A stretch of 64,000 nt of DNA from Roseimaritima multifibrata. Its GTDB lineage: Bacteria; Planctomycetota; Planctomycetia; Pirellulales; Pirellulaceae. The notes beneath the pieces were generated by a model. It saw only the letters and a list, made by a program, of their open reading frames with translations, did no database searches and was not told the origin of the DNA. Shown piece after piece: positions 1 through 64,000 of this stretch. The stretch lies in assembly GCF_007741495.1 (NCBI RefSeq), contig NZ_CP036262.1, positions 4,774,001 to 4,838,000 of the forward strand. The letters run 5' to 3'. The stretch's first letter is position 1. Each line of letters starts with the position of its first letter. The position numbers and the translations under genes are program-made.

Positions 1-1
1 C

Positions 2-913
2 GGGCGGACTCGCAGTAGCATCACCCGCATCTTGGTTGACGTTCGAGTGGCTCGGACGATGGAGTTGCCGCTGGACTACATGTACAACGAAGACTTCGAG
101 GATGCTTCTCGCGAACCTGAATTCCTAGGTGAAATGCCAGCGCTGGATCCAGCATCCAGACGACAACGCGTTCCTGCAGACCTGCCTCCTTACTTGGCCG
201 CTTTGTACGACGTGCCTCTGCTGAATCGCGAACAGGAATACCACCTGTTTCGCAAGATGAACTACTTGAAGCACAAAGCCAGCCAGCTTCGTGAACAATT
301 GCAGAACAGTGCGGATCGCGCGGCGGTCATGGAACAGATTCATGACCTGTACGAGCAAGCTGTTGCGGTCAAAAACAAGATCGTGCAGTCGAACCTAAGA
401 CTGGTCGTTTCCATCGCGAAGCGGCACATGAACAGCACGGACGATTTCTTCGCACTCGTAAGCGATGGCAACATGTCATTGATTCGAGCCGCCGAGAAAT
501 TCGATTATGGGCGCGGAAACAAATTCAGCACCTACGCCACTTGGGCGATCATGAAGAATTTCGCACGCACGATTCCTTCGGAATTCAAGCACCGTGATCG
601 ATTCCGCACCACCGCGGAAGAGCTGTTCCTGGCTCAAAGCGATAATCGAGGCAATCCGTTCGTCGAAGAATCGACCCAGCGTCAACGTCAACGCGAAGTC
701 GGTCGCATCCTGAATCGCTTGGATGAACGTGAGCAAAAGATCATTAGTGCTCGCTTTGGCCTAGCCAAAGGCAGCGAGCCACTAACGCTGAAAGAAGTTG
801 GACAGGAAATGGGCGTCACCAAAGAGCGAATTCGCCAATTGGAAGCTCGGGCCCTGAACAAACTTCGCGAAGCCGCAAGCGAAGCGAAAATCGACGTCGA
901 ACTAGGCAGCTAG
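2..913 (+). CDS. RNA polymerase sigma-70 family factor, 5' end missing
   Basis: This is a primary-type sigma factor that recruits RNA polymerase to promoters. The frame is open to the first base of the window, so the N-terminus lies outside; the first internal start codon is a TTG at 32. Region 2 is visible as KNKIVQSNLRLVVSIAKRHM followed by a block ending FSTYATWAIMKNFART. The C-terminus has region 4 with the HTH TLKEVGQEMGVTKERIRQLE. The stretch between regions 2 and 4 is only about 60 residues, so region 3 looks reduced compared with RpoD, a form I associate with planctomycete group 2/3 sigma factors. It may be an alternative rather than the housekeeping sigma. A degenerate REP-like palindrome follows the gene. 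Family assignment is firm; the exact class is inferred. Confidence 0.9.
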   Translation, partial: GRTRSSITRILVDVRVARTMELPLDYMYNEDFEDASREPEFLGEMPALDPASRRQRVPADLPPYLAALYDVPLLNREQEYHLFRKMNYLKHKASQLREQLQNSADRAAVMEQIHDLYEQAVAVKNKIVQSNLRLVVSIAKRHMNSTDDFFALVSDGNMSLIRAAEKFDYGRGNKFSTYATWAIMKNFARTIPSEFKHRDRFRTTAEELFLAQSDNRGNPFVEESTQRQRQREVGRILNRLDEREQKIISARFGLAKGSEPLTLKEVGQEMGVTKERIRQLEARALNKLREAASEAKIDVELGS

Positions 914-1224
914 AAACTGCCGGCAAGGGACTCCGCCGCACAAGCAAACATTGCTTGCTGCGGCTGGCGAGGAACCGGCCCCATCTACTAGTGGAACGGC
1001 ACAAGCCGTCCGACCTGCAGCGGTAAAAGCATCTGCGACACCTTCTCCGTCGCAAGCCCGCCCTAAGCAGGAAAACGCAGGCGCCCCGGTAGAAACCTAG
1101 GCCTGAAAGCCTGCAGTTTTGGCACACAATTCGCGACGTCTGATTACAGTACATGGTGCAGGGCAATCTGCTCTATTCACCAATCAACGTCCCGTTTCTA
1201 ACTCTTTCCGAAAGTCCCTAAGTC
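914..1224. other. Intergenic region with one degenerate REP-like palindrome
   Basis: No convincing gene is present. Around 990-1014 there is a decayed copy of the REP-like hairpin found elsewhere in the window (GGAACGGC, loop ACAA, then GCCGTCC). The rest probably holds the promoter of the downstream superoxide dismutase gene, but I see no clear box. Confidence 0.5.
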
Positions 1225-1836
1225 ATGATCCGAACCAAACCCTTCGCGCTAGCGGTCGCCTTCGCCACATGTTTTGCGTTCTCTTCGGCGAGCGCTCAGG
1301 ATAAACCAGCCCATTCCCACGAGAAAGAGTCCCATCATGGGCACGCGGAAGCGGGGCATCATCACGGTGACCTCCCGACCTTTGGCGTCGCGATCGTGAC
1401 CCCGACCAAAGGAAACAAGGTCCGCGGAGTTCTTCAGCTGAAGCAAGTCGGAGACGACCTGAAGGTGATGGGCAAGGTCCGTAATTTAACTCCGGGAAAG
1501 CACGGATTCCATATCCATGAATTCGGTGATTTTCGCGACGGGGCTAAAGGGACAAGCGCTGGGGGCCACTTTAACCCAGCGGGAGTCGATCATGGCCCGG
1601 AGGGTCATGGTCATGTGGGTGACCTGGGCAACATCACAGCAAACGACGAAGGTGTCGCCACAATCAAAACCACTCTTAAAAACACCAAACTGCACTTCGT
1701 CCTCGGACGCAGCTTTGTCATTCATGCAGACGCTGATGACCTTAAAAGCCAGCCCAGCGGAAATGCTGGACCTCGAGTCGGCTTGGGCATCATCGGAATC
1801 GGAAATGCCGAATACAAACCAGCTGCAAAAAAATAG
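1225..1836 (+). CDS. sodC: Secreted Cu/Zn superoxide dismutase with His-rich N-terminus
   Basis: This enzyme converts superoxide to oxygen and peroxide in the cell envelope. It has 203 residues, with a signal peptide ending near ASAQ (residue 25) and a His-rich stretch at 28-47 that could bind or hand over metal. All metal ligands are seen: H96 and H98 in GFHIHEFGD, H115, H123, H130 and D133 in HGHVGDLGN, and H167 in FVIHADADDL. The active-site Arg equivalent is R184. The two cysteines that form the conserved intrasubunit disulfide in typical SodC are absent: the usual GCTSAG is KGTSAG and the usual ACGVIG is GLGIIG. The first in-frame ATG is used as start, though the RBS is weak. The gene stands alone and is followed by its own terminator. 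Confidence 0.93.
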   Translation: MIRTKPFALAVAFATCFAFSSASAQDKPAHSHEKESHHGHAEAGHHHGDLPTFGVAIVTPTKGNKVRGVLQLKQVGDDLKVMGKVRNLTPGKHGFHIHEFGDFRDGAKGTSAGGHFNPAGVDHGPEGHGHVGDLGNITANDEGVATIKTTLKNTKLHFVLGRSFVIHADADDLKSQPSGNAGPRVGLGIIGIGNAEYKPAAKK

Positions 1837-1856
1837 TCATCGCTAGCTTCCAAACC

Positions 1857-1901
1857 AAAGGCAAGACCTGGAGCCCCATATGCTTCAGCCTTGCCTTTTT
1901 T
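1857..1901 (+). terminator. Rho-independent terminator of the superoxide dismutase gene
   Basis: AAAGGCAAG at 1857-1865 pairs with CTTGCCTTT at 1890-1898, followed by more T residues to 1901. It lies 20 nt after the stop codon. Confidence 0.8.
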
Positions 1902-1951
1902 CGTTGGCAACCAGCGGGATCATCCCAATGCCACCAACCGTGACATCTTTC

Positions 1952-2196
1952 TAAGCGGAACGGCGCAAGCCGCCCGGAAAAGAAAGGTCCGTGCATTGTC
2001 TTCCTAGCGGTGCGGCGCGAGCCGCCCGGCCAATTGCGCGATCCCACGCTTCCAAAAAGGCCGGACGGCTTGCGCCGTGCCGCTAAGAAAGGTCCGTGCA
2101 CTGTCTTCCTAGCGGTGCGGCGCGAGCCGCCCGGCCAATGGTGCGATCCCCCACTCCCCAAAAAGGCCGGACGGCTTGCGCCGTGCCGCTAAGAAA
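1952..2196. repeat. Cluster of five REP-like palindromes with a 105-bp direct duplication
   Basis: One solo copy at 1952-1977 is followed by two head-to-head pairs (2005-2030 with 2060-2087, and 2110-2135 with 2165-2192). The block beginning GGTCCGTGCA at 1986 is repeated at 2091, so each inverted pair plus its spacer was duplicated as a 105-bp unit. Each copy folds as a short stem with a GCGA or GCAA loop. The arrangement resembles enterobacterial BIMEs. It lies between two convergent genes and is not coding. Confidence 0.85.
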
Positions 2197-2223
2197 GTTA
2201 GGCGATGCCTTGGCTCCGAATTA

Positions 2224-3492
2224 CTAGGTTCCCGTAAAGGGAACCGGTACCAGGATCGCATGTTGGTGGAACCAAGTTTGCAGGCCGTGGACGTCTAGAT
2301 ACTGCGAGAGAAATACGAACAACATGTAGATCCCTACGATCGCTGGCATCAATCCTCTTGCCATCCATCTTTGAATTCCTGCCCACCATCCTTGTGGCTC
2401 TGGTCGATGATTGGAACGACGCGTTGCTAATCCCAGAACGGTTCTTGCTGGCAACATCAGGGCAACAAACATCAGACATGGAAGCCATGTCGCTTCCCTC
2501 GGAAGCGTTTCTATTTTTAGCAGGTACAACGGAATCGCTAATCCAAATAGCAGTAGGGCTGCGAAGGTATGGGCCCAGGGTGCTCTCCGATAGGACCTTC
2601 TTACGGCAGCCACATTAAACATTTCCGTCAAACGATTTTTCTCGGCAAAGCGAGACTGCAGCAGAGGGACGTACATCAAAACGATTCCCATCGCGACAAA
2701 CGCCAATGCTCCCAGCACCCCCGCACTTCCACCTTTCCCTTCTCGGTTTGCCACAATCAGCAAAATCGCAGGGACAATGATCCAGACCAAAGTCCCCACC
2801 GCCCCCCGGACTCCTAACCAGAACAATCGAGGGACTTCCAGCGAAACAAGCAGGCTCCATAAATCGTCTCGAGCAGCCAGCCATGTCGAGGGACGCCAAT
2901 AGGTTTTTAGAAAGCGAATAGGCGCGGGCCAAAGGTAATCGCGAAGCCGCCCGCCGCGCATCCATGCCCACGACAAATAAATTCCAGCAGCCCCTACCGC
3001 GAACCCGCCCAGCCAACGAAGGGGTAAAGAGGCATTGCTTTCAGGGTCGATCAGGCGAGCGACCTGCGACCAATGAGTCAATAAATGGACGGGCAGGCTG
3101 ACTAGAAAAATTGCCGCCAATGCGAAACCGATTCGAGTCGCCACATCGCTCCATGGAAAACTATCGCGGAGTTTTTCGCCACGCGAGAGCCTTCCAGAAA
3201 CCTCCAACATGTAGCCAAAAGTGATCCACTGAAGCGCGGGGATGGCGGCCAAAAGAGCCAGCAGGACAGACAACGAACCGAAGCGAAAGAGCCCCACCGT
3301 GGCTCCGGCCACTGCCGTAAAGCTTCTCCGAGGCCAGCTTCTTGCGGCGCCGCGATCGGGTTGCGAGGAAACTAATCTCGCCTGCACAACCGCCTCTTCT
3401 CTTGGCACGCTCTCACCGACCTCCGCCGGGGAAGGCTGGACTAAATTGGTTTTTATCGCGTCAATTCGAATCGCCCTCCTCAAAAGAGACAC
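2224..3492 (-). CDS. Multi-pass membrane protein of unknown function
   Basis: I do not recognise a named function; a relation to DUF4013-type planctomycete membrane proteins is possible but unproven. The protein has 422 residues with a hydrophilic N-terminus of about 65. It then has roughly seven or eight hydrophobic segments, for example VGLFRFGSLSVLLALLAAIP near 67, IGFALAAIFLVSLPVHLLT, WLGGFAVGAAGIYLSW, TLVWIIVPAILLIV, VLGALAFVAMGIVLMYVPLL and a final AIVGIYMLFVFLSQYL. No catalytic motif is visible. It is convergent with the superoxide dismutase gene across the REP cluster and stands alone. Confidence 0.75.
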   Translation of the reverse strand: MSLLRRAIRIDAIKTNLVQPSPAEVGESVPREEAVVQARLVSSQPDRGAARSWPRRSFTAVAGATVGLFRFGSLSVLLALLAAIPALQWITFGYMLEVSGRLSRGEKLRDSFPWSDVATRIGFALAAIFLVSLPVHLLTHWSQVARLIDPESNASLPLRWLGGFAVGAAGIYLSWAWMRGGRLRDYLWPAPIRFLKTYWRPSTWLAARDDLWSLLVSLEVPRLFWLGVRGAVGTLVWIIVPAILLIVANREGKGGSAGVLGALAFVAMGIVLMYVPLLQSRFAEKNRLTEMFNVAAVRRSYRRAPWAHTFAALLLFGLAIPLYLLKIETLPREATWLPCLMFVALMLPARTVLGLATRRSNHRPEPQGWWAGIQRWMARGLMPAIVGIYMLFVFLSQYLDVHGLQTWFHQHAILVPVPFTGT

Positions 3493-3637
3493 TGCCGTCG
3501 GTTTATAGGATCCGTTCGTCGCGAACTAGAGAAGCTTGGCAATGTATTCCGAAAAAATCAATTCTTCCGAAAAGTTCGCTCAGGATTCTTAAACCGATAG
3601 CCGATTTTAGACTACTGCGGGGGGGCCCGTGTATGCT

Positions 3638-3681
3638 CGCCGGTACGCACCAGGCCATTCAAGCCATGGTGCGTACCGGCG
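3638..3681. repeat. Perfect inverted repeat, 15-bp arms
   Basis: CGCCGGTACGCACCA at 3638-3652 is exactly reverse-complementary to 3667-3681, with a 14-nt spacer. It ends 12 bp before the ATG of the small lipoprotein gene, so it could be an operator, a 5'-leader hairpin or a mobile-repeat remnant. A G-run (3619-3625) lies just upstream. Confidence 0.8.
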
Positions 3682-3693
3682 TACTTGAGTGCA

Positions 3694-4047
3694 ATGAAAT
3701 CTCAAAACGCACCTTTCTTTTTATTCATCCGTATCTGCATTGCTGCCGGAATTTTCGGGGCAACGGGATGCGTTGGCTTGAACATTCCTAGCGTGCGTTA
3801 TCACGAAACGCCCGATCCGGGACCTCGGACTTTAGACGAGGCCCTGTTGTTCTCCAAAACCTCGCCAGGCAGCGGCCCAAACGTCCAAAGTTGTGGACTG
3901 AATTGCTCCGGGCATTGTGAAGAGGTCGATTGCGGACCTGATTCGGGTCCCGCGGAGAAGCTTCCCGAAGTTCCCTGGCCTCGATTTCACCCCGTCCCCA
4001 CCCACCCGGTCTACCAATCTGGTCTTCCGGGGGCCGAAATGTGGTAA
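3694..4047 (+). CDS. Small putative lipoprotein
   Basis: This is a hypothetical protein of about 117 residues. The N-terminus MKSQNAPFFLFIRICIAAG leads to a lipobox-like GATGC, so it is probably lipid-anchored in the envelope. The mature part is short, rich in Pro, Ser and Gly, with four further cysteines in QSCGLNCSGHCEEVDCG. It ends in a Pro-rich tail. An in-frame TTG at 3685 is possible, but the ATG at 3694 gives a better signal peptide. The gene begins right after a 15-bp inverted repeat. No homologous family is recognised. Confidence 0.6.
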   Translation: MKSQNAPFFLFIRICIAAGIFGATGCVGLNIPSVRYHETPDPGPRTLDEALLFSKTSPGSGPNVQSCGLNCSGHCEEVDCGPDSGPAEKLPEVPWPRFHPVPTHPVYQSGLPGAEMW

Positions 4048-4208
4048 CCGTGGTAAACCTTGCCGGTTGAGAATCGCCCCATCAAGAGATAGGTGGCCCT
4101 ATTCCGATCCTTGCATTCATAAGGATCCTACGCGATTCACCAATCATCACGGCTGCACGGATTGACTCTAGCCAATCCGTGAGCGACTCGATAACCGGCG
4201 CGAGTTAT

Positions 4209-5576
4209 ATGCTTTACGATACGAAGATCACGGTCTCGCGGCCAACACCCCGCCTTTTGCTGGCTGCAGCCCTGGTATTCACCTTGCTGGCGTCCCCTAC
4301 GGCTCTTGGGGATTCGCCGCGGGAAACATCCGTGGTGCGGGCCTACCGAGCGGCTAGCCCGTCCGTCGTCAACATTCACGGGCAAAAAACCATTCGTTCG
4401 ACCACGGCTGGCTTTAATGGCAGTTCCGCTGAATCGTTCCGACAAGTAAACGGGATGGGTACCGGAGTCATTGTCGACCCGCGGGGCTACATCATTACGA
4501 ACTTCCACGTCATCGAAGATGTGGCCGACATTCGTGTGACCCTGAAAGATGGACGAACGGTTTCCGCTTCGACGATTTCACATAATCGAGCCAACGACCT
4601 AGCGGTCATCAAAATCAATGTTTCCGAACCGCTTCCAGTCATCGCTCGGACCAGTAGCGAGGACCTAATGGTCGGCGAACCGGTACTGGCGATCGGCAAC
4701 GCCTTTGGTTACGAAAACACGCTGACCCAAGGGATCATCAGTGCACTCCACCGAGACGTACCGGTCAACGAAACGCAGTCCTACCGCGATTTGATCCAGA
4801 CGAGTGCCGGAATCAACCCTGGCAATTCCGGCGGGCCTCTGCTGAACATCGAAGGAAAAATGATCGGGATCAACGTCGCCGTCCGCGTCGGTGCCCAACA
4901 GATCGCCTTTACGATCCCTGTCGACCAAGCTCTGGAAACGGTCGCCATCATGCTGGAAGAACGCAATCGCAAGCAGGTGAGCCTTGGGGTTGAGGAACTG
5001 CTCGCTCCGGGGACTCAATCGCTTCAAATCGAACACCCTCTTTCGACTCAGCTGGAACCGGGCGACAAAATCACCAAAGTTGCCAACAAAGAAGTTCAGA
5101 CGCGATTCGATTTTGCCCTAGCGGCCACGGAAGTACGTCCCGGCGACTCGGTGCCAATGCAGATCACTCGCAACGGCGTTAAGAAAGAATTCACTTTGGT
5201 GGCCGGCGATCCCAGCACCAGCAACTTCGGCGCTCGCACGGCAGACTTGGTTTGGCAGTGGATTGGCATCCGCACCGAACCCCTCAGCTCAGCCGAACTA
5301 CGCCGCCTGAATCAGCGTACCGCCACGCCCAATCAGGGAGGACTAAAAATCACCTCCCTGCGAAGTGGCTCGCCGGCGGCTCATCAGGGAATTGAACCAG
5401 GAGACATTCTGCTTGGGATTCATGAGTGGCGAACGGCCTCGTTGGATGACCTTGAAATGATCATCGACCATCCCGAATTGCAACGAGCCCCAGAAACTCG
5501 GTTTTATATTCTACGCAGTAACAAAACGCTTTACGGTTACATGCGACTTGCAGACCGACCGGTCGCCCGCCGTTAA
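4209..5576 (+). CDS. HtrA/DegP-type serine protease with two PDZ domains
   Basis: This is a periplasmic trypsin-fold protease for misfolded envelope proteins. Numbering from the ATG at 4209 (455 residues), the signal peptide is about 1-34. The catalytic triad is H100 (TNFHVI), D130 (NDLAVIK) and S207 (GNSGGP). The usual IQTDAAINPG before the Ser is IQTSAGINPG, so the commonly conserved Asp is Ser. PDZ1 spans roughly 255-335. PDZ2 is about 365-450, with the ligand loop near GLKITSLRSGSPA. A GTG at 4179 is in frame but would put a polar leader before the signal peptide. A terminator follows. Confidence 0.92.
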   Translation: MLYDTKITVSRPTPRLLLAAALVFTLLASPTALGDSPRETSVVRAYRAASPSVVNIHGQKTIRSTTAGFNGSSAESFRQVNGMGTGVIVDPRGYIITNFHVIEDVADIRVTLKDGRTVSASTISHNRANDLAVIKINVSEPLPVIARTSSEDLMVGEPVLAIGNAFGYENTLTQGIISALHRDVPVNETQSYRDLIQTSAGINPGNSGGPLLNIEGKMIGINVAVRVGAQQIAFTIPVDQALETVAIMLEERNRKQVSLGVEELLAPGTQSLQIEHPLSTQLEPGDKITKVANKEVQTRFDFALAATEVRPGDSVPMQITRNGVKKEFTLVAGDPSTSNFGARTADLVWQWIGIRTEPLSSAELRRLNQRTATPNQGGLKITSLRSGSPAAHQGIEPGDILLGIHEWRTASLDDLEMIIDHPELQRAPETRFYILRSNKTLYGYMRLADRPVARR

Positions 5577-5620
5577 GTTTCTGTTTTCCTGAAGCAATCG
5601 CCTGCTTCGACCCGCTTAAC

Positions 5621-5697
5621 CCGGGTCTCGGGACTTTTGGGATTCGCTGCCAATGCAGCTACCCAACAGTCGACCCAGCCGAGACCCGGTTTTTTTT
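5621..5697 (+). terminator. Terminator after the HtrA-type gene
   Basis: CCGGGTCTCGG at 5621-5631 pairs with CCGAGACCCGG at 5679-5689, followed by eight T residues at 5690-5697. A smaller hairpin (GCTGCCAATGCAGC) lies inside the long loop. Confidence 0.8.
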
Positions 5698-5764
5698 CGT
5701 TATCGCTTCTGCTAACGATTCGCGTGAATTTTCGTTTACAAAATCTAACGGCCCCCTCGGCTCG

Positions 5765-5790
5765 AATGCATTGGTTGCAACCAATGCATT
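5765..5790. repeat. Perfect 26-bp palindrome without spacer
   Basis: AATGCATTGGTTG is followed directly by its exact reverse complement. It sits between the HtrA terminator and the end of the convergent M42 peptidase gene. Perfect symmetry without a loop favours a dimeric protein-binding site or a recombination site over an RNA hairpin. Confidence 0.8.
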
Positions 5791-5807
5791 TGCATGAGGA
5801 TCGAAAC

Positions 5808-6887
5808 CTATCCGACGCAAGGCGTAAAATCGTCATCCGCGGATAATTCGAGTGCAAAGTGACTTAGCAACTCTGCCGCATTGTCGATGTCTTCGGTGGA
5901 AATGGTTTCTACGGCCGAGTGCATGTAGCGATTGGGGATCGCTACCAATCCGGTGGCAACGCCACCGCCATGGATCTGCAAAACGTTCGCGTCATTGGGC
6001 GTCGCCCGTCCGATCGCTGCCACCTGGTAGGGGATCCCGTTCCGTTCAGCCAGCTCGATTAAGCGAGCGACCACCCGTGGATTCATGTTCGGCCCGCGGG
6101 CAATCACCGGGCCTCTTCCTAAGCGAATATCTCCACGCTGGGTTTTATCGATCGTCGGACAATCGGATGCATGGGTGACATCGACCGCGATCGCCACGTC
6201 GGGGCGAATCGATCCAGCGGCCGTTTTCGCACCGCGCAGTCCGATCTCTTCTTGCACGGTCGAAACGCTGGTCAGCTGGCAACGCAGTTCGCTTTTCGAA
6301 ACCGCCGCTCGCCGAAAGGCTTCCATCACGGTCCACATCCCTGTCGTGTTATCCATTGCGGGTCCGCTCAAATGGGCACCTAACAGGGCGCGATGATTCA
6401 GATGCAAGGTAATCGGGTCGCCGATTCGGACGTGCTTTTCAGCTTCGGCCTTATCACAAGCTCCGATATCCAACCACATTTGTTCGATCTTGACGACTTC
6501 GGTTCGCTCGGACGTAGAGAGCAGATGGATCGGTTTGCGGCTGATCACGGCAGGCAAAGGACCGTGGTCGGTCCAGATGGTCATGGTTTGACCGATCAAT
6601 TGTTGCGGATCCCAGCCACCAATGGTGTTGGCGTAAACAAATCCTTCGTCATCGATATAAGAAACCAGCATCCCAATCTGATCGCAGTGACCTGCGTACA
6701 TCAAGCGAGGCCCATCACCCGGTACCGAACTAGCCATCAGGTTCCCGTGCACATCAATGCGCACACTTTCAGCAACCGGTTCGATGTATTGACGCACGAC
6801 CGCCTGAACCTTCTCTTCATATCCAGAAGGACTTGGGGTCGCGAGTGCATCCATCAAAAATTGACGAGCTGCTGGTTCAATTGCCAT
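5808..6887 (-). CDS. M42-family metallo-aminopeptidase
   Basis: This is a cytosolic dinuclear-metal aminopeptidase of the glutamyl-aminopeptidase/FrvX family that trims peptides, usually as a dodecamer. In 359 residues the metal and catalytic residues are visible: H67 and D69 in AGHCDQIG, bridging D179 in AMDNTTG, E213 and E214 in VQEEIGLRGA, D236 in VDVTHASD and H323 in RYMHSA. The length is typical. Some M42 members were called endoglucanases, but peptidase activity is the expected one. The gene stands alone and is convergent with the protease gene. Confidence 0.92.
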   Translation of the reverse strand: MAIEPAARQFLMDALATPSPSGYEEKVQAVVRQYIEPVAESVRIDVHGNLMASSVPGDGPRLMYAGHCDQIGMLVSYIDDEGFVYANTIGGWDPQQLIGQTMTIWTDHGPLPAVISRKPIHLLSTSERTEVVKIEQMWLDIGACDKAEAEKHVRIGDPITLHLNHRALLGAHLSGPAMDNTTGMWTVMEAFRRAAVSKSELRCQLTSVSTVQEEIGLRGAKTAAGSIRPDVAIAVDVTHASDCPTIDKTQRGDIRLGRGPVIARGPNMNPRVVARLIELAERNGIPYQVAAIGRATPNDANVLQIHGGGVATGLVAIPNRYMHSAVETISTEDIDNAAELLSHFALELSADDDFTPCVG

Positions 6888-6930
6888 GGGGATCTATCCG
6901 TATCAAGTCGTGTCGAAAAGAGACTGAACA

Positions 6931-6977
6931 TAAAAAAACGGCGAGTTGCATGGCCGTATCGAGCCAACAACTCGCCG
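6931..6977 (-). terminator. Terminator of the DUF1559/lipoprotein transcript
   Basis: Read on the minus strand, CGGCGAGTTG (complement of 6968-6977) pairs with CAACTCGCCG (complement of 6939-6948), followed by seven T residues. It lies about 40 nt after the lipoprotein stop codon. Confidence 0.85.
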
Positions 6978-7014
6978 CATCATTAATCGAATGCGAACTG
7001 ACAATAGCGGGAAA

Positions 7015-7434
7015 CTAGTCCAGCTTCAATTCCAACTCGGATTCGTCTTTGTCGATCGTCACTTTATAGGTCGATGTTCCCGGACCATATTTCGTAATAA
7101 CCTCTTTGTAATCAGGGTCATCGGAGCTGGAGCCCCCCTGAACCGCAGCCGGATCGGTTGCGTACACAGTATGTTCGCCTGGCGGTACTCCCGGCGAATT
7201 GCCAACCATCATCTTGTACCGGCCTTGTTCATCACTCATCGCCATCGCTTCAGGATGAATGTCCGGATTTGCAGGATGGAAAATCAAAAACACCTTCGGT
7301 ACCGGTTCGCCATTATGCGTAACGGTCCCTTCGACTTCATAAAAGCCAGTGCTTGGCGTACACCCCGATAGCAAGGGCAGGGCGGAACTGCACAAAGCAA
7401 TCATGACAACAGCGGTTCGTTTTATTCGGATCAT
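7015..7434 (-). CDS. Small lipoprotein with carboxypeptidase-regulatory-like fold
   Basis: This small envelope lipoprotein is of a type often found next to DUF1559 genes in planctomycetes. From the ATG at 7434 it has 139 residues. The signal peptide MIRIKRTAVVMIALCSSALP leads to the lipobox LLSGC. The mature part starts FYEVEGTVTHNGEPVPKVFL, which matches the beta-sandwich pattern (GTVTxxGxPV) of carboxypeptidase-regulatory-like domains. An upstream in-frame start at 7494 would place 20 polar residues before the signal. It lies downstream of the DUF1559 gene, 229 bp away, and shares a terminator. Function is unknown. Confidence 0.8.
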   Translation of the reverse strand: MIRIKRTAVVMIALCSSALPLLSGCTPSTGFYEVEGTVTHNGEPVPKVFLIFHPANPDIHPEAMAMSDEQGRYKMMVGNSPGVPPGEHTVYATDPAAVQGGSSSDDPDYKEVITKYGPGTSTYKVTIDKDESELELKLD

Positions 7435-7663
7435 ATTCGGCAAGGTTATAGAAGCGTTAATATGTGGGCGATTCACCGCATGGCACATGCGCACCCGACT
7501 TGCTGCTTTTTCAAGCGACCAGCCGCCTCAAAGAGATCCGCAAAAGGGGGATATTTCCTTTTCATCAAGAGAAGAATCAAGAAAACATTACCCCCTTTCG
7601 CTTCAAAAAGTGCAAACGCATGCAGATACAAAAGCCGTAAAAGGACAGCCAAACTGGCCCCTA

Positions 7664-8629
7664 CTAATTCTGCACGACTTCACCGGCATCACGACTATGA
7701 ATCGCGCGCCAATTGTTCACCGAAATCGTTTCACTAACAAAGCCAACGCTACCGTCACAGTAAGCGACCATGATTCCCGAAGGATGCATTCCTCGAGCCA
7801 GTCGACCGGTGACTCGCCAAGCATCGATCACAATTGCCTTGGGTAAGTTTGGAGGAAAACTATTGCCGCCCTGGTGCGAAATCGACTCACCCTGTGAACT
7901 GTGGTTCATCCATACAAAAGGATTTGTAGGACGATTATGTCCTTGAATGAAGTTGGACTGCTCCACGAACAACAACGTGTTGGACGAACCATCGATGATC
8001 GATCCAAACGTATAGTTCTTGTTCTTGTGGAAGATGCCGTCGGTGTCCGTGGCCCGTTCGGGACAACAAGTGCTCATTCTTGTGCCACCACTGTTCCCCG
8101 CGTAGTCCTTAAAGGCCCCTTCATCGCCGATCAGCGGAACGCTGGGGCAACGGAATGCAGCGGGAGCGGAGGTACAAGGCAGTTCATTGACGACCCCGTG
8201 ATTCGTCTCAGGACCGTAGTCACCGAAATAGACGTCCCCCCGTTCGGGCGTGTACGGGAGCTGGTTGAAATCCATCTGGTCGTACAGATTCTGCCCTTCC
8301 ATAAATGGCAGGATCGCCACGGGCCACGCCCACATTCCGTTGTACCACCGACCATTCGGTTCGGAATTCGCCTGAGCGCGTGTCGAATTGGTTCCCAGAC
8401 CATTCCACGCGATGTTGCCGGCAGGGAATTTCTTGTGAGTGTCGTGGTAGTTATGTACCGCCAACGCCATGTTCTTCATGTTGTTGCTGCAAGACATACG
8501 CCTGGCAGCCTCTCTAGCCGCCTGGACCGCAGGCAACAACAAGCCAACCAATACACCGATGATCGCGATCACCACTAGCAGCTCAACCAACGTAAAACCG
8601 ACACGATGCCGGCCAAGATAAGTACGCAT
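7664..8629 (-). CDS. DUF1559 protein with prepilin-like N-terminus
   Basis: This family is expanded in planctomycetes and thought to be surface-exposed. In 321 residues, the N-terminal motif GFTLVELLVVIAIIGVLVGL (residues 11-30) is a type IV prepilin cleavage and helix signal, followed by LPAVQAAREAARRMSC. The rest is a DUF1559 body, with the family-typical C-terminal motif HPSGIMVAYCDGSVGFVSE near 286-304. Processing by a prepilin peptidase and assembly in a pseudopilus or surface layer is inferred from the family. The small lipoprotein gene follows on the same strand. Confidence 0.93.
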   Translation of the reverse strand: MRTYLGRHRVGFTLVELLVVIAIIGVLVGLLLPAVQAAREAARRMSCSNNMKNMALAVHNYHDTHKKFPAGNIAWNGLGTNSTRAQANSEPNGRWYNGMWAWPVAILPFMEGQNLYDQMDFNQLPYTPERGDVYFGDYGPETNHGVVNELPCTSAPAAFRCPSVPLIGDEGAFKDYAGNSGGTRMSTCCPERATDTDGIFHKNKNYTFGSIIDGSSNTLLFVEQSNFIQGHNRPTNPFVWMNHSSQGESISHQGGNSFPPNLPKAIVIDAWRVTGRLARGMHPSGIMVAYCDGSVGFVSETISVNNWRAIHSRDAGEVVQN

Positions 8630-9402
8630 CAGAGACCCCTACGCTTTAGAAAAGAAAAGCAAACAGCAACGATCACCGCTCGGGCGACCGCGACTCCGAA
8701 AAGCAAGCAAGAATATGCAAAATTTGAAAAGTACCGATTAACCGGCGGCCCCACCCCCTTAAAGGGCTTTAGTGTGGTTTTAACGATCACTAGGACCAAA
8801 TTGCAAGCAGAATTTTCTGCATTTGTCAAATAATGGCTTGACCATGCGATCTGAGTGCGCCGGAAATCAGGGTGTAAAGCCCCCTCAAGAACGTCCCTTT
8901 GGGGAGCCTTCAGCAGAGGCGAGGCGTCCCCATTTCACAGGGCTGTAGCTGGCACGATTTCGCAAGGTCATGGGCGTTCTGCCGGTCCTGCCAAGAGCGA
9001 ATTGCCGCACGCTAAATGCCACGCATTTCTTTAGCACCAATGCGCAATTTCACCGGTAAATCGCTGATTTTTCTTACGATACGGAAAGTCGGGATGCACC
9101 GTAACGAAGCGAAGAAAAACGTCCGCGACGATGCAGATGTGGTCGGCTCTGGCTGCGTGAAACGTACCGGCAAACCGCTGAAGTTTTCAGGTGGTGAATT
9201 CGGAAGATTTACGTCGTTTAAAAATCCGGCTACGCGAGGCTCAAAAAACATGACAATGCGACGCGAGCCAGTACGGCAAACCGCAGGATTTTTGAGCATT
9301 GCGGCGAGCCGGATCACGAGAAATGAAGCGTTGTTTTTAGCGGGCGAGCTAGAAAAGTGCTCCCGGAAGGAATTCCCATGGCGATTTGCAGACCGTCCGA
9401 GC
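8630..9402. other. Long non-coding stretch before the repeat array
   Basis: I find no supported gene here. There is a GCAGAA/TTCTGC inverted repeat near 8808. An imperfect hairpin joins 9224-9248 (ATCCGGCT...GCTCAAAAA) with 9289-9314. An open frame from about 9016 runs into the repeat array, but its codon use and sequence do not look protein-like. The promoter of the DUF1559 gene should lie just above 8630. Confidence 0.5.
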
Positions 9403-10010
9403 CGGTCGGCATGCGTCCAATGCCGCCCACTATTTCTTAGCGGAACGGCGCGAGCCGTCCGGCAAATACGCGAGGCATTTCCAAAGCGATGCCCGGTCGG
9501 CATGCGTCCAATGCCGCCCACTATTTCTTAGCGGAACGGCGCGAGCCGTCCGGCAAATACGCGAGGCATTTCCAAAGCGATGCCCGGTCGGCGTGCGTCC
9601 AACGCCACCCACTATTCTTAGCGGAACGGCGCGAGCCGTCCGGCAAATACGCGAGGCATTTCCAAAGCGATGCCCGGTCGGCGTCCGTCCAACGCCTCCC
9701 ACTATTTCTTAGCGGAACGGCGCGAGCCGTCCGGCAAAATACGCGAAGCATTTCCAAAGCGATGCCCGGTCGGCATGCGTCCAATGCCGTCCAATATTCT
9801 TAGCGGAACGGCGCGAGCCGTCCGGCAAAATACGCGAGGCATTTCCAAAGCGATGCCCGGTCGGCATGCGTCCAACGCCGCTCACTATTTCTTAGCGGAA
9901 CGGCGCGAGCCGTCCGGCAAAATACGCGAGGCAATTCCAAAGCGATGCCCGGTCGGCGTCCGTCCAATGCCATCCACTATTTCTTAGCGGAACGGCGCGA
10001 GCCGTCCGGC
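9403..10010. repeat. Tandem array of seven ~91-bp units, each with a REP-like palindrome
   Basis: The palindrome core (AGCGGAACGGC, then GCGAGCCGTCCGGC) begins at 9439, 9530, 9620, 9711, 9802, 9894 and 9986, so the period is 90-92 bp. The linker, with CGATGCCCGGTCGGC and a variable CGTCCAA(T/C)GCC part, is also repeated. All seven copies have the same orientation. Open frames running through the array on both strands are by-products of the repeat. Confidence 0.92.
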
Positions 10011-10036
10011 AATCGCATTGAAAACACAACGAACGG

Positions 10037-10100
10037 GCCGGACGGCTTGCGCCGTTCCGCTAAGAATAGGACCGGATAGCCGACGGGCCGTTCCGCTAAG
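10037..10100. repeat. Inverted REP-like copy plus a truncated copy
   Basis: 10037-10066 is a REP-like element in the opposite orientation to the array (loop GCAA when read on the minus strand). 10080-10100 carries only the GGGCCGTTCCGCTAAG half. Together they close the array. Confidence 0.8.
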
Positions 10101-10162
10101 AGGGTCGCTGCTGCTACCTCAGCCCGATGCCGCGGGTGAACGGGAAGAGAGATTCTCGATAT

Positions 10163-10804
10163 TTAGGAATCGGGGTGGGCGGTCAACCAGAGAAGCACCA
10201 TTGAGGCGATGGACGTGACGCCAAACTTTTTGAAAATCGCAGCACGTCTGGATTCCACCGTCCGCAGACTGACGTCCAGCCTGGCAGCGATGACTTTATT
10301 GGCCAAACCTTCGATCAACATGTGGGCAACTGCACGCTCTCCCTCATTGAGCGATTCAACACACTGCTTCGCGTGCTCACGTTCCGCATCTTTGACGCTG
10401 TTTCGCTTATCCAGGCGGATCGCTTCGACGATCATCGTCCATAACTTTTCCCGACGGCAAGGTTTTTCGATCAGGCTGATCGCTCCGCCGCGGACGGCTC
10501 GGACCGTCGACTGCGTGTCCGGGAATGCGGTCACGACGATCACCGGGATAGTCAGATCCTGCTCTTGAAGTTTTTCAATCAGATCGATTCCGCTCATCCC
10601 TGGCATTCTCTGATCCGTGACGATGCAGGCAGGGCGTTGATTCCGATAAGTCGCCAAGAACGCTTCCGCCGAATCATACGACTCAACCGGCAAGGACATC
10701 GACTTCACCATTTCAGCGATCACATTCCGGGAACTGGCTTCATCATCGACGACAAAGACGATGGGATCGGCCGGGAAGGTATCTTGCGTCGTTTGGTCAG
10801 GCAT
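10163..10804 (-). CDS. FixJ/NarL-type response regulator
   Basis: This is a two-component transcription regulator of 213 residues. The receiver domain (about 14-130) has acidic pocket D20/D21, phospho-acceptor D64 in IVTDQRMPG, T92 and K114. The C-terminal LuxR-type HTH (about 148-208) includes SLNEGERAVAHMLIEGLANK and SLRTVESRRAAIFKKFGV. The domain order fits FixJ-like regulators. No kinase gene is adjacent, so it is an orphan in this window. The REP array follows its 3' end. Target genes are unknown. Confidence 0.92.
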   Translation of the reverse strand: MPDQTTQDTFPADPIVFVVDDEASSRNVIAEMVKSMSLPVESYDSAEAFLATYRNQRPACIVTDQRMPGMSGIDLIEKLQEQDLTIPVIVVTAFPDTQSTVRAVRGGAISLIEKPCRREKLWTMIVEAIRLDKRNSVKDAEREHAKQCVESLNEGERAVAHMLIEGLANKVIAARLDVSLRTVESRRAAIFKKFGVTSIASMVLLWLTAHPDS

Positions 10805-11325
10805 AAGTCACGGTTCAAAAAGGGGCTCAAAGTCGGGCATCGATTGCTTTCCCTGATCATTCCAGAAAAGAATGTAACGGGTTCGCGCTGCCTAAATAAA
10901 GCCCGCCCCCTCGATTCTGGGGGGGCCAAAGGCAACCCGCATTGCCCATCGTTATACACGTTAGAACGAAGGGCGATTTGCAAATGACCCCAAAAAACGG
11001 GAATATCTTTTCAGTCCGATCGTCCCCGGAAATCGAATCCGCTGCGGACGGTCCCGCCACTTTCAAGCATCCCAAACATTGCTCCGGCCCGCGGCATCGC
11101 AGCGATCGCTTTCAAGTCGATCCACTTGGCCTGCGAAGCCTGTCAGATCGGACGCCGCGAGGTCGATCGGTCGATCATCACCCCAAGCCGAAACGACGCA
11201 GAGAAGGGCACATGAGAGCGCGACATCGCGTCCCACGTCAAAGCCCTGAACCGTCCGCCGAACGCGTCTCTTGAACAGGCAGAAAACGGTCCAAGGCAAT
11301 TCGGCGCAGTCTTTGCAGGCGCATA
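10805..11325. other. Intergenic region, no supported gene
   Basis: Frames of up to 110 codons exist here on both strands but are rich in Arg, Pro and Ser, without hydrophobic core patterns or RBS support. I treat them as chance. Promoters for the FixJ-type regulator should lie just above 10805. A run of eight G at 10918-10925 is the only local oddity. Confidence 0.5.
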
Positions 11326-11374
11326 AAAAAACCCCGGCAAATCCAGACCAATAATGGCTTTGGATTTACCGGGG
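11326..11374 (-). terminator. Terminator downstream of tRNA-Glu
   Basis: On the minus strand, CCCCGGTAAATCCA (complement of 11361-11374) pairs with TGGATTTGCCGGGG (complement of 11332-11345), with one G-T wobble, followed by seven T residues. It begins 14 nt after the tRNA. Confidence 0.9.
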
Positions 11375-11387
11375 CATTGTCAAAAGA

Positions 11388-11459
11388 TGACCCCTACGGG
11401 ACTCGAACCCGTGCTGCCGCCGTGAAAGGGCGGTGTCCTAACCGCTAGACGAAGGGGCC
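11388..11459 (-). tRNA. tRNA-Glu (anticodon TTC)
   Basis: Read on the minus strand the gene starts GGCCCCTTCGTCTAGCGG and folds as a full cloverleaf. The acceptor stem is GGCCCCT with AGGGGTC. The anticodon stem CCGCC/GGCGG closes the loop CTTTCAC with anticodon TTC. The T arm is CGGGT-TCGAGTC-CCGTA or close to it. The discriminator base is A and CCA is not encoded. A strong terminator follows. Confidence 0.95.
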
Positions 11460-11607
11460 CTCGCTGTCGCTGGCCTAATGTTTACCAGGAGGCACTCGAA
11501 TGCGTCAAGGGTCGGGGCAATATTTTTTCAAACCCGGCGACTTTTCTTGCTGCACAGCTGGCCAAATAGACCAAAACCCTAAGCATTTCGCGTTGAAATA
11601 TTTTTAC

Positions 11608-11796
11608 TTAAACTTGCTCAGGAGCGTCTTCTTTGCTGCGTTGAATCGCGTCATAGACTTCGCGGCGGTGAACGGGCACTTCGCGAGGAGCTTCGACTCC
11701 CAGGCGGACCTTGTCGCCTCTTATCTCAACGACGACAATCTTGATGTCGTTGTTGATGACGATGCTCTCATTTTTCTTCCGAGATAAAACTAACAT
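11608..11796 (-). CDS. csrA: Carbon storage regulator CsrA
   Basis: This RNA-binding dimer blocks or stabilises target mRNAs by binding GGA motifs in 5' leaders. In 62 residues the family pattern is complete: MLVLSRKKNESIVI at the start, KIVVVEIRGDKVRLGVEAP, then VPVHRREVYDAI with the RNA-contacting Arg residues. AGGAA lies 9 nt before the ATG. It is a single gene upstream of tRNA-Glu on the same strand. No fliW or flagellar gene is nearby, so its control partner is not visible. Confidence 0.95.
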   Translation of the reverse strand: MLVLSRKKNESIVINNDIKIVVVEIRGDKVRLGVEAPREVPVHRREVYDAIQRSKEDAPEQV

Positions 11797-12235
11797 CCAT
11801 TCATTCCTTTGTGACCGGCGGCGTGTATTCCCGAAATTGAACTCCGGCCTGTAAACGATCCGACACCATGTCGGCTCGCGCCTCGTCGTTCTTCGGCGTG
11901 ACTTCTACGATGGAGCAAAAAAACCAAATTTGGCATTGACACCACAAGGTGGCTCTATCGTTACCTAATTCACTCTACGTCACGCCTAAGCGGAGTCAAG
12001 CAAGTGCTTCCTATTTTTTTACGTTTTTTAAAAACGGAGGCCCGAATTGGCATGCCTTTGATCGGGCTTTGATGTAGGCAAAACGCCCTACCCAAGAAGC
12101 AGACTTGCGGTTCCCCCCAAAGCAATGGGTCCGCGAAGAGTCAGGCAAGCCACCCCCCAAGCCCCCTGGGTGCCTACCGAGATTCCGTGCCAATTGGCAC
12201 AGGATTTGACGACCGATCCGACAGGGAATGCCGGC
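11797..12235. other. Intergenic region, no supported gene
   Basis: There is no gene that I can support. A perfect 14-bp palindrome GTGCCAATTGGCAC lies at 12187-12200. A short A/T-rich stretch with T-runs is at 12010-12030. Sigma-54-like TTGGCA boxes near 12044 and 12193 lack a good -12 element. Confidence 0.45.
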
Positions 12236-12829
12236 CTACACCAGCAAGAACAGAGTGAGGGTACGGCATCCATGCGCCCCCAAAACTAAGGATTGTTCGA
12301 TGTCAGCGGTTTTACTAGGCCCCGAAACAAAGACGCCGTAACGTTCGATCGCCCCGATCGATTCGTAGGCACCATGCATATGATGCACCAGGTCCTCGGC
12401 TTTCAACACAACCCCTAGATGCTGGGTAATGAAGACCTGAACCCGGTTATTAAGCTCTTGGGTTGGAACCCACACCGCTCCATTCTCAGCGACCCCTAAA
12501 CGGCTTTGGATTAACAGCCAATCGAGCGAGGCCCAATCGTGCCCGCTTGTTCTTGAGGAGACTTGGACATTTCCAGGGATTTTTTCGATTGTAGAGGCAA
12601 ATTCGTCCGCCTCGCGAAAACTATCGATCTTAAGAAGATGCTCCGGAACCTCGTCGATCGACCGACAACGGATCACGGTCGCCCCGACCGATTCCGCCGA
12701 ATGCTGGAATGCATCGGCAAGATCATCAAACCGAATCAAACGATCATGGTCCAGTTCAGGCAACGGCGCTTCAGGAAGCGAACGGCTGCGAACTCGGTCG
12801 AGAATGGATTGGCGACTGGAGGAGGTCAT
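12236..12829 (-). CDS. lutC: Lactate utilisation protein LutC
   Basis: This is the DUF162/LUD-domain subunit of the LutABC L-lactate oxidation complex. From the ATG at 12829 it has 197 residues. Family features seen are the start TSSSRQSILDRVRSRS, GVAENGAVWVPTQEL in the middle and a C-terminal VSGPSKTADIEQSLVLGAHG block. The ATG at 12829 lies 5 nt after the lutB stop and is preferred over an in-frame start at 12919 inside lutB. It is the last gene of lutABC. Confidence 0.92.
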   Translation of the reverse strand: MTSSSRQSILDRVRSRSLPEAPLPELDHDRLIRFDDLADAFQHSAESVGATVIRCRSIDEVPEHLLKIDSFREADEFASTIEKIPGNVQVSSRTSGHDWASLDWLLIQSRLGVAENGAVWVPTQELNNRVQVFITQHLGVVLKAEDLVHHMHGAYESIGAIERYGVFVSGPSKTADIEQSLVLGAHGCRTLTLFLLV

Positions 12830-12834
12830 GGCAA

Positions 12835-14268
12835 TTATCGATTCTTCGTAGGAGACGATTCCGGATCGGGGGTCACAATCGGCAAGGAGTTCGCCGGACG
12901 ATCCTGATCCCGATACCAACTACGGAAACTCTTCTTGGGGGCGATGGGCAATTCGCGAGCAACCGCCCAGGTGTTCAGCCGATTGTGAGTCAACGCATGA
13001 GGCAGGACTCGCAGGGCGAATCGCCCAAACCAGCCGGCGACTGCGAACAGACGTGGACGCGCGAACAAAGCGGCAGCCGCTTTCATCGGCATGCGTTTGC
13101 TAACCGGCAGCAACCCTTCGCGTCCGATTTCCTGTCGCCAAGCCAACAACTGATGGTGCAACGGAATTTTGACCGGGCAAACGTCGGTACATGATCCACA
13201 CAAGCTGCAGGCAAATGGCAAAGACTTGTGCTGTTCGGTATCTGCAGCAGGGGAAAGCACACTGCCAATCGGTCCCGGGACGACGGAGGCGTAACTATGC
13301 CCGCCACTACGCCGATAGACAGGGCAGGTATTCATGCAGGCACCACAGCGAATGCAGTTCAGCGCTTCGCGAAACTCATCGCGGTCACGAATCGAACTTC
13401 GCCCATTGTCGACCAATACAATATGCAGCTGCCCCCCCTCTCTTGGCCCCAAGAAATGGGATGAATAAGTGGTGATTGGCTGTCCCGTGGCACTTCTTGC
13501 CAGAAGCCTTAAGAAGATTCCAAGGTCGGCTTGGCGAGGAATCAATTTTTCGATCCCCATGCAAGCGATATGCAACGGCGGCAAAGAGGCCCCCAGATCG
13601 GCGTTTCCTTCATTGGTGCAAACGGTCACACCGCCGGTTTCCGCGATCGCAAAATTGACTCCGGTAATACCTGCTTGGGCATTTAGGAAACGGTCTCGCA
13701 GATGCTGCCGTGCCGCTTCGGTCAGATACTTCGGATCGGAAGCTCCTTTCTCGGTCCCCAAATGCTCATGAAAGGTTTCGCCGACATCTCCTTTCTTCAG
13801 GTGAATCGCCGGCAGAACAATATGACTGGGGGGTTCATCGCGAAGCTGAATAATGCGTTCGCCCAAATCCGTATCGACAACTTCGATCCCCTGGGCTTCA
13901 AGGTACGGATTGAGGTGGCATTCTTCGGTCAGCATCGACTTGCTTTTGACGACGCGTTGGACGTTATTTTTCTGCAGCAATCCCAACACGATCGCGTTGT
14001 GCTCTTCGGCGTCGGCCGCCCAGTGGACGACCGCCCCTGCGGCGGTAGCCTGGCGTTCAAACGCTTCCAGGTATTCCGCCAAATTGGCCTGCGTGTGTGC
14101 CTTGGTCTGCGAAGCCAATTCTCGCAAGTATTCCCATTCGGGAATCGAATGAGCTTGACGATCGCGTTTCTCTCGGACGAACCAAAGAGCCCCGTCGTGC
14201 CATTTCATCCGTTCTTGATTGGCAACAAAAGGTTTTGCGGCCGTTGGGTGGTCCACGGTCGACTTCAT
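12835..14268 (-). CDS. lutB: Lactate utilisation iron-sulfur protein LutB
   Basis: This is the iron-sulfur electron-transfer subunit of LutABC. From the ATG at 14268 it has 477 residues. The N-terminal LUD domain includes KSKSMLTEECHLNPYLEAQG. Two 4Fe-4S motifs follow, CIRCGACMNTCPVY and CSLCGSCTDVCPVK. The C-terminal tail is basic and Pro-rich. The start ATG overlaps the lutA stop as ATGA, which decides the start against the longer frame to 14391. It is translationally coupled to lutA. Confidence 0.93.
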   Translation of the reverse strand: MKSTVDHPTAAKPFVANQERMKWHDGALWFVREKRDRQAHSIPEWEYLRELASQTKAHTQANLAEYLEAFERQATAAGAVVHWAADAEEHNAIVLGLLQKNNVQRVVKSKSMLTEECHLNPYLEAQGIEVVDTDLGERIIQLRDEPPSHIVLPAIHLKKGDVGETFHEHLGTEKGASDPKYLTEAARQHLRDRFLNAQAGITGVNFAIAETGGVTVCTNEGNADLGASLPPLHIACMGIEKLIPRQADLGIFLRLLARSATGQPITTYSSHFLGPREGGQLHIVLVDNGRSSIRDRDEFREALNCIRCGACMNTCPVYRRSGGHSYASVVPGPIGSVLSPAADTEQHKSLPFACSLCGSCTDVCPVKIPLHHQLLAWRQEIGREGLLPVSKRMPMKAAAALFARPRLFAVAGWFGRFALRVLPHALTHNRLNTWAVARELPIAPKKSFRSWYRDQDRPANSLPIVTPDPESSPTKNR

Positions 14269-15050
14269 CGTCGTTGTTCCTTTGCGTCGTGATTGATATC
14301 GATCGATCTGCCGCACAACAACTGTGCAAGGTGCATGACTCGCAGGGGGCTGCCGTCGCGACGCATCAATCCCTGCATGTGCATCAGGCAAGACATGTCA
14401 CCGGCGACAATCACTTCGGCATCGGCGGCCGCGTGATCAGCGACTCGGGACAGCCCCATCGCGACGGAGACATCGGCTTCGGCGACCGCAAAGGTCCCTC
14501 CGAATCCACAGCACTCATCGGCCCGCTTCAATGTGACACGGGTCAAATCGGGGACGCGTTCAAGAAGCTCGCCCACGCTGTCATTGCCGGTCACCATCCG
14601 CTCCGAACAGGCCCCAATTCGCAGCTCCCGCAAACCGTGGCAGCTTTGGTGCAGTCCCACGCGGTGCGGGAAGGAGGGGAAGTTCAGTTTTTCGGCCGGA
14701 ACATACCGTTCTAGAAACTGCGACAATTCCAGGGTCTTGTCACGCACCGCTTCGAATGCCGCTCGTTTTTCGCCGCTAAACAAATGATCGTAGTGATGCA
14801 CGACCATCGCGGTACAAGACCCTGAGGGGCAGACCACAAAATCGTAGGGCTGAAAGATTTCAACAAATCGCTCGGCCAGCGGGACAGCCATTTCCGCACA
14901 GCCCGTATTGGCCATCGGCTGCCCGCAGCATGTTTGTGCGGACGGAAATTCGACTTGCATGCCGCAAGATTCCAGTAATTCCAACGTCGCGACCGCAACA
15001 TCTGGATAAAACTGGTCGACATAACACGGAACAAACAGACCGATATGCAT
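14265..15050 (-). CDS. lutA: Lactate utilisation protein LutA (CCG-domain oxidoreductase)
   Basis: This subunit carries the two Cys-rich CCG domains of the LutABC complex (GlpC/HdrB-like). In 261 residues, the motif TCCGQPMANTGC is near residue 41 and ECCGFGGTFAV near residue 184. An additional VCPSGSC is seen near residue 73. It is the first gene of the operon. Expression by lactate is likely from the family, but no operator is seen. The presence of lutABC suggests growth on or detoxification of lactate. Confidence 0.93.
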   Translation of the reverse strand: MHIGLFVPCYVDQFYPDVAVATLELLESCGMQVEFPSAQTCCGQPMANTGCAEMAVPLAERFVEIFQPYDFVVCPSGSCTAMVVHHYDHLFSGEKRAAFEAVRDKTLELSQFLERYVPAEKLNFPSFPHRVGLHQSCHGLRELRIGACSERMVTGNDSVGELLERVPDLTRVTLKRADECCGFGGTFAVAEADVSVAMGLSRVADHAAADAEVIVAGDMSCLMHMQGLMRRDGSPLRVMHLAQLLCGRSIDINHDAKEQRR

Positions 15051-15154
15051 GAAAAGCGATAGAGAATTAGGCGCGAAGCAGGGTAAACCAATTTGTTTCT
15101 GCTGCCATCATAGCAACCTTGCCCAGCCCTAGAACGCCCAGAGTCCGAAACGAA

Positions 15155-16021
15155 TTAAAACGTTTCAGGATAAATGATAATTTCCACGCGACGATTTGCG
15201 GCTCGTCCGGCAGCGGTGGTGTTATCGTAGCGGGGGTTCGCCGCCCCCATCGCTTTCGTAAAGACCTGCGGCGCTGGCAACTTGCCGCGGGTAGTCATGA
15301 TTTCCAGCACCGCAACCGATTGAGCGGCGGTCAGCTGATGCGGGCTATTGAATTGGCCACCATACAGTGGGCTGCCATCGGAGTGCCCTTCAATCCCGAT
15401 CCTCTGACGCGGAAAATGACTGCGGATCGCACCGGCAACCGGATCGATAATGGCAGCCGCCTGCGGCTGTGGGTTGGCGGTATTGCTCTGGAACAGCTGA
15501 TCGGCAGGCAAAACGATACGGAGCGTATTTCCTTCAGGCAAAATCGCCAAGCCTCCCAGCTGAAGGCCCTGAGCCATCGCCTGCAGGTTGGTATTGGCCT
15601 GAATCGATGCCCCGCCGCGGAATTTGGTGGAAGCCTGCATGCCCCGCACCTGCTGCTCCGCTTGGCTTGCCGCCAAGCGGGTCTGTTCAAGCTGCGAAGT
15701 CGACTCGGCTAACTGCTGACGGACCAGCGACAATTCGTCGCGGTAAACCTGAGTCTGCTGTTCTGCCTGAGCGATCTGCGTATGCAATTGACGGTTATTG
15801 TCATCCAACAACTGCACGCGGCGTTGCAATTCGGTGATCTGCGAATCCAGGGGGTTCACTGCAGGCTGCTGTGGATTCTGCCAAGCGGTGGGAGCCGCCA
15901 TGTATGGATTCTGAGTACAGCCGGCGCTCCCCAGCCCAACCGACACTACAAGCAGAACCTGCAGCAACGCAAGGGTTCCCCCGTGTCGCGTGGTTGGTCG
16001 TTGCGGTTGGTTGACTGACAA
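15155..16021 (-). CDS. OmpA-like lipoprotein with coiled coil
   Basis: This is an envelope lipoprotein that may tie the outer membrane to peptidoglycan. From the TTG at 16021 it has 288 residues. The signal peptide ends in the lipobox LGSAGC. A Pro/Gln-rich linker leads to a coiled coil (LDSQITELQRRVQLLDDNNR and on, about 60-125). The OmpA-type C-terminal domain (about 165-288) has IGIEGHSDGSPL and a final AGRAANRRVEIIIYPE. The start is uncertain: no ATG precedes the signal, a TTG at 16159 is also in frame, and GGAG lies 8 nt before the TTG at 16021. Confidence 0.85.
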   Translation of the reverse strand: MSVNQPQRPTTRHGGTLALLQVLLVVSVGLGSAGCTQNPYMAAPTAWQNPQQPAVNPLDSQITELQRRVQLLDDNNRQLHTQIAQAEQQTQVYRDELSLVRQQLAESTSQLEQTRLAASQAEQQVRGMQASTKFRGGASIQANTNLQAMAQGLQLGGLAILPEGNTLRIVLPADQLFQSNTANPQPQAAAIIDPVAGAIRSHFPRQRIGIEGHSDGSPLYGGQFNSPHQLTAAQSVAVLEIMTTRGKLPAPQVFTKAMGAANPRYDNTTAAGRAANRRVEIIIYPETF

Positions 16022-16263
16022 GGAATGGGCTCCGGTGGCTGATTGAATACCAGCGGAGACTAGAAAAAAAAGAGGTGCAAAATCAAGTCCAATTTCAAAT
16101 CGGGCTAAAGATCGCCCTGAGAACCTTTTTGAAACCGACCAGATCAGAAGGCAACCCAACAGAATCCGCCCTCAGGTCGCCTAGCTTTGAACCTTCTGCA
16201 ACGCGAGTGAACCTGTTGCCGGCAAGCGTGAACCTTGCCGAAGCCTCGCTCTCACACCTCGGT

Positions 16264-16743
16264 TCACTGACGCTGCCAGATTTCATACCGGGTGGGAACA
16301 CTATCTTTTTCGCCAGCGGGAAATGCTTCGTCGTGCAGCAATTCAAATTCGCTGCGGTCCCACAGGAAACGGGTATCCCCTTCGATATCGGCCAACACCC
16401 GAGTCCAATGGACGGCTTGGCAGTACGGCAACATCAGGCGATAGATCTCAGCCCCGCCGACGACAAATGCCTGCTCGTGCTGATCGGCGATCGCCAACGC
16501 TTCTTCCAGGTTGACCGTCCGGACTCCTTCGTGGGCCCAGTCGGCAGACCGAGTCAAAACAACATTTAAGCGTCCGGGGAGTGGACGGCCAATCGAATCA
16601 AACGTTTTTCGCCCCATGATGATCGGAAACCCCATCGTCAACCGCTTGAACCGCCGCAGATCGGTCGACAAACGCCAGGGCATGCCGCCTTCATTGCCAA
16701 TCACACCGGAATCGGTTGAAGCTAGGATCGCAGCCAAATTCAT
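16264..16743 (-). CDS. folA: Dihydrofolate reductase
   Basis: It reduces dihydrofolate to tetrahydrofolate with NADPH and so recycles the product of thymidylate synthase. It has 159 residues, the usual length. Seen are LAAILASTDSGVIGNEGGMP with the substrate loop, W23, D28 as likely catalytic acid in LSTDLRRFKRLT, MGRKTFDSIGRPLPGR and VVGGAEIYRLMLP. It lies 222 bp downstream of thyA on the same strand, the classic pairing. Confidence 0.95.
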   Translation of the reverse strand: MNLAAILASTDSGVIGNEGGMPWRLSTDLRRFKRLTMGFPIIMGRKTFDSIGRPLPGRLNVVLTRSADWAHEGVRTVNLEEALAIADQHEQAFVVGGAEIYRLMLPYCQAVHWTRVLADIEGDTRFLWDRSEFELLHDEAFPAGEKDSVPTRYEIWQRQ

Positions 16744-16913
16744 GATCGTTGTTCTCTAAAAAGGAAACGGTTAGGTCCCGGCCACGATACGGTGCAGGAC
16801 AACGGTCGCATCATAACAACACGCTCTCACAGGGAACGTGCAAGGTGCGTTTGCGTTCGTTACTTTCGCGGGGAACGCGCAAGCCATTCGTGGCGTATTG
16901 CCCAGCTGCCTAA

Positions 16914-16947
16914 GCTCTGGCGAGCGTCGCTACGTGACGGCCGTCAC
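16914..16947. repeat. Interspersed repeat shared with 42880, plus a 14-bp palindrome
   Basis: The 24 bp at 16914-16937 (begin GCTCTGGCGAGCGTCGCT, then ACGTGA) occur again exactly at 42880-42903. Here it runs into the perfect palindrome GTGACGGCCGTCAC at 16934-16947. It lies in the 222-bp gap between thyA and folA, near the thyA end. Confidence 0.75.
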
Positions 16948-16965
16948 GGCTATGGCCGACAACGA

Positions 16966-17760
16966 TCAAACGGCCACGGGGGCTTTGATATGGGGGTGCG
17001 GGTCGTAATCGACCAATTCGAAATCCTCGAACTGAAAATCGAAAATCGATTTCCGCTGGTTCAACAACCGCATTTCCGGCAGCTTCCTAGGCTCGCGCTG
17101 TAGCTGTAGCCCAGCCTGTTCCAGGTGATTGTTGTACAGATGGACGTCTCCGAAGGTGTGCACAAAATCGCCGGGCTGCAGGCCGGTCACCTCAGCCATC
17201 ATCAGCGTCAGCAACGCGTAGCTGGCGATATTGAAGGGGACGCCCAGGAAGACATCGGCACTGCGTTGGTACAGTTGGCAGCTGAGGCGTCCCTCGGAGA
17301 CATAAAACTGGAACAAGCAGTGGCAGGGGGGAAGGGCCATCGAATCGACATCCGCGACATTCCAGGCCGACACGATCAATCGCCTTGAATCGGGGTTGGT
17401 GCGGATTGCATTTTCCACTGCGGCGATCTGGTCGATCGTTTCGCCGCTGGGCGTTTGCCAGCTTCGCCACTGCTTTCCGTAAACAGGACCAAGCTCTCCA
17501 TTTTCGTCCGCCCAATCATCCCAGATGCGGACCCCATTCTCCTTCAGCCAAGCAATGTTTGTCTCACCTCGCAGGAACCACAGCAATTCGTAGAGGATCG
17601 AACGCAAGTGGAGTTTCTTTGTGGTTAGCAACGGGAACCCCTGCTGCAAATCGAAACGCAACTGCCGCCCAAACAGACTTCGCGTTCCGGTCCCCGTACG
17701 ATCATCGCGAACGGCTCCGGCTTCCATGATTTCAGAAAGTAATCCGAGGTAGCTCTGCAT
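16966..17760 (-). CDS. thyA: Thymidylate synthase
   Basis: It methylates dUMP to dTMP using methylene-tetrahydrofolate. It has 264 residues, the length of the E. coli enzyme. Seen are the N-terminal [14 protein letters not shown] phosphate loop, [20 protein letters not shown], catalytic C146 in [30 protein letters not shown] and HLYNNHLEQ. It lies upstream of folA. An exact 24-bp interspersed repeat sits just downstream of its stop. Confidence 0.97.
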
Positions 17761-17837
17761 GCTTGGACCTTCAATTCGATTTAAAACAGTCGCGGCAAGC
17801 GATCATCGCCGCTCGGGAGACGCTACTAAAATCCGAT

Positions 17838-18506
17838 TTATGCAACAGCGATCACGGCATCCAAAGTCCAGTGTCGGTCACTGGTCATCTGGACGGTTTC
17901 CGGATCCAAACCAAGCTGGGCGACCATCGCCCGAGTCTCTTCCAGCGTCAAAGCTGCGTGCAACGAGTGTCGCAACAATTGCTGAGCCGATTCCGGTTCG
18001 CCGGCCGACACGTCTTGAACGATCGCTTCCACGGCCGATTCACTTACCGGACGGACCAGGTCACGAACGAAGACACGGCCTCCCGGTTTCGTCATACGCA
18101 CCGATTCGGACAACAGGACCATCGGATCAGGCAGATGATGCAGCAGCGTATTGGAGAGGACGGTATCAAACATATCGTCTTCAAAGACAGCCAGGTCATG
18201 AACGTTTTCATGAGCCAATTGAATTCGGTGCAACAACGTCGCAACATCGACATTCGTCTGAGCACAGTCGAGCATCGCCGTGGACGCATCCAGAGCCATC
18301 ACCCGAACGTCTTCCAATTGCTGACACAAGAAAATCGGAATCCTTGCCGTCCCGGTCCCGATATCCAGAACATCGGGGCCAACACTCCCCCCAGCAACCA
18401 AATCGGTCACGAAAGCCTCGTTAACAGCCTGATGGTCCATCTGGTCGTAAAGAGAGGTCTCTTCCAGATCTTCACTGAATTCGAGCTCAAGCGTGCGGGG
18501 CAACAT
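17838..18506 (-). CDS. Class I SAM-dependent methyltransferase
   Basis: This is a predicted methyltransferase of unknown substrate. In 222 residues, motif I VLDIGTGTARIPIF is near residue 46, the acidic end of beta-2 is ALDAST near 71, and motif IV-like DTVLSNTLLHHLPDP is near 113-128. KPGGRVFVRDL follows. It resembles small UbiE-type enzymes. AGGAAA lies 9 nt before the ATG. Its leader carries a hairpin with T-run at 18524-18561. Downstream, 77 bp away, is thyA on the same strand. Confidence 0.88.
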   Translation of the reverse strand: MLPRTLELEFSEDLEETSLYDQMDHQAVNEAFVTDLVAGGSVGPDVLDIGTGTARIPIFLCQQLEDVRVMALDASTAMLDCAQTNVDVATLLHRIQLAHENVHDLAVFEDDMFDTVLSNTLLHHLPDPMVLLSESVRMTKPGGRVFVRDLVRPVSESAVEAIVQDVSAGEPESAQQLLRHSLHAALTLEETRAMVAQLGLDPETVQMTSDRHWTLDAVIAVA

Positions 18507-18523
18507 GATGCAGATTTCCTATG

Positions 18524-18561
18524 AAAAGGGGGCTAACAAATTGGCCGCCGCCCCCTTTTTT
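18524..18561. terminator. Hairpin with T-runs on both strands, in the methyltransferase leader
   Basis: AAAAGGGGGC at 18524-18533 pairs with GCCCCCTTTT at 18550-18559. T-runs follow on both strands (six T on plus, four on minus). It lies about 18 nt upstream of the methyltransferase ATG, so on the minus strand it could act as an attenuator. Confidence 0.6.
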
Positions 18562-18636
18562 GTCAACTGGCATGACAAAAACGGCATCACAGCGGGGGAT
18601 CGGATCCCCGGTAGCAACGCGAGCGGGCAAACAAAT

Positions 18637-18739
18637 ACAAGCACGAAGCGCAAGGGAGTAAATAAACGACTCGCTGATGAGGGTCCAATTGAATCGATTG
18701 CGTAACGGTTTTGAATACTCGCTTGCGTTTCGTGTTTGT
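18637..18739. repeat. Imperfect inverted repeat of an interspersed element
   Basis: ACAAGCACGAAGCGCAAG at 18637-18654 (continuing to 18660) is mirrored by 18716-18739 (TACTCGCTTGCGTTTCG and on). A single arm of the same family is at 39949-39972. The pair can form a long stem with about a 55-nt loop. It lies between divergent genes. Confidence 0.75.
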
Positions 18740-18901
18740 AAACGGCAAGCCGTTTCGCCATCGTTGGAATCGCTACATCCCGAACAGTCCCTCTTTTTAA
18801 CGTGAGGGGAATTGTTACCTGACAATTTTTCTGCCGAATGCGTGGATAGAAGACCTAGGTTTGCCGAAGTACGTTCCCCAAATACGAATCCGAGGCTTGC
18901 C

Positions 18902-19903
18902 ATGATCCGCGCTCCCCATGTCCGTAAAATCCAGTCAGGCTTGATTGCGATTGGTGCCATCGCCCTTCTCATCCTGTTTGTGCTGCCAGCTTTGGCAGTG
19001 GAAGAGTTATTGCCGCCTGGCAATGCCATTCCGGACCCGGTCGCGATTCCTTCGGTCGAACCGATTTCGCCTTACGACGTCGTTCCCTACGAAGACGATC
19101 CAGCCGTCATCCTTCGGGAAAGCTCATTCCGTGAACAGGAATCGAGCGAGCAATCGATCCTTGACCAATCCGAACCGACCGGTCCTCTGGTCGATGGTCT
19201 GCCGATCGAAGGCACGATTTCGCCCGATTCCGAAGTCGTTCTGCACGGCTATCCATATGGGCAAGCCCCTGTCTACAACGACACACCCGACGTTCCTCCC
19301 GCGTCCCGTTACGGCAAGCCCAACACTTACAGCGAACCAAGCAACTACGGCGAAACCGAAAGCTACCGAGCAGGAAGGGAATCGATTGAATCGCCGCAGT
19401 ACATGGAGTCCTTCGAAGGTTCCAGCTACGTTTCTTCACCTCCGATCGGTTATGAGTCGAGCTATCATGCTGACGGTTCCCGTTATCGGTCGGCCGCTCC
19501 CCTGAGTGGTTACCGCGGCGCTTACTCGGAACCTCACGAGTACTACGGGCACAACGAACATTACGAACCGTACAGCTTCACGTCACTGTTTGGGCCACGC
19601 GCTACCGTTGCCTGCTGCGAACCGCCAAAAATCAAATACTGGAACCACCCGTTGCTGGCTCATGCCTACTGCGGTTGCGAGTGCAAAGAGACCTTTACGA
19701 CTCGACTTTCGGTACCCTGCCAATGCTGTCCCGTGACGGTCAAGGTCTGCGTCCCACGATGCTGTGTCGGGGCCCCTTCGTGCGAAACGCATCGCGATCT
19801 ACTGGGACGCAAAACGTACGTTTATTGCTGGCCCTGCGGCTACTCGGTGAAAATTGTCGACCGCCATACCGGCACGTTGATGGTCCACACCTTCAACCGG
19901 TAA
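18902..19903 (+). CDS. Secreted Tyr/Ser-rich protein with Cys-rich C-terminus
   Basis: I do not recognise the family. From the ATG at 18902 (GAGG 6 nt upstream) it has 333 residues. A membrane or signal segment (SGLIAIGAIALLILFVLPAL) is at about 12-31. An acidic Pro-rich part is followed by a low-complexity region with repeated Tyr in contexts such as YGKPNTYSEPSNYGETESY. The C-terminal 110 residues hold many cysteines in paired motifs (CGCEC, CQCC, CCVGAPSC), then YVYCWPCGYSVKIVDRHTG. This suggests a disulfide-rich extracellular domain. It is probably envelope-bound. Confidence 0.75.
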   Translation: MIRAPHVRKIQSGLIAIGAIALLILFVLPALAVEELLPPGNAIPDPVAIPSVEPISPYDVVPYEDDPAVILRESSFREQESSEQSILDQSEPTGPLVDGLPIEGTISPDSEVVLHGYPYGQAPVYNDTPDVPPASRYGKPNTYSEPSNYGETESYRAGRESIESPQYMESFEGSSYVSSPPIGYESSYHADGSRYRSAAPLSGYRGAYSEPHEYYGHNEHYEPYSFTSLFGPRATVACCEPPKIKYWNHPLLAHAYCGCECKETFTTRLSVPCQCCPVTVKVCVPRCCVGAPSCETHRDLLGRKTYVYCWPCGYSVKIVDRHTGTLMVHTFNR

Positions 19904-20009
19904 TCCCTTCAAAAAAGATCGGTCCGTTGCTGGCTGAGAAGGTTCTGGCTATGGTGTCGCGACACGCTATTTGTTTGTCGTGGCACCCCAGAATCCAATC
20001 GAGCCGTCC

Positions 20010-21047
20010 ATGTCTTCAAAACCGATTGCAACAAACGCAAACACGCCTCCATCGAGCTCCGCCTACGGTGGGCACCCAGCCTCCATTTCAAAGTTTATGG
20101 AGCATCACTACCGGCACTTCAACGCTCGCGAGATGCTGGCTGCGGCCAAGTCTTATCGTTCGTTTGTCAGCGAACCGACCAATGGCAAGATGTTGGTTTC
20201 GCTGGCTGGCGCGATGAGCACCGGCGAACTTGGGATTTCGCTTGCTGAGATGATCCGTCAGGGCAAAGTCCACGCGATCAGCTGTACAGCGGCCAACCTT
20301 GAAGAGGACCTGTTCAACTTGGTCGCTCACGACGAATACAAAATCGTCGAAGATTGGCGAGCCCTTTCGTTGGATGACGAAGTGGCCCTCCGGGACGAAG
20401 GTTTCAACCGCGTCACCGACACCTGCATCCCCGAAACCGTGATGCGTCATCTGGAACGCCGCCTGCTGAAACTGTGGCAGGAAGCGGCCGACAGCGGGCA
20501 GGCTTATACTCCGGCCGAGTACATGTTCCGGTTGCTGGACGACCCTGAATTGCCACAGCACTTCCAAATCCCCGTGGAAAACAGCTGGATGGTTGCCGCC
20601 AAGGAGATGGGAATCCCGGTATTCGTCCCTGGATACGAAGATTCAACCCTTGGCAATATCTTTGCCGCTCGCGTCTACGAGGGAAAAGTCGCCACCCACA
20701 ATTGCCTTCTGAGCGGCACCGCTCAGATGGAACGGCTGATCAAGTGGTACCAGGCGAATTCGACCGACAATCCGATCGGATTCTTTCAAATCGGTGGCGG
20801 AATCGCAGGAGATTTCGCAATTTGCGCTGTACCGCTGATGATCCAAGATTTGAAACTAGATATTCCTCTGTGGGGGTACTTTTGCCAGATCAGCGACGCA
20901 GTCACCAGTTACGGTGGATATAGCGGAGCGGTTCCCAACGAGAAAATCACGTGGTACAAACTCGATCGTGATGCACCCAAGTTTATGGTTCAAAGTGACG
21001 CAACGATCTGCGCCCCTTTGATGTTTGCATACGTTCTGGGCTGGTAG
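20010..21047 (+). CDS. Deoxyhypusine-synthase-like enzyme
   Basis: This belongs to the deoxyhypusine/homospermidine synthase family, which moves an aminobutyl group from spermidine using NAD. From the ATG at 20010 it has 345 residues. Seen are LAGAMSTGELG near 66, AISCTAANLEEDLFN near 89, FFQIGGGIAGDFAICAVP near 258, then ITWYKLDRDAP with K317 at the place of the eukaryotic enzyme-intermediate Lys (SWGKI). No eIF5A-type target is in the window. In bacteria the product is more likely a polyamine such as homospermidine. A thioesterase gene follows after 32 bp. Family firm, substrate open. Confidence 0.88.
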   Translation: MSSKPIATNANTPPSSSAYGGHPASISKFMEHHYRHFNAREMLAAAKSYRSFVSEPTNGKMLVSLAGAMSTGELGISLAEMIRQGKVHAISCTAANLEEDLFNLVAHDEYKIVEDWRALSLDDEVALRDEGFNRVTDTCIPETVMRHLERRLLKLWQEAADSGQAYTPAEYMFRLLDDPELPQHFQIPVENSWMVAAKEMGIPVFVPGYEDSTLGNIFAARVYEGKVATHNCLLSGTAQMERLIKWYQANSTDNPIGFFQIGGGIAGDFAICAVPLMIQDLKLDIPLWGYFCQISDAVTSYGGYSGAVPNEKITWYKLDRDAPKFMVQSDATICAPLMFAYVLGW

Positions 21048-21079
21048 TTCCAGCAGAGGCTTCCAACGCACAACTCAAA

Positions 21080-21529
21080 ATGGATGTACCACACGTGTCA
21101 GCCGTCTTCGATTTCGAATATGTGGTTCAAGCCGACGAAATCGACGCACAGGATCACGTCCACAACCTGCGTTACCTCCAGTGGTCTCTGTGGGCGGCTC
21201 ATCGCCACACCGCAGCGGGAGGCTGGGATTCTCGAGCCCAATTGGATGAAAACGGGATCGGCTGGGTGGTTCGGTCTCACGAAATCACCTACCGAGCGGC
21301 CGCTTTTGCGGAGGATCAATTGATCGTCCGCACATGGGTATCGGAAGTCAGTCACGTTTCATGTGAGCGCAAATTTTTGATTTGCCGGCCCGCAGACCGC
21401 ACCATTTTGTGCCGCGGCGCAACTCGCTGGGCATTCGTAAACCTACGGATCCGCAAAGCGGTTGCCATCCCACAGTCGCTTCTAGACGCCGCACAGCCAC
21501 TCACCAAATCACCAGGTCCGCCCTGGTAG
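21080..21529 (+). CDS. Acyl-CoA thioesterase (4HBT hotdog fold)
   Basis: This 149-residue hotdog-fold protein is related to YbgC/4-hydroxybenzoyl-CoA thioesterases. The N-terminus VVQADEIDAQDHVHNLRYLQ carries the family active-site pattern with an Asp (D27 in AQDHVHN) and the following aromatic residues. VRSHEITYRAAAFAEDQLIV is the central strand region. It follows the deoxyhypusine-synthase-like gene closely and is probably co-transcribed. The acyl substrate is unknown. Confidence 0.85.
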   Translation: MDVPHVSAVFDFEYVVQADEIDAQDHVHNLRYLQWSLWAAHRHTAAGGWDSRAQLDENGIGWVVRSHEITYRAAAFAEDQLIVRTWVSEVSHVSCERKFLICRPADRTILCRGATRWAFVNLRIRKAVAIPQSLLDAAQPLTKSPGPPW

Positions 21530-21617
21530 AAGCGGGCACCGCAGCGGGCTGAGCACAGGAAGTCAGTTGGGTTTTGCGAGGCCTAACTGACGGGTTAGTG
21601 ATTGTCGCCTTTCGCTC

Positions 21618-21795
21618 GGGACGTGAATTTTATAATTGACGAAAGTCTGGCTCCCCTCGCCCCTAAGCAAGCTCTTTGTTGCGGAAGGAATCTTAGCTAG
21701 CTCATTCCCTGGTCTCGGCCTTTTCGTTGGATTTGTCGGAGCTTGCTTGGGGGAGAGGGGAGCCAGATTTTCTTTACTTATTCTTTTCACGTCCC
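21618..21795. mobile_element. Non-coding element with inverted ends (MITE-like)
   Basis: The left end begins GGGACGTGAATTTTATAA and continues to GTCTGGCTCCCCTC. The right end, read inward on the other strand, begins GGGACGTGAAAAG and continues to ATCTGGCTCCCCTC. The inner arms 21644-21674 and 21739-21769 are nearly perfect complements. It has no open frame of its own. A related element is at 26813-27198. Confidence 0.65.
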
Positions 21796-21839
21796 CCGCG
21801 AAAGACCGTTATCTTCAACCTTCTTTCGCGGGCGACGTG
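21788..21839. repeat. Strong 18-bp hairpin
   Basis: 21788-21805 pairs with 21822-21839 at 17 of 18 positions (arm CACGTCCCCCGCGAAAGA), with a 16-nt loop. Its left arm overlaps the right end of the inverted-end element. Confidence 0.75.
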
Positions 21840-22256
21840 CAGTCTATTGGAGACGGTTTCCAAGCGGGGTTGCTGCGGTGCGGCAATGCATCAGAAAATC
21901 CCACCCGGCTGCGCAACTTTTGAAGTTACGTTTTTTGCAATTCAGTCATTCGATACGTTAGCAAGCCCTCGGTATCGAATGTTGCAGGCATCGACATGGC
22001 GTCTTTTGTGTCGACCCTTTCTTTTACGCTTGCGCATCGACCGGGGCTTGGCAGCCCCGGCATGGGAAAATGTGCTAGTGAAAAGGCCCGAAGGGCCGAC
22101 ACAAAGCCAGAGGGGAATGCATCCCGACAACGCAACTTCAAAACGCGTAAGCGAGGAACTGGACGCGATACCTCGCTTACCGGTTTGTTGATTCAATCGA
22201 AAGCGAAAGGCGACAAAAAGAGCACCGACGTTCTCATGGCGACTTCTTCGCCCCCA

Positions 22257-22796
22257 CTACTCGCTGGGCAGGATATCCGCCATCAACGCTTGCCACTCGT
22301 TCCACTGAATCTGCTCCAGTGGCCGCGCGTTCGATTTGCCGCGAACAGCGCTTTGGCAGGCGTCGACGAAGGCGTATGGATCTAGCGCTCCATCGGCTTG
22401 CAGTTCCTCAGGCACGCCGCCACCCGCCTGTGCGATCTGCGCGTAAACCGCATGGGGACCGACTTGCCGGAACCAATATTTTGAGTTCCCAAAATCACCC
22501 TCTCGGCGATGCATAATCCCATGCAAGAAACTTCCTTCCGGAGTCTTGATCGACTGGCTGATGTCGTGCGACCGATCCAGCTCTCCGGCCAACAACCAAA
22601 GCCCTGAGCAGACCAAATCGATTTGCAAAGAATTCCACTCCGCGGACCTTTCCAGATCCCCGTTTACAGCGATGTACTTTGCGATACTTTCAACCGCATC
22701 CCCAGCATCCAGCGGCGACAGTGGAGTGGCGGAGATCACCTCAACCATCGCGGGAGGCAATTGTTTTTTCAGGACGGGAAAAGTGATTTCAGGCAT
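22257..22796 (-). CDS. Hypothetical protein encoded just after smc
   Basis: I do not recognise the family. From the ATG at 22796 it has 179 residues, no signal peptide and no membrane segment. It is a mixed, acidic soluble protein with a notable GSFLHGIMHRREGDFGNSKY segment at about 88-107 and RQVGPHAVYAQIAQ after it. It starts 14 nt after the smc stop codon on the same strand, so it is probably translated from the smc transcript. An earlier TTG start at 22814 would overlap smc. Function unknown. Confidence 0.7.
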   Translation of the reverse strand: MPEITFPVLKKQLPPAMVEVISATPLSPLDAGDAVESIAKYIAVNGDLERSAEWNSLQIDLVCSGLWLLAGELDRSHDISQSIKTPEGSFLHGIMHRREGDFGNSKYWFRQVGPHAVYAQIAQAGGGVPEELQADGALDPYAFVDACQSAVRGKSNARPLEQIQWNEWQALMADILPSE

Positions 22797-22810
22797 TGTT
22801 TTACTCAGAA

Positions 22811-25800
22811 TCAAGCAGCGTCGGTACTATTAATTTCGCCATCTTCGTTGACATCTTCGAAACGAACCGAGACTCGTTTACTGACCCCCGATTCCTGCAT
22901 CGTCACACCGTACAAGGTGGTGGCGGCGGTCATCGTCTTTTTACTGTGAGTGACGACCACAAACTTGGTTTGATCTAAGAATTCGGTCAACACGGTAACA
23001 AATCGACCGATATTCGCTTCATCAAATGGTGCGTCGACTTCGTCCAAAACGCAAAACGGGCTAGGGCGGTACTGGAAAATCGACATCAGCAAAGCGACCG
23101 CGGTCAACGCTTTTTCACCACCGGAAAGCAATGAATTAGAGAAGGCCGGCTTGCCTGGAGGAGTCGCGACAATCTCGACTCCGGCTTCCAATGGATCGTC
23201 GGACTCTTCCAAAATCAAATCGGCCGAACCGCCCCCGAAGGACTTGCGATACAACCGCTGGAAATTGATCCGAATCGCCTCCAGCGTGTCCATGAACAAG
23301 CGTCGGCTATCGGTATTGATTCGCTGAATGATTCGCTGCAACGAATCTTTGGCGGCGGTCAGGTCTTGGTACTGGCCGTGCAATTCATCGTAACGTGTCT
23401 GCAAAGTTTCCAGTTCGTCAAGCGCTTCCATGTTGACCGAACCGGTCCGCTGCAGTTGCTCACGCAGTCGTCCAATTTCTTTGTCGACCGAATCCCGATC
23501 TTCAACCGGCTGATGATCTTCCGGAGGCTCACTGCCACGAAGATCGATTTCGTAATCTTCCAGCAGGCGATCGGCGAGGGTTTCTCGTTTCATTCGCGTC
23601 GTGTCGCGACGACTGGAAAGGGCATGCAGTTCGCGAGAGGCCTTGTCGGCCGCTTTCCCCGCCGCATCGAGTGCGGACTGCAGTTCACGCTGTTTCGTTC
23701 GCAACTGGTTTGCTTGACTGGCCAAAACTTGCATCTGAGCCGCCGATTCTTCGGCTTGCAGATGCAGCGAGGCGAGGGTTGCGTCGGCCTGCAACTGCCG
23801 AAGTTTCAGCTGTTCACTCCGGTCCGTGTCCGATTTCAATTGGACGCGAACTTCTTGGACGGCGGCTTGGCGTTCGGATTGATCGCGGCGTTGCTGTTCG
23901 AGGGTTGCCGTCGCCGCTTCCACCTTTTGTTCGGCTCGAGCTACATCGACCGAGATCGCCATCACTCGGTCGGTCGCTTTTCGCAACGTCGATTCACGCT
24001 GCTGTAGTTCCAAGTCACTGGCGGTCGCTTCCGCTTCGATTTCAGCGATCTGCTGCCGGCATGACCGCAACTGCGACTCAAAGGTTTCTTGGCTTTCGAC
24101 CGCTTCCAAATGCGCAATTTCAGCGGTTTCGATCTCTTTGTTCAGATCTTGAAGGGCGGTGGTGCAGGATTCCAACCGTTCTTCAGAGTGTCGCAAACTG
24201 GCTTGCGCAGCAGCCCGTTTGGTGATCGCATCGCGGTGTCCATCCTCGATCCGGCCCATATCGGCCGCCTCTTGGTCGACTCGCAGCTTCAACCGCCCGG
24301 CCTCTTCTTCCGCTTCGCTTAACTGATAGCGATAGTGCTGAATCTCTTTGGTGGTTGCCGCCAATTGACTGTGACGGCTGACCAATCCGGCAGCGGCGGT
24401 CGCCGGCCCCACGATCAGGGAGCCATCACGGTCCAACAATTCACATTGGCTGGTCACAAAACGCAAACCGGCCCCGCTTAGCTTCCGCAGTCCGAGCGCG
24501 GTCTGCAGAGAATCGACGATCCAGGTCGTGCCAAGCAAGTGCCTCACCAGCGGTTCGAACTCCGGTTCGGTTTGGACCATCCGGTCGGCACGACCGATCA
24601 CGCCCCCCAGTCCATCCAAACGAATTTTATCGCCGGGGCGTCGAGTCGGCAGTTCATCAATTCGCAGCAAACCAACTCGGCCGGTGATTTCAATCCTGCC
24701 CGAAAGGATCGCCTCTTGGACGCGACTGTGCCGGACGATTGCATACTGGGCCAAAGGTCCCAACGTCGCATCGATCAACGGAGCGACATCGGGATCGGTC
24801 TGCACGTGGTCCGCGACGATTCCTAAGACGTCGACCAGAACATCGACATTGGCGCTGCGGACCTGCTCCATCAATGAACGGACACCGCTGTCCACGCCCT
24901 CTTGTCTTTTCTGCAGATCTCGCAAGACCGACTGCCTTTCGGTCAATCCTTGCAGTCGCATTTGGAGGGCAGCGATCTCTTCACGACGCCGCTCCAAAAG
25001 CCGCTTTTTCTCATTCAGTTCAGCCAACGCCAAGTCGATCTTCTTTTCGGAATCCTTGATCGACTGGTTCAGTTGTTCCAGTTCCGTCCGACAACGCTGG
25101 TGCTCCGTATCGGCTTCCTCCAGCATCGCCTGAGCGGATTGTTTTCGAATCGCCAACGCTTCGCTAGATCGGGCCGATTGCTCAAGCTGTTGCTGCAACC
25201 GCTGAACATTTCCTTCCAGATCGGCGACTTTCCGCAGGTTGGCCAGATGCCGGATCTGCGTTTCGGCTCGTTCACTGCGAGTTTTTTCGGCCGCTTCCCC
25301 GGCTTCGCGTCGCACCTCTTCGGCCGCATCGGCAGAAGCTTGAGCTTTGGCGAAATCGCTTTCATAGATTGCCAATCGGTCGCGCAACCCACGAAATTCG
25401 GCTGCCGCAGAACCGGCTTGCGACTGCAGCAGTCGAACCCGTCGGCGTCCTTTGGCGATGGCTCGTTCCAGTTCTTGCTGGGAATGAGCATCGGCATCGC
25501 GGCGGCCCGCTAAAACGGCAATCTCTCGAGCCATATTGGCGCGATCGGTCTCGGCCTGCCTCGCCTGTTCGGCAAGTTCTTGAAACCCGATCTCGAACGC
25601 CTGGCGTTGCTCCGCCAATTCGTCCCGTCGTTTCTCTTCCGATTCGGCTTGTTCGGTGATCTCTTTCAGATCGTGTTCGGCCGACTGCAGCTCCTCCGAC
25701 ATCACCGACCAATCGGTCCAAGCCAAGGAAGTACGCAGTTCGCGTAAACGTTCCGAGGACTGCCGATAGCGTTCGGCCTTGGAGGCCTGTGATTTCAGGC

Positions 25801-26407
25801 TTTGCAGGCGAGAGGCGACTTCATCGACGATATCACCCAGCCGGACCAAGTTCTGATCGACTCGGGCCAATCGACGTTCGGCTTCGACCTTTTTGGCTTT
25901 AAATCGACTGATCCCCGCAGCCTCTTCGAAGATCGCACGGCGATCTTTCGCGTTGGCCTGCAACATCCGGTCGACTTTGCCTTGTTCGATCAGACTGTAG
26001 GCATCGATCCCGATCCCTGTCCCAGCGATCAACGATTTAATGTCTTTTAATCGGCAAGCCTGCCCGTTGATCAGGTATTCCCCTTCGCCGCTGCGAAAGA
26101 CTCGGCGGGTCACATGGACCTCTGGAGCGTCCACGGGCAGGATCCCCGAGGAATTGTCAAAGACAATGGTCGCTTCGGCAGAATTGGAAGGACCGCGAGT
26201 CTGCGAGCCCTTGAAAATCACGTCCGACATATCTTTGCCGCGAAGGCTCTTGGCGCTCTGCGAGCCAAGCACCCATTTCATCGCGTCAACGATATTACTC
26301 TTGCCAGATCCATTCGGTCCGACAACGACCGTAATCCCGTCGGGAAAGTCAAAGCGCGTCTTATCCGCAAAACTTTTGAAGCCGGCTAGTTCGAGAGCTT
26401 TCAGCAT
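22811..26407 (-). CDS. smc: Chromosome segregation protein SMC
   Basis: This ATPase compacts and separates chromosomes with ScpA and ScpB. It has 1198 residues, the usual length. Walker A GPNGSGKSNIVDAM is at 32-45. Long coiled coils rich in Gln, Glu and Arg flank a hinge at about 520-660 (VDVLGIVADHVQTDPDVAPL and on). The C-terminal head has the signature LLSGGEKALTAVALL and Walker B FCVLDEVDAPFDEAN. No scp genes are adjacent. A small uncharacterised gene follows after 14 nt. Confidence 0.97.
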   Translation of the reverse strand: MLKALELAGFKSFADKTRFDFPDGITVVVGPNGSGKSNIVDAMKWVLGSQSAKSLRGKDMSDVIFKGSQTRGPSNSAEATIVFDNSSGILPVDAPEVHVTRRVFRSGEGEYLINGQACRLKDIKSLIAGTGIGIDAYSLIEQGKVDRMLQANAKDRRAIFEEAAGISRFKAKKVEAERRLARVDQNLVRLGDIVDEVASRLQSLKSQASKAERYRQSSERLRELRTSLAWTDWSVMSEELQSAEHDLKEITEQAESEEKRRDELAEQRQAFEIGFQELAEQARQAETDRANMAREIAVLAGRRDADAHSQQELERAIAKGRRRVRLLQSQAGSAAAEFRGLRDRLAIYESDFAKAQASADAAEEVRREAGEAAEKTRSERAETQIRHLANLRKVADLEGNVQRLQQQLEQSARSSEALAIRKQSAQAMLEEADTEHQRCRTELEQLNQSIKDSEKKIDLALAELNEKKRLLERRREEIAALQMRLQGLTERQSVLRDLQKRQEGVDSGVRSLMEQVRSANVDVLVDVLGIVADHVQTDPDVAPLIDATLGPLAQYAIVRHSRVQEAILSGRIEITGRVGLLRIDELPTRRPGDKIRLDGLGGVIGRADRMVQTEPEFEPLVRHLLGTTWIVDSLQTALGLRKLSGAGLRFVTSQCELLDRDGSLIVGPATAAAGLVSRHSQLAATTKEIQHYRYQLSEAEEEAGRLKLRVDQEAADMGRIEDGHRDAITKRAAAQASLRHSEERLESCTTALQDLNKEIETAEIAHLEAVESQETFESQLRSCRQQIAEIEAEATASDLELQQRESTLRKATDRVMAISVDVARAEQKVEAATATLEQQRRDQSERQAAVQEVRVQLKSDTDRSEQLKLRQLQADATLASLHLQAEESAAQMQVLASQANQLRTKQRELQSALDAAGKAADKASRELHALSSRRDTTRMKRETLADRLLEDYEIDLRGSEPPEDHQPVEDRDSVDKEIGRLREQLQRTGSVNMEALDELETLQTRYDELHGQYQDLTAAKDSLQRIIQRINTDSRRLFMDTLEAIRINFQRLYRKSFGGGSADLILEESDDPLEAGVEIVATPPGKPAFSNSLLSGGEKALTAVALLMSIFQYRPSPFCVLDEVDAPFDEANIGRFVTVLTEFLDQTKFVVVTHSKKTMTAATTLYGVTMQESGVSKRVSVRFEDVNEDGEINSTDAA

Positions 26408-26520
26408 GCCAGCAGGGGAAGGACGCGGAAAGGAACATTCATCGTGAAAAAAGACCGAAAGCGGCTTGCTGAGGACGACGCAGCAGGGGTCTTCCTAGCG
26501 TAAACCAAAGGGTAGACGAG

Positions 26521-26572
26521 GCATAGAGTAAAAAGGGTGGGAGGTGGGAGGTGGGAGGCGGGAGTGGGGAGT
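26521..26572 (+). repeat. G-tract repeat with quadruplex potential
   Basis: Repeats of GGGAGGTGGGAGGTGGGAGG and nearby GGG tracts (at least six runs of three or more G within 45 nt) can form a G-quadruplex on the plus strand. It lies upstream of smc in reverse orientation, so the minus-strand leader would be C-rich. Confidence 0.6.
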
Positions 26573-26675
26573 GGGCTGCTGAAAATCGTTCTGTGGTGGA
26601 TGGGTGGGGAAGTTGGGGTGGGGTTGCCCGCTGTGAAGGTGGCTCGCGGGTGAGAAGAATTGGAAAAGCTAAAAT

Positions 26676-26772
26676 GAATAGTACAAAATGCAAAATGACT
26701 GCCTCTGTTGGAGATTTTTGCACTTTGCACTTTGTACTTTGCATTCCTCATTCCTCATTCCTCATTCCTCAT
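26676..26772. repeat. 7-bp tandem repeats and imperfect hairpin
   Basis: From about 26716 the sequence keeps a 7-bp period (units like TTGCACT, TTGTACT, then CATTCCT four times at 26742-26769). The part at 26680-26697 (AGTACAAAATGCAAAATG) is an imperfect reverse complement of 26721-26738, with 16 of 18 matching. Confidence 0.75.
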
Positions 26773-26812
26773 TTTGCAGACTCTTACTTGGCTTGTGGAA
26801 TCCCTTGCTAGC

Positions 26813-27198
26813 GACGTGCGATTTATAATTGAAGAAAGTCTGGCTCCCCTCGCCCTCAAAACAAGCTCGCTTAAAACAGGTTTGATACTGGATCAACGGT
26901 TCGCCAGCTAATGCAATTAAGGACGATTCAAAGGCTTGTTTTGGGGGAGAGGGGCTGGGGGAGAGGGGCCGACAGCGTTGGGCAAGGCGTGGCATAATCG
27001 CTTGAAATCCGAGGCTTTCACCGCGTCTTCGCTGCAATATCGCCGCCTGGAAATCTCCCCCTCTCCCCCAAGCGAGCTCCACGAAATCAAACAAAGAGGC
27101 AGAGATCACGCAATGAGCTAGCAGAGATTTCTTCCGCAACAAAGAGCTCGCTTAGGGGCGAGGGGAGCCAGACCTATGTCTTTTATAAATCTACGTCC
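26813..27198. mobile_element. Non-coding element with inverted ends, related to 21618-21795
   Basis: The left end GACGTGCGATTTATAATT runs to GTCTGGCTCCCCTCGCCC at 26838-26855. The right end, inverted, runs from GGGGCGAGGGGAGCC at 27155 to CTACGTCC at 27191-27198. The interior has further GGGGGAGAGGGG blocks. There is no protein-coding frame. Confidence 0.65.
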
Positions 27199-27277
27199 TA
27201 CGCGAGGCGATGTGGGGAAACGTTTCCGCCAGTCTTAGAGTGGGCAAGATAGGTAAGAAGGAGAGAGAAGACTTTCT

Positions 27278-27958
27278 TTATTCGTCGATTAGAACCAGGG
27301 TGTTTTCTAGCTCGTTGATTCCTGGTTCGGTGCGGGGGAAGGGGATTGCTAGCTGATCTCCGGCGTTGCGGATGACTGACTCGATTGTGGCTGCGAAATC
27401 GCCCTCATGGAGGCCTTCGGTCAATTGCTGGCAAAGCTGGTCCAAGGGCTCCTGCCCCAACTTACCCATTATTTGTTTATCTCCCAAAATGACAGCTCGA
27501 CGCTCAAACAATGAAACGTAGATCAACAGCCCGGTCGCCCCACTCGTGTGGTGGACTCGATTGTCAAAAAACAATTCTCGAGCTCGAACCAGGACCTGTT
27601 CCCGCATCTGGTCCCCAGGCGTGAACAATCGGCAGAGCCACGCGAACCGATTTGCCGCCAAGACTCCGATGATAAAAGCTGCCGAGATCGAAACGACCAT
27701 GACCGCCAGCCCTACGTAAACGGCGCTCCCTTCCCAGCTACCCAACGTATCGTCATCTCGAGGGAACATCAGCCAAACCAAGACCGCGGCAACGCCTGCC
27801 AGCCAGAGTCCGACCATATCTTGAGGTCGCTCGTATCGACCAGAAACCGTCCCGACAATGGGCACGATCTCCGACGTCGTCCGAGACTCCGCTTCAGCGA
27901 CCGCCGCTTCGATCTGCTGTTTCTGTTCGGTATTAAAAAGGCTCGATGCGCGTTGCAT
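27278..27958 (-). CDS. TPM-domain membrane protein (cytosolic or envelope)
   Basis: This TPM (TLP18.3/Psb32/MOLO-1) family protein has 226 residues. The TPM domain starts with EAAVAEAESRTTSEIVPIVG and is split by two hydrophobic segments at about 47-63 and 79-100. It resumes as REQVLVRARELFFDNRVHHT and SGATGLLIYVSLFERRAVIL. There is no signal peptide. It is encoded 36 bp after the second TPM gene, so the two probably act together. The molecular function of bacterial TPM proteins is poorly known. Confidence 0.85.
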   Translation of the reverse strand: MQRASSLFNTEQKQQIEAAVAEAESRTTSEIVPIVGTVSGRYERPQDMVGLWLAGVAAVLVWLMFPRDDDTLGSWEGSAVYVGLAVMVVSISAAFIIGVLAANRFAWLCRLFTPGDQMREQVLVRARELFFDNRVHHTSGATGLLIYVSLFERRAVILGDKQIMGKLGQEPLDQLCQQLTEGLHEGDFAATIESVIRNAGDQLAIPFPRTEPGINELENTLVLIDE

Positions 27959-27994
27959 GTTTTTTTCTTTGTTACGAAGTCGCGGATGCGATGA

Positions 27995-28825
27995 CTACCA
28001 AGATCCGGTCGCGCCACCGCCGCCGGAGGAACCTCCACCAAACGACCCACCGCTGAATCCCCCACCTCCACCGCCACCACCTCGGCTTTGATTTTTCAAA
28101 AACTGATAAAGCAGGGTTCCGACCACCGCAAACACAACACCCCAAAAAACCCAAGCCCAACCACTGGAGCCGTTGCGGATCAGCGACACGACCGTGAAGA
28201 TCGCCAGAGCCACGAAGCCGATGATCAAACCGTAATGCCACCAAGGCCTGGGGATACTTTTGGCGGCCGGAGCCGAGGGCAGTTCCAGCTTTCGAGCCAT
28301 TTTGTCCAGCGATTCAACTCCGGCGACAATCCCCATCGAGAACTGCCCTTGTTTGAACCGCGAAATGATTTGGTCATCCATGATCTGGCGGCACAAAGCG
28401 TCCTCGCGGCGTCCCCAACCGCCGCCAAGCTCAATCCTTGCTTTGCGATCATCCTTTGAGACCAAAAGCAGGATGCCTGTGTTCCATTCCTGATCACCAA
28501 GGGTTGGATGCCCGATCCCCCACTGATCAAAAAGCAACGTGGCAAAGGTTTCAATCCGCAGACCCTCGCCCCCATATTTCGCCATCGATTCGATCGTGAT
28601 CACGATGATCGGAGTCGCTTTGTCGGTCAGCAGCGCATCGCAGATCTCTTGGATTTGCGTTTTGTCTTGAGCGTCCAGCATCCCTGCCAAGTCCCGGACA
28701 AATTCACGATCGCCAGGAGGTTGCAGATTGATTTCAAAAGCAATTGCAGGCGAGACCATCAGGGAACAGAAAAACGCAAACGCGGCTAAGCAAGCACGCG
28801 GCCTAAGAAGGTAGCTATTACCCAT
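27995..28825 (-). CDS. YgcG-type TPM-domain protein with Gly-rich tail
   Basis: From the ATG at 28825 it has 276 residues. A signal peptide (to about 30, ending AIAFE) leads to a periplasmic TPM domain with REFVRDLAGMLDAQDKTQIQ, TPIIVITIESMAKYGG, WNTGILLLVSKDDRKARIEL and a GGGWGRREDALC segment. A membrane pair follows at about 198-245. The C-terminus is a Gly/Ser-rich tail (GGGSFGGGSSGGGG type) ending GATGSW, typical of this family. A TTG at 28846 is the alternative start. It pairs with the following TPM gene. Confidence 0.88.
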   Translation of the reverse strand: MGNSYLLRPRACLAAFAFFCSLMVSPAIAFEINLQPPGDREFVRDLAGMLDAQDKTQIQEICDALLTDKATPIIVITIESMAKYGGEGLRIETFATLLFDQWGIGHPTLGDQEWNTGILLLVSKDDRKARIELGGGWGRREDALCRQIMDDQIISRFKQGQFSMGIVAGVESLDKMARKLELPSAPAAKSIPRPWWHYGLIIGFVALAIFTVVSLIRNGSSGWAWVFWGVVFAVVGTLLYQFLKNQSRGGGGGGGGFSGGSFGGGSSGGGGATGSW

Positions 28826-29030
28826 CGGTATCTGCTTGCTCCGCAAGAGAAACGGATTGAAATCCCACGGTTCCCAAACGGTCGCCGTCGGAGATATAGG
28901 TTACCCCGTCAAGAGAACCGCGCAAACCGTCAGGCAACAAAACCGAAGCCTCGCAGAGAGTGTCGCCTTTCGCTCCGCGAGAATGCCGCCCGGGAAAGCT
29001 AATGGAAAGGCGACATACTGAAATCCCGCT

Positions 29031-30428
29031 TTAGCGGACTTTGCAGCGGAAGCGAATGGAGCTGCTTTCTCCGACCTTTAAGGTATCGGTCAACTTCCAC
29101 GTGAGCCGCAACGAGCCGCCGATGTTGACTTCGGTTTCAAACTCGGCTCCACTCGAGCAGGTCTGACTGTCGGCGACGTACTCTAAGCGGTTGGTCAAGT
29201 TATCGGTCAGGACCACGTCACGAACCGGTGAATCACCAACGTTATCGACGCGGAGCAAGAATGTGACGATCTCGCCTGGCAGGGCATCCTGTTTGTCCGC
29301 CAGCTTGACGATTCGCAATCGCCCAGCGTCGGGGAATTCATACAGGGTCAAACCTTCTGCGGCCGCATGACGAATCTGTTCGACCGGCGACACATCGGCA
29401 ACCGTAACCGCGACATTTTCTTCGATCGTCCATGTTTCGGCGGCCAACGCTCCCTTGCTTAGCCAAGGCTTATCCGCTTCGGTTAGCATCCCCTGAGAAA
29501 TCAAACTTAGGTTCTGCAAAATCGCCAGCGTGTCTTCGGCGAGCAACGGTTGATCGACGCCTTCAATAGGCATCCCACGATCCAGGTCTCGCATCGCGTC
29601 AACCGTTCGCGAGACCACTTGACGTTCCAAGCTATGTTGAGCCGTCACTGCGCTGCTAGGTTGATTTAGATCGATACGCCCTGGGCCTTCGGGAACGTCG
29701 TAACCTAATGCGGCCACCGTTTGTTCGCCTGCTACGGCTTCGGTCACTTTGCGAACGGCGGCAAAGCGAGGAGCATAAATGCAAACGCGATTGCTCGGCT
29801 GCACATGGATTTCACCTTTTTGCGTGGTGTATTTCACCACCGTGTCTTCCAAATCGATCCCGACCAACGCGTCGTCTTGACGGACATGGGCGTTGCCGGA
29901 AAGGTCTCCACCATCGCAAAGAAATTCTTGTGGATCGGTACCAAACTGATTCCAAGGCCCCGACTGAAAACAGCTGGTCTTGTTACAGCAACTGCAATCG
30001 CTGCCGGCCGCTGGGGCACCATTTGCAGCGGGAGCATGCGCATGAGCCATAGGGTGTGCCATGGCAGGTGTCGGACGGCCGCCCAGTAGGCGTTGTCCGC
30101 CGGCGGTTGGTTGATTCCAAGCGACCTGCGCCACTTCACCCTGAACCGCAGCCCCCTCAACCGAAGCGGTGTCGGTTGCGATCGGGACCGCAGCCATCCG
30201 CTGAACTGGTGCCGGCGTCTGGGGCGGAAGCTGATTTGTATTTGTATTTGTATTTGGAAGCGTCGAAACCGGAGCCGCAACAACGGCTGCCGGGGCGACC
30301 GCCGCGTCGCCCGAAGAATGGCTAATCAAGCTGGGGCCCAATTTACCCGACGTACAACCAAGCAGGCTCGCAAGCGAAACCGTCGCCATCAGGCTGAAAC
30401 ATCGTAGCGACACGATTGCTGTATTCAT
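29031..30428 (-). CDS. DUF11-domain lipoprotein
   Basis: This is a predicted envelope lipoprotein of 465 residues from the ATG at 30428. The signal peptide ends in a lipobox-like SLLGC. A long Pro/Ala/Asn linker (including TNTNTN from a hexanucleotide repeat) and a Cys cluster (SDCSCCNKTSC) follow. A central domain contains AALGYDVPEGPGRIDLNQPS. The C-terminus (about 375-465) is a DUF11 repeat with PGEIVTFLLRVDNVGDSPV and VVLTDNLTNRLEYVADSQTC. DUF11 domains occur in cell-surface proteins. It is the third gene of the envelope trio. Confidence 0.85.
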   Translation of the reverse strand: MNTAIVSLRCFSLMATVSLASLLGCTSGKLGPSLISHSSGDAAVAPAAVVAAPVSTLPNTNTNTNQLPPQTPAPVQRMAAVPIATDTASVEGAAVQGEVAQVAWNQPTAGGQRLLGGRPTPAMAHPMAHAHAPAANGAPAAGSDCSCCNKTSCFQSGPWNQFGTDPQEFLCDGGDLSGNAHVRQDDALVGIDLEDTVVKYTTQKGEIHVQPSNRVCIYAPRFAAVRKVTEAVAGEQTVAALGYDVPEGPGRIDLNQPSSAVTAQHSLERQVVSRTVDAMRDLDRGMPIEGVDQPLLAEDTLAILQNLSLISQGMLTEADKPWLSKGALAAETWTIEENVAVTVADVSPVEQIRHAAAEGLTLYEFPDAGRLRIVKLADKQDALPGEIVTFLLRVDNVGDSPVRDVVLTDNLTNRLEYVADSQTCSSGAEFETEVNIGGSLRLTWKLTDTLKVGESSSIRFRCKVR

Positions 30429-30473
30429 CGGTTTCTCTTGATCCAATTGTTTCGAATTTCCAGCCATGCGAAG

Positions 30474-31286
30474 CTACCGTCGGTAAGGGAGTGGTTGGGA
30501 ACCGAGGTCATCACGTGGGATATGAGGCGTCCGCAGGATCGCGTGTTCATCGATCTTGTTCGGCCCCTCTGCTGCAACCGGAAAGTGTGCAACCCAGGGA
30601 GGGCTTCCGAAGAAGAACTGCGGCATCAAACTGGGCTCGCTGGGCGGGGTCATCGATCCGATGCGAATGATCGCAACGGGGCGTCCCATTTGATCGGCAA
30701 CCTGAAGCGGGTCTTGATGCAACATCACGTTGAAGCTGCGAGCGGTATCAGGCGTTTCCGCCAGCGGAAGTGCCGACTGAGGATCTTCCAGATAAACCAC
30801 ACGAGTGACCATGCGGCCTTTTAGGGCGTCTTGCATGTCGATCTGTTCCAGATTGATCTGAATCGGAAATCGCGTCGCTTGGCCTTCGGGCGGATAGGTT
30901 CGATCGATCACTTCGATCGTCGGATAAATTTCCGCACCAGGGTTTCCCGGAATCGACGTGACTCGCAGCCGATAAACGGCTCCGATCAATAACCCGGCAT
31001 GCAAGGAATCCTGATCATTGGGCTGAAAGACGTCTCCCTCGGCAATTTCAAAACGCGCCCCTTTGGGCCCGTTGATCCGGACAGGCTGGTAGTAGTTTTG
31101 CACCGGAGCACGGCTAAGGAGTCGAGCCGACCCAACCGCTCCCGGAGGCATTTGCCCGTTCAGCAGATAGTTTACATTTCCCGCGGGCATCGGGGCTGTC
31201 ATCTGAGCCACCAATTCGCTCGCACCGACCAGCAGGAGAGCGTGGGCGATGACCAACATCCTGATTTGCAGATTCAGATAACGCAT
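30474..31286 (-). CDS. Secreted protein, paralogue of the next upstream gene
   Basis: I cannot name the family. It has 270 residues with a signal peptide (MLVIAHALLLVGASELVAQ). A folded domain at about 75-215 contains GAVYRLRVTSIPGNPGAEIY, PTIEVIDRTYPPEGQA, VTRVVYLEDPQ and VAIIRIGSM. These match in order with the upstream 438-residue protein (LYRLKLTNIMNREGVELYP, VTKVIYLPDPD, LAIIRLGD), so the two are paralogues. It lies 45 bp before the DUF11 gene and 136 bp after the paralogue. It probably acts in the envelope. Confidence 0.8.
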   Translation of the reverse strand: MRYLNLQIRMLVIAHALLLVGASELVAQMTAPMPAGNVNYLLNGQMPPGAVGSARLLSRAPVQNYYQPVRINGPKGARFEIAEGDVFQPNDQDSLHAGLLIGAVYRLRVTSIPGNPGAEIYPTIEVIDRTYPPEGQATRFPIQINLEQIDMQDALKGRMVTRVVYLEDPQSALPLAETPDTARSFNVMLHQDPLQVADQMGRPVAIIRIGSMTPPSEPSLMPQFFFGSPPWVAHFPVAAEGPNKIDEHAILRTPHIPRDDLGSQPLPYRR

Positions 31287-31422
31287 GGATGACGCTTCAA
31301 GTGCCGGGGGAAGTCAAGGAATCTTTTAATGTCCGTCCCAGAGGAGCGGACGTACCAGGCCCTCGAGAGATTCTTTGCAATCGTCTCAAGGGCCGGTTGG
31401 CTACGGTCACATCTTTGCAACT

Positions 31423-32739
31423 CTACTGAACGCGTTGGCTGTGAAGTTCAGACAACGGTCGATGCTGTGAAGTACCCGGATTGATGTTCTGCTCATTGAT
31501 GTTGATTCGGCTGACAGGGTTTGGATAGCTGTATCCAGGGTTCTGTCGAACGTTGATCTTCATCTTGCTAACGGGCTGTGGCATGTTCATCCGAGTGTGG
31601 TTCTTCATCACATGTTTCTGCAGACCAGCAGGCGATCCCAATGGGATGTGTGGTGGTCCAGGCAGTCCGATCGGTGTTCCGGTGATCGGCATTCCGTACT
31701 GAGGAATGTTCACGCCGGAGACAGGTCCGGGAAGCGATGTTGGATAAGGAGCCGAGTTGCCGCTGGGGCCACACGATCCTTCGCCGCAGCTTGCACTTGG
31801 TGCAAAGGCCATTGGCAAGCCGTTGCCGACCATTGCCATTCCTGGGATGAACTCTCCACCGGCTCCCTGTCCCAGTTCAATGTCTTTGTCGCCCAAGCGA
31901 ATGATCGCAAGGATCGAACCGCGACGGTCGGCTTCGACGATTGGGTCGACGCCTGGATCCAGTCGAGTGCTAACCAAGGTGTCGATCCCAGCCAGAGCAG
32001 GACCTTGGAAGTCCGGATCTGGAAGGTAGATGACTTTGGTCACGAAGTTACCGGTTAGGACTTGATCCAAGTCTTCATCGGTAAACTGCACAGGAATCGA
32101 GTTGTGAGCCAAGTAAGCCCCGGTACGTGGATTTGCATAAGCCAATTCCACGGTCGGATAGAGCTCGACCCCTTCGCGATTCATGATATTCGTCAGTTTC
32201 AGGCGGTACAGCCCTCCTTGAGGGAAGTACTGTCGAGCCGGAACGACCAACGGTTCACTGTCGAACATGCCCGGTCCGCCAACACTGTAGCGAACGTGCA
32301 TCGATTCGGGTTTGCCGAAGGTAACCTGGACGGTTGGAGGCGGCCCCATCATGCCTGCTGGCATCATTCCGCCCATCGGTCCGCCTTCAGGGCCACAGTA
32401 CTGGGCCTGTGCGATTCCCGATTCGGGGCTTCCCCCGGGCATTGGGCCCCCAGGCATTGGTCCGCCGGGCATCGGTCCGCCAGGCATTTGTCCACCGGGC
32501 ATTCCGCCCATCATTCCGCCGGGCATTCCACCCATTGGTCCGCCAGGCATTCCGCCCATTGGTCCGCCGGGCATTCCGCCCCGCTGTGGTCCGAGAACTC
32601 CGGGGCCGGGGCCTCCGACGCCTGGGCCTGGTTCAAGCATGCGCTGTTCCGGTGGCAGGTTATGGCGGACCGGAGTGCAACCGGCTGCCATGACCGCTGC
32701 AGCGAGACAGAGCGATAAGTGGGTAACAAGTCGTTTCAT
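31423..32739 (-). CDS. Lipoprotein with Met-Pro-Gly-Gly repeats and paralogous domain
   Basis: This 438-residue protein starts with a signal peptide and lipobox AAGC21. Residues 55-103 are a low-complexity run of MPGGPMGG and MPGGP units, an extended flexible segment. The domain shared with the downstream paralogue spans about 165-285 (PQGGLYRLKLTNIMNREGVE, NFVTKVIYLPDP, ILAIIRLGD). The C-terminal 150 residues are rich in Pro, Gly and Asn. It is the first gene of the trio. The repeat-coding DNA may vary in length between strains. Confidence 0.82.
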   Translation of the reverse strand: MKRLVTHLSLCLAAAVMAAGCTPVRHNLPPEQRMLEPGPGVGGPGPGVLGPQRGGMPGGPMGGMPGGPMGGMPGGMMGGMPGGQMPGGPMPGGPMPGGPMPGGSPESGIAQAQYCGPEGGPMGGMMPAGMMGPPPTVQVTFGKPESMHVRYSVGGPGMFDSEPLVVPARQYFPQGGLYRLKLTNIMNREGVELYPTVELAYANPRTGAYLAHNSIPVQFTDEDLDQVLTGNFVTKVIYLPDPDFQGPALAGIDTLVSTRLDPGVDPIVEADRRGSILAIIRLGDKDIELGQGAGGEFIPGMAMVGNGLPMAFAPSASCGEGSCGPSGNSAPYPTSLPGPVSGVNIPQYGMPITGTPIGLPGPPHIPLGSPAGLQKHVMKNHTRMNMPQPVSKMKINVRQNPGYSYPNPVSRININEQNINPGTSQHRPLSELHSQRVQ

Positions 32740-32988
32740 CTTTTTCCCCCTTCGGCAGGACCGCTTACACGGCCGGTCGAACAGAACTCATTTCTGATAG
32801 GTGAGCGGTCAGTTGCTGATTACACGCGAATCCCTTCGGCCAGCCAGCAATTCGCCTGGACTTGAACCGACTGGGCGGCCTACTATCCATCACGATCGGA
32901 ACAACCGAACGCGGAGACCTCAGCCGCTAATATTCAGCAATCGGCATTCTCCCTATCATTTCTTTGACAAAACCGGCATAACCGGCCC

Positions 32989-34158
32989 ATGAAGATCATC
33001 CGACACATTCCGCACCGTAATTTCCTCCTATTTACGGCAGTGCTAGCAACCTCTGCAGGCTGGTTATTGCTTCCCCAATTGGGAAAAATTTCGGCTGCCG
33101 ACACTCAAATCGACTCGGCCCCCCCGATTCCCGCCGACACCGGCGCGGCCGCTCCACCGATCCAAACCGCCCCTTCGCCGTTCCAGAGCGACCCCGCTCC
33201 GGCCACCAAGCGGTTTTCAACGACGCCTCCGGTTCCCGAAACCCGACTGCCCGTAACGCCGATTGCGGATGCGCCGATTTCGGATGCAATGAATTCAGAT
33301 GTCCCCATTTCGCAAACGCCCTTTTCCGGCGCGGCGGCCGAGGCGGCCCAAGCCCTCCTGCTTCGGCAGCAAGCGGCAAAACTGCTGATTCGTAAAACGA
33401 TCCAACAGTTGACTTCCGGAAAAGCCTTCGACGCAAAACTAACCCAACACATTCGGACCGAAGGTCGCAATGCCGTCGGAGTCGGTCGTTACGAACAGGC
33501 CGGAGGCAACACGGGCCGGGTCAGCATGGACATGCGAATCCCGACCTCCAACGGCGAATGCCTGCTCCAACAAGTCTGCGACGGTCGCCTTGCCTGGACT
33601 CGAGAGCAAATCGGTGACTCCATTCGTCTTCGCCGCGTCGATGTGGCTCGACTGGACGAATTGGTCGTCGGAGCAAGGACCGAGATCAAACCACGGCTTC
33701 GCGTTGGCGGTTTGGTGGAACTGCTGGAAAAAGCACATGCCGATTTTGCTTTGCAACAGGTAACCGGTGAACTGGAAGGGGAACCGGTCTGGATGCTGAA
33801 AGGGAACATTCGCCCTGAAACCGAGGCCGCGATCCTCAAAGCCGCCGAGCGTGAGGATTGGCCGCCGCTATGCCCTCGTTCGGTTGCGATCGCCATCGCC
33901 GCAGAAAACAACGAATCTGGATTTGGGCAAGGATTACCGATCCGCTTCGAATTTTGGTCCGACACCGAGGGGAAAGACCGGCGTCTGATCAGCTACTTGC
34001 GAATCTACGACCTCCGTGCGATCCCTCCCGCTCCCGAAACCCACTTCCGATTCGAAACCGGCGGCGGCGACGTCAACTACGTCAACGACACGCAGCGATA
34101 CTTAGACCACTTTGGCATCCAAGTCACCGAACGCCAGAAACGAATCCTCACCCGCTAA
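32989..34158 (+). CDS. Secreted protein of unknown function
   Basis: It has 389 residues with an N-terminal membrane/signal segment (FLLFTAVLATSAGWLLLP) ending near SAADT. A Pro/Ala/Thr-rich linker reaches about residue 110. The folded part contains AKLTQHIRTEGRNAVGVGRY, GECLLQQVCDGRLAWTREQI and PVWMLKGNIRPETE, then RFEFWSDTEGKDRRLISYLR. The pattern of a strand-rich domain testing an outer-membrane or lipid substrate recalls LolA/RseB-like folds, but this is only an impression. It is divergent from the envelope trio. Confidence 0.7.
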   Translation: MKIIRHIPHRNFLLFTAVLATSAGWLLLPQLGKISAADTQIDSAPPIPADTGAAAPPIQTAPSPFQSDPAPATKRFSTTPPVPETRLPVTPIADAPISDAMNSDVPISQTPFSGAAAEAAQALLLRQQAAKLLIRKTIQQLTSGKAFDAKLTQHIRTEGRNAVGVGRYEQAGGNTGRVSMDMRIPTSNGECLLQQVCDGRLAWTREQIGDSIRLRRVDVARLDELVVGARTEIKPRLRVGGLVELLEKAHADFALQQVTGELEGEPVWMLKGNIRPETEAAILKAAEREDWPPLCPRSVAIAIAAENNESGFGQGLPIRFEFWSDTEGKDRRLISYLRIYDLRAIPPAPETHFRFETGGGDVNYVNDTQRYLDHFGIQVTERQKRILTR

Positions 34159-34228
34159 GGTGAACCAAGCGACGTCGCTGGTCGATCCGGACGGACCGAG
34201 TACGGTCAAGACGCGGCAAACACGCAGA

Positions 34229-34318
34229 GCGTTTCCTAGCGGTACGGCGCAAGCCGTCCGGCCAATGTTTTGCCTACCCCAGTCACTTGCCGGACGGCTC
34301 GCGCCGTTCCGCTAAGAA
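34229..34318. repeat. Head-to-head pair of REP-like palindromes
   Basis: Copy one (from TAGCGGTACGGCGCAAGCCG at 34229) and copy two in inverse orientation (GCCGGACGGCTCGCGCCG, ending CCGCTAAGAA near 34317) flank a short spacer. This matches the paired form at 2005-2192. Confidence 0.85.
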
Positions 34319-34421
34319 AGAAAGAAGGGGTCGGTTAGTCTCAGCGCGAGACAGAAATGTTCTTAACGAACGATTCGGGTGCTCCTTTAAAAAACGCACC
34401 CGGTCAGCCGCCGCCACCGTC

Positions 34422-34446
34422 AACTCTCCCGGGGGAGAGTTTTTTG
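34422..34446 (+). terminator. Terminator hairpin between convergent genes
   Basis: AACTCTCC pairs with GGAGAGTT around a CGGG-type loop, and six T residues follow on the plus strand. It lies 27 bp from the end of the convergent clpP gene. Confidence 0.7.
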
Positions 34447-34472
34447 CAGCGAGCGGCACAGAGCAGGTTTTC

Positions 34473-35063
34473 CTACTGTTCGTTGATCGAGCTGACGACT
34501 TTGTCGATCAGTCCATAGTCGCACGATTCCTGAGCGGACATGAAGCGATCGCGTTCGGTGTCCTCTTCGATTTTCTCGAGCGAATGACCGGTGTGGGTGA
34601 TCATGATCTCGTTCATTTTCCGTTTGACCCGGCGGAGTTCTTCCACGTGAATCTGGATCTCATGAGCCGATCCCTGCATTCCGGCCAACGGTTGGTGAAT
34701 CATGATGCGGGCATTAGGAAGTGAAAAACGCTTCCCTTTCGCTCCCGCGGTCAACAACACGGCGCCCATCGAGGCGGCCTGTCCAATGCAGTAGGTCGCC
34801 ACATCACAGGAGACAAACTGCATGGTGTCGTAGATTGCTAACCCAGCGGAAATGCTTCCTCCGGGGCTGTTGATATACAGATGGATGTCCGCTTTAGGAT
34901 CATCCGACTGCAAGAACAACAACTGTGCAACCAGTGCATTTGCGATATCGTCGTTGACTTGCTGACCTAGAAAGATGATGCGATCTTTCAGCAAGCGACT
35001 GTAGATATCATAGGTCCGCTCTTCGCGGCCACTTTTTTCAATAACGTACGGAATCGGAGCCAT
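34473..35063 (-). CDS. clpP: ATP-dependent Clp protease proteolytic subunit (second copy)
   Basis: This serine peptidase forms the ClpP barrel used by ClpX or ClpA. From the ATG at 35063 it has 196 residues. The triad is S98 (GQAASMGA), H123 (MIHQPLAG) and D172 (TERDRFM). [20 protein letters not shown] is the family block. It lies 60 bp after the other clpP on the same strand. Two clpP genes in tandem can give hetero-oligomeric barrels in some bacteria. A longer in-frame start at 35123 is less likely. Confidence 0.95.
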
Positions 35064-35123
35064 CTTCTTAGAACCCTTCGTGTTCAGATTGATCGTATTT
35101 TGGGAGTGCGACCAGGCGGTCAA

Positions 35124-35744
35124 CTAGCTACTGGCCTCTTCACCTTCAGGGTTTGGCGGTTTTGTCAAAATATCATCGACCAAACCGTATTCTTTGGCTT
35201 TCTCAGCCGGCAAGAAGAAGTCGCGTTCGGTATCCTTGCCGATTCTATCCACCGGCTGACCGGTTGCATCGCTCAGGATGGTGTTCAGCACATCGCGGTA
35301 GCGGAAAATTTCAGCCGCTTGGATTTCGATATCACTGACCTGTCCACCGACGCCGCCCATTGGCTGATGGACCATGACTCGGCTATGCGGCAAGCAATAG
35401 CGTTTGCCCTTGGTTCCACCGGCTAGCAGGATCGCAGCTCCACTGGCGGCTTCGCCGACGCAGTAGGTTGCCACATCACAAGACAACATCTTCATGGTGT
35501 CAAAGATCGCCAGCGTTGCGGTCACGCTTCCTCCGGGCGAATTGATGTAGAAATGGATGTCTTTGCGGCGATTTTCGCTCTGCAAATACAACAATTTCAT
35601 CACTAATTCATTGGCGTTTCCAACGTGAATTTCGCCTTGCAAAAAGACGATCCGGTTCTCTAGCAACAAATCCCCAAGCGTCATCTGACGTTGACGCTGA
35701 TAGGATTGGTACGAGTGGCTGTTTTGCAGCACCCCTTCGTTCAT
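35124..35744 (-). CDS. clpP: ATP-dependent Clp protease proteolytic subunit (first copy)
   Basis: This is the second tandem ClpP, with 206 residues. The triad is S101 (GEAASGAA), H126 (MVHQPMGG) and D175 (TERDFFL). The residues after the nucleophile are GAA rather than the usual MGA of ClpP, a small departure from the canonical motif that it does not share with its neighbour. [20 protein letters not shown] is intact. The tail is acidic and ends PEGEEASS. It is the first gene of the clpP pair. Neither tig nor clpX is in the window. Confidence 0.94.
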   Translation of the reverse strand: MNEGVLQNSHSYQSYQRQRQMTLGDLLLENRIVFLQGEIHVGNANELVMKLLYLQSENRRKDIHFYINSPGGSVTATLAIFDTMKMLSCDVATYCVGEAASGAAILLAGGTKGKRYCLPHSRVMVHQPMGGVGGQVSDIEIQAAEIFRYRDVLNTILSDATGQPVDRIGKDTERDFFLPAEKAKEYGLVDDILTKPPNPEGEEASS

Positions 35745-35844
35745 CTAGACGTTCCTTCGATGGGTCGTGTGATAGTTACAAGTACAAGTGTTCGCAATCC
35801 GAGGCGAACTGGCAAGCGGGGGGAAAAAAACCCGCTTGCAATCT

Positions 35845-37215
35845 TTAACGATTTTCCCAAACCACCGGATCGCCTGCGTTTTCATTCGCATCATCACGGA
35901 TCATACAGCCTTCCAGCTGACTGCGTGTCGTTTCCTGAAAGAGGACACCTTGCGTGGCGTAATCAAGAACCGTGCAGCCATGGACATGGATCCGATCACA
36001 ATCACGAAATTCCCAGGCGGCCGCTTGATAAACCGGCCCTGAGGACTGATTCCCGCTGACCGTGCAGTTCTGGCAGGAATCAAAAAGGACTCCTAACTTT
36101 GCATCCTTGGCATCGCCATATCCGTAACGCGGATTTCGGTCCAGTAAATTTCCGCTCATGACGACACTCTTGCAATCTTTCAGAAGGACATTTCGGTCGT
36201 ACCCTTTCCAGATCGTATTGCCGCTGATCGTGACTCCGCGACACCCCACCAATTCGATGTTCCGCTGCACATCGGAAAGGATGTTGTCGGCGATCGTGAT
36301 GTTTCCGTGGCGCCGTTCATCGGTAAAGGAAACGGCTTTCGATTCCCCCAGAATCCGGATATTTGCCGAATTGGCTGCGCTGTGCGTATGCTGGATCGTG
36401 CAGCCAACGATGGCGACTTCGCCGATCGACGTTCCCGTCGCATCGATCAGAACATTGGCCGTCTCCGGCGCCGACAGATCACCCATATTCCCTTCGATAT
36501 CGCAGCTGCCGATCTGTAAATTGCGAAGTTCGCTATCGCGGACGACAATCCCGCCTCCGGCGTTGTAGCTAATGTGGCAATTGACAACATTGATTTGATG
36601 CAAGTTTAAACGATCCAAGAACAGACCGATTCCACGATTGCGATAGAAATGGCACTCCGACAGGGTGACATTGCGATTCCTTTTTATCAGCTGGACCGCA
36701 TGCAGGCAGTCGCTAACGACCAAGCGGGTCACCGTCAGCTGCATGGTCCCCACCGCTTGGACCCCAACCGCATCGGGATGTTTTCCGACAATTTCAAGGT
36801 TATCGACCAACGGGGTATTCTGTTGCTCAAAAATCCCTGGCTTGAACGAGGAGGGGGCGGCGGTACCGGTATGGGTTCCGACAATCCGAAATGCAGCCCC
36901 CGGTCCGCTCATCAACACCCGTGCGGCCCCTTCGCCTCGGACCGAAAAACGCCCCACTTCGGCGAGCGAGATCTCGATTGTCTGGCTTAATTTATAGGTG
37001 CCAGCAGGAAAAACGAGGTCACCGGGCTGTGATTTCACCGCAGCCAAAACGGCCGCGGTATCGTCTGCAACCCCGTCTCCTATCGCTCCAAAATCGCGAA
37101 CCGTTTTACCGGTCTCCTCCGCAATCAGGGGCGGGCTCAGGTCGGCACCAAAGGAGAAACCGACCAGAATCAGGCAACCAAGAAGGGGCATCCGGAATCG
37201 CATAGCAGTCCACAT
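35845..37215 (-). CDS. Secreted parallel beta-helix protein (pectate-lyase-like)
   Basis: This is a predicted right-handed parallel beta-helix protein of 456 residues from the ATG at 37215. A signal peptide precedes the pectate-lyase superfamily motif VRDFGAIGDGVADDTAAVLA (start about 40). Many coil repeats with CxI/CxF and Asn ladder positions follow (for example VTLSECHFYRNRGIGLFLDR, ITIADNILSDVQRNIELVGC, VVMSGNLLDRNP). No catalytic set is clear. The ATG shares one base with the rpiB stop (TGATG), so translation is coupled; an ATG at 37203 is also possible. Substrate unknown, probably a polysaccharide. Confidence 0.85.
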   Translation of the reverse strand: MWTAMRFRMPLLGCLILVGFSFGADLSPPLIAEETGKTVRDFGAIGDGVADDTAAVLAAVKSQPGDLVFPAGTYKLSQTIEISLAEVGRFSVRGEGAARVLMSGPGAAFRIVGTHTGTAAPSSFKPGIFEQQNTPLVDNLEIVGKHPDAVGVQAVGTMQLTVTRLVVSDCLHAVQLIKRNRNVTLSECHFYRNRGIGLFLDRLNLHQINVVNCHISYNAGGGIVVRDSELRNLQIGSCDIEGNMGDLSAPETANVLIDATGTSIGEVAIVGCTIQHTHSAANSANIRILGESKAVSFTDERRHGNITIADNILSDVQRNIELVGCRGVTISGNTIWKGYDRNVLLKDCKSVVMSGNLLDRNPRYGYGDAKDAKLGVLFDSCQNCTVSGNQSSGPVYQAAAWEFRDCDRIHVHGCTVLDYATQGVLFQETTRSQLEGCMIRDDANENAGDPVVWENR

Positions 37216-37652
37216 CAATCGAGTTCAATAATTTTTTTGACGCGACGAGCGTGTCGTCCCGCTTCGAAATCCGTCCTCAGCCACAACAGGACCAAATCAT
37301 CGACGGAGCGGTCTCCAATCATATCTCCGGGCAGGCACAGCACATTCAAATCGTTGTGCCTTCGGCTCATTTCGATCATCACTTCGTCAAAACAAGCAGC
37401 TGCCCGAACTCCGGAGAATTTATTGGCGACGATCGCCATTCCAATTCCGGTGCCACAGATCAGGATCCCACGATCGGCTTCGCCATTGCTGACTTTACTT
37501 GCAACAAGTTTGCCATAATCGGGATAGTCGACGGAGACCGATTCGTCCGGAGTCCCTTCATCGGAGACTTCAAAACCTTCATTTTGTAAGGTTTGTGCCA
37601 ATTTGGCTTTGATTCGCACGCCGCGATGGTCACTACCGATACTGATTCGCAT
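37215..37652 (-). CDS. rpiB: Ribose-5-phosphate isomerase B
   Basis: It interconverts ribose-5-phosphate and ribulose-5-phosphate in the pentose phosphate path. It has 145 residues, the usual length. Seen are GSDHRG with D8 and H9, catalytic C66 in ICGTGIGM, AACFDEVMIEMSRRHNDLNV and the C-terminal WLRTDFEAGRHARRVKKI. The start overlaps the previous stop as TAATG and its own stop overlaps the next start, so it sits in a tight operon. Confidence 0.96.
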   Translation of the reverse strand: MRISIGSDHRGVRIKAKLAQTLQNEGFEVSDEGTPDESVSVDYPDYGKLVASKVSNGEADRGILICGTGIGMAIVANKFSGVRAAACFDEVMIEMSRRHNDLNVLCLPGDMIGDRSVDDLVLLWLRTDFEAGRHARRVKKIIELD

Positions 37653-38803
37653 TATTCCTGCCCCTTTGTATCGTCGACTTCAGAGGGATACCAATCGTCT
37701 CCAAAAGAGCCGACCCAAGCATCCAATTCTTGATCGATCTGGTCCGCACAAGCGGTGTAGACTTCCACCGGTGCTCCGACGGGATCGCTGACATCGCGTC
37801 CGTCTCTGAGGAGCGTTTTAACACGTTCGGCAGCATGCGGCCAGCGAGCAACAATGGCATCCCGGTGTTGAGCGGTCATCGTCAGGATCAGATCGGACAA
37901 TTCGATCAGTCGATCATCCAGCGGGCGGCTGGCGTGCCCGGTCAGGTCCAGCCCGCGTTGCCCCATGACCTCGACGGCCTGCAAAGCGGCTCCGCATCCC
38001 GGCATCGCAGCGACACCAGCAGAAACCACCAAAACCGCGTCTTCCCGCCCCGTTTTTTTACGTAATCGTTCTCGCAGGAGGACTTCAGCCATCGGGCTAC
38101 GGCAGGTATTTCCTGTGCAGACCAAGGCAATCATTGGTTTCGCAAACTGTCGCATTGCGGCCCTTTCTATGGCACCTTCTCGAAGAATTTCGTAACGATG
38201 CCCCAAAACGCGGACGACCGTCGACGCACCAGCATACCGGCACGGGCCGTCGTTCAGGATAAGGGGCAAAGCCGCCTCGTCCGCAAAATAATCAAAGACT
38301 TCCGTTCCCGTGGTGGCGGCCGGTTTTCCGCTGGGATTTGCACTGGTTAAAACCAAGGGAGCCGCAAAAAATTGATGAATCGTTTCAAAGACTCGATGGT
38401 CGACCACCCGAAACCCGACACACCCGTCCTCCGCCATGACTCGGCGCTGAACCGATTCGGGAAGCTGCGTCAAAGCCGAATCTGGATCCAGACAGGGGAG
38501 GACCAAGGTCAACGGGCCAGGCCAGGTACGGCGAGCCAGTCGCTCGGCCAAAGGGGCCAACTGACAAGCAAAATCCCAAACCGCGTCGATGCTCCGCAAA
38601 GCAATCGCAAGGGGAGCGGTATCGCTGCGTCCCTTCATTTGCACCAAGGTTTCAACCGCATCTTCGTCCAATCCGCTGGCGGTTAACCCGTAAACGGTTT
38701 CGGTGGGGACCGCGATAACATGCCCCTCCGCCAATGCTTGGACCGCACGATGTACCAAATCACGTGGATCTTCCGCTTGCTGCAAATCAACAATGGTTGC
38801 CAT
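37652..38803 (-). CDS. Fusion of Sua5/YrdC threonylcarbamoyl-AMP synthase with low-molecular-weight protein tyrosine phosphatase
   Basis: It has 383 residues. Residues about 10-210 are a YrdC/Sua5 domain that makes threonylcarbamoyl-AMP for t6A in tRNA: VIAVPTETVYGL, KGRSDTAPLAI, FFAAPLVLTSANPSGKP. From about 222 it is an LMW-PTP domain with the P-loop CTGNTCRS (C229, R235) and general acid D340 in DPVGAP. The short linker is about 15 residues. There is no SUA5 C-terminal domain. It is the first gene of an operon with rpiB and the beta-helix gene. The frame and motifs of both parts are intact. Confidence 0.93.
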   Translation of the reverse strand: MATIVDLQQAEDPRDLVHRAVQALAEGHVIAVPTETVYGLTASGLDEDAVETLVQMKGRSDTAPLAIALRSIDAVWDFACQLAPLAERLARRTWPGPLTLVLPCLDPDSALTQLPESVQRRVMAEDGCVGFRVVDHRVFETIHQFFAAPLVLTSANPSGKPAATTGTEVFDYFADEAALPLILNDGPCRYAGASTVVRVLGHRYEILREGAIERAAMRQFAKPMIALVCTGNTCRSPMAEVLLRERLRKKTGREDAVLVVSAGVAAMPGCGAALQAVEVMGQRGLDLTGHASRPLDDRLIELSDLILTMTAQHRDAIVARWPHAAERVKTLLRDGRDVSDPVGAPVEVYTACADQIDQELDAWVGSFGDDWYPSEVDDTKGQE

Positions 38804-38954
38804 AGAGGAAAGGCCAGACGACAGGATTTTTAGTAGAAATTTGGATGCAAAGCTGTGATATTCTACAGAGGACCGCTATTTTCCAGCAACCCGGCCCCAA
38901 ATGGCGTCGGCTTCCGCAGTTGACCTGCATTCCAGCACCTTTCATTTCCAATCC

Positions 38955-39938
38955 ATGAATCAGTACCCCCGCCGCCAATGGATTCAGCACGTCACATCGA
39001 CGCTGTTGGCAACCGCCGCGGCAACCCTGCCGGGATGTGTTCCCGCCGTAGCGGGGGACGTCCCAGACCTTGTCTGGGGCCGCAGAGGATTGTCACAAGG
39101 ACGCTTCCTAAAACCTCGCGCGATTGCGATCGATCCCCAAGACGAACTGTTCATCGTCGACACGACAGGAAGAATCCAAGTGTTTGATGTCGACGGTAAT
39201 TTTCTGCGACAGTGGGAAATGCCGGAAACTTCAAATGGCCGACCTACAGGGCTGACGATCGACTTCAGCCCCCATCCATCCGCCCCCAATAACGATGGCC
39301 GAATCCTGGTCGCGGATACCCACTATCACCGGATGACCATTTTTGATCTGACGGGAAAGATTCTCCCGGAACAAAGAATCGGCGGGACCGCCGGTTTTGG
39401 TCCCGGCGAATTCGCCTTCGTCACCGATGCGACTTGCGATTCAAAAGGGAACTACTACATCGGAGAATACGGGGATTCCGACCGCATCCAAAAATTCGCG
39501 TCCGATGGCACCTTCCTCACGCAGTGGGGTGGAACAGGACAGGAACCCGGACGATTCGTTCGCCCGCAAAGCCTGGTCATGTCCCCTGATGATGTCCTGT
39601 GGATTGTCGACGCCTGCAATCACCGCGTCCAGGTTTATGACTGCAAACAAGAACAACCGGCCCACCTGACGACATGGGGCAGCCGTGGTCACGGGCTGGG
39701 TGAACTGTACTTTCCGTACGATCTTGCCCTCTGCCACGATGGATCCGTGGTGGTCTGCGAATACGGCAATCAACGCCTGCAGCGTTTTACCCCCGAAGGA
39801 GAATTCATCGCTCACTGGGGCGCTCCCGGACATTCCCCTGGTCAGCTATACCAACCATGGGGCGTCGTGATCGATTCAAAAGATCGAATCCACGTCCTAG
39901 ACAGCAACAACCACCGAGTCCAACGACTAACCATCTAA
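38955..39938 (+). CDS. NHL-repeat protein, lipoprotein or secreted
   Basis: From the ATG at 38955 it has 327 residues. The N-terminus has a Tat-like RRQWIQ followed by a hydrophobic stretch and ATLPGC (lipobox-like), so it is exported. The rest is a beta-propeller of about six NHL repeats with recurring patterns such as KPRAIAIDPQDELFIVDTTG, RIQVFDVDGNFLRQW, DACNHRVQVYD and SNNHRVQRL. Such proteins bind partners or ligands rather than act as enzymes. It is divergent from the Sua5-fusion operon. Confidence 0.88.
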   Translation: MNQYPRRQWIQHVTSTLLATAAATLPGCVPAVAGDVPDLVWGRRGLSQGRFLKPRAIAIDPQDELFIVDTTGRIQVFDVDGNFLRQWEMPETSNGRPTGLTIDFSPHPSAPNNDGRILVADTHYHRMTIFDLTGKILPEQRIGGTAGFGPGEFAFVTDATCDSKGNYYIGEYGDSDRIQKFASDGTFLTQWGGTGQEPGRFVRPQSLVMSPDDVLWIVDACNHRVQVYDCKQEQPAHLTTWGSRGHGLGELYFPYDLALCHDGSVVVCEYGNQRLQRFTPEGEFIAHWGAPGHSPGQLYQPWGVVIDSKDRIHVLDSNNHRVQRLTI

Positions 39939-39948
39939 GCAAATCAAT

Positions 39949-39972
39949 ACAAGCACGAAGCGCAAGCGAGTA
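39949..39972. repeat. Single arm of the interspersed repeat at 18637
   Basis: ACAAGCACGAAGCGCAAG followed by CGAGTA matches the arm at 18637-18660 except for one base. It lies 11 bp after the stop codon of the NHL gene. Confidence 0.75.
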
Positions 39973-40032
39973 CCCCTTCACTCCCAAAACCAAACCGACA
40001 AACTAAAACATCCCCACAGATCGCTCAAACAC

Positions 40033-42162
40033 CTACGTCGACTGCGACACCGTAAGCGAAGTCAGCAACCGACTGATGTCCTCAACGCGATAGGGCTTAC
40101 CAAGAAAGGCATCCGCCTGGACTAAAACGTCGGCAAAAACCGCGGAGGGTTCGGCGGAAATCCCACTGCATAGGATCACCGGCAAATCGGGATAAAGCAA
40201 TTTCATCTGCTCCAGCGTTTCGTGTCCCGACATTTCAGGCATGGTAAGATCAAGGATCACCACATCAAACGACTCGCCGCCTGCCAGGAGAGCGAGCGCG
40301 TCTTCGCCACCGGGCACGTCTTCGACCTGGTGCCCCAGTTGCGAAAGCAGCAACCTAGTCGACTGCCGAACCAATAGGTCATCGTCGACCAGCAAAATCC
40401 GCCGCGGCGTTTTGGTCCAAAAACTGGTTTCCCCCGCTAACGGCTTTGATTCCGATCGCGGCTCGGCAACCTCGGAGCGCGGCAAGAAGATCTCGATACG
40501 CGTCCCTTCGCCGATCATGGAATGACAATACATCAACCCCTTATGCTGCTGGACAACGCCGAACGCGATTGCCATCCCTAACCCCGTGCCTTCTCCAACC
40601 GGTTTCGTGGTGAAGAAGGGCTCGAAGACTCGGCTTTGAAGTTCATCAGGAATCCCCACCCCATCATCGATCACACTTAAATAAATCGTCGCGCCCAAAG
40701 TTTCGTGGGAGGCGTTCTTTGCGATTAAGCGAATCGTTCCGGTTCGCTGTGTCAGCGCGTCGCGAGCATTGATGCACAGATTAACCAGCACCTGTTCCAA
40801 CTGGCTTGCGTCCCCTTCGACAGACCCGATGGTCGGATCCATTTCAATCAAGAAACGAATATTGGCACCAAGCATATTGGCCATCAAACTTTTGACCTCC
40901 CCCACCACCTCCTTCATCGGCACGGTTCTTGTTTGCAACGTGGTCCGCCGAGCAAACGTCAACAACCGCTTGGTCAAATCTGAAGCTCGCAGGACTGCGG
41001 AAGTGGCTGTCGAAAACTGGTCATGCTGATGAATCGAACGAGTCTCGACCGAAAGAGATTCCAAACTGCTGCCAATCACTTGCAACAGATTGTTGAAATC
41101 ATGTGCAACGCCACCGGCAAGCCTTCCAATGGCACTCATTTTCTGCGACTGCAAATATTCCTCTTCTAAGTGCTTTCGTTTCGTGATGTCGTCAAAGGTC
41201 CAGATCCGGCCGCGAAAGGTTTTGGTGTCGTCGTAGATCGGCGACGTATAAACCGACAACCAACCTTGGGTCATCCCGCAGTAAAATTCCTGCGACGCTG
41301 TCAACGTCCGGTCCGCAAACGCGGTCTCCCAAAAACAAACGAAGGCATCGTCCTCGGAAACATAAGGAAGCACAAAACGCTGAAGTGCATCATTTGCGTG
41401 CTGCACTTCTGTCACTTCCACTCCAAAGATGCGAGCCAAATCGGCGTCGGTATCCAGGACCGCACCGTCGACACCGCAGACCAAGATGCCTTCATGCACC
41501 GCACGCGATGTCGACTCCACGCGGGCGTTCAGGAACAGCAGCTCGCCGGCCAGATGCTGAATCTTTTTCTGCTGCGAACGATTCCGCCAGAAGAAGAACA
41601 TTCCAAACGCCAAAAGGACGACGCCAACAAGGAACTGGTAAGCGATCGTGCGATTGCTGGCCGCACCGTCCGAACTAGTGGAATCGCTCGCCATCGCAGA
41701 GAGCGGAACAGGAACCAATCCCAGCCATCTAGGCAAACAAGAACGGAGCGTTTCAAGCCACCTCTCCCCGGCTTGCAGTGGGTCTCTTCTCCGTCCGACC
41801 GCCAATGTCACCACGACGGGACAAAGCGTCTGCAGTGGTTCGGGGTGGTCGCCAGTGCCTGCCAGTGGGCCGCTTCCCAGCTCGATTGGCATGGCATGGC
41901 GCCCGTCGAGGATCGCCGTAGCCTGCACGTTGGCTTTGGGCGTCAACGCGAATTCCGGTTGCTGCCGGCACTCGTTGACGACAATCGGGGGACCATTTTC
42001 GAAGCCCCTACGATGGATCTCGTTTGGTGAAACCGAGACCGATCCCAGCATCCCAGCCGAAGCGTTTCCAGCCCCGCTGACCAGCATGCATAGAATCCAC
42101 GGCCAGACCGCCATCGGAATGTTTGTCGAGGTTGCTGCGTTATGCAAGCGTTTCTCGCCCAT
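40033..42162 (-). CDS. Hybrid sensor histidine kinase with receiver domain
   Basis: This two-component kinase has 709 residues. A signal or first membrane segment lies at about 17-37, then an unidentified periplasmic part (about 38-172) and a membrane helix at 173-192. A PAS-type domain follows (about 210-325, VHEGILVCGVDGAVLDTDAD). HisKA has H354 in AGGVAHDFNNLLQVI. The ATPase domain has the N-box VLVNLCINARDAL at about 458-470, then DDGVGIP, GEGTGLGM. The receiver has D638 in DVVILDLTMPEMSG. The FNNLL form of the H-box is common in hybrid kinases. No partner regulator is adjacent. Confidence 0.93.
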   Translation of the reverse strand: MGEKRLHNAATSTNIPMAVWPWILCMLVSGAGNASAGMLGSVSVSPNEIHRRGFENGPPIVVNECRQQPEFALTPKANVQATAILDGRHAMPIELGSGPLAGTGDHPEPLQTLCPVVVTLAVGRRRDPLQAGERWLETLRSCLPRWLGLVPVPLSAMASDSTSSDGAASNRTIAYQFLVGVVLLAFGMFFFWRNRSQQKKIQHLAGELLFLNARVESTSRAVHEGILVCGVDGAVLDTDADLARIFGVEVTEVQHANDALQRFVLPYVSEDDAFVCFWETAFADRTLTASQEFYCGMTQGWLSVYTSPIYDDTKTFRGRIWTFDDITKRKHLEEEYLQSQKMSAIGRLAGGVAHDFNNLLQVIGSSLESLSVETRSIHQHDQFSTATSAVLRASDLTKRLLTFARRTTLQTRTVPMKEVVGEVKSLMANMLGANIRFLIEMDPTIGSVEGDASQLEQVLVNLCINARDALTQRTGTIRLIAKNASHETLGATIYLSVIDDGVGIPDELQSRVFEPFFTTKPVGEGTGLGMAIAFGVVQQHKGLMYCHSMIGEGTRIEIFLPRSEVAEPRSESKPLAGETSFWTKTPRRILLVDDDLLVRQSTRLLLSQLGHQVEDVPGGEDALALLAGGESFDVVILDLTMPEMSGHETLEQMKLLYPDLPVILCSGISAEPSAVFADVLVQADAFLGKPYRVEDISRLLTSLTVSQST

Positions 42163-42731
42163 CGAATCCCTGAAGAAAAAGAGTAAATGCTCGGGTGCCC
42201 CAAAACCAAAACATTCCGCAGCGTCGATGCGAATGCTCGAGCTGATTTGAACCTTATCGCTTACGAAACGTTGCTTCCACTACAGACATCGCCATCCCCC
42301 CCTCTTTGCATCGTTATCCGGCCGAGGTTCATGAACCGATGCGATCGGCGGCCGCTCTAAATGACGGCTCCCTCAATCGGCGGAAAGTGTTTTAAAACGC
42401 TGTGTTTCGGCATTTTCTTGCACCCCTTCAAACCCCTTCGCCGAATTGCCGTAAACAGGTTACACCAAACCATTTACGGATTACCGCAATCGAATATTGC
42501 GTTTGGTTTGAAACCGTTAAAACGGTCTAGGCGAGCAAGTGCAATTCTTTGCACGTGCAGTGCAGAGACCTGCACGCACCAAATCACAAACGCGAATCTC
42601 GAACCTTTTATCCCCGCGAATCCCATGCCTAACACGGGAGGTTTCCGTGAGTGTTTTCTACCGTTTGGTCGGGCATACGCACCTGTGAAACGGCGATCGG
42701 TTTGCTGCCGAAACGCGTTCCCAAACCGTCC

Positions 42732-42747
42732 TGGCACACGACTTGCG
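42732..42747 (+). promoter_or_regulatory. Sigma-54 (RpoN) -24/-12 promoter
   Basis: TGGCAC-ACGAC-TTGCG matches the consensus TGGCAC-N5-TTGC exactly with the right 10-nt GG to GC spacing. It points at the SulP gene about 300 bp downstream, implying a leader of about 285 nt. No bEBP gene is nearby. Confidence 0.65.
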
Positions 42748-42837
42748 TTAGCTCCGCTGACGAAGCTGTTTGCCTCGTTCTGCGGTCTTTCAAGCTTGGC
42801 TGCGTGTGTGGCTGGGCAAGGTGCCGTGCCCAGCAGT

Positions 42838-42903
42838 GGGACGTGAAATTTATAGGTAACTGATTGCCGGTCTGACCACGCTCTGGCGAGCGTCGCTACG
42901 TGA
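42838..42903. repeat. Solitary element end followed by the 24-bp repeat
   Basis: GGGACGTGAAATTTATAG at 42838-42855 matches the terminal sequence of the elements at 21618 and 26813. No matching inverted end is nearby. The 24-bp sequence at 42880-42903 is identical to 16914-16937. Confidence 0.6.
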
Positions 42904-43043
42904 AAGCCGTAGCTGCCGTCGGCAGAGGGTGGTTCCCACACGGAAACCGTCACCAATTGATTTCACACTCCTCTGCTAGCGGAATGACGGCCCAGCATGG
43001 CATCTATTTGAGCTCATCCCACCTCTAGTTATCGCGACCGATT

Positions 43044-45038
43044 ATGAAGCCCACCGACGCTGAAATCCCCCGTGGCAACCTGCATGGTTTTAAAAAGTAT
43101 TTCAAATACGATGTGATTTCCGGATTCCTCGTCTTTCTGATCGCACTTCCTCTCTGTTTGGGGATTTCGATGGCCAGCGGCTATCCGCCGATCGCGGGGA
43201 TTTTCACCGCGATTATTGGATCGATTGTCGCGACGGTCATCAGCAATTCAGAACTGACGATCAAAGGGCCAGCCGCCGGTCTGATCGTGATTGCCCTCGG
43301 ATGCATTGAAGCGTTCGGAGGAGACGGGCCGCTTAATGGGCTTACCGAAATGGACATTTCGGCCTATCGAGCCGCCTTGGCAGTGGGCGTTGCCGCAGCG
43401 GTCCTCCAAGTCTTGTTCGGCTTTTTCCGGGCGGGCATCCTGGGCGAATTCTTCCCGATCTCTGCCGTCCATGGGATGTTGGCGGCGATCGGCGTGATCA
43501 TCATCGCCAAACAGATCCCCGTAGCCTTGGGAGTGAACGCCAAGGGTAGCCCTCTTGAACTGCTACAGAAGATTCCGAATTTTATTGCAGAAGCCAACCC
43601 AGCGATTGCGGCGATCGGAGTCGTAAGCATCTTGATCATGTTCCTTTGGCCTCTGGTCGGAAAAAAATTCCCCGCGGCAAAGGTTCTTCCATCCCCGTTG
43701 ATCGTGCTCTTGGTAGCCGTACCGATGGGAATGGCTTTCGACCTGATGCACAAACATTCTTATGTGCTTCAGAACCATGAATACCAACTGGGCGAACAAT
43801 ACCTTGTCGAAATGCCAGACAAAGTGTTTGGCATGTTTGACCAGATGACAACTCCAGACTTCACCGCTTTGCAGCAGCCGATGGCTTGGAAGTGGGTGTT
43901 TATGTTCTTCATTATCGGTAGCCTGGAATCCTTGTTAAGCGCGAAAGCGATTGATCTGATCGACCCCTGGCGTCGCAAAAGCAGCATGGACCGCGACATG
44001 GTCGCGGTAGGCACAGGCAATCTATTGGTTTCGATGGTCGGTGGACTGCCGATGATTTCCGAAATCGTCCGTAGTAAGGCCAATATCGATAATGGTGCTC
44101 GCACCCGTTTTGCAGACCTGTGGCACGGGATGTTCCTGTTGGTCTGCGTCGCCTTGATCCCAATGGTGCTGCACCGCATTCCCATGGCCGCGCTGGCAGC
44201 CATGCTGATCTATACCGGGTTCCGTTTGGCTCATCCAAGCGAATTCATGAATGTCTGGCGGATCGGACGCGAACAACTGGTGATCTTTGCCGTCACATTG
44301 GTCGCCGTCCTCGCCACCGACCTTCTGATCGGGATCATGATCGGAATCGCAACCAAAGTGATTATCCATATCGCTAACGGTGTCACGCTGCATTCCCTCT
44401 TCAAGCCCGAAATCGAATTGACTGAAGACGACGGCGAAACGGTTCACTTGACCGCCTACGAATCAGCCGTGTTCAGCAACTGGATTCCCATTCGACGACA
44501 GATCGAAAGACTAGGACTAGTCGATCGCAAGAATGTCGAACTTGACCTCTCGCAAACTCGTTTGGTCGATCACAGTGTGATGGACAAATTGCACGAAATG
44601 GAAAACGATTTCGAGCAACAAAACCTGACGTTCAAGGTGGTCGGCCTTGAGGCTCACCAACCGATGACAGGGCACGCGTATTCGGCGCGCCGCCGTGGCT
44701 TGGGAGCGATCCAGCGATTGACGATTCTGACCGAGCCCGAACTTGAAACACAGATTGTCGAGCAATTGGTTGCGTTGGGGGCCAGCGGATATACCATCCA
44801 TAACTGTCAGGGAGCCGGGAAGACCGATCTACTTCAATCTCCGACGGAACGACACCCACGAATCCGAATCGAAGTGATCGCAAGCAAATCCGAATGCGAA
44901 GCGATGCGGGATTACCTGCACCGCGAAATTCAACCCGGTCACCGCCTGACGTTCTGTATCGACACGGTTCAGGTTGCCCGCCTGGATGCTTTCTCGGCCG
45001 ACACCCTTGCGGAAACCAATACCCACGCGAAATCATAA
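43044..45038 (+). CDS. SulP anion transporter with STAS and C-terminal PII-like domain
   Basis: This is a membrane transporter of 664 residues. The SulP core (about 15-455) begins [20 protein letters not shown] and includes [12 protein letters not shown] and [25 protein letters not shown] domain lies at about 466-540 ([20 protein letters not shown]). Residues 558-650 ([68 protein letters not shown]) have the ferredoxin-like pattern of PII/CPII proteins. The substrate could be sulfate or bicarbonate (BicA-like). A sigma-54-type site lies upstream. A 17-bp repeat overlaps the stop. Confidence 0.88.
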
Positions 45039-45074
45039 ACCACGCGAAATCATAAACCACGCGAAACCATAACA
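45024..45074. repeat. Three tandem 17-bp units across the SulP stop codon
   Basis: CACGCGAAATCATAAAC is at 45024-45040 and 45041-45057; a variant, CACGCGAAACCATAACA, is at 45058-45074. The TAA stop (45036-45038) lies in the first unit. Confidence 0.85.
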
Positions 45075-45113
45075 GGCTTCGCAGCGAACAGCCGTTCGCG
45101 ATTGATGCAAATG

Positions 45114-45166
45114 AATGGCCGGCCATGTTATGTGGCTGGCCATTTTTCGTGGCTGGCCATTTTTCG
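45114..45166 (+). terminator. Terminator of the SulP gene with duplicated arm
   Basis: AATGGCCGGCCA (45114-45125) pairs with TGGCTGGCCATT (45132-45143), followed by a T-run. The right arm and T-run are duplicated (GGCTGGCCATTTTTCG again at 45151-45166). Confidence 0.8.
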
Positions 45167-45191
45167 TAGAAGCCAACAATGACGCCGGCGG

Positions 45192-46013
45192 TTACGGAAG
45201 TTCGCCCGCTGCCAATCGGTCATTAAAATCGATTAAGACAGGCACTAAATCGGCAACACTTTCGACGATACGATGAGCCCCTGCTTGCTTCAAAGAGGCT
45301 GCGGCGGCGTCGATTTTTTCCGTTTGCTCAGGCTTTCCCAGGCCGTCCCATTCCGCTTCCGACAGGCCCACTCCGTTGCCCGTCCGTGTGACTCCGACGG
45401 TCCAGCACCCGGCATTTCGCCCCGCTTCGATTCCCACAACCGTGTCATCAACCTTAACGATCCGCCAGAGTGGAAAGACCTCCATCTGCAAGGCCGCCTG
45501 ATAGATCAAATAGGGGGCAGGACGGCCTGCGGGCGCGTCCTCCACTCCCAGTGCACAATCGGGAACGTAGCCTTGTTCGGCAGCAGCGGCGGCAACAATT
45601 TGCAAAAGTTCGCGAGTATAGCCCGTCGTGGAACCGATCTTCAGACCTTGCTCGCGACACCAATGAATCGTTTCACAAACGCCTTCGATCATCTGACTAT
45701 GATTGCCCAATGTCTTTTTTTGCAGCGGCAAAAAATCATTGTACATCGCTTCGATTTGGTCATTGGTTATCGAAGCTCCATCGTGAATCGCCCGCCAGAG
45801 GGCATCCACTTCAGGCATCGCTGCCACGGCTGCGATGTGATCCCGTTTGGCTCGGCCCATCGGTTCGCGAGCCTGTGCCGCCGTGATATCGACGCCACGT
45901 TGACGAAAGATTTCGACAAAAACCGACGCCGGCGCACAGCTCCCAAAGTCGATCGTCGTGCCGGCCCAATCGAGAATAACGGCTTTCAGCTGCGGCACTT
46001 CTTGAGAACTCAT
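45192..46013 (-). CDS. phnX: Phosphonoacetaldehyde hydrolase
   Basis: It splits phosphonoacetaldehyde into acetaldehyde and phosphate, the last step of 2-aminoethylphosphonate breakdown. From the ATG at 46013 it has 273 residues. As a HAD-family member it has D15 in ILDWAGTTIDFG, the Schiff-base Lys region PMGRAKRDHI (K56), GSTTGYTRELL and VKVDDTVVGIEAGRNAG. The start overlaps the stop of the FAD oxidoreductase gene as ATGA. No phnW transaminase is in the window. Confidence 0.94.
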   Translation of the reverse strand: MSSQEVPQLKAVILDWAGTTIDFGSCAPASVFVEIFRQRGVDITAAQAREPMGRAKRDHIAAVAAMPEVDALWRAIHDGASITNDQIEAMYNDFLPLQKKTLGNHSQMIEGVCETIHWCREQGLKIGSTTGYTRELLQIVAAAAAEQGYVPDCALGVEDAPAGRPAPYLIYQAALQMEVFPLWRIVKVDDTVVGIEAGRNAGCWTVGVTRTGNGVGLSEAEWDGLGKPEQTEKIDAAAASLKQAGAHRIVESVADLVPVLIDFNDRLAAGELP

Positions 46014-47188
46014 ATTTCCATTTCCTGTGAGGTCTGTTCTTTCCAAAATTGATCGGCCCAACCAAAAGACATCGTCATTCCCGCTCCGCCGGGAGCCACA
46101 CACACACGCACCCCTGGCTGGGGCTGAGCGGAATAGATGACATTGCCAGGGAACTTAGCATAAACGCCATGCCACCGGGCTTCGATGTCCCAGCTGGGAA
46201 GCTGGAACTGCTTTTGCACTTCCCGCAAAATCAAACGGTCAATCATTGTTTTATCGAAGGGGCTATCGGTCTGCTCGTATTCATGAGAATCCCCCAACAC
46301 GACCTGTCCCAATTCATTCTGCGAAGCCATCACATGAACCCCAAACCGATCCAGTTCCGGACTCTCTTCTTGAATCCGTTGCTGAAGCCGGGGAAGGGAA
46401 GGGCACTGCAAAAAAGACTCGTAATGACGGAGCGTCAATCCACTCGCCAGGTGTGGGCCCAATCGCCAGCCATCGGGCTGAGCCGAAGTTCGCATCATTT
46501 GCAGCTTACAAACCTTCAGATCGATTTCCCGAAACGCTTCCGGGAGAAGCGTTTGAAAATCGCTCCCGCTGCAAACGACGATTTGGTCGGCCTGCCAGGA
46601 CCGCCCATCGCTGGCCAGCAATCGATTCCCATCGATATGCGAGACCGCCGTGTTGAAACGGCATTCGACCTGATAGGTAGCCTCCAGCCATCCAGGAATT
46701 CGCGCGATCGCTTGCGGAGGATTCACGCACAATTCAGCGGGGCTCCACATCGCTCCGCGCAGTCCAGTCGGCTGAGCTGCCGAAGTCTTTCGCATGGTTT
46801 GTTCGGGATCGAATAGTTCAACACCATTTCCTACGGATTCATTCTGTTGAACATATTCCTGCAGGACGCTCCATTCGTCGTCATGATGTGCCAGGTGAAG
46901 CGAGCCGCATCGGTTCACCCATACATCCGCGTGCTCCCCTAGATGCATCCACAACTCTCTCGACCGCAAAGCCATCTGGTACCGCTCACCAGCGGGCTGT
47001 CCGATCGGCCACACCATTCCGAAATTGCGGACCGAAGCTCCAGTGGCAAGGGGAGAACGTTCTAACAGAACGACTCGCAACCCTCGTGCAGCGGCCATCC
47101 ATGCATTGGCCAAGCCGACGATCCCAGCTCCGACAACCGCCACATCGAAGGTTTCAGAAGGTGAACGAAAAGCCAGTGATTCGGACAT
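46010..47188 (-). CDS. hpnW: FAD-dependent oxidoreductase of the phosphonate pathway (HpnW-type)
   Basis: This DAO-family flavoprotein belongs to the TIGR03364 type that co-occurs with phnX and is proposed to deaminate 2-aminoethylphosphonate or a methylated form oxidatively. From the ATG at 47188 it has 392 residues. The FAD fold is seen in DVAVVGAGIVGLANAWMAAA near 14-33. A conserved C-terminus has VCVAPGGAGMTMSFGWADQF. It is upstream of phnX with ATGA overlap, which replaces the phnW step. A palindrome in its promoter region looks like an operator. Confidence 0.88.
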   Translation of the reverse strand: MSESLAFRSPSETFDVAVVGAGIVGLANAWMAAARGLRVVLLERSPLATGASVRNFGMVWPIGQPAGERYQMALRSRELWMHLGEHADVWVNRCGSLHLAHHDDEWSVLQEYVQQNESVGNGVELFDPEQTMRKTSAAQPTGLRGAMWSPAELCVNPPQAIARIPGWLEATYQVECRFNTAVSHIDGNRLLASDGRSWQADQIVVCSGSDFQTLLPEAFREIDLKVCKLQMMRTSAQPDGWRLGPHLASGLTLRHYESFLQCPSLPRLQQRIQEESPELDRFGVHVMASQNELGQVVLGDSHEYEQTDSPFDKTMIDRLILREVQKQFQLPSWDIEARWHGVYAKFPGNVIYSAQPQPGVRVCVAPGGAGMTMSFGWADQFWKEQTSQEMEI

Positions 47189-47219
47189 TTGGTTTTGCTC
47201 TACTTTCCAAATTTTTTGG

Positions 47220-47239
47220 TTGGTTGTGCGGACAACCAA
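47220..47239. promoter_or_regulatory. Palindromic operator-like site before the phosphonate operon
   Basis: TTGGTTGT, a 4-nt GCGG spacer, then ACAACCAA form an 8-bp perfect inverted repeat. It lies 32 bp upstream of the hpnW start and 191 bp from the divergent transporter gene, in a place suited to a regulator acting on both. Confidence 0.55.
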
Positions 47240-47430
47240 CACTATAAACATTCAAGCAGTGGACGACGGAGGTAGCTTATCGCATCCCTTTCCGAACCCA
47301 ACCCGTGACCGGCAACCTTAACGCAAACTTCACCGGTTAAGACTGGCATCCGCAACAGGCAACTGTTTTACTTGCGACACCGCATCGCCAGCGACACGCT
47401 TCGACCCCTCCGGCTCTTTGGAAAGACGTA

Positions 47431-48753
47431 ATGGGCACCGATCCCGCACCCGCTTCGGCCTCCTCTCAAACGCTCCCCACAACCCCGTCAGGCGGGGAAG
47501 CCAAAGGACGAGAAATGCTTTGGGCGGTGGTCGCTGCCTTCGGAACGTACTTTTGCATGTACGCCTTTCGCAAACCTTTTGCAGTGGCTCAGTTTGATGG
47601 GCTGCACGTCGGCGACTGGGATTACAAAGTGATCGCGGTCGCTTCACAGGTGCTCGGTTACACGCTTTCCAAATTCATCGGGATCAAAGTCCTGACGGAA
47701 TTAAAACCTAACCGTAGGGCTTGGTCGATCATCGCATTGATCCTGCTGGCGGAACTGGCGTTGATTCTGCTGGCGATCGTTCCGGCCCCTTGGAATTTGT
47801 TCTGTTTGTTCCTGAATGGTTTGCCACTGGGGATGGTCTTCGGATTGGTGATCAGTTTTCTGGAGGGACGGCGACAAACCGAAGCGTTGGCGGCGATCCT
47901 CTGTACCAGTTTCATCCTCGCGGATGGATTCACCAAGTCGGTTGGCAAACTGTTGCTTGATTCAGGGGTCTCGCAGTTTTGGATGCCGGCCGGTGTCGGC
48001 ATCCTCTTCCTCCTCCCATTACTTGGTTTCGTATGGATGCTAAGCGGCGTCAAGCAACCCAGCAAACGAGACATTGTCGCCAGAAGTGAACGGGTTCAGA
48101 TGACTTCCCAAGACCGCAAATCCTTCATCATCCGTTATGCAGGGGGACTTATCCCGCTGCTGATGATGTACCTGATGGTCACGGTGGTGCGAAGCATTCG
48201 CTCCGATTTTGCCCCGGAGATTTGGGGCAGCCTAGGTGTCACCACAACCCCCGAACTGTTCAGCTTTTCTGAGCTATGGGTCGGATTGGCGGTCACTTTG
48301 GCAAATGGATTTGCAGTACTGATCACCAACAACTACCGCGCCTTCCGCGTCGCAATTCTAATTTGCATCACCGGTTCTGGTTTGCTACTTGCCGCTTCCC
48401 TTGGACAACACACCGGCCATCTAAGCGGCTTTACTTTCATGGTCTTAATCGGCATCGGTCTGTACCTTCCCTATGTCGCAACTCACACCACGCTCTTCGA
48501 GCGGATGCTTGCGATTACCCGCGACCGCGGTAGCCTGGTGTTTCTAATGTACCTAGCCGATGCGATCGGCTACCTCGGATACGTGGCGGTGATGCTGGCA
48601 CGCAATGCGTTGGATCCAGGAGGAGACTTCATGGTCTTTTTCTTGCCGATGTGTTACATCACAGGCGGGTTGTCGATTACCTGCATGCTCGCCTGTCAAT
48701 TCTATTTCTCGCGGCAACAACAACTAGCGTACGCCCGCAGCCTGGCTCTCTGA
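47431..48753 (+). CDS. MFS-type transporter divergent from the phosphonate genes
   Basis: This is an integral membrane protein of 440 residues with about 11-12 hydrophobic segments, beginning LWAVVAAFGTYFCMYAFRKP. It resembles the DUF5690 group, whose members I recall near phnX-type genes. It could import a phosphonate or an organophosphate (GlpT/UhpT-like RKP signature in the first helix). It is divergent from hpnW across a 242-bp region with a palindrome. Its 3' end overlaps the convergent DASS gene by 30 bp. Confidence 0.82.
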   Translation: MGTDPAPASASSQTLPTTPSGGEAKGREMLWAVVAAFGTYFCMYAFRKPFAVAQFDGLHVGDWDYKVIAVASQVLGYTLSKFIGIKVLTELKPNRRAWSIIALILLAELALILLAIVPAPWNLFCLFLNGLPLGMVFGLVISFLEGRRQTEALAAILCTSFILADGFTKSVGKLLLDSGVSQFWMPAGVGILFLLPLLGFVWMLSGVKQPSKRDIVARSERVQMTSQDRKSFIIRYAGGLIPLLMMYLMVTVVRSIRSDFAPEIWGSLGVTTTPELFSFSELWVGLAVTLANGFAVLITNNYRAFRVAILICITGSGLLLAASLGQHTGHLSGFTFMVLIGIGLYLPYVATHTTLFERMLAITRDRGSLVFLMYLADAIGYLGYVAVMLARNALDPGGDFMVFFLPMCYITGGLSITCMLACQFYFSRQQQLAYARSLAL

Positions 48754-50244
48754 CGGCACGGCGGCTTCACTGGCAGCCGGCTCTCGGTCTGAAGTCGGAA
48801 TCAAGAAGTAACAGACGGTCGAGATCAAGAATGCAGCGATCAAGTTAAGCCCCAAACCGGTCCGAGCCATCTGCTGCGTCGATAGACTTCCGGTCGCAAA
48901 CACGATCGTGTTAGGAGGCGAGGCAACGGGCAGCATGAATGCACAGCTTGCACTGATCGCGGCAGGATACAAAATCAATTCGTACGGGAGCCCACTGACG
49001 ATCGACATCCCGCCTAAAACGGGCAGCAACAATGACGTGGTTGCGGTGCCGCTGGTGATTTCCGTTAAAAAGGTAACAACCAAGCAGAGGACCAACATCA
49101 ATAGCCACGGGGGTTGATCGGCGATACGACTTAGCTGAGTCCCCACGATCTGGCTGAGGCCGCTGGTTTCGAATCCCTGCGCCAACGCCAGCCCGCCGCC
49201 AAACATCAGCAAAATCCCCCAAGGGACGCGCGATGTCGCTTTCCAATCGAGCAATCTTTCCGTGCAACGAGGCGGAGCCTCTTCGGAATCGTCGCGGACA
49301 GGCTCCGCTGGTTTGTCTCCGGCGGGAACAATGAACAACGCAAGTGACGCAGCCAAAGCGATGGTCGCATCGTTGATCATCGAGCGGCCGTCGCTGTCCG
49401 TCACAGGAATCCAACTGGACCACCCGCCTGCAGGAGCCGCACGGAACACCCAAGCCAATGCGGTCACCACGAAAATGATCAGAACACGGACCTCACTTTG
49501 CCGCCAGACTCCCACATCGGGCATCTGAATCGAGTGGGCGCCTTCCAATTTCCGAGTGATCCACAGCCAGGTGACTGGAAGCAAGACTAAGACGATTGGC
49601 AGAGTGACTTGCATCCAATCGAAAAACGTCACCTCATGGCCAAAGGTTTCTTGCACATATCCGACCATCAGGACGTTTGGGGGCGTGCCGATCGGTGTTC
49701 CCATCCCTCCGATACTGGCGGCGTAAGCGATTCCCAGCAACAGCGCCGTCCGCAGGGCATGGTCGTCTTCAATCTGTGAAAGGATCGCCATTGCAATGGG
49801 CAACATCATCAGAGCGGTTGCCGTGTTGCTGATCCACATCGACAGTCCCGCGGTCGCCAACATCACCCCCAGCACTAATCGCCGCCCATTACTCCCTCCA
49901 ACGGCCCGCACCAAATAGAGCGCCAAGCGACGATGGGCGCCACACTTTTCCATCCCTGCAGACAAGAAGGCGCCCCCTAACAACAACAGGATCATCGAAT
50001 GCCCGTAAGCCCCGGCGACGTCGGAAGCGCTAAGAACGCCGAGGACCGGAAACGCCACAAACGGCACGATCCCAACAACGGCAAGATCCAATGTTTCAAG
50101 GATCCACCATACGGCACAAAGCGTAGCGACCCCAGCGCAACAAGAGGCTTCCCAGGAGATATCGCTTTGAAAACAAAAAACAAAAACGAGAACAGCCAAA
50201 ATGGGGCCGCCCATTAAGCCGATGGCCTGACGAGAAATAGACAA
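48724..50244 (-). CDS. DASS-family (SLC13) anion symporter
   Basis: This sodium-coupled dicarboxylate or sulfate/phosphate transporter has 506 residues and about 11-12 membrane segments. The family signatures are seen: MWISNTATALMMLP in the first half and LPVASPPNTIVFATGS in the second, each with the SNT/SPPNT loop used for substrate and sodium. PIGTPPNVLMVG is also present. The TTG at 50244 is kept because RQAIGLMGGP fits the family N-terminus; an ATG at 50214 is the alternative. Substrate cannot be told from the sequence. Confidence 0.9.
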   Translation of the reverse strand: MSISRQAIGLMGGPILAVLVFVFCFQSDISWEASCCAGVATLCAVWWILETLDLAVVGIVPFVAFPVLGVLSASDVAGAYGHSMILLLLGGAFLSAGMEKCGAHRRLALYLVRAVGGSNGRRLVLGVMLATAGLSMWISNTATALMMLPIAMAILSQIEDDHALRTALLLGIAYAASIGGMGTPIGTPPNVLMVGYVQETFGHEVTFFDWMQVTLPIVLVLLPVTWLWITRKLEGAHSIQMPDVGVWRQSEVRVLIIFVVTALAWVFRAAPAGGWSSWIPVTDSDGRSMINDATIALAASLALFIVPAGDKPAEPVRDDSEEAPPRCTERLLDWKATSRVPWGILLMFGGGLALAQGFETSGLSQIVGTQLSRIADQPPWLLMLVLCLVVTFLTEITSGTATTSLLLPVLGGMSIVSGLPYELILYPAAISASCAFMLPVASPPNTIVFATGSLSTQQMARTGLGLNLIAAFLISTVCYFLIPTSDREPAASEAAVPSESQAAGVR

Positions 50245-50358
50245 GAGTGGAACCGTGTTTGGGAATCATCGAGGAAAGGGGAGGGCGGCCTATTGTAGCG
50301 GGCAGCAGCACCGTTCGCCTTCGCCAACGGGCTGGCGGAGAAGGAACCAGCCATTGCC

Positions 50359-50482
50359 GTAGCTCCGCCTCTCCGAGGCGGAGAGTTTGCTCAGCACGAG
50401 TCTCGGAGAGACTCGACTACGTAGCTCCGCCTCTCCGAGGCGGAGAGCTTGCTCAGCACGAGTCTCGGAGAGACTCGACTAC
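50359..50482. repeat. Two tandem copies of a 62-bp double-hairpin repeat
   Basis: Units at 50359-50420 and 50421-50482 differ at one base. Each has one hairpin CTCCGCCTC-TCC-GAGGCGGAG and a second GAGTCTC-GGA-GAGACTC, joined by a spacer with GTTTGCTCAGCAC or GCTTGCTCAGCAC. More copies are at 59570-59910 and 62925-63290. Confidence 0.92.
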
Positions 50483-50493
50483 GCTTGCGGCGA

Positions 50494-51849
50494 CTAACGG
50501 GTCGCGGGGGCATCGATTGGCAAGAGGACTGAAACCGTGGTTCCTTTGCCTGCGTGACTATCAAATTTGATTTGGCCTCCTAACTTGGCGATCAAGTTGC
50601 GAGTCAAAAACAGCCCCAGCCCCATTCCTCGTCCGGGCTCTTTCGTCGTAAAAAACGGTTCACCGATTCGTCCCAACACAGCACTCGACATCCCTTCTCC
50701 GAAATCATCGATTTTCAGCAGAATCTGATCACCTTCTAGGCAAGCTTCGATCCGCACACGGGATTCGGGACCGCCCGCATCAAGGCCGTTGTGAATCAGG
50801 TTTCGAATCGCCTGTGCAACCGCTTCCTGCGGCAACCACAACACCTGTTGCTCGACCGATTCCGGTCCATCAACAACATCGACACGATGAGGATCTCGGA
50901 CTCCATCCAGCGTGGTATCGATCAAATCTTCCACTGTTGTCCGCTGCCAACTCTGCCCTGATTGGTCTCCTGCGGCGGCGCGCATTCGCAGCAATATTTG
51001 CCGGCACGATTCCAATTCATGATCGATCAGTTTCAAATCATGCTCAACGGTAGGCGGCGTCTGACACTCTTCCAGGTGCCGCCCCAGTTCACGGACCACG
51101 ACATCGATGGTCGAAAGCGGAGTCGCCAATTCATGGGCAGCTCCGGCGGCTAATGTCGTCAACCCTTCCAGTTGGCGACTTCGCGTCCGTTCTTCCTCCG
51201 AGCGGCGTAGTTGCTGTTGCCGACGCGTCAATTCGGCTGCGGTATGGGTGACAAAAAAGGTGACAACTGCCGCACAAGTCGTAAACGCGATCGCCAAGCC
51301 GAGCGTCGACACATGCGAAGCGACCCCCAACGGAGGCAGAACAATCTGCTCAAGAGGCCGATAAAATTCCAGCAAGGCGGTATGCGCGACGATCGCAAAC
51401 GCGGTCAGCCCCCAAGCCCAGCGAGGCCTTAAGATGACCCCGCCAACGGCTAAGTTGACAAAGTAAAACAACGCAAATGGATTGACGGCGCCGCCGGTGA
51501 AATAGAGCATTGCCGTCAACGTTCCCAGGTCAAGCAACATCAGGCCTGGCGGGACAAGATCCGCAGATCGATGGCTTTTGTCACGGGCCGGTAAAGAGAT
51601 TTCGGCCGAACTGCTGACCCACCGCTTGGACCGCCACAGCCAGATTCCAAAGACCAGATTCGTACTTGCGGTCAATCCAATCAACAGCAGCAGAGGAACC
51701 AGCGGGATGTGGGAATCGACCACGCCCCAAGCGATCGCAACCGTGATCAACTGCCCCAGCACGGCCATCCACCGCAACTGCAGCAACCAGGTCGAGGTCC
51801 CAAACTGCGGGCTTAAATGAACTCCCAAATTCCAGGCCGAGACGTTCAT
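50494..51849 (-). CDS. RegB/PrrB-type redox-sensing histidine kinase
   Basis: This kinase is like RegB, which senses the quinone pool and controls photosynthesis or respiration genes in proteobacteria. From the ATG at 51849 it has 451 residues with six hydrophobic segments in the first 205. The RegB quinone-site heptapeptide GGxxNPF is present as GGAVNPF (119-125). The H-box is LAAGAAHELATPLSTI (H239). The ATPase domain has NLIHNGLDAGG, DDFGEGM and GRGMGLGLFL. The redox-active Cys of RegB is not evident. No RegA-type gene is adjacent. It lies 46 bp after the UVR gene. Confidence 0.87.
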   Translation of the reverse strand: MNVSAWNLGVHLSPQFGTSTWLLQLRWMAVLGQLITVAIAWGVVDSHIPLVPLLLLIGLTASTNLVFGIWLWRSKRWVSSSAEISLPARDKSHRSADLVPPGLMLLDLGTLTAMLYFTGGAVNPFALFYFVNLAVGGVILRPRWAWGLTAFAIVAHTALLEFYRPLEQIVLPPLGVASHVSTLGLAIAFTTCAAVVTFFVTHTAAELTRRQQQLRRSEEERTRSRQLEGLTTLAAGAAHELATPLSTIDVVVRELGRHLEECQTPPTVEHDLKLIDHELESCRQILLRMRAAAGDQSGQSWQRTTVEDLIDTTLDGVRDPHRVDVVDGPESVEQQVLWLPQEAVAQAIRNLIHNGLDAGGPESRVRIEACLEGDQILLKIDDFGEGMSSAVLGRIGEPFFTTKEPGRGMGLGLFLTRNLIAKLGGQIKFDSHAGKGTTVSVLLPIDAPATR

Positions 51850-51895
51850 AGGAGCCTCTCCGCCAAGGAGTTCATCTGCACTTTCACGAGAAACC

Positions 51896-52630
51896 TTAGA
51901 TCGCATCGCGACGAGCCAACTCGTCACGCAACTTTGCGGCTAATTCGTATTTTTCTTCAGCGACAGCCGCATCAAGGCGTTCGACCAGCGTGCTTCCGAC
52001 GGAGTATTCCTTGCGGAGGGCTTCCCGCAATCCTTCCAACCGTTGGACCAATTCATCCGTTTCGAAGTGCTCTTCGATTTCATGTTGAATGAAAATCTGG
52101 CGAATCGATTCCAAACCAGCATTAAAAGCTTGAATGGCCGCCTCGGGTCCATTTTCTTCCAACTCCGCCAAGGCATACGCCTGCGTCCGCTGAAACCAAA
52201 CAAACGGGCGGTATTCTTCGTGCGTCACGGTCCATTCTTCGTCCGGCGAAAGCCTGGTCGCGATGTCCATCAGCCCAAGCGTATGATCGGCGTCGATAAC
52301 CGCATTCTGGTAAGATTCCAGCCGAAGCCAGCAAATCCTGCGATGGTACATCTGCATGAATTCGCGGTCGACTTCGTTGCACTCTTCCTCAGTAAGGGTG
52401 AATTCCCCTTCTTCAATTTCTCGCTTGCTTAAGTATTCGAGAAACGAGGTGCATTCGAAAGGCCGAGTTCCGTCGGGGCGACCCGTTGTTTCCAGCTGCA
52501 GGATCCCCATATCCACCCGCATCTGCACCACTTCACGACCGTCGGCTCCTTTGATGATTCGGACCGATAGCGCAGACGGATCGTAGGGCCATTGCTGAAG
52601 TAGAGAATCGATGTGACGCGGACGCTTCAT
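51896..52630 (-). CDS. UVR-motif protein
   Basis: From the ATG at 52630 it has 244 residues. Helical segments fill the middle (RAQAYA-like TPR pattern around FQRTQAYALAELEENGPEAA). The C-terminus has a UvrB/UvrC motif: LVERLDAAVAEEKYELAAKL followed by RDELARRD. UVR motifs mediate contact between UvrB and UvrC, but the same motif occurs in other small proteins such as ClpC-associated McsA. Its role is unknown. It is encoded before regB on the same strand. A longer in-frame start at 52747 is less likely. Confidence 0.82.
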   Translation of the reverse strand: MKRPRHIDSLLQQWPYDPSALSVRIIKGADGREVVQMRVDMGILQLETTGRPDGTRPFECTSFLEYLSKREIEEGEFTLTEEECNEVDREFMQMYHRRICWLRLESYQNAVIDADHTLGLMDIATRLSPDEEWTVTHEEYRPFVWFQRTQAYALAELEENGPEAAIQAFNAGLESIRQIFIQHEIEEHFETDELVQRLEGLREALRKEYSVGSTLVERLDAAVAEEKYELAAKLRDELARRDAI

Positions 52631-52896
52631 AAGCCCTGACAAAATTAGGCGAAAACGGTTGAATAGCGGGCTCGATGCTGTAATGGCCGAACCCCTGGGA
52701 AGTTGGGAGTTCCCAGTATACCAAGCTGGGCTCTTCCGAGAAGACATCCCCCTGCAGAGCAGGCATAGGGCTCCCTCCCAACCAGCGCAACCGGACCAAC
52801 CGCCCCAGCAGTCCGATTTTCCGCAATCCAGTCCTTTCGAAACAGGTACGATTTTGACCGACTCCGAAGCCTAACCTACGGATTTAGGAGGAAATA

Positions 52897-54459
52897 GTGT
52901 TTCATGCCAAATCCGAGCGAACTACGCTCCGGCATTGGGCACAAGCCCCACTAGTAAAACGTCAAATGGCCCGCAGAAATAGAAATCACAAATCTCCGAA
53001 ATCGCCTACCCGGTCCCCTCAGGCCTCGGGCACCGTTGCGGCTACCCAAACCCCAGATGCAAACGCCCCAAGTGACGACACCCTAACCCCACTCGACCAT
53101 TCGAACGGGGACACGCCGGACGCTCCCGCAGCGGAAGCCGGGACTCCCGACGCCGACGCGACCAAGGGGTCGATTCGCAGTCAAATTCGCTCACAAAGGC
53201 CCGAGAAGAAAACAGCAGCCTCTCCATCAGCCGTCGAAGTTGATGTGATCCGCGAACGTTTATCGGCCATTCAAACGTTGTTGACCGAGACGAATCCCAC
53301 TGCTGAAACGGACGACAATTCGTTGTCGGAATTACTGGAATTCAGCGACAAACTGGATGCGAAGGAAGAATCGCTTTGGTTGCGAGAAGCGGAATTGGCC
53401 TCCCGCGAAGCCGACCTGACCGCAAGGCGAAGAACCCTCGCTCGTCAGCTGCGCGCCGAACAGAGACGGGCAAGCGACGACAAAATCGCCGACCTGCACG
53501 AAAAAACGACCAGCATCGAATCGATCCTGCAGCGATACGCATCTTGCGTCGAAAATATCGAACAAGCCAACGTGTCGATGGCGGCCGAACAAGGCACGTC
53601 AGACAGTGAACGCGAACAGCTGACCATTGATCTGCAGGCGAAATCGGAAGCTTTCGATTCCCTCTATGTCCAGTTCGAACAACAGCAAGAAGAATTGCAA
53701 TTTCTGGTGCGTGAACTGGAACTGCTGCGAGAATCGAACCTCGAACTCCAACGACACGCCGACGAACACCAGTCGGAACATCTATTCACAGAGGGTCAAC
53801 AAACCAACCTTGATCAACTCACCCAAGAACTAGATGACGCGAAGCATCGCATTGCGGACCTTGAAGCACAAAACAAAGACCTCGCCGCAAAATGCACCGA
53901 TAGTAGCATCCGAGGAAAACTGGACTTCAGCAGCGGCGGGATGAGCGAATCGCTTTCTTGGGAAGAACGCAAGCAGCTGATCCTAGCGCGGCTGGAAAAC
54001 GAAGAAGACTCTTTCAACGATGACAATTCGGATGAAGCGAAATCGACTTTGGAAGAGCTGCAGAATCTTCGTCAAACGATCATGCAAACCGACCGCGAGA
54101 TCATTTGGCGCGACAAAGAAATCAGCGAATTGCGGCAGCTCCTGGAACAGCAATCGGGGACCGTGGGCGATGTCGCCATCGGTGCCTCCGCAATCGCGAA
54201 CCTCTTGGACCAAGACGAATTGGTGCGTGAAGAACGGGAAAAATTGCTGCAAATCCAAAACGAGTGGCAAGAGAAACTACGAGCCGCAGAAATCGAGGTC
54301 TCGCTGGAAAGAGCTCGACTGGCCAGAGAACGGCAAAACATCGAAAAACGAAACAATGAACTGGAAGAACTACTCTCCGACCAAAGTCGCGAAACCGAAG
54401 TGATGATTGAAGGCAAACCCGCAAGGCGATGGCTAGCCAAGCTGGGCCTGAACGACTGA
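52897..54459 (+). CDS. Long coiled-coil protein with disordered N-terminus
   Basis: I do not recognise the family. It starts with GTG, chosen because a perfect AGGAGG (52886-52891) lies 5 nt upstream; the ATG at 52966 has no such site. The N-terminal about 110 residues are rich in Pro, Ser, Thr and Asp and probably disordered. From about 112 to 505 it is almost all coiled coil with Glu, Gln, Arg and Leu heptads. It ends with a compact RRWLAKLGLND. No membrane segment is seen. A structural role, perhaps in cell division or the cytoskeleton, is speculative. Confidence 0.78.
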   Translation: MFHAKSERTTLRHWAQAPLVKRQMARRNRNHKSPKSPTRSPQASGTVAATQTPDANAPSDDTLTPLDHSNGDTPDAPAAEAGTPDADATKGSIRSQIRSQRPEKKTAASPSAVEVDVIRERLSAIQTLLTETNPTAETDDNSLSELLEFSDKLDAKEESLWLREAELASREADLTARRRTLARQLRAEQRRASDDKIADLHEKTTSIESILQRYASCVENIEQANVSMAAEQGTSDSEREQLTIDLQAKSEAFDSLYVQFEQQQEELQFLVRELELLRESNLELQRHADEHQSEHLFTEGQQTNLDQLTQELDDAKHRIADLEAQNKDLAAKCTDSSIRGKLDFSSGGMSESLSWEERKQLILARLENEEDSFNDDNSDEAKSTLEELQNLRQTIMQTDREIIWRDKEISELRQLLEQQSGTVGDVAIGASAIANLLDQDELVREEREKLLQIQNEWQEKLRAAEIEVSLERARLARERQNIEKRNNELEELLSDQSRETEVMIEGKPARRWLAKLGLND

Positions 54460-54613
54460 TCGCCGGTCCCCAAAATCAACTGCTTCTAGTTCACGCCCCC
54501 GGTGCGTCCCAATATTGGACGGTGCAGACACGGTCTATTTTTGAGCAAGTGAAGTTAGGGAAGAAAAATAGGAACAGACGGCCAGAAGACGGAGTCTGAT
54601 CCTGCGCTGCGGT

Positions 54614-55036
54614 TCATCGTTTATTGAGCTCAGCCTTCCCTCCGCCCCAATCGGCGTTCAACGCACTAGGTACCTCAATCTGGACGGGAAGTTTCCTCTG
54701 ACGCCTAGGCTCCGCGGAATGCAAGGCAATGATCAGCATGAACACAACCCAAATGGCTGGCAAGATTCGTGACAATGGTACCACGTCAAACATCGGTGGT
54801 TGCGTCAGGAAAAGCGTGGCGGCCACGGCTGTGGTAAGCATGACCAAAGTCCGACTGGTGAACTGTAACCCGACGCGATGTCGCGGCTTCGTCCCATGCC
54901 GATAAACCGAAAACAACGCCAGGCCAAGCGAGATACAAGCGACCGCAATCCAACCGGTTGAAGCAAACCTTAGCATTGCCCCATTGTCAGACCATGTATC
55001 CGAGAGCGTCCACAAAGGATGCATGCAAATGGTCAC
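54614..55036 (-). CDS. Small membrane protein, possibly truncated at the 5' end
   Basis: From the GTG at 55036 it has 140 residues with about three membrane segments (GWIAVACISLGLALFSVYR, LVMLTTAVAATLFLTQPP, LSRILPAIWVVFMLIIALHS). The frame stays open upstream to a stop at 55125-55127 and in that stretch encodes another hydrophobic helix (LFSISVTVASIAIFLFARYD), yet no ATG, GTG or TTG is available there. So either a CTG start near 55115 is used or the gene has lost its true start. Function unknown. Confidence 0.55.
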   Translation of the reverse strand: MTICMHPLWTLSDTWSDNGAMLRFASTGWIAVACISLGLALFSVYRHGTKPRHRVGLQFTSRTLVMLTTAVAATLFLTQPPMFDVVPLSRILPAIWVVFMLIIALHSAEPRRQRKLPVQIEVPSALNADWGGGKAELNKR

Positions 55037-55129
55037 CGCAGCAAACGCAGCGGAACGCAGATCGTAGCGTGCAAACAGGAAAATCGCGATCGAAGCGACC
55101 GTAACCGAAATCGAAAACAGGGCAGTTTA

Positions 55130-55783
55130 GAACGCGTAACTTTCCGCAGCAGCCCTCATTGCGATTTGGGGATCAACGGGATTTACAGGCCATATAGGCA
55201 TTTCAAAAAAATGAACGGATGGTGGCGATGGCATCTAGCTTGCAAGCAATCCGACACGGCGACCCTCGCCGCTCAGCCACTTTCGAATGTCGATTGCACT
55301 GAAACATTCTTTTGGACCGGTTTCGAAAACAAACCGCACAGGCCAACCTTCACACTACAGCCTTAGGCAAAATCAAGCAACAATTCGCTGTATCGATGGA
55401 CCAATCGGCGGTCGATAGCAGCCGTGTCGACTGCACGGTCTCTGGCAATGGCAAGCAAAACTTTCCACGAATCAGCTGCTGGGACGATTTGTCCACGGTT
55501 CTTTTTCTAATCCCCAAGATTCCAGTGCCCAAGATTCCAGTGCCCAAGATTCCAGTGCCCAGAACCGCTGCCTAGCGTCCAAACGGCTGAGAGCAAACCC
55601 GAACCAGCGTTGGGCGTCTGCTGGAATCTGCAAAGCTACCGCAGGAAAGTTTTCTTCCCCCAAAACGTTGATCTGCTTATACTATTTGCTTAGCAGAATG
55701 CCACCGATCGGTAGATCCATCCCCTCCACCCGAAGAACTGTTCCATGGGCGGTACAGTTACCGGATTAAGGAAACTTGACTCG
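55130..55783. other. Intergenic region with a 15-bp tandem repeat
   Basis: No gene is supported. CCCAAGATTCCAGTG is repeated three times at 55515-55559. The last 100 bp probably hold the promoter of the giant dehydrogenase gene. Confidence 0.5.
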
Positions 55784-58700
55784 ATGCACACCATGCGCAC
55801 CCTTTTGCTTCCGGCCCTCGCGGTTTATTTCTTTTTGAACGGGAGCCTGTCAGCCGGCTCGACGCTTCAGGCGGCCGAACCGACTCTGAAACTGGAACCG
55901 GGCGAAAAAGTTGCGATGGTCGGCAATGCCTTGGCCGAGCGAATGAACCTTTACGGTCATTTTGAAACTCGCTGGCAACTTCATACCGAAGGCCTACAAA
56001 CTCAGTTTCGCAATTTCGGCTGGCCGGCCGATGAAGTGGGTAACCAACAGCGTCCTAACAGCTACACCACGATCGATGATCCTCTTGAAGTTTTTGCGCC
56101 CAATCGCTTCCTATGCTTTTTTGGGTTCAACGAATCGTTTGCAGGCACCGATGAAGCGACCCTTGATGCTTTTGTCGAAGCCTACCGCGAATACATCAAA
56201 AAGACGGCGGAGAAGTACGGCCAAGATGGCAAGGCAAAGTTCGTTCTTGTCAGCCCAACCGCTTTTGAAGCAACCGGCAACCCGCTCCATCCCGACCCAC
56301 AAGAACGGAATGCCGCGTTAAAAGCCTACACCGACCGAATTCAGCAATTGGCGGAAGCCGACGGTCATGACTTTGTAGACCTTTACACTCCGACGCTGCA
56401 GCAATTCAGCAAAGAACAAGGGACTCAGTACACGATCAATGGGATTCACCTGAACGAGGACGGCGACCGCTTGATCGCCTACGAACTGGATCGTGCTTTG
56501 CTTTCCGGCGACGCTTCGCCGAATCTGTCGGGCCCCAAATACGAAAAGGTCCGCAACTGGGTAAACGATAAAGCCTGGTTGCATCTGCAAGATTACCGCA
56601 TGCTAAATGGTTGGTACGTCTACGGCGGCCGCCGCACATGGGATACGGAAACGTTCCCGACCGAATACCGCAAGATCCGAAACATGGTCGAAGTCCGCGA
56701 TCAGTACATCTGGGACTTGGTCGCTGGCAAAGCGGTCGCGGACAAACCGGATGACTCAGCGACCGGCGACGTTGTCATCCCACCGACGATGTTCGGCACA
56801 CGCAACGAAAATTTTCGCAAGATGCGTGAACCCGAAAAATTGATTTATCCGACTCCTGAAGAGTCGATCAAGATGATGAACGTTCCGGACGGCTTCGAGA
56901 TTGAACTGTTTGCCTCGGAGCGTGAATTCCCGGAACTGGCTAACCCCAATCAAATCGCTTTTGATGCGAAAGGTCGACTGTGGGTATCTTGCATGGCAAA
57001 CTATCCGCAGTGGCAACCAGGCGCCAAACGCCCCGACGATCGCCTGCTGATCCTGGAAGACACCGACAACGACGGCAAAGCGGATAAGTGCACGACCTTC
57101 TATGACAAATTGATCTGCCCCACCGGATTCGAGTTCTGGAACGGCGGCGTCCTGGTGGTCGATGAACCTCGGATCTTGTTCCTAAAAGACAACGATGGCG
57201 ATGACCAAGCCGACGAAGCGATTCAACTGATCGATGGGATCGCCACCGACGACACTCACCACACAGTGGGCGCCTGGGAATTTTCTCCCGGCGGCCTGCT
57301 GTACATGCTGGAAGGGGTCTCGCTTTCGACCACTTTGGAAACGCCTTGGGGAGCCTTCCGCAACAAGAACAGCGGGGGAGGTTACATCCTGGATCCCCAT
57401 TCCATGCAGGTTCGCCACTTTCGGACTCCCGGTTACGGGAACCCCTGGTGCTTAGTGTTTGACGAGTGGGGCAATGGAATCATCGGCGATGGCACGAACG
57501 CCAAACAGCATTGGCTTAGCCCACTGACAGGCGCGGACGTGGCCAGCCGCAAAACCCTACAACCGATCTTCGACAACGAAGGGATGCGGCCTGCGGTCGG
57601 GAACGAATTCCTCTTCTCTCGCCATTTCCCGGACGACATCCAAGGAGAATTCATTTATGCCTGTGTGATCAACATGCACGGGATGCCACGGTTCACTGTG
57701 GAAGACGAAGCGGGGACGGCCGGCTTCACTGGAAAACGAATCGAAGACTTTGTCGATTCCACCGACATGATCTTCCGACCTGTCGATCCTAAAATTGGGC
57801 CTGACGGTGCCCTCTGGTTCGGTGACTGGTGCAATGCCCTAATCGGCCATATGCAGTATTCCCAACGCGACCCCAATCGCGACCACACCCATGGCCGCGT
57901 CTACCGTATGGTTTACAAGGACAAACCACTTTTGGAAACGGTTGATTATTCCCAATCGTCCGCTGCGGAATTGCTTGCCGCGTTGCAGGTTCCAGAACTG
58001 CGAACGCGTTATCGAATTCGCCGCGAACTGCGCAATCGACCAAAGGCGGAAGTCGACGCCGCCATCGCTTCCTCGCTGCAGGGGAACTCCGACCCAATGC
58101 AACTCTGCGAAGCGATGTGGGCTCAGGAAAGTTTCCGCGACGTCGACACCAATTTATTGGACGCGATCCTGCAATCGGACAACAAAAATGCCCGAGCGGC
58201 CGCGATCCACACGGTCACGAATGAAATGAGCCGCATCGAAGACGTCGATCGCTATTTTGAAGCGGCCGTCAACGACCCGGACCCTCGAGTCCGATTGGAG
58301 GGGATTCGTGGCCTCAGTCTTTCCAAGTCGCCAAGGGCAACGGAACTGGTCCTAGCCGCCACGAACCATCCGCTGGACTACTGGATTGAATACACGTTGG
58401 AACATGCCTTGCAGGCCCTCGAGCCGCAGTGGTCCGAAGGGATGAAGAACGAGTCCTACCTCGCCAGCAGTACCGAACAGGCCAGAGAGTACCTGGTCCG
58501 TTACATCCGGAAATCAGGGCCTGGCGGTGAAGCGGTGGTTCCACTGGATATCGCCGACGATGTCGATGCACCGTTAGAAAAACGAATGGCCGCGATCCAG
58601 CAGCTGGCCAAGTTGAAAGGCGGCAATGCAAAGCGTGGAGCCCCGGTCTTTAAGCAGGTTTGCTCGGCTTGCCACAAAGTCGGCGACATCGGCAAGAAGT

Positions 58701-59536
58701 TCGGCCCCGATCTATCGGATGTCGGCATGCGACTTAGCACCGAACAAATTGTCCGTTCGGTCACGATGCCCAACCACGAAATCTCCAAGGGATTTGAAAC
58801 CGTGATGGTTTTGACCTACGACGGGGTCACTCACAACGGGTTCATCCTGTCCGAAGATGATGACACCCTTTCCTTAGGAATTGCCGACGGAAAGAAAGTG
58901 GATGTCGACAAAGAAGAAATTGAAATCCGCAAAGCAATGAAAGCCAGTTCGATGCCGGAAGGGTTGGCCAAAACGATTGCGCCAATCGAATTCCTCGATT
59001 TAATCGCGTATCTGGGGCAGCAAAAGAACATCCGCAAAGCGGAGCGAGATGGCTGGATCTTTGCAGAATTCGCAACACCACCAGAGCTGCGTTCACACAA
59101 AGGGATTCCTGAGGTTTCGCGGACCGCCGGGATTCAGCTTGGGCCGAATTTTTCCAATCAAGATTGGAACGATGAAGTCCACCTGTTACTCGCCGGATCG
59201 CCACGAAGCGGATTTGATTTTGCTTTTCATTCCGTCCATGACGCCGAGAAGCCTTACGTCACGATCCGCTTGGACAAACCGACGCTGCTAAAACATCTGT
59301 GGATGCAAAACCGCGTCAGCAAACAATTCCACTCCCGCGCCGACGGGCTAACCGTCTGGGTCAGCAAGGATGGCAAAGACTTCCAGCAGGTTTGGACCGC
59401 AGACAAACCGAACAGCGAATGGACCATCGATTTCCCTGCCGGGACCGAGGCTCAATACGTACGCATCGGGCTAAACAAAGCGGGGACGTTCCATCTGAAC
59501 CAAGCCGCCATCTTCGGCGTCGACGCAAAGGAATAA
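55784..59536 (+). CDS. Giant secreted protein: SGNH-like, dehydrogenase-type propeller, HEAT and cytochrome c domains
   Basis: From the ATG at 55784 it has 1250 residues. A signal peptide is at about 1-33. An SGNH-hydrolase-like domain (about 35-260) lacks the catalytic Ser: the usual GDS is GNALAERM, though NGIHLNEDGD near 219 keeps the late block. From about 355 it is a PVC-type membrane-bound dehydrogenase-like propeller (FEIELFASEREFPELANPNQ, ILEDTDNDGKAD). A HEAT-like helical part follows at 720-930. The haem c site is CSACH at 960-964. The C-terminus (about 1080-1250) is a discoidin-like beta domain. The substrate is probably a complex glycan or secreted compound. Confidence 0.88.
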   Translation: MHTMRTLLLPALAVYFFLNGSLSAGSTLQAAEPTLKLEPGEKVAMVGNALAERMNLYGHFETRWQLHTEGLQTQFRNFGWPADEVGNQQRPNSYTTIDDPLEVFAPNRFLCFFGFNESFAGTDEATLDAFVEAYREYIKKTAEKYGQDGKAKFVLVSPTAFEATGNPLHPDPQERNAALKAYTDRIQQLAEADGHDFVDLYTPTLQQFSKEQGTQYTINGIHLNEDGDRLIAYELDRALLSGDASPNLSGPKYEKVRNWVNDKAWLHLQDYRMLNGWYVYGGRRTWDTETFPTEYRKIRNMVEVRDQYIWDLVAGKAVADKPDDSATGDVVIPPTMFGTRNENFRKMREPEKLIYPTPEESIKMMNVPDGFEIELFASEREFPELANPNQIAFDAKGRLWVSCMANYPQWQPGAKRPDDRLLILEDTDNDGKADKCTTFYDKLICPTGFEFWNGGVLVVDEPRILFLKDNDGDDQADEAIQLIDGIATDDTHHTVGAWEFSPGGLLYMLEGVSLSTTLETPWGAFRNKNSGGGYILDPHSMQVRHFRTPGYGNPWCLVFDEWGNGIIGDGTNAKQHWLSPLTGADVASRKTLQPIFDNEGMRPAVGNEFLFSRHFPDDIQGEFIYACVINMHGMPRFTVEDEAGTAGFTGKRIEDFVDSTDMIFRPVDPKIGPDGALWFGDWCNALIGHMQYSQRDPNRDHTHGRVYRMVYKDKPLLETVDYSQSSAAELLAALQVPELRTRYRIRRELRNRPKAEVDAAIASSLQGNSDPMQLCEAMWAQESFRDVDTNLLDAILQSDNKNARAAAIHTVTNEMSRIEDVDRYFEAAVNDPDPRVRLEGIRGLSLSKSPRATELVLAATNHPLDYWIEYTLEHALQALEPQWSEGMKNESYLASSTEQAREYLVRYIRKSGPGGEAVVPLDIADDVDAPLEKRMAAIQQLAKLKGGNAKRGAPVFKQVCSACHKVGDIGKKFGPDLSDVGMRLSTEQIVRSVTMPNHEISKGFETVMVLTYDGVTHNGFILSEDDDTLSLGIADGKKVDVDKEEIEIRKAMKASSMPEGLAKTIAPIEFLDLIAYLGQQKNIRKAERDGWIFAEFATPPELRSHKGIPEVSRTAGIQLGPNFSNQDWNDEVHLLLAGSPRSGFDFAFHSVHDAEKPYVTIRLDKPTLLKHLWMQNRVSKQFHSRADGLTVWVSKDGKDFQQVWTADKPNSEWTIDFPAGTEAQYVRIGLNKAGTFHLNQAAIFGVDAKE

Positions 59537-59569
59537 AGACGGCAAAGAAACAGCGTTCGCGCAGCGCCG

Positions 59570-59910
59570 CCCCTCGTAGCTCCGCCCCTCGTAGCTCCGC
59601 CTCTCCGAGGCGGAGAACCCAGCGAGCACGAGTCTCGGAGAGACTCTACTACGTGCGATTGCACCGACCCCAGATGGCGATGTTTAGGCCGCGGTATCCG
59701 CGTAGCTCCGCCCGCCTCGTAGCTCCGCCTCTCCGAGGCGGAGAGCCCAGCGAGCACGAGTCTCGGAGAGACTCGTGCTACGTGCTATTACACCGCCTCA
59801 GATGGCGATGTTTGGGCAGCAGTGTCCGCGAAGCTCCGTCGCCTCGTAGCTCCGCCTCTCCGAGGCGGAGAACCCAGCAAGCACGAGTCTCGGAGAGACT
59901 CTACTACGTG
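59570..59910. repeat. Three copies of the double-hairpin repeat with ~127-bp period
   Basis: Copies begin near 59591, 59718 and 59844. Between them a linker such as GATGGCGATGTTT is also repeated. The hairpins CTCCGCCTC/GAGGCGGAG and GAGTCTC/GAGACT(C) are kept, and their T/G-rich spacers vary. It fills the gap between the dehydrogenase and BON genes. Confidence 0.9.
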
Positions 59911-59942
59911 CTAATACACCGACCTGTTTGGGGCTTGTGATT

Positions 59943-60716
59943 CTATTCGGCGTTCGGCAGTGGTCGCCAACCGTTTTGATCGACAAAACTTGGCATCCCC
60001 GGTGCGACTTGCCCTTCTCGTGGTCCTCGAACGGGAAGATTAGTCGTTGGAATCGTCGATGGGCTGGGCAGTGATTCGGCGACCTGCAAATCATCCTGAA
60101 CGTCGCGTACTCCCGGCTCCAACCTCATCAGCAGGCGAGCCATACGCGCGTCCTTTTCCGAAGCGACGGTCCCCGACAGCCGAGCCATGCCATCTTCGAA
60201 GCTCACGGTCGCACCTTGAAAGCGTTCGCTTGCGACGTTTCGGTCGAGCCGGCCTCGGAGCGTCGACTGCAATTGTGCTGAGGGGATTGGTCGGACTTCA
60301 ACAGCCGATCGCAAGCGAGTGCGAATCGTTTTGGACGTGTCTTGTTGACCTTGAGCTTGATTAAAAGCTCCACCAAACAGCCCCCCAAGGCCTCCAAGTC
60401 CCCCCATGCCGCCGCCAAAACCGCCTCCGCCAAAACCACCAGCTCCGCCACCCGTTGCACCGCCGGCCCCACCGACGGTACTAAATCCTGACACGGTTGC
60501 ACTGGAGGCTCCGACGCTGTCGCCGCGATCGATCTCAAAAATCGAATTGGGGTCGCTCAAACCGGCTTCAATCCCGCTCCCAAATTCCAGTCCATTTGCG
60601 GCCCCGGTTCCGCCAGTCGTTCCGCCCCCGGTCCCTTGAGCCGCGACCCAGGAGGCCCCGATGGGACCTAGGCATAGCAAAGCCAAAACAGAGGCGGTGA
60701 AGAGGTTATGTCGCAT
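59943..60716 (-). CDS. Secreted Gly-rich BON-domain protein
   Basis: It has 257 residues. A signal peptide ends near WVAAQ (27). A Gly-rich stretch (for example GGGFGGGMGGLGGLGGLFGG) spans about 83-118. The BON domain (about 135-215) contains SAQLQSTLRGRLDRNV, GMARLSGTVASEKDARMARL and LEPGVRDVQDDLQV. BON domains bind phospholipid or other membrane partners. It is convergent with the dehydrogenase gene and divergent from the next gene. It is probably periplasmic or outer-membrane associated. Confidence 0.87.
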   Translation of the reverse strand: MRHNLFTASVLALLCLGPIGASWVAAQGTGGGTTGGTGAANGLEFGSGIEAGLSDPNSIFEIDRGDSVGASSATVSGFSTVGGAGGATGGGAGGFGGGGFGGGMGGLGGLGGLFGGAFNQAQGQQDTSKTIRTRLRSAVEVRPIPSAQLQSTLRGRLDRNVASERFQGATVSFEDGMARLSGTVASEKDARMARLLMRLEPGVRDVQDDLQVAESLPSPSTIPTTNLPVRGPREGQVAPGMPSFVDQNGWRPLPNAE

Positions 60717-60946
60717 TGGAAAGACACCTTATGCAGGACGGAAGCAGAACTCAGATAACCGCGGCAGCCATCTTCGCCCTATCCATTTCTCGATCAATTG
60801 AACCCCGTAGCCCGCAAAAAGTTTTGATTTCTTTGCCAAGGTCAATCCAAAGGAAACGAACCGACCGGTTATCCGGCTAAGATGCATTGTAGCACCTCAA
60901 CCTATTCCAGCTCGTCTATTGAATAATCTGCACAAAAGGAACCCTT

Positions 60947-62815
60947 ATGCGTGTCGTTATGTTCACCCTGGCTCTTTGTCTCAGTTTTGGCATTCTGCAG
61001 TCTCCGTGCACAGCGGCCCGACCAGGGGCTCCGCATTTAATGCCTCACGATGTTCTGGCCTACGCTCGAATCGACGATGCGTCGGAAATGCGGGAGATTT
61101 TCAAAGACAGTTCGTTCGGCCGGATGCTGAACGATCCGAAACTGAAACCGCTGGCCAGCGACTTGTACGGTGCAGGTGCCGAACTGTTCGAAAAGCTCAG
61201 CGAGCAATTAGGCGTTTCGCTGGACGAGCTGCTAAGCATTCCCGACGGCGAGGTCGCTGTTGCCTTGCTCCCATTTGGCGTTTCCCCTGATTCCAATGAG
61301 AAAACTTCGCCAAATGCCGCGACGAAAACTCCCGACGATTCGCCCGAAGCGATTCGCGAACGCATCAATCAGCGTCGCCGTCGCAACGCAATGGTCGGGG
61401 CTCTGGGGATTCTGGAAACGGGCGACCAAGCACCGCTGTTGAAGGTAATGCTCGACCGCCTGGCAGATCAACTGGCCAACCAAAACTATGTCAACAATGA
61501 TCGGGAAGTTTTAGGAGTTCAAATTACCGGCTTTCGAGCCCCCAATGTTTCGCAACCAGGAATCGAATTCTGTCAGGTCGATGGAGTCACGCTGTTTGGT
61601 GTCGGAGAAGGCGTTGTCGAAGACGCTTTGCAACGCTGGAAAGGGAAAGCCGAAGGGAAAACGCTCGCTCAAAATGAAGACTTCGCAGCCGTCATGGGCC
61701 CCTGCGTCGGGGCGGAAGATACCGAGCCACAAATTACATTCTTCGTAAACCCTTTCGGGATCGCGGAACGCTTCATCAAAAATGCTGGCGGCGGTGCAGC
61801 GTTGGTCTGGCCGATCATCGCGGACTTGGGGGCCTCAAAAATCAAAGGCGTCGGCGGCAGCAGCTTCACCGGAAGCGACTTTTTTGAAGGCATCCTTCAC
61901 GTCCATGTCCTGATCGAATCCCCTCGCGATGGCTTCTTCGCCGTCCTCCGTCCAGAATCGGGAGACATCAATCCGCCGAACTGGATTCCTGACGATGTCA
62001 GCAGCTATACCACGATCTACTGGGATTTCCCCAACGCCTACAAAGGCCTGGGGCGAATTCTTGACCGCTTCCAAGGTGAAGACACTCTCTCACGAAGAGT
62101 CGAAACGCCTTTTCTGCAACGGACAAAAATTGATCTGCAAAAAGAACTTATCGATCAGATGACCGGTCGAGTTACGATGGCGCGTTGGTATGAACCGCCA
62201 GCAAAGGTCAACAGCCAGACTCGCTTGGTCGCGATTGAGATGAAAGACGCTGCCCGCACGGCGGAAACCCTAAACAAACTTGTCAAAGCTTTTCCAAATC
62301 AATTGGAAAAACAGTATGAAGGAAGCGTCGTCGTTTACAGACGTCCGGCCCGAGCCGATGCAATTGCTCCCGAAGGGATGAGGCCTCCACAGCCTCAACT
62401 TGCGCTGCTGGGGAACCACGTCGTGTTCTGTGATAGTACTGCGTTCTTACAACGAGCCATTCGCGCCGACGCTGGAGCTGTCCCCCGGTTGACCGGAGTT
62501 GTCGAATACGACTTGATCGCAAGTGAAGTGGGGGGAAAATTAGATGGCCAACCAGCCTTCCTGTTCAGTTTCTCTCGAGCCCAAGAGACGCTTCGCCAAT
62601 TTTATGAAATGGCAGCGGCTCCAGGAGCAAAAGAGGATCTTGCCCGCGCAGGCGAGACGAATGAAACAGCAGCGAAACTAAGTGAGATCATGAAAAACCA
62701 TGAACTGCCACCGTTCGATGCACTCTCAAAGTACTTCGCACCCACCGGAGCCTTTGCGTACGATTCGCCAACAGGAATCCATTACACAACGTTTACCCTT
62801 CGTGGTGACAAGTAA
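60947..62815 (+). CDS. Large secreted protein of unknown function
   Basis: It has 622 residues, with AAGGA 7 nt before the ATG. A signal peptide ends near CTAARPG (25). The mature protein is globular with features recalling DUF3352-type secreted proteins: MPHDVLAYARIDDASEMREI at the start, an IPDGEVAVALLPFG strand, repeated GV/GVGEGVVEDALQ elements and a final FALSKYFAPTGA-like region. No catalytic set is seen. It is common in planctomycetes as a secreted unknown. It stands alone and is followed by a repeat-rich region. Confidence 0.78.
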   Translation: MRVVMFTLALCLSFGILQSPCTAARPGAPHLMPHDVLAYARIDDASEMREIFKDSSFGRMLNDPKLKPLASDLYGAGAELFEKLSEQLGVSLDELLSIPDGEVAVALLPFGVSPDSNEKTSPNAATKTPDDSPEAIRERINQRRRRNAMVGALGILETGDQAPLLKVMLDRLADQLANQNYVNNDREVLGVQITGFRAPNVSQPGIEFCQVDGVTLFGVGEGVVEDALQRWKGKAEGKTLAQNEDFAAVMGPCVGAEDTEPQITFFVNPFGIAERFIKNAGGGAALVWPIIADLGASKIKGVGGSSFTGSDFFEGILHVHVLIESPRDGFFAVLRPESGDINPPNWIPDDVSSYTTIYWDFPNAYKGLGRILDRFQGEDTLSRRVETPFLQRTKIDLQKELIDQMTGRVTMARWYEPPAKVNSQTRLVAIEMKDAARTAETLNKLVKAFPNQLEKQYEGSVVVYRRPARADAIAPEGMRPPQPQLALLGNHVVFCDSTAFLQRAIRADAGAVPRLTGVVEYDLIASEVGGKLDGQPAFLFSFSRAQETLRQFYEMAAAPGAKEDLARAGETNETAAKLSEIMKNHELPPFDALSKYFAPTGAFAYDSPTGIHYTTFTLRGDK

Positions 62816-62924
62816 TCGATAAGCCGCGAACGGTTCTTCGGGCTTATTTTGTCTCTGCAGGCCCAGATGGTTAACTCAATAGGTTGCAGGGGTGAGAATC
62901 CCCGGAACGAAACCGAATACCAGC

Positions 62925-63290
62925 CAAGAGGCGGAGCAGCGAAGGTCGAACCGACCGGGAAATCGATGCCCAAGTCGGAGCGATCCCCCGTAGCCGAGTC
63001 TCTCCGAGACTCGTGCATGCCAACTCTCCGCCTCGGAGAGGCGGAGCTACGAAGGTCGAACCGACCGGGAAATCGATGCCCAAGTCGGAGCGATCGCACG
63101 TAGTAGAGTCTCTCCGAGACTCGTGCTTGCCAACTCTCCGCCTCGGAGAGGCGGAGCTACGAAGAGGCGGAGCTACGAAGAGGCGGAGCAGCGAAGGTCG
63201 AACCGACCGGGAAATCGATGCCCAAGTCGGAGCGATCCCCCGTAGCCGAGTCTCTCCGAGACTCGTGCATGCCAACTCTCCGCCTCGGGG
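62925..63290. repeat. Inverse-oriented double-hairpin repeat cluster
   Basis: Units starting GAAGGTCGAACCGACCGGGA are at 62941, 63051 and 63193 (first period 110 bp). Each carries GAGTCTC-TCC-GAGACTC and CTCCGCCTC-GGA-GAGGCGGAG, which is the reverse orientation of the copies at 50359 and 59591. The third copy is interrupted at its second palindrome by the element at 63291-63577 and resumes after it. Confidence 0.9.
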
Positions 63291-63577
63291 GACGTGCGAT
63301 AAATAAGTAGTGAGTGTGGCAGGGAGAAAAGGCCCCCTGCCAGCTTGCCTGGCATGAAGCCAAGATTTGAAATTAGTTCGCAGGGCTCCAGGAAAACGCA
63401 TCCAGTTCGGATTGCCGCTAAAAGCGGCAATCCGAACTGGATGCGAAAACCGTGGGGGCAACCACCTCTAATTTGAAATCTTGCGTTCCTGTCGGGTAAA
63501 CCGACGAGGGGACGTGGCGCGCGGGTGTCTGGCAGGTGCCAGCTGCTGTCAAAATATCAACTTATTTATCGCACGTC
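63291..63577. mobile_element. 287-bp element with perfect 18-bp inverted ends
   Basis: GACGTGCGATAAATAAGT (63291-63308) is the exact reverse complement of 63560-63577. The interior has no convincing gene; it holds an outer imperfect stem (63362-63376 with 63468-63482, 14 of 15) and a perfect 23-bp hairpin with a 3-nt loop (63397-63445). It lies inside a palindromic repeat copy. The ends resemble those of the elements at 21618 and 26813. Confidence 0.85.
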
Positions 63578-63704
63578 TCGAGAGGCGGAGCTACGAAGAG
63601 AGGCGACAATCTCTAAGAGCGAAATCCGCTGTGATTCGCCTCGAACGTTTATTTGCGGATGGTCCAATGCATCATCAATTTGATCGACATCCGTAAGGCA
63701 CCAA
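63578..63704. other. Remainder of interrupted repeat and spacer
   Basis: It begins with TCGAGAGGCGGAGCTACGAAG, the continuation of the interrupted palindromic repeat, then about 90 bp with nothing recognised. Confidence 0.5.
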
Positions 63705-63768
63705 CGCAAAAGAGCCAAAGGTCCGGTCGGCTGTTCCAATGAACACAACCTGCCGAACCTTTGGCTCT
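63705..63768 (-). terminator. Terminator of the acetyltransferase gene
   Basis: On the minus strand AGAGCCAAAGGT (complement of 63757-63768) pairs with ACCTTTGGCTCT (complement of 63711-63722), a perfect 12-bp stem with more pairing inside, followed by TTTT. It starts 19 nt after the stop codon. Confidence 0.85.
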
Positions 63769-63787
63769 ACTTAAACGCGTTGGCTGA

Positions 63788-64000
63788 TTAGCCGGCCAAT
63801 CGAGAAATTCGACTGGTTGGGTGTGCTAGTTCATCTGCAGTCGGCTGATAGCGATACTGCATCAGATAGGCATCCTCGGTACTGTCATCGTAGAAGTCTC
63901 GTAGTACGGAGACCGCTCGAAAATTCAGGCCGCGGAAGAACAGCTGAGCTTCCAAGTTGGTTTCGCGAACTTCCAACATGATTCGGTTGCGCCGATCATT
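63788..64000 (-). CDS. GNAT acetyltransferase (RimI-type), 5' end missing
   Basis: Only the C-terminal 70 residues are in the window; the frame is open to the last base. The visible part NDRRNRIMLEVRETNLEAQL, FFRGLNFRAVSVLRDFYDD and EDAYLMQYRY matches the C-terminal half of RimI-like ribosomal-protein-alanine N-acetyltransferases. The catalytic and CoA sites lie partly outside. A strong terminator follows. The assignment as RimI rather than another GNAT is from the conserved LEVRETN and DAYLMQYR blocks. Confidence 0.85.
   Translation of the reverse strand, partial: NDRRNRIMLEVRETNLEAQLFFRGLNFRAVSVLRDFYDDSTEDAYLMQYRYQPTADELAHPTSRISRLAG

Follow-up and report, generated by a model that had tools for sequence, protein, structure and literature searches.

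REP-like hairpins with bulged stems and GNRA-type loops in Roseimaritima multifibrata and a candidate class 3-like TnpA_Y1 partner gene

The window, by which we mean the whole 64-kb stretch of DNA analysed here (G000:C1:4774001–4838000), is part of the single 7.22-Mb contig of the R. multifibrata genome (G000), and contains 16 full hairpins and one truncated hairpin arm at four places, which agrees with the 17 copies at four places counted in the first-pass annotation of the same DNA. A degenerate lone hairpin with the loop ACAA is located at 989–1013 on the forward strand. At the second place a hairpin at 1953–1977 (+) has its covarying pair mismatched as A-C, an intermediate that had been noticed before, and is followed by two forward hairpins of the G-C subtype with GCGA loops (2005–2029 and 2110–2134), each with a partner of the A-T subtype with a GCAA loop on the reverse strand, at 2061–2085 (feet-outside relative to the 2005 copy) and 2167–2191 respectively. 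The third place is a tandem array on the forward strand (9402–10012) with a period of 91 bp and 6.7 units, in which seven hairpins start at 9438, 9529, 9619, 9710, 9801, 9893 and 9985; the last of these has a feet-outside partner with a GCAA loop at 10038–10062 (-), and the truncated arm lies at 10084–10101 (-). When folded, the doublet at 9980–10068 forms one long hairpin with a z of -9.6, and the folding energy of single hairpins is not exceptional. The fourth place is a doublet of a GCAA-loop hairpin at 34237–34261 (+) and a GCGA-loop hairpin at 34290–34314 (-), located just beyond the 3' end of two adjacent clpP-like ORFs (34473–35744), and an empty-site comparison beside clpP recovered the response-regulator side in one of five genomes. 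At all four sites the copies lie between larger ORFs, which are convergent at two of them, and small ORFs of less than 175 aa overlap some copies. An Rfam search of the window gave one tRNA only, with no Rfam family matching the hairpins.

The core of the hairpin can be written YTAG-CGG-x-yCGGC-GNRA-GCCGz-CCG, that is a conserved unpaired foot and a stem of 8 bp interrupted by a single bulged base (x); if A occupies both x and y, the bulge can be assigned to either. A sequence-only profile run over the fetched sequence gave 397 ungapped copies, 194 from the own genome and 203 from other genomes. The first description of the core had the hairpin right but left out the outermost C-G pair, which is kept in 393 of the 397 copies. 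It had also called both loop forms GNRA, which holds for 388 of the 397 copies and for the GCGA or GCAA loops of 15 of the 16 full window copies, the exception being the non-GNRA loop at 989, and it had let the bulge vary freely between A, T and C; all three do occur (A 219, C 101, T 77) but G never does. The foot is mostly TTCYTAG in R. multifibrata, and among the 12 commonest types of foot there are 310 copies with TTAG, 56 with CTAG and nine with GTAG, so that the GTAG foot defining the GTAG-tagged REP superfamily does not characterise this family.

Genome-wide, the strict pattern TAGCGGNNCGGCGNRAGCCGNCC has 480 exact matches (204 + 276) in the 7.22 Mb, and a relaxed pattern with the second covarying pair freed has 600 (292 + 308), both patterns giving none when reversed. 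The family is thus made up of dispersed, high-copy short palindromes as expected of REP/REPIN elements, which bears out the initial naming of the hairpins as REP-like. Its distribution is patchy, with copies in 7 of the 40 nearest-relative genomes and in 26 of 346 genomes of the order, the own genome being included both times. A scan of named genomes gave at least 120 stretches, and among the 80 matches listed all are from planctomycetes, with hosts such as Rhodopirellula, Stieleria, Aporhodopirellula and Roseimaritima. A covariance model, scored on no more than 150 candidates in each genome, matched none in G003, seven in G334 and six in G022, figures that are not copy counts.

The stem changes mainly in two places. 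In the 397 copies pair 13-26 is A-T in 346, G-C in 29 and T-A in 12, and pair 14-25 is C-G in 289 and G-C in 101, while the remaining six pairs are nearly invariant; G-T intermediates are few, with 17 cells in 8 pairs x 397 copies. When the 77 distinct cores are considered, 94.0% of the cells are paired compared to a shuffled mean of 86.7, and neither this percentage nor the number of cells changed on both sides is reached by any of 500 shuffles. Tested statistically in this way, pair-preserving changes exceed chance also by the covariation score, which is 0.210 against 0.090 for the shuffled sets and 0.112 for the best slid register, again with 0/500 shuffles reaching it. Two-sided changes are found in only two of the eight pairs, and neither the number of such pairs (reached by 479/500 shuffles) nor the number of pair types (427/500) is above the shuffles. 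T-A at the second pair is a further type, and the subtypes recur across several genera. Since no shuffle reaches the pairing percentage, the two-sided changes or the score, the hairpin is under constraint, with the double changes limited to two of the pairs and to a small set of amplified subtypes. The earlier argument that pair-preserving changes imply selection for the hairpin in DNA or RNA is therefore upheld by a score that beats all 500 shuffles, but is narrowed by the few amplified subtypes and the two of eight pairs: the compensatory changes speak for selection on the hairpin, though they trace back to a small number of events, and a transposase acting on single-stranded DNA would account for them no less well than an RNA would.

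Inverted doublets and arrays, as known for REPs and REPINs, are common. In a sample made up of the gene locus described below and a further 1.29 Mb of the own genome, neighbouring copies form 69 feet-outside doublets, 51 feet-inside doublets and 27 same-strand pairs, and unlike stem subtypes are joined in 61 of the 69 feet-outside doublets whereas like subtypes are found in 25 of the 27 same-strand pairs. As arrays are not independent, one doublet was taken per cluster, which left 21 doublet-bearing clusters out of 39 in all, 14 of the 39 being singletons. Unlike stem subtypes are present in 18 of these 21 doublets (shuffled mean 13.7, p 0.006), and unlike loops in 20 (shuffled mean 12.6, p 0.00015). 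PMC3733652 describes heterodimers as present in many of the GTAG and CGTC families and suggests that these may escape enzymes removing long palindromes. Coding sequence is avoided: the ORFs of at least 250 aa make up 68% of the bases but contain only 3 of the 162 copies, and the family is thus mostly extragenic like other REPs.

Enterobacterial-type partner genes had been reported as missing from the window, in the form of a claim that no RAYT or Y1 transposase is encoded there. This stands, as none of the eight matches to Pfam Y1 (PF01797) in the genome falls in the window, but a likely partner is found elsewhere in the same genome, inside hairpin arrays. The lead came from a profile search that covered 120 hairpin loci, seven Y1 stretches of the own genome and the 1.29 Mb of its sequence; of 38 Y1 loci, 31 yielded a protein, and 27 of these proteins were used as queries, giving one Y1-like ORF, in L171, with copies at both ends. 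The L171 protein then pointed to G000:C1:6384302-6384805(-), an open frame of 168 aa at about 6.384 Mb, with flanking sets of 13 and 19 hairpin copies. Its inferred protein was absent from the first PF01797 search list and scores 18.8 bits against a cut-off of 23, while the relative in G002 scores 28.7 bits and is above it. The NCBIfam RAYT model (REP_Tyr_transpos) gives 8.7, 15.6 and 19.7 bits, below its cut-off of 80, and a PDB sequence search gave no match. The predicted fold (pLDDT 85.5) matches transposases of the IS200/IS608/ISDra2 type and then RAYT 4er8, the latter nearly tied with Thg1 enzymes. HUH and Tyr motifs are present, and W133, Y154 and Q159 are invariant in 22/22 proteins; the HUH residues are so too, but they were required by the filter that picked the 22. 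With an HUH of the NH-x-H type, the W and Y-x4-Q, the candidate has the sequence marks of class 3, and it resembles class 3 TnpA_Y1 in the Y-x4-Q signature, in size and in host phylum.

Four relatives show 61–65% identity to the candidate. Those of G002, L171 and G212 (63–65%) are all surrounded by the hairpin described here, and the one in G334 by a variant whose foot is TTAG and whose loop is GCGA or GCAA, whereas deeper relatives, mostly 35–53% identical, have different repeats or none common to both sides. A Y1-type gene flanked on both sides by the same repeats, as is typical of REP systems, is thus present at L283, L282, L171 and L293. No close gene was found in the hairpin-rich genomes G016, G076, G274 and G001; for their hairpin families one has to assume a lost gene, contigs absent from the assembly or a different enzyme.

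The neighbourhoods of the class-3-like genes were compared at 79 loci, comprising 73 of 97 matches, five more and L171; the 24 left out are nearly all the weakest matches, and the set includes fragments, interrupted genes, several loci per genus or genome, and L291, which is only 24% identical over part of its length. At 33 of the 79 loci there are two-sided cGNNAg hairpins, defined as at least three with identical first three stem bases and present on both gene sides, a count that should not be read as a probability since the loci are related to one another and in part congeneric. The stem is preceded by AG in 30 of these 33 and carries its bulge in the foot-side arm in 31. If the closing pair is left free, GNNA (counted with TNNC, its reading from the opposite strand) is two-sided at 34/79 loci, compared to four or fewer for any other combination of loop ends. 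A count per locus blind to GNNA, which replaced a first loop tally dominated by one locus, gave 15 loci with no repeat, 26 with a repeat lacking a hairpin in enough copies and 38 with a repeated hairpin; 33 of these 38 have a modal 4-nt loop, in 30 of the 33 cases GNNA on either strand (2 of 16 loop-end types). Applied to the other 38 Y1 loci, the same count shows a repeated hairpin at 11, a 4-nt loop at two and GNNA at one, which belongs to a class-3 gene (L143 = L284). Two-sided GNNA hairpins are found at 5 of 33 other Y1 loci (six when the readings of the two strands are combined; these controls leave out L143, L149, L154, L155 and L160) and at 0/79 random stretches, and as these figures compare with 34/79, GNNA is enriched in class 3 but not exclusive to it. 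A close clade of five has the shape 3+b1/0+5 with GCRA loops, a modal shape seen in none of the other 28, and the foot in the wider set is mostly NNAG, with CTGAG at L307, L344 and L359. Since cGNNAg recurs across families and the shape 3+b1/0+5 only in the close clade, the loop ends stay while the stems change, which fits recognition by a protein in single-stranded DNA.

Taken with the candidate gene, the hairpins are very probably REP elements, non-autonomous and mobilised in trans by a divergent class-3-like HUH/Tyr TnpA_Y1, of which one close copy is found at 6.384 Mb. By analogy with IS608 and the E. coli TnpA-REP, the enzyme would bind the hairpin in single-stranded DNA and may read the TAG foot, the foot-side bulged base and the cGNNAg tetraloop; the catalytic tyrosine, putatively Y154, would then cut near the foot, and doublets could be copied or moved to other extragenic sites. 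It is an even question whether the class-3-like TnpA_Y1 genes constitute a third REP system that is complete in itself and has a hairpin code of its own, in which a foot ending in AG, a short outer stem, a foot-side bulge and cGNNAg are kept while the stem is rewritten, the DNA tetraloop ending in G and A serves as the recognition mark, and unlike pairs (GCAA with GCGA loops) are the mobile unit. The d(cGNNAg) sequence is an extra-stable DNA motif.

GNRA is also the classical RNA tetraloop, and the hairpins could instead be kept for a role in RNA, as terminators, mRNA stabilisers or RNase targets at 3' ends, with the link to a transposase incidental or past. The pair-preserving stem changes, the near absence of copies from long ORFs and the position of the window copies between larger, at two sites convergent, ORFs (apart from the overlapping small ones) would agree with this, but the hairpins have no Rfam match, G-T pairs are scarce, the foot is conserved despite being unpaired, and the cGNNAg ends recur in different repeat families beside one transposase class, and we regard an RNA role as unlikely. 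Similarly improbable is that the compensatory changes represent a few old subtypes copied often, with no current selection on the hairpin: two of eight covarying pairs, few subtypes, and numbers of covarying pairs and pair types within the shuffles would be expected if so, but the same subtypes occur in several genera together with T-A at the second pair, and in G334 and at other class-3-like loci the stem is largely replaced with pairing, foot, bulge and loop ends kept. That the mobiliser should be one of the eight PF01797-detected Y1 genes is very doubtful, as none has the family adjoining, their 8–10 kb flanks lack copies at up to three mismatches except for one 6.7 kb away, two of the loci viewed by eye are flanked by other repeats (GTAGGCCGGA... 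and GTAGCGGTGGCATCC...), and 30 of 44 PF01797 loci scanned in six hairpin-bearing relatives gave three chance-like 3-mismatch matches only.

The mobilisation in trans by a class-3-like enzyme can be set beside known systems. In the accessible text of PMC6006769, class 3 TnpA_Y1 is rare, found mainly in Planctomycetes and similar to both insertion sequences and REP systems, and its genes are flanked by multicopy, atypical weaker structures with a CnGA foot, found by manual inspection. The candidate shares with that class the HUH motif, W, Y-x4-Q, a similar size and a planctomycete host, and the hairpin family shares the multicopy hairpins flanking genes and the lack of a GT[AG]G foot, but its foot is YTAG and not CnGA, and as far as that text goes the atypical structures differ from the cGNNAg loop and foot-side bulge common to 33/79 loci here. 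From the available parts of the accounts of E. coli RAYT/TnpA-REP and its REP/BIME elements (4er8; PMC8266576), these are short extragenic palindromes whose irregular stem follows a four-base foot at the 5' end; they form doublets and arrays and come with an HUH-Tyr protein, like the present family, but the foot is GTAG against YTAG, and the candidate falls outside the NCBIfam RAYT model. GTAG-tagged REPs are reported in R. baltica among others in the accessible part of PMC3733652, and are likewise planctomycete REPs with repeat-flanked transposase genes and heterodimers preferred in many families; those families are defined by the GTAG tag, and the present family, in which YTAG prevails, might nonetheless be among those reported for R. 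baltica. The TnpA systems of IS200/IS605 (IS608, ISDra2) differ in that the hairpins here are dispersed in hundreds of copies. A literature search, covering the accessible parts of the sources, gave no description of the YTAG family or of a GNNA loop for these repeats, and the new part is the architecture shared by class-3-like loci, namely cGNNAg, an AG foot end and a foot-side bulge.

Class 3 gains a clear and testable substrate from a genome in which one close gene lies within a family of about 600 copies, from the covariation measured in the stem and from the architecture seen at 33/79 loci, and a loop that looks like GNRA need not mean RNA. As the gene in R. multifibrata scores below the usual Y1 cut-off, though its G002 relative is above, other 'orphan' REP families may likewise have overlooked partners.

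Several other repeat families were seen. A second class-3-like gene in the same genome (L290, G000:C1:3434467-3434916) has 10 copies of another repeat, CCGTTTGGGCGATAGCCCCGG, in its flanks, and the two probably constitute a second REP system. At L007 (G000:C1, about 6.489 Mb) two near-identical neighbouring RAYT-like genes are located among GTAG repeats GTAGGCCGGA...GCTCCGGC, and L008 (G000:C1:4494589) has a RAYT-like gene among its own GTAG repeats GTAGCGGTGGCATCCTGCCGCCG. Palindromic repeats CGTAGCTCCGCCTCTCCGAGGCGGAG with GTCTCGGAGAGACTC occur in the window at 50358–50483, 59575–59924 and 62927–63164 in tandem units of 62, 128 and 110 bp, and look like a second REP-like family in the window. 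IS200-like genes at L001, L138 and L144 are flanked by 7, 10 and 14 repeats containing GCTTCGCGA.
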